Below are positions 1-10,412 of a DNA stretch of 10,412 bases, in pieces (position 1 is the stretch's first letter; every line of letters begins with the position of its first letter). The DNA is from SAR324 cluster bacterium (lineage in GTDB: Bacteria > SAR324 > JACQKK01), in the NCBI GenBank assembly GCA_027296185.1, contig JAPUJL010000490.1:1-10412 (forward strand), read 5' to 3'. The notes below the pieces were generated by a model that made no database searches, was not told the origin of the DNA, and saw only the letters and a program-made list of their open reading frames with translations. The position numbers and the translations under genes were made by a program.

Positions 1-51
1 CGCCTTGAGAAAGGCATAGCCGCCCGTGCCGCTGGTGTGGAGCTTGTACAC
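1..51 (-). CDS. possible partial CDS, 5' end only, running off the left edge
   Basis: This minus-strand frame is open from an in-frame TAA at 103-105 to the window edge. The first usable start is a GTG at 51-49, preceded by a GGGGCGG stretch that could serve as a weak ribosome site. From that start it reads VYKLHTSGTGGYAFLKA. Nearly all its codons end in G or C (15 of 17), as in the real genes here, while the other minus-strand frames in this stretch score lower. I do not recognise the protein. The fragment is too short for a firm call and could be chance or the remnant of a broken gene. Confidence 0.25.
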   Translation of the reverse strand, partial: MYKLHTSGTGGYAFLKA

Positions 52-198
52 GTCCGCCCCGGCCCGCCGCGCCGAAATCCGCCCGCCGGCCCAGTTCCTC
101 CGTTAACGACACCCACGAGTTCCCCGCACCGCCGCACCCCAGCCCGCGCCTCTCGAAAGTAGCCTCGATACCAATTCCCTACCTCGCCAGTAGCTACT

Positions 199-220
199 CT
201 GTCACAGGATATGGTGACAG
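199..220. promoter_or_regulatory. operator-like inverted repeat CTGTCAC-N8-GTGACAG upstream of the MFS gene
   Basis: Two perfect 7-bp arms, 199-205 and 214-220, are separated by 8 bp. Short outer arms CTAC (194-197) and GTAG (219-222 region) add to the symmetry with a small bulge. The right arm contains GTGACA, which differs from a consensus -35 box at one base. A -10-like GATAAC lies at 235-240, but the 15-bp spacing is short. The site sits about 80 bp before the MFS start, where a dimeric regulator could bind. The regulator is unknown. Confidence 0.35.
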
Positions 221-301
221 TAGGTCAGTTCCGTGATAACGTTTCGACATTAGGCCCCGCGGCGATCGGCGAAGCACGGAACGGAACCGGGCCGAGGCAA
301 A

Positions 302-1540
302 ATGGAAAGCTCCCATCGAATCGTACAGAGCAGCGCACAGGCGCTGCCGCACCTGCTTCCCGAGTCGCTCCGGGCGCAGCTGGCCCTGCCGGTGCTGGTG
401 CTCTCCCAGTTCCTGGCGCTGACCCTCTGGTTCAGCGGCAGTGCGGTCCTGCCGGCCCTGACGCGGGACTGGGGCCTGACCCAGAGCGACGGCGGGCTGC
501 TGCTCTCGGCGGTGAACGCCGGATTCATCCTGGGCACGCTGGTGCTCTCGCTGTTCAACCTGGCCGACAAGTTCTCGCCCAGCCGGGTCTTCCTCATCTC
601 CGCCCTCATCGGCGCGGGGGCCAACTGGCTCTTCGCGGAGGCCGCCACCGGCCTGGCGGATGGGTTGGCGTACCGGTTCGTGACGGGCGCGGCCCTGGCC
701 GGGCTCTACCCGGTGGGGATGAAGCTGGTCGTCACGTGGTTTCCCCACCGGGCCGGGAGCGCCCTGGGGTGGCTGGTGGGCGCGCTGACCCTCGGGTCGG
801 CCTCGCCGTACCTGTTCCGCTCCCTGGGCGCCGAGCTGCCCTGGCACGTGGTGATGGCCGCCACCTCTTCCCTGGCGGCGATCGCGGGCCTGCTCGTGGT
901 GGCGCTGGGGGACGGTCCTCATTCCGTCCCGGCGCGCAAGGTGGATCTGCGGATGATCTACCGCATCTTCACGATCCCCGGGTACCGTGGGGCGGCGCTG
1001 GGTTACTTCGGTCACATGTGGGAACTGTATGCCTTGTGGGTGCTCTCGCCGCTGTTGGTGCAGGCGGCACTGACGCCCCTGGGTCTGGCCTCCCCCCAAT
1101 GGATCGCCCTGGGTGCCTTCGCGGTGATCGGGCTCGGAGCCCTGGGCTGCATCGGCGGCGGCATCGTCAGCCGCCGGGTCGGGAGCCTGAAGGTGGCGGC
1201 GGTTTCCCTGGGGATCTCCGGCGCGCTGTGCATCGTCTCCCCGCTGCTGCTCGGCTTCAGCCCCTGGCTCTACCTGGGAGCGCTGGCGGTGTGGGGCATC
1301 TTCGTGGTGGCCGATTCGCCCCAGTTTTCCGCACTTTCCGCCCGCACGGCGCCGCCCGAATACGTGGCGACCGCGCTGACGGTGCAGAACGGGATCGGCT
1401 TCGCCCTCACCATCGCCTCGATCGAGCTCACCACTCGCGCCTTTACCTGGCTGGGCCCGGAGGTCTCCTGGCTGCTCGCCCCGGGGCCGGTGCTGGGGCT
1501 GTGGCTGCTCCTGCACCGCAAGAACCGCGGCCCCGCCTAG
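302..1540 (+). CDS. MFS transporter of unknown substrate, GHxWELY-containing type
   Basis: This is an integral inner-membrane carrier of the major facilitator superfamily, 412 residues, the usual size for a 12-helix member. Hydrophobic segments alternate with short loops across the whole length. The loop after the second helix has the weak motif-A-like LADKFSPSR (about 88-96). Helix 4 carries RFVTGAALAGLYPVGMK. The second half opens with GYFGHMWELYALWVL (about 235-249), a stretch I associate with a bacterial MFS subgroup often named cyanate-permease-like. The ATG at 302 is preceded by GAGG at 294-297 (4-nt gap). The first 25 residues are a hydrophilic cytosolic lead. The gene stands alone behind the 199-220 inverted repeat, converges on panC, and is followed by a hairpin at 1568. 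Uptake or export, and the substrate, cannot be told from sequence. Confidence 0.88.
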   Translation: MESSHRIVQSSAQALPHLLPESLRAQLALPVLVLSQFLALTLWFSGSAVLPALTRDWGLTQSDGGLLLSAVNAGFILGTLVLSLFNLADKFSPSRVFLISALIGAGANWLFAEAATGLADGLAYRFVTGAALAGLYPVGMKLVVTWFPHRAGSALGWLVGALTLGSASPYLFRSLGAELPWHVVMAATSSLAAIAGLLVVALGDGPHSVPARKVDLRMIYRIFTIPGYRGAALGYFGHMWELYALWVLSPLLVQAALTPLGLASPQWIALGAFAVIGLGALGCIGGGIVSRRVGSLKVAAVSLGISGALCIVSPLLLGFSPWLYLGALAVWGIFVVADSPQFSALSARTAPPEYVATALTVQNGIGFALTIASIELTTRAFTWLGPEVSWLLAPGPVLGLWLLLHRKNRGPA

Positions 1541-1567
1541 CGCCCGCGCACCTTTCTACATTCCGGC

Positions 1568-1588
1568 GAATCCCGACCCTCGGGAATC
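1568..1588. terminator. hairpin after the MFS gene, possible terminator without a T tract
   Basis: The arms GAATCCCGA (1568-1576) and TCGGGAATC (1580-1588) pair over 9 positions with one A-A mismatch around a 3-nt loop. The hairpin lies 27 nt after the MFS stop in a convergent gap. Neither strand shows a run of T after the stem, so a classic intrinsic terminator is not proven. It may instead be an mRNA 3'-end stabiliser. Confidence 0.4.
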
Positions 1589-1632
1589 CCTACGACGCGG
1601 GGTGTCCGCCCGAGTGCGGCCAAGGGCGGCGA

Positions 1633-1690
1633 CGCCCCTGCGCCTCGCATGAGACACGCCTCGCACAAGACAGCCGCCCCTGGGCCTCGC
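1633..1690. repeat. nested short direct repeats in the MFS-panC gap
   Basis: Two 16-bp units lie head to tail at 1641-1656 (CGCCTCGCATGAGACA) and 1657-1672 (CGCCTCGCACAAGACA) with 2 mismatches. An overlapping longer-range repeat pairs 1633-1648 with 1675-1690 (CGCCCCTG then C or G then GCCTCGC, 1 mismatch). The word GCCTCGC therefore occurs three times in under 50 bp. No coding frame explains it. The pattern looks like replication slippage in non-coding DNA between converging genes. Confidence 0.75.
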
Positions 1691-1703
1691 CGGGCTTGCG
1701 CTC

Positions 1704-1747
1704 GCCTATTCCGCGTTGAGCAGGAGCCTATTCCGCGTTGAGCAAGA
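1704..1747. repeat. 22-bp tandem duplication spanning the panC stop codon
   Basis: Units 1704-1725 and 1726-1747 are adjacent and differ at one base only (G1723 against A1745). The right-hand unit contains the last codons and the TAG of panC (1728-1730). The left-hand unit is an extra copy lying just after the stop, so the PanC protein is not altered. Confidence 0.85.
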
Positions 1748-2567
1748 GATTGTCGATGAGGCGGATCTTGCCGATCCGCACGGCGATCACCGCCCAGGCG
1801 GTCCCTTCGATGCCGTCCAGCCCGGCGAAAGTCTCCGGGTCCACGACGGCGGCGTAGTCCACCTCCGCCCGCGGTTCGGCGCGCAGCACCTCCTCCATCG
1901 CCGCGCACAACCGGGGGCCCCTGCGCTCGCCGCCGGCAAAGGCCTTCTGGGCCGCGCACAACGCCCGGTAAAGGACGGTCGAGGCGCGGCGATCCTCCGC
2001 GTCCAGATAGGCGTTGCGGGAACTCATGGCCAGGCCGTCGGGCTCCCGCACGGTGGGGCACACGACGATCTCGGTGAGCATGCCCAGGTCGGCGGCCATG
2101 CGGCGCACGACCACCGATTGCTGGGCGTCCTTCTGACCGAAGTAGGCCCGCTCGGGCTGGGTGAGGCAGAGCATCTTCGCCACCACCGTCGCCACCCCCT
2201 GGAAGTGGCCGGAGCGGTGGGCGCCCTCCAGCACCGAGGAGAGCGCCTCTACGTTGACGGTCGTCTGGAAGCCCGGGGGATAGACCCCCTCCACCTCCGG
2301 CGCGAGGACGTAATCGGTCCGCTCCTCCCGCAGCAGTGCCAGATCGCGCTCCATGTCGCGCGGGTAAGTACCGAAGTCCTCCCCCTCGCCGAACTGGGTG
2401 GGGTTGACGAAGATCCAGACCACCACCACCTCGTTCTCTTCCCGCGCCCGGCGCACCAGGGAGAGATGGCCCTCGTGCAGAAAACCCATGGTGGGAACGA
2501 GCCCCAGCGAGCGAGGCAGGCTGGGCCGGAACGCCTTCCATTCCTCCAGGGAACTGTAGATTTTCAT
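1728..2567 (-). CDS. panC: pantoate--beta-alanine ligase (pantothenate synthetase)
   Basis: This cytosolic enzyme joins pantoate and beta-alanine, using ATP through a pantoyl-adenylate, to make pantothenate for coenzyme A. The 279 residues cover the family end to end. The nucleotide-binding signature VPTMGFLHEGH is at 24-34 (HxGH 31-34). VNPTQF follows at 54-59, YPRD at 68-71, the FGQKD loop at 143-147, and MSSRNAYL, the KMSKS-equivalent loop, at 181-188. It ends IDNLLLNAE. I chose the ATG at 2567 because MKIYSSLEEW aligns with known PanC N-termini. An ATG at 2585 or a GTG at 2609 in frame would add 6 or 14 residues unlike the family. The weak promoter at 2627-2655 would put the transcript start almost on the GTG, which also favours a later start. 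panB and panD, frequent partners, are not in the window. The neighbours are the divergent amidase and the convergent MFS gene. Confidence 0.96.
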   Translation of the reverse strand: MKIYSSLEEWKAFRPSLPRSLGLVPTMGFLHEGHLSLVRRAREENEVVVVWIFVNPTQFGEGEDFGTYPRDMERDLALLREERTDYVLAPEVEGVYPPGFQTTVNVEALSSVLEGAHRSGHFQGVATVVAKMLCLTQPERAYFGQKDAQQSVVVRRMAADLGMLTEIVVCPTVREPDGLAMSSRNAYLDAEDRRASTVLYRALCAAQKAFAGGERRGPRLCAAMEEVLRAEPRAEVDYAAVVDPETFAGLDGIEGTAWAVIAVRIGKIRLIDNLLLNAE

Positions 2568-2626
2568 TCGGTGATTCGTTCCCATCGCGCGTCGAAAACC
2601 CCGCTTCACCCCGGTTTGTGCTAGGA

Positions 2627-2655
2627 AATGTACCCCATCGAGCGGGCGGGATGAA
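2627..2655 (-). promoter_or_regulatory. possible sigma70-type promoter for panC
   Basis: On the minus strand TTCATC (2655-2650, 3 of 6 consensus bases) and TACATT (2632-2627, 4 of 6) are separated by exactly 17 bp. The predicted transcript start near 2620 gives a leader of about 50 nt before the ATG at 2567. The boxes are weak, so this is only suggestive. Confidence 0.3.
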
Positions 2656-2697
2656 GCCCCACCGTTCTCTCACCGCGACCCAGCGCCAGGACCCTCA

Positions 2698-4143
2698 ATG
2701 GCCGACCCGCCCCTCCACGAACGAACCATCGCCGAGCTTTCCGCGCAAATTCACAGCGGGGCATTATCGCCCGTGGAACTGACCGAGCACCTGCTCGCGC
2801 GCATCGAGCGCTACGACGCGGCGCTCAATGCCTTTCGCCTGGTACTGGGCGAGCGGGCCCTGGCCGAGGCGCGGGCGGCCGAGACGGCGCTGAAGGCCGG
2901 CGCCAGCCTGGGGCCGTTGCACGGGATACCCTATGCCCTCAAGGACCTGCTGGACGTGAAGGGCTATCCCACCACGGCGGGCTGGCCGCGGCGGGAGGAT
3001 CACGTCGCCGGCGAGGACTCCACCGTGGTGGCGCGGCTGGCGCGGGCGGGGATGATTCTGCTGGGCAAGACCAATCTGGTGCAGTTCGCTTACGGCGGCG
3101 TGGGGATCAACCACCATCACGGCACGCCCCGCAACCCCTGGAACCCGCGGGATCACTGCGTGCCGGGCGGCTCCAGCAGCGGCTCGGGCGTGGCCGTGGC
3201 GGCGGGGCTGGCGCCCATGGGCATCGGCTCGGATACCGGCGGGTCGGTGCGCATCCCCGCCTCCCTCAACGGGACGGTGGGGCTGAAGACCACCGTGGGC
3301 CGGATCAGCAAACACGGCGTGTTCCCGCTCAGCCCGAGCCTGGATACCATCGGCCCGCTTACCCGCTCGGTGGAGGACGCGGCGCTGACCTACCAGGCCA
3401 TGCACGGACCCGATCTCCGCGATCCGCTGACCGCGAACTTTCCCCTGCACGACACGCTCGCCACCCTCAAGAGCGGGGTGAAGGGCATGCGCATGGCCTT
3501 CGCCGAATCGGTGTTCTGGGAGGAGCTCGATCCCGATGTGGAGAAAGCCGTGCGGGCCTGCGGCCAGGTCTTCCAGGATTTGGGCGCGAACGTGGAGAGC
3601 GCCGCCTTCCGCGAGGCCGAGGATGCGCAGAAGCTCAACCCGCGCGGGCTGGTCATCGCCTGCGAAGCGTACAGCCTGCACCAGGAGGTTCTGGAAAACC
3701 ACTTCGACGAGATCGACCCCATCGTGGCCCACCGCGCCATCCGGGGAAAGGACGTGACGGCGGCGGAGTACATCCGGCTCACCACCGCCTGGGAGGGCCT
3801 CCGCGCGCGGGCGCAGGAGGCCATGCGCGATCTCGACGTGCTCCTGGTGCCCAGCACGGCCATTCCCGCCCGGCCGCTGAAGGAGGCCGACGGCGGGATC
3901 GAGGTCTACTCCAAACACAACCTGATGTACCTGCGGAACACTGCCATCGGCAACATCCTCAACCTTTGCGCGGTCTCGGTGCCCTGTGGATTCACCTCCC
4001 AGGGCATGCCGATCGGACTGATGATCTACGGCAAGCCCCACGCCGAGGCGACGGTACTTCGTGCCGCGTACGCCTACGAGCAGGCGACCGAGTGGCACAC
4101 CCGCGTCCCGGAACTCTCCTGGGCGGCCGCAAGCGCCGGCTAG
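2698..4143 (+). CDS. amidase signature family enzyme (stand-alone, GatA-like)
   Basis: This is a 481-residue amidase signature (AS) hydrolase that cleaves a carbon-nitrogen amide bond through a Ser-cisSer-Lys triad. Lys82 lies in PYALKDLLD. The glycine/serine-rich core at 157-164 (GGSSSGSG) supplies the cis serine, probably Ser159. The nucleophile is Ser183 in SDTGGSVRIP (178-187). The spacing matches GatA of the Glu-tRNA(Gln) amidotransferase. The C-terminus has the usual GLMIYGKP and TEWHTRVPEL. The ATG at 2698 has AGGA at 2688-2691, 6 nt upstream. No gatB or gatC is adjacent and the gene is divergent from panC, so a free-standing amidase acting on a small amide is more likely than a translation role. 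The substrate cannot be predicted. No signal peptide is visible, so it should be cytosolic. A link to beta-alanine supply for PanC is conceivable but unsupported. Confidence 0.92.
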   Translation: MADPPLHERTIAELSAQIHSGALSPVELTEHLLARIERYDAALNAFRLVLGERALAEARAAETALKAGASLGPLHGIPYALKDLLDVKGYPTTAGWPRREDHVAGEDSTVVARLARAGMILLGKTNLVQFAYGGVGINHHHGTPRNPWNPRDHCVPGGSSSGSGVAVAAGLAPMGIGSDTGGSVRIPASLNGTVGLKTTVGRISKHGVFPLSPSLDTIGPLTRSVEDAALTYQAMHGPDLRDPLTANFPLHDTLATLKSGVKGMRMAFAESVFWEELDPDVEKAVRACGQVFQDLGANVESAAFREAEDAQKLNPRGLVIACEAYSLHQEVLENHFDEIDPIVAHRAIRGKDVTAAEYIRLTTAWEGLRARAQEAMRDLDVLLVPSTAIPARPLKEADGGIEVYSKHNLMYLRNTAIGNILNLCAVSVPCGFTSQGMPIGLMIYGKPHAEATVLRAAYAYEQATEWHTRVPELSWAAASAG

Positions 4144-4240
4144 TCCGCCGCCGCCCAGACCCACGTCACGGGACGTAAGTCGAAATTGAATTCGCGAGTG
4201 CCGCGGCCCTGGCCTCGCGGCGTTCTATAAATCCCCTTCC

Positions 4241-4269
4241 TTGACACCCCCCGAGGCCCTACCTACCAT
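4241..4269 (+). promoter_or_regulatory. sigma70-type promoter for the methyltransferase-protease-HD gene run
   Basis: A perfect TTGACA (4241-4246) and TACCAT (4264-4269, 4 of 6 consensus bases) are spaced by 17 bp. Transcription would start near 4276, about 57 nt before the methyltransferase ATG. It is the best promoter match I found in the window. Confidence 0.55.
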
Positions 4270-4284
4270 CGGATAGGGGCCTCG
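4252..4284. promoter_or_regulatory. inverted repeat enclosing the -10 box, candidate operator
   Basis: CGAGGCCCTA (4252-4261) and TAGGGGCCTCG (4274-4284) are complementary apart from one extra G in the right arm. The centre coincides with the TACCAT box. A protein bound here would block RNA polymerase. Alternatively the transcribed right arm could take part in leader RNA folding. No T run follows, so a terminator for the amidase is less likely. Confidence 0.45.
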
Positions 4285-4332
4285 CGCCCTTGCGGCGGGG
4301 GCCGGGGGCTAACGACTCGATGGTAAGCGGCG

Positions 4333-4956
4333 ATGGAAGCGGCGATCGAATCCGTGCTGAAGGAGTTTCACGAACGCTCCGAGCGGGAGGGGGAGCTGTA
4401 CCGGAGCCTCTCCTCCGAGGAGTTCCATGCACGGATCGACGAGTTCCTGCTCCCCATCGGTCCGGAAGCCGGGCGGCTGGTCAACATGCTGATCAAGACC
4501 CGTGGCGCCCGCGCCATCGTCGAGGTGGGCACCTCTCACGGGTACTCGGCGGTGTGGTTGGCCGAGGCGGCACGAGCGACAGGGGGCCATGTGACCTCCT
4601 TCGACATCCATGCCGGCAAGCAGGAATACGCCCGTCAGGCGCTGGAACGGGCGGGGCTTGCCCAATTTGTGGAATTCGTTCTGGGGGATGCCCAGGAGTT
4701 GATTCCCCAGTTGCCGGGGAGCGTCGAATTCGCCCTGGTCGATCACTGGAAGTCGCTCTACGTGCCCTGCTACGAGGTGTTGCTGCCCAAGCTGGCCCCG
4801 GAGGCGCTGATCGTGGCGGACAACATGATCTTCCCGGAGGATCGGGAAGGACACATCCAGGCCTATCTGGAGCGGGTCCGTGGCACGACCGGCATGGAGA
4901 CCGTCACGGTGCCCATCGGGAACGGCCTGGAGTTGAGCCGCTACGCCGCCCCCTAG
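4333..4956 (+). CDS. class I SAM-dependent O-methyltransferase (catechol-type fold)
   Basis: This 207-residue soluble protein is close in size to the bacterial O-methyltransferase family (about 200-220). The SAM-binding glycine loop is VEVGTSHGYSAVWLAE (63-78). An acidic residue after beta-2 is in TSFDIHAGK (88-96), and LGDAQEL (117-123) matches motif III. VDHW (136-139) and VADNMIFPE (161-169) fit the Asp and Asp-Asn positions that bind the divalent metal in catechol O-methyltransferase-like enzymes, with Asp137, Asp163 and Asn164 as candidates. In many relatives the residue before the lysine is DADK or DGDH rather than DHWK, so the active site is slightly unusual. The ribosome site is weak (AAGCGG at 4325-4330). 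The gene is first in a + strand run behind the 4241 promoter and is followed 81 bp later by the protease gene. The acceptor substrate is unknown. Confidence 0.87.
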   Translation: MEAAIESVLKEFHERSEREGELYRSLSSEEFHARIDEFLLPIGPEAGRLVNMLIKTRGARAIVEVGTSHGYSAVWLAEAARATGGHVTSFDIHAGKQEYARQALERAGLAQFVEFVLGDAQELIPQLPGSVEFALVDHWKSLYVPCYEVLLPKLAPEALIVADNMIFPEDREGHIQAYLERVRGTTGMETVTVPIGNGLELSRYAAP

Positions 4957-5037
4957 GGCTCCGGCGCGCGCCGCGACGAACGTGCTGGGTTTCCGGATGC
5001 GGCCTGCGCCGATCGCCCTGAACCACCGCTCCCAACC

Positions 5038-6366
5038 GTGTGGACCATGAACTGGGCAATGAACTGGCCGATGAACGGGATCGTCGGGATCTTCCTGGTC
5101 CTGTTCGCCGCCAAATGGTTGGTGGAAAACGGGCTGTTGTGGCTCAACCTGGCCCACGTGCGCCGGGCCGGGGCGTCCGTCCCCCCCGCGCTCGCCGGCC
5201 GGATCGAGCCTGAGGCCGCCGCAAAGAGCGCCCGCTACACCCTGGCGCGGGGGCGCTTCGGCTTTCTCCGCGGCCTGTTCGGCGCGGCGTTGGCCCTGGT
5301 GCTGCTGTTTTCCGGGGTGATGCCGTGGCTCGACCGGGTCTTGAGCGGCGGCGGCGGCCCGCTTCCGCCACTGGACGGGATTCCGCTCTCCGCCGTGTTC
5401 CTGATCGTGCTGGGGGCCGCCTCCTCCCTGGCGGGGCTTCCCTTCGCGCTCTACGGAACCTTCGTGATCGAGGAGCGGTTCGGCTTCAACCGCCAGACCG
5501 CGCGGGGGTGGATCGCGGACCGGCTGAAGGGCTTGGCCGTGGCGGCGGTGCTGGGCCTGCCGCTGCTGTGGGGGGTGCTGGCCTTCATGGCCCATGCCGG
5601 CCGGTGGTGGTGGCTGTGGGTGTTCGCCTTCGTCACCGCCTATCAACTGGCCTTGGTGTGGATCGTTCCCACGTGGATCGCGCCCCTGTTCAACAAGTTC
5701 AGCCCCCTCGCCGACCTGGAGCTGAAGGAGCGCCTGGAAACCCTGGCCAAGCGGGCGGGGTTCCGCACCCGCGGGCTGTACACCATGGATGCCTCGCGCC
5801 GCACCGGCCATTCCAACGCCTACTTTACCGGCCTGGGCCGCACCAAGCGCATCGTGTTGTTCGATACCATGCTCGACCGGCTGACCCACGACCAGACGCT
5901 GTCCGTCCTTGCCCACGAGATCGGCCACTACCGGCTGCGCCACATCGCCCGGCGGCTGGCCCTGGGCGTGGGCACGACGCTGGTGATGCTCTACGTGCTC
6001 AGTCTGCTGGAGCGCTGGCCGGCCCTGTACGCGGCTTTCGGCTTCGCCGGGCCCTCCCATCATGCGTTGCTGGCGCTGGTGGCGCTGGGCGGCGGGGCGT
6101 TCACGTTCTACCTCAGCCCGCTCGCGGCGTGGTACTCCCGGCGCCACGAGTACGAGGCGGACGCCTACGCGGTGGAACTGGCGCGGATGCCCGGGGCGCT
6201 GAAGAGCGCCCTGGTCGAGTTCAGCGATCAGAACCTGTCGAACCTCAACCCGCACCCGTGGTATAGCGCGTATTACTATTCCCATCCCGCCTTGCCCCAG
6301 CGCCTGGCTGCGATCGACGGCGCGGCGGTGCACCTGCCCCCAGTGCAGGGGGCGGGCGAATCCTAG
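5038..6366 (+). CDS. M48 family CAAX-type membrane metalloprotease (Ste24-like)
   Basis: This is a zinc-dependent inner-membrane protease of the Ste24/ZMPSTE24 branch of peptidase family M48. Counted from the GTG at 5038 it has 442 residues and about seven hydrophobic segments (near 14-36, 82-98, 117-140, 166-186, 191-212, 304-325, 343-366), the Ste24 topology. The zinc site is LAHEIGHYRLRH, with His293, Glu294 and His297, plus Glu371 of the ExxxD motif EYEAD (371-375). SRRTGHSNAYFTG (253-265), KRIVLFDTML (270-279) and SHPALPQRL (415-423) are family blocks. In yeast Ste24 trims prenylated CAAX proteins; bacteria lack that substrate and these homologues are thought to act in membrane protein quality control (inference). 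Start choice is uncertain: there is no clear ribosome site, and in-frame ATGs follow at 5047, 5059 and 5071. The gene lies 57 bp before the HD-domain gene, probably in one transcript. Confidence 0.93.
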   Translation: MWTMNWAMNWPMNGIVGIFLVLFAAKWLVENGLLWLNLAHVRRAGASVPPALAGRIEPEAAAKSARYTLARGRFGFLRGLFGAALALVLLFSGVMPWLDRVLSGGGGPLPPLDGIPLSAVFLIVLGAASSLAGLPFALYGTFVIEERFGFNRQTARGWIADRLKGLAVAAVLGLPLLWGVLAFMAHAGRWWWLWVFAFVTAYQLALVWIVPTWIAPLFNKFSPLADLELKERLETLAKRAGFRTRGLYTMDASRRTGHSNAYFTGLGRTKRIVLFDTMLDRLTHDQTLSVLAHEIGHYRLRHIARRLALGVGTTLVMLYVLSLLERWPALYAAFGFAGPSHHALLALVALGGGAFTFYLSPLAAWYSRRHEYEADAYAVELARMPGALKSALVEFSDQNLSNLNPHPWYSAYYYSHPALPQRLAAIDGAAVHLPPVQGAGES

Positions 6367-6423
6367 CGGACGGAAAAGCTTCCCGCCGCGGGAGCGGGCG
6401 GTGGAGCGAAGGCAAAGGCGACC

Positions 6424-8790
6424 ATGCTGGCCACCACCGGATCCAAGGCCACCGAACCGAACCGCAAAGGCCGCGGCGCTTCCGGGACTTCCGATGTCCT
6501 GGACATGCCCGAGCTGTACTACGAGCTCACCACGGTGGAGGAACAGGAGCGCCACCGCGCCAAGCTGGCGCGGTTGGATTCGCCGCGGAAGCTGCTCATC
6601 GAGGCGGTGCCGGACGAGGCCGGCGGGTGGCAGGCCGAGCTGGTGACCATGGACTGGGAGGAGCCGGGGCTGCTGGACCGCACCTTCGAGGCGATCCTCA
6701 ATTGCGTCCACATACCCGGCGGCATCGCGCTCCGCCGCATCCGCATTTTCACCGGCCGCTCCGGCCAGGTGGTCAACATCCTCGAATTCCGCGACAAGCA
6801 GGGCGGCCCCCTGCTCAAGGAGCGTTGCGAGGCGGTAATGGCCCGGCTGCGGGGTATCCAGCGGGGCGAGCGGGGCGTGCTGGAAACCATCAGCAACCTC
6901 GCCTTCAACACGCTGATCCCCTCGCTCACCGAGTATCCCCAATTGGACAACGAGCGGTCGGAGCACTACACCTACCTCGGGTTGACGGTGCCCCGGCTCT
7001 CCACCCGATTTTCCAGCATCCTGCTCCATTTCCTGGCGCGTTCGGAATTCCAGGTGAACATCCAGTTGGCGGAGTTCCGCCAGGAGCAGAGTGGGTTGTA
7101 CTCCCTCTACGTGGTGGACAAGCGGGGCCGGAAGCTGGAGGATTCCCACTTCACCCGCATGAGCATGGTGAACACCCTCGAGGCGATGAACCGCACGATC
7201 CTGCGGTTCAACCTCCACTACGTGCGCAAGGGCTGGAATCTGCGCATCGAGCGCAACGACGCCACCATCTATCGCAGCCGCCCGGACCCCACGGACTTAC
7301 TGGAGGATCTGGAGAGCGTGTGCCGCCTGGGCCGGCTGAAAGGCTACGGCGAACAGCTGAGCGGCTTGGTTGAGGGGGACCTGCTCGATTCCACCGCCTT
7401 CTACTTCCTGAAGAATTTCGAGTCCTTCTGCACCCGGAACCGGGAGCGATTTCTCGCCATGGCGAACGCGCCCCCCTCCGACGCCGACGTGGAGCTGTGC
7501 CGGGAGTACTTCGAGCAGCGGCGGCGGTCGTTGCGCATCCTGCAGCCGCTCTACCGGAAGCTGATGAGCCTCGAGCCGATCCGGCCCAGGCTGGAGGATG
7601 GCAACCGGCTGGTGGCGCTCTGCCGTCCCCATTCGGCCGCCGGGTACGCCCTGGACGCCGACAATCGGCTGTACCTGACCGAATCCATGTGGCTGGCCGA
7701 GCCGCAGATGGCCTTCGAGCCCTTCCGGCTCATGGCCCGCACGGGCTGCAAGCTGCGCGAGGACACCCAAGACGCCGTCCAGGCGGCGCTGGAGGCCTGG
7801 ACGCCCCAGTTCATCGCCGAACGGCGGGAGGCCCTAGGGGCGGCGTTTCTCCTCATCCTGGAGGAGAGCCTGCACCAAGGCACGGCGGCGCTCGTGCTGC
7901 GCAACATGCGGCACATGGGGCTGCTGCAGCGCTACCTGCCCGGCTTCGCCCGCATTACCGGCTTGATCCACGTGGTCTCGGACCACACCTACACCGTGGA
8001 CGAGCACTCCATCATCGCCGTGGAGGCGCTGACCGGAATCGGCCTGCTGCGCACGGTCTGCCCCGCGCCCGGCCTTTCGGCCATGCGGAAAGACTACGAA
8101 CGGCTCGATTCGGGCCTCGGCCTGGCCATGTACGCGCGCAAGTACGCCGTGGAGGAGCGGATGCTGCGGGCCGTGCCGCAGCTGCGCAGTCACCCGGCGA
8201 TCAAGCCCTTCTTTCACCTGATGGACGAGGTGCGGTCGAACAACCTGGAATACATCGTGGAGATGAACCTGCTCGATCGCAGCCAGGCCACCTCCCTGGG
8301 TGCCTTGCATCAGATCGAGGACGTGCGTACCCAGTTGGATGCCCTGCTGCGGCTGGACGAGGCCCTGGGCTTCACCGTTCGGCGCGACCTAGTGCTGGCG
8401 GCGCTGTTGCACGACATGGACAAGCCCGACCCCGATCACGGGCACAGCTTCGCGCCCCGGGTGGGCAAGACCCTGGCCGCCATGGGAATCCAGCTGCCGG
8501 AGGACTCCCAACAGCGCATCGAATGGATCGTGCGCCACCACCTGGACCTGACGGAATTGGCCGCCCGGATCGGCAGCGAGGGCGAGCGGGCGCTTGAGGA
8601 CTATCTGGCCCAGTGCGGCGGGAGCGCCCGCCTGCGCCCGTTGATCCTGTTCACCTATGCGGACCGGGTGGCGGTGCATCCCGATTCGAGCCAGAACGCT
8701 CACCACGCGATGGTGCTCAGCGGCTTGCTCAGAATGGTCGAGGCGGCGGACGGAGCCGCCCCCACCGAACCCCGCCTGGCGGGAAAATAG
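6424..8790 (+). CDS. GlnD-related HD-domain protein with two N-terminal ACT-like regions and no nucleotidyltransferase domain
   Basis: This 788-residue protein has the following order. About 67-140 is ACT-like: DWEEPGLLDR (77-86), a beta strand ALRRIRIFTGRSGQVVNILEF and DKQGGPLL, matching the DRPGLL...G.V.D.F...G pattern of GlnD ACT domains. About 183-262 is a second ACT-like unit (LGLTVPRLSTRF, SLYVVDKRGRKL). About 300-515 is helical and ends in RNMRHMGLLQRYLPGFARITG (first 20 of these at 493-512), very close to GlnD. The HD domain carries YTVDEH (523-528), LLHDMDK (661-667), DHGHS (671-675), RHHLDL (704-709) and TYADR (744-748). Its metal-ligand candidates His528, His663, Asp664, His674, His705/706 and Asp747 are all present. 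The G-S-x-D-x-D nucleotidyltransferase signature of GlnD is not seen. The ATG has AAGG at 6415-6418, 5 nt upstream. I infer a ligand-sensing phosphohydrolase; uridylyl-PII removal is one candidate activity. Confidence 0.93.
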   Translation: MLATTGSKATEPNRKGRGASGTSDVLDMPELYYELTTVEEQERHRAKLARLDSPRKLLIEAVPDEAGGWQAELVTMDWEEPGLLDRTFEAILNCVHIPGGIALRRIRIFTGRSGQVVNILEFRDKQGGPLLKERCEAVMARLRGIQRGERGVLETISNLAFNTLIPSLTEYPQLDNERSEHYTYLGLTVPRLSTRFSSILLHFLARSEFQVNIQLAEFRQEQSGLYSLYVVDKRGRKLEDSHFTRMSMVNTLEAMNRTILRFNLHYVRKGWNLRIERNDATIYRSRPDPTDLLEDLESVCRLGRLKGYGEQLSGLVEGDLLDSTAFYFLKNFESFCTRNRERFLAMANAPPSDADVELCREYFEQRRRSLRILQPLYRKLMSLEPIRPRLEDGNRLVALCRPHSAAGYALDADNRLYLTESMWLAEPQMAFEPFRLMARTGCKLREDTQDAVQAALEAWTPQFIAERREALGAAFLLILEESLHQGTAALVLRNMRHMGLLQRYLPGFARITGLIHVVSDHTYTVDEHSIIAVEALTGIGLLRTVCPAPGLSAMRKDYERLDSGLGLAMYARKYAVEERMLRAVPQLRSHPAIKPFFHLMDEVRSNNLEYIVEMNLLDRSQATSLGALHQIEDVRTQLDALLRLDEALGFTVRRDLVLAALLHDMDKPDPDHGHSFAPRVGKTLAAMGIQLPEDSQQRIEWIVRHHLDLTELAARIGSEGERALEDYLAQCGGSARLRPLILFTYADRVAVHPDSSQNAHHAMVLSGLLRMVEAADGAAPTEPRLAGK

Positions 8791-8799
8791 AGCGGCGCG

Positions 8800-10185
8800 T
8801 CAGTCGGCGGCCGGAGCCTCCCGCCGTTCGCGGAGACCGGAGCGCAGCCAGGCCAGGCAGCCCACGAAGAGCAGGACGCTGTTGATGGCGAAGTAGGTGC
8901 GCAGGCCGAACGCCGGGCCGATCCAGCCGCTGAGCAACGGGCCGGCGCCCATCCCCAGCATCCCGAAGGATGTCCCCAGGGCCATGGTGCGCGCCTCCAT
9001 GCCCGGCGGGGCGAGCTGCTTCATCACCGTGACCAGGGCCGGCATGATCCCCCCGGCCAGCAGCCCGAACGTCAGCCGCGCCAGGGTGAGGTGCAGCGGC
9101 ACTTGTGCGAGCCAGGTGGGGATGCTGCCCAGCGCTCCGGCGAACATGGCGAGCGCGAGCACCCGGTGGATCTCGAAGCGGTCCAGCACCCGGCCCCAGA
9201 TGGGCATCCCCAGGGCGCTGGGCACGGCGACGGCGATGGCCACGGCGGCCATCCAGAACTCCTCGGAGTTTCCGCCCGCCGCGGCGCCCCCCTGCAGCAT
9301 GTCCAGCATGAAGACCGAGGCGACCGGGATGCTGCCGAAGAAGGAGAAGCTGAATATGAAGTTCAGACCGAACAAAGTCGGCAGCGCCGGGATGCGCACC
9401 AGGTGGCGCAGGTCGCGCACGATCGTCAGCCGGAAGGGCCCCTTGGGCGGATCCTTCCGCTCGCGGGTGAAGATCAGGGCCATCAGCCCGGCGCCGAGGA
9501 TGAAACCCCCCGTCACGTAATAGAGGTCCAGGTAGCGCGGCAAGATCACCGCCAGGAGCCCGCCCAGGACAGGGCCCAGCGTGTTGCCCAGCAGGGCGCC
9601 TGTCTGGATTTGGGAGAGGGCCTTGCCCATCTTCCGCACCGGGGTATTGGTGGCGGCGAGGGCCAGGGACGATGGGACGAACCCATTGAACGCGCCCATG
9701 GCCACGTACAGGGCCATGAACATCCATGGCGCCGTGGAGAACGGCAACAGCATGTACACGATGCCCATGCCCAGCCCGGCGCGGATTACCATGGGCTTGC
9801 GGCCGTAGTGATCCGCCACCATCCCCCACATCGGGGTGAGGAAGAAGCTGACGACGAAGAAGCCCCCCACCGTGTAACCCACCGAGGTTGCCAGGTTGCC
9901 CCGGAATCCCAGCTCCCGGAGAATCAGCGGCAGATAGGGCGAGGCGGAGGCGAACCCGCAGGTGAGCATCATGTTCGCTACGAAGAGCGACACCATGTTG
10001 CGCCGCCAGTAAGGGTACGGCTCGGCCCGTTCCGGTTGCGCGGCGGCCTCGGTCAATTCGGCGGGCTCCGAGGATTCGGGGGATTCGGCGGATGAGGCGG
10101 TTCGGTCTTGCACGGCCGTGCGGCGGAAAGGGCGCTTCCTGGCGCTATTCGGAAGAAAAGGCGTGACGCTTCGGGTTTCCGCCAT
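8800..10185 (-). CDS. MFS transporter of MdtG-like multidrug/efflux type with a hydrophilic N-terminal extension
   Basis: This is an inner-membrane major facilitator, 461 residues from the ATG at 10185. Residues 59-63 (YWRRN) and the following first helix align with MdtG-type efflux carriers. Motif A is GMVADHYGRKPMVIR (about 120-134). The next helices carry ALYVAMGAFNGFVPSS and ALLGNTLGPVLGGLL, where motif C-like glycine/proline packing points to an antiporter. The second half repeats the motif as GRVLDRFEIHR (about 347-357). The first 58 residues are hydrophilic and rich in Ser, Pro and Glu, and carry a tripeptide repeat. The start is uncertain: the only good promoter-like pair overlaps the ATG, and a GTG at 10113 (residue 25) is an alternative, whereas the ATG at 9996 would remove the conserved WRRN. 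It converges on the HD gene with 9 bp between stops. Drug or metabolite efflux is inference. Confidence 0.9.
   Translation of the reverse strand: MAETRSVTPFLPNSARKRPFRRTAVQDRTASSAESPESSEPAELTEAAAQPERAEPYPYWRRNMVSLFVANMMLTCGFASASPYLPLILRELGFRGNLATSVGYTVGGFFVVSFFLTPMWGMVADHYGRKPMVIRAGLGMGIVYMLLPFSTAPWMFMALYVAMGAFNGFVPSSLALAATNTPVRKMGKALSQIQTGALLGNTLGPVLGGLLAVILPRYLDLYYVTGGFILGAGLMALIFTRERKDPPKGPFRLTIVRDLRHLVRIPALPTLFGLNFIFSFSFFGSIPVASVFMLDMLQGGAAAGGNSEEFWMAAVAIAVAVPSALGMPIWGRVLDRFEIHRVLALAMFAGALGSIPTWLAQVPLHLTLARLTFGLLAGGIMPALVTVMKQLAPPGMEARTMALGTSFGMLGMGAGPLLSGWIGPAFGLRTYFAINSVLLFVGCLAWLRSGLRERREAPAAD
10048..10092 (-). repeat. 9-bp repeat coding for a Ser/Pro-x-Glu tripeptide series
   Basis: Within the N-terminal extension of the MFS protein, residues 32-46 read SAE SPE SSE PAE LTE. 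At DNA level five 9-bp units follow each other, of which TCCGCCGAA, TCCCCCGAA and CCCGCCGAA are near copies. This suggests growth by slippage. The segment is probably a flexible cytosolic tail. Confidence 0.7.
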
Positions 10186-10213
10186 TGTTCCGGCTGAGCC
10201 GGGCCGCTGTCAA
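10184..10213 (-). promoter_or_regulatory. promoter-like pair overlapping the annotated start of the MdtG-like gene
   Basis: On the minus strand a perfect TTGACA (10213-10208) is followed after 18 bp by AACAAT (10189-10184, 4 of 6 consensus bases), which runs into the ATG at 10185. If used, the transcript would begin near 10177, inside the reading frame, and translation would have to start later, for example at the GTG at 10113. Confidence 0.35.
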
Positions 10214-10412
10214 GGCGCGGTCGAGGCGGAAAGTCCAGCCCTGCCGATGCCGTCCCGCCGTTGCCCGCGGCGGCGACTTGTGACACAGTGCTTCCGCGGC
10301 GGGTCCGGCCGGGCCCCTCGGCGTCCGCTGAAATGCGCTCCCGCCGTTCCGTTACGCCGGGCGAGCTCGCCCGGAGCGTCTCCCACCCCTCCCATCCGAT
10401 CGGTCGAGCGAT
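10186..10412. other. right-end intergenic stretch with an 18-bp perfect palindrome at 10357-10374
   Basis: CCGGGCGAGCTCGCCCGG at 10357-10374 is its own reverse complement. No T run follows on either side, so it looks more like a protein-binding site than a terminator. A + strand frame opens with ATG at 10333 and stays open to the edge, reading MRSRRSVTPGELARSVSH at its start with mostly G/C-ending codons. It has no visible ribosome site and would run straight through the palindrome, so I do not call it a gene. Minus-strand frames here look like GC-driven noise. Confidence 0.5.

Follow-up and report, generated by a model that had tools for sequence, protein, structure and literature searches.

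GlnD is a textbook bifunctional enzyme. Its uridylyl-removing (UR) activity resides in the HD domain and its UTase activity in the N-terminal domain (PMC4285133, PMC3480911), and the UR activity is stimulated by glutamine (PMC4285133, PMC6490700). A reference title in PMC3480911 states that the Rhodospirillum rubrum transferase is not regulated by glutamine, so this control does not hold for every GlnD. A 10,412-nucleotide stretch of SAR324 DNA (hereafter the window) holds a gene in which GlnD-like parts come in another order and the transferase is missing, and this raises the question of which activity such a protein could have and beside which partner. We find that one SAR324 family appears to have divided the bifunctional GlnD into two proteins, a permuted UMP-removing half and a GlnD-like protein with a decayed tag-removing site.

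Architecture of the 788-residue protein

The gene at 6424-8790 on the + strand is intact and encodes a 788-residue protein with the domain order ACT-ACT-helical-HD and no nucleotidyltransferase (NT). Its features are as follows.

6424..8790, + strand: whole gene, permuted GlnD-derived ACT-ACT-helical-HD protein, 788 aa
6505..6567, + strand: N-terminal segment MPELYYELTTVEEQERHRAKL, matches the GlnD HD-to-ACT1 linker (alignment with E. coli GlnD)
6595..6849, + strand: ACT1, residues 58-142, β1-α1 loop EPGLLD
6970..7203, + strand: ACT2, residues 183-260, loop without PGL, invariant S193-x-R195-F196
7207..7569, + strand: helical region, residues 262-382, diverged GlnD_UR_UTase (PF08335-like)
7594..7956, + strand: hairpin and neck, residues 391-511, GlnD central part
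7957..8748, + strand: HD phosphohydrolase domain, residues 512-775
8062..8340, + strand: helical insertion of ~95 aa within the HD domain, residues about 547-639
8005..8007, + strand: HD ligand H528 (YTVDEH; A1 alignment)
8410..8415, + strand: HD doublet H663-D664 (LLHDMDKP; A1 alignment)
8437..8439, + strand: HD ligand H672 (A1 alignment)
8539..8541, + strand: HD ligand H706 (RHHL; A1 alignment)
8662..8664, + strand: HD ligand D747 (TYADR; A1 alignment)

The first 22 residues are of low confidence, and conserved homology is seen from M28 (base 6505) onward. Two ACT domains are present and the helical region begins at the point where the GlnD NT would end; the fold of the hairpin and neck is common to the central part of GlnD and to A-adding and CCA-adding enzymes. 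The protein contains no GGxGR...SDxD nucleotidyltransferase, the GlnD profile match beginning downstream of that domain, and the secondary structure of its predicted model contains no NT fold.

Among HD families, GlnD models are the only sequence models that match the protein; CCA models yield no match among sequence families. The sequence match to a solved poly(A) polymerase is confined to profile positions 462-523, and the structural matches are no proof that the NT head is absent. PF01966 (HD) matches with an E value of 0.00046, just below its curated cut-off, and detects 44 of 47 aligned family members at E values up to 1. The GlnD_UR_UTase helical region was matched by profile-profile comparison, and Pfam PF08335 matches weakly (9/47 members, best E 0.0037). 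The curated NCBIfam cut-offs for GlnD are not reached (87 versus 959 bits and 79 versus 519 bits), and Pfam searches with the ACT region, the HD insertion and the middle of the protein, each alone, returned no family.

A circular permutation of GlnD

Judged from profile alignments, the 788-residue protein represents canonical GlnD in circularly permuted form. In its native order it yields two separate matches to the GlnD profile (scores 213 and 106), which fuse into one colinear match to E. coli GlnD 197-873 (score 303, E 1e-36) when residues 265-788 are put before residues 28-264; reversed-sequence negative controls score 18-21. Cutting at 265 outscores an alternative swap at 420 (303 versus 278), which is not a negative control since it also brings the ACT pair behind the HD domain. 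For reference, the NT motif of E. coli GlnD spans residues 94-107 and PF08335 starts at 193.

The conserved start of the family, MPELYYELTTVEEQERHRAKL, aligns with the GlnD HD-ACT1 linker, so that the new N-terminus corresponds to the former boundary between HD and ACT. The protein ends where the HD domain ends, and the old GlnD C-terminus is now joined to the residues directly after the vanished NT. The ACT1, ACT2, helical, neck and HD segments all align with GlnD of E. coli (b0167) and R. rubrum, colinearly after rotation and with the same HD ligands. The permuted protein differs from GlnD by its missing NT, its ACT pair in front, the ~95-residue HD insertion and a changed ACT2 ligand loop. 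The gene would have arisen from GlnD when the NT was removed and the C-terminal ACT pair was brought to the front of the protein.

Conservation and distribution of the family

A first homology search of 5.8 billion proteins returned at least 54 proteins, of which 49 are full or partial family members (47-98% identity) and five are GlnD-type. With a profile as query, this database yielded at least 56, namely those 54 together with an additional partial member and an additional GlnD-type transferase; both searches scored the approximately 8000 candidates sharing most words. Alignment A1 includes 47 members (mean column identity 57%) and leaves out P0001 (a 98% copy), the partial P0048-P0049 and the partial P0086, which was found later.

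The first-pass annotation had proposed the ACT-ACT-helical-HD order without an NT, and this is borne out well beyond the window: 46 of the 47 aligned members run from ACT1 to HD in this order and in one reading frame, with the NT absent (P0043 starts after ACT1), as opposed to NT-HD-ACT-ACT in GlnD. Conservation of this architecture refutes the idea that an ordinary diverged GlnD or a CCA/A-adding enzyme was misread through a frameshift or an assembly error. We give that idea next to no credence, given the single frame, the occurrence in nine genomes with recurring neighbours in several, and the missing NT part.

We examined 52 genomes of the phylum and found the permuted gene in nine of the ten belonging to its own family, f1. 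It was not found outside f1 among these genomes, a weak match in G030 falling inside that genome's own GlnD-type gene. A pattern scan of public species genomes returned ten loci: eight belong to the permuted family, their contigs being, by length, those already counted for G001-G004 and G006-G009, and the remaining two read as canonical GlnD.

The neighbours of the gene in the window (302-6366 and 8800-10185) encode an MFS transporter, PanC (- strand), an amidase, an O-methyltransferase, an M48 CAAX-type protease and an MFS transporter (- strand); within the window, no nitrogen-regulation gene (PII, glnD, glnA) adjoins it. According to a crude gene caller, an M48 protease gene lies directly upstream at six of nine loci, panC recurs at four of the nine, and amidase and methyltransferase genes at three each, on contigs that are often short. 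These recurring neighbours fit vertical inheritance within f1. In G006 (L111, G006:C4:7369-10197), the gene directly upstream encodes DNA topoisomerase I.

HD site, insertion and ACT loops

The metal-ligand positions, described as filled in the first-pass annotation, are invariant in A1: H528 in all 46 rows having that segment, each with the YTVDEH motif, and H663, D664, H672, H706 and D747, together with K667, in all 47 rows. The HD core as a whole is no better conserved than the other domains (0.51 versus 0.48-0.58). The ~95-residue insertion (8062-8340) has a constant length, giving a spacing of 138 in 46 of 46 members measured versus 41-46 in six of seven canonical GlnD proteins, and is about as conserved as the rest of the protein (mean identity 0.54 among eight genomes).

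In all 46 ungapped rows, ACT1 keeps the β1-α1 loop glycine (G82), whose role is treated in PMC3173338. This glycine is missing from ACT2, where an invariant S-x-R-F stands in place of PGL (7000-7011; 46 homologues); the loop may have another ligand or serve as an interface. Together, the HD insertion and the altered loop of ACT2 could point to a shift of substrate or effector. The protein would then be a GlnD-derived, amino-acid-gated HD phosphohydrolase now acting on a different substrate, such as a nucleotide second messenger or another nucleotidylylated protein, with PII deuridylylation lost in f1. The absence of PII and GlnD genes among the window neighbours is consistent with such a change, as is the statement in PMC4285133, a paper on GlnK-AmtB, that many organisms leave PII unmodified. 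The unbroken GlnD motif set (YTVDEH in 46/46; HD..K, H672, H706 and AD in 47/47) and the exclusive match to GlnD models among HD families argue against it, as do the features of the partner and of PII described below.

The resident GlnD-type protein

The f1 genomes also carry a GlnD-type protein of ~1150 residues with an intact transferase motif and a destroyed HD metal site. All seven HD positions are kept in none of the eight readable f1 genomes versus all 40 readable f2 and f4 genomes; outside this count are G024 (C-terminal fragment only) and G005, G008 and G041 (GlnD-type protein not found). The NT motif is retained in the readable copies from f2 and f4, G042 excepted. It is unreadable in G002, G038 and G046, and P0057, which is without the HD part, was left out of the set of 28.

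Assignment of the partner to GlnD is based on its motifs, weak model matches and fold; the TIGR01693 cut-off is reached in none of the 52 genomes (best 122 of 519 bits). The SAR324-type GlnD (about 1150 aa; f1, f2, f4) belongs to the same functional set as the permuted protein, and its f1 version is the probable partner of the permuted protein. The permuted gene is present in all eight f1 genomes having a detected GlnD-type protein. G008 (89% complete) has the permuted gene and no GlnD-type protein was found in it; in G005 (72% complete) neither was found. Gain of the permuted gene and loss of the partner HD site map to one clade, so that this perfect co-occurrence amounts to a single event. 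The weight of the association therefore comes from the site-specific decay and the complementary retention, and not from repeated co-occurrence.

These data modify the proposal of a stand-alone uridylyl-removing enzyme acting beside a normal GlnD. Its first part is the best supported of the options considered, but the companion is not normal, having lost its HD metal site in f1 (0/8). As the permuted protein keeps its own site, 'alongside' becomes 'in place of'.

The two proteins might also form one complex, in which the decayed GlnD and the permuted protein act together with the HD domain working in trans and neither is truly stand-alone. Both carry ACT pairs, they are complementary halves of one enzyme, and they occur together as described above; the two genes, however, lie on different contigs in all eight draft genomes. 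Quaternary arrangement is all that separates such a complex from a divided system of two independent enzymes, and we regard it as improbable.

Three further observations concern GlnD-type proteins of the phylum. In G042 (G042:C97, L165, f4) GlnD has a changed transferase motif (FIRGSISRNELTFLSDIDFGY) beside intact HD ligands, possibly a mirror case with UR and without UTase. As assembled, the GlnD-type reading frames at G025:C1 and G038:C148 (L158, L159) are broken by stops or split across frames. Proteins of ~470 residues in f2 that match GlnD 331-546 were considered as a stand-alone HD counterpart and dropped, six of them (five f2, one f4) being read by eye as CCA-type tRNA nucleotidyltransferases.

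PII as the putative substrate

Tyr51 of PII is kept in 15 of the 16 f1 copies with a readable T-loop, a number obtained from 20 PF00543 matches by subtracting two G005 fragments without a T-loop and two divergent copies (G003:C92, G008:C440) missed by the query. The exception is a second PII paralogue of the window genome (L168, G000:C246:2992-3309), which has YRGVREAVN instead of YRGAEY and no Tyr51; from its T-loop, it could not undergo the usual uridylylation. GlnE was found in eight of the ten f1 genomes.

Retention of both the partner transferase motif and PII Tyr51 argues against the other-substrate reading raised above; modified PII without an eraser would be a one-way switch. Together with the GlnD-like HD site, this makes a move to another substrate unlikely. 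We consider it quite probable that the 788-residue protein is a stand-alone uridylyl-removing enzyme acting on PII, gated by an amino acid (most likely glutamine), and that it forms one of the two parts of a divided system.

Origin of the permuted gene

The best profile score of the permuted type is 213 against canonical GlnD, 66 against the f2/f4 sample of SAR324-type proteins and 52 against the f1 type; in this comparison, its ACT region matches neither SAR324-type set. The permuted gene is thus far closer to canonical than to resident SAR324-type GlnD, which argues against its being a recent duplicate of the resident. We computed a tree of the helical and HD region from 12 of 47 permuted-type, seven canonical and 19 of 48 SAR324-type rows, which is unrooted and carries a long-branch warning. 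Each of the three groups forms one side of a branch (canonical with support of only 68/49), and the unity of f1 is supported at 100/100. Being unrooted with each group on its own side, the tree does not place the permuted type as derived from canonical or from SAR324-type GlnD; the gene may have been acquired from another phylum or may be an ancient duplicate.

Discussion

In the simplest account, a second, permuted copy would have arrived and reciprocal loss then followed. The resident GlnD-type protein, with its intact NT motif and dead HD site, would add UMP to Tyr51 of PII, and the HD metal site of the permuted protein would hydrolyse it off again, each protein being controlled by its own ACT pair. 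It is likely, though we hold this with slightly less confidence than the UR assignment itself, that the resident GlnD turned into an enzyme with UTase activity only and a fossilized HD domain, its erasing role taken over by a permuted, transferase-free and possibly foreign GlnD fragment bringing its own amino-acid sensor.

RelA keeps a decayed HD domain, and RelA and SpoT have one domain order. RelA is a monofunctional synthetase and SpoT is bifunctional (PMC4848567). As in this pair, opposed activities of one enzyme type would be divided between proteins, one of them with a degenerate HD domain; unlike there, a circularly permuted protein serves as the hydrolase half, and no transferase domain is left in it. 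In cyanobacteria, PphA is a separate phosphatase for phosphorylated PII. The permuted protein would likewise be a separate enzyme removing a PII modification, but PphA has another chemistry and another fold and no kinship with GlnD. Among the literature matches listed (titles and abstract beginnings, subscription journals mostly outside), we found no stand-alone UR enzyme, no GlnD with a lost HD domain and no work on SAR324 together with GlnD.

If our interpretation is correct, UMP would be written on and erased from PII by two separate proteins that could be controlled independently, and f1 would cleanly exemplify a signalling enzyme that underwent circular permutation, after which the other copy suffered the reciprocal loss. 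Two activities in two genes would constitute a natural experiment on which ACT pair controls which activity and on the reason why both sites usually share one protein, and such a divided system would supply monofunctional parts.
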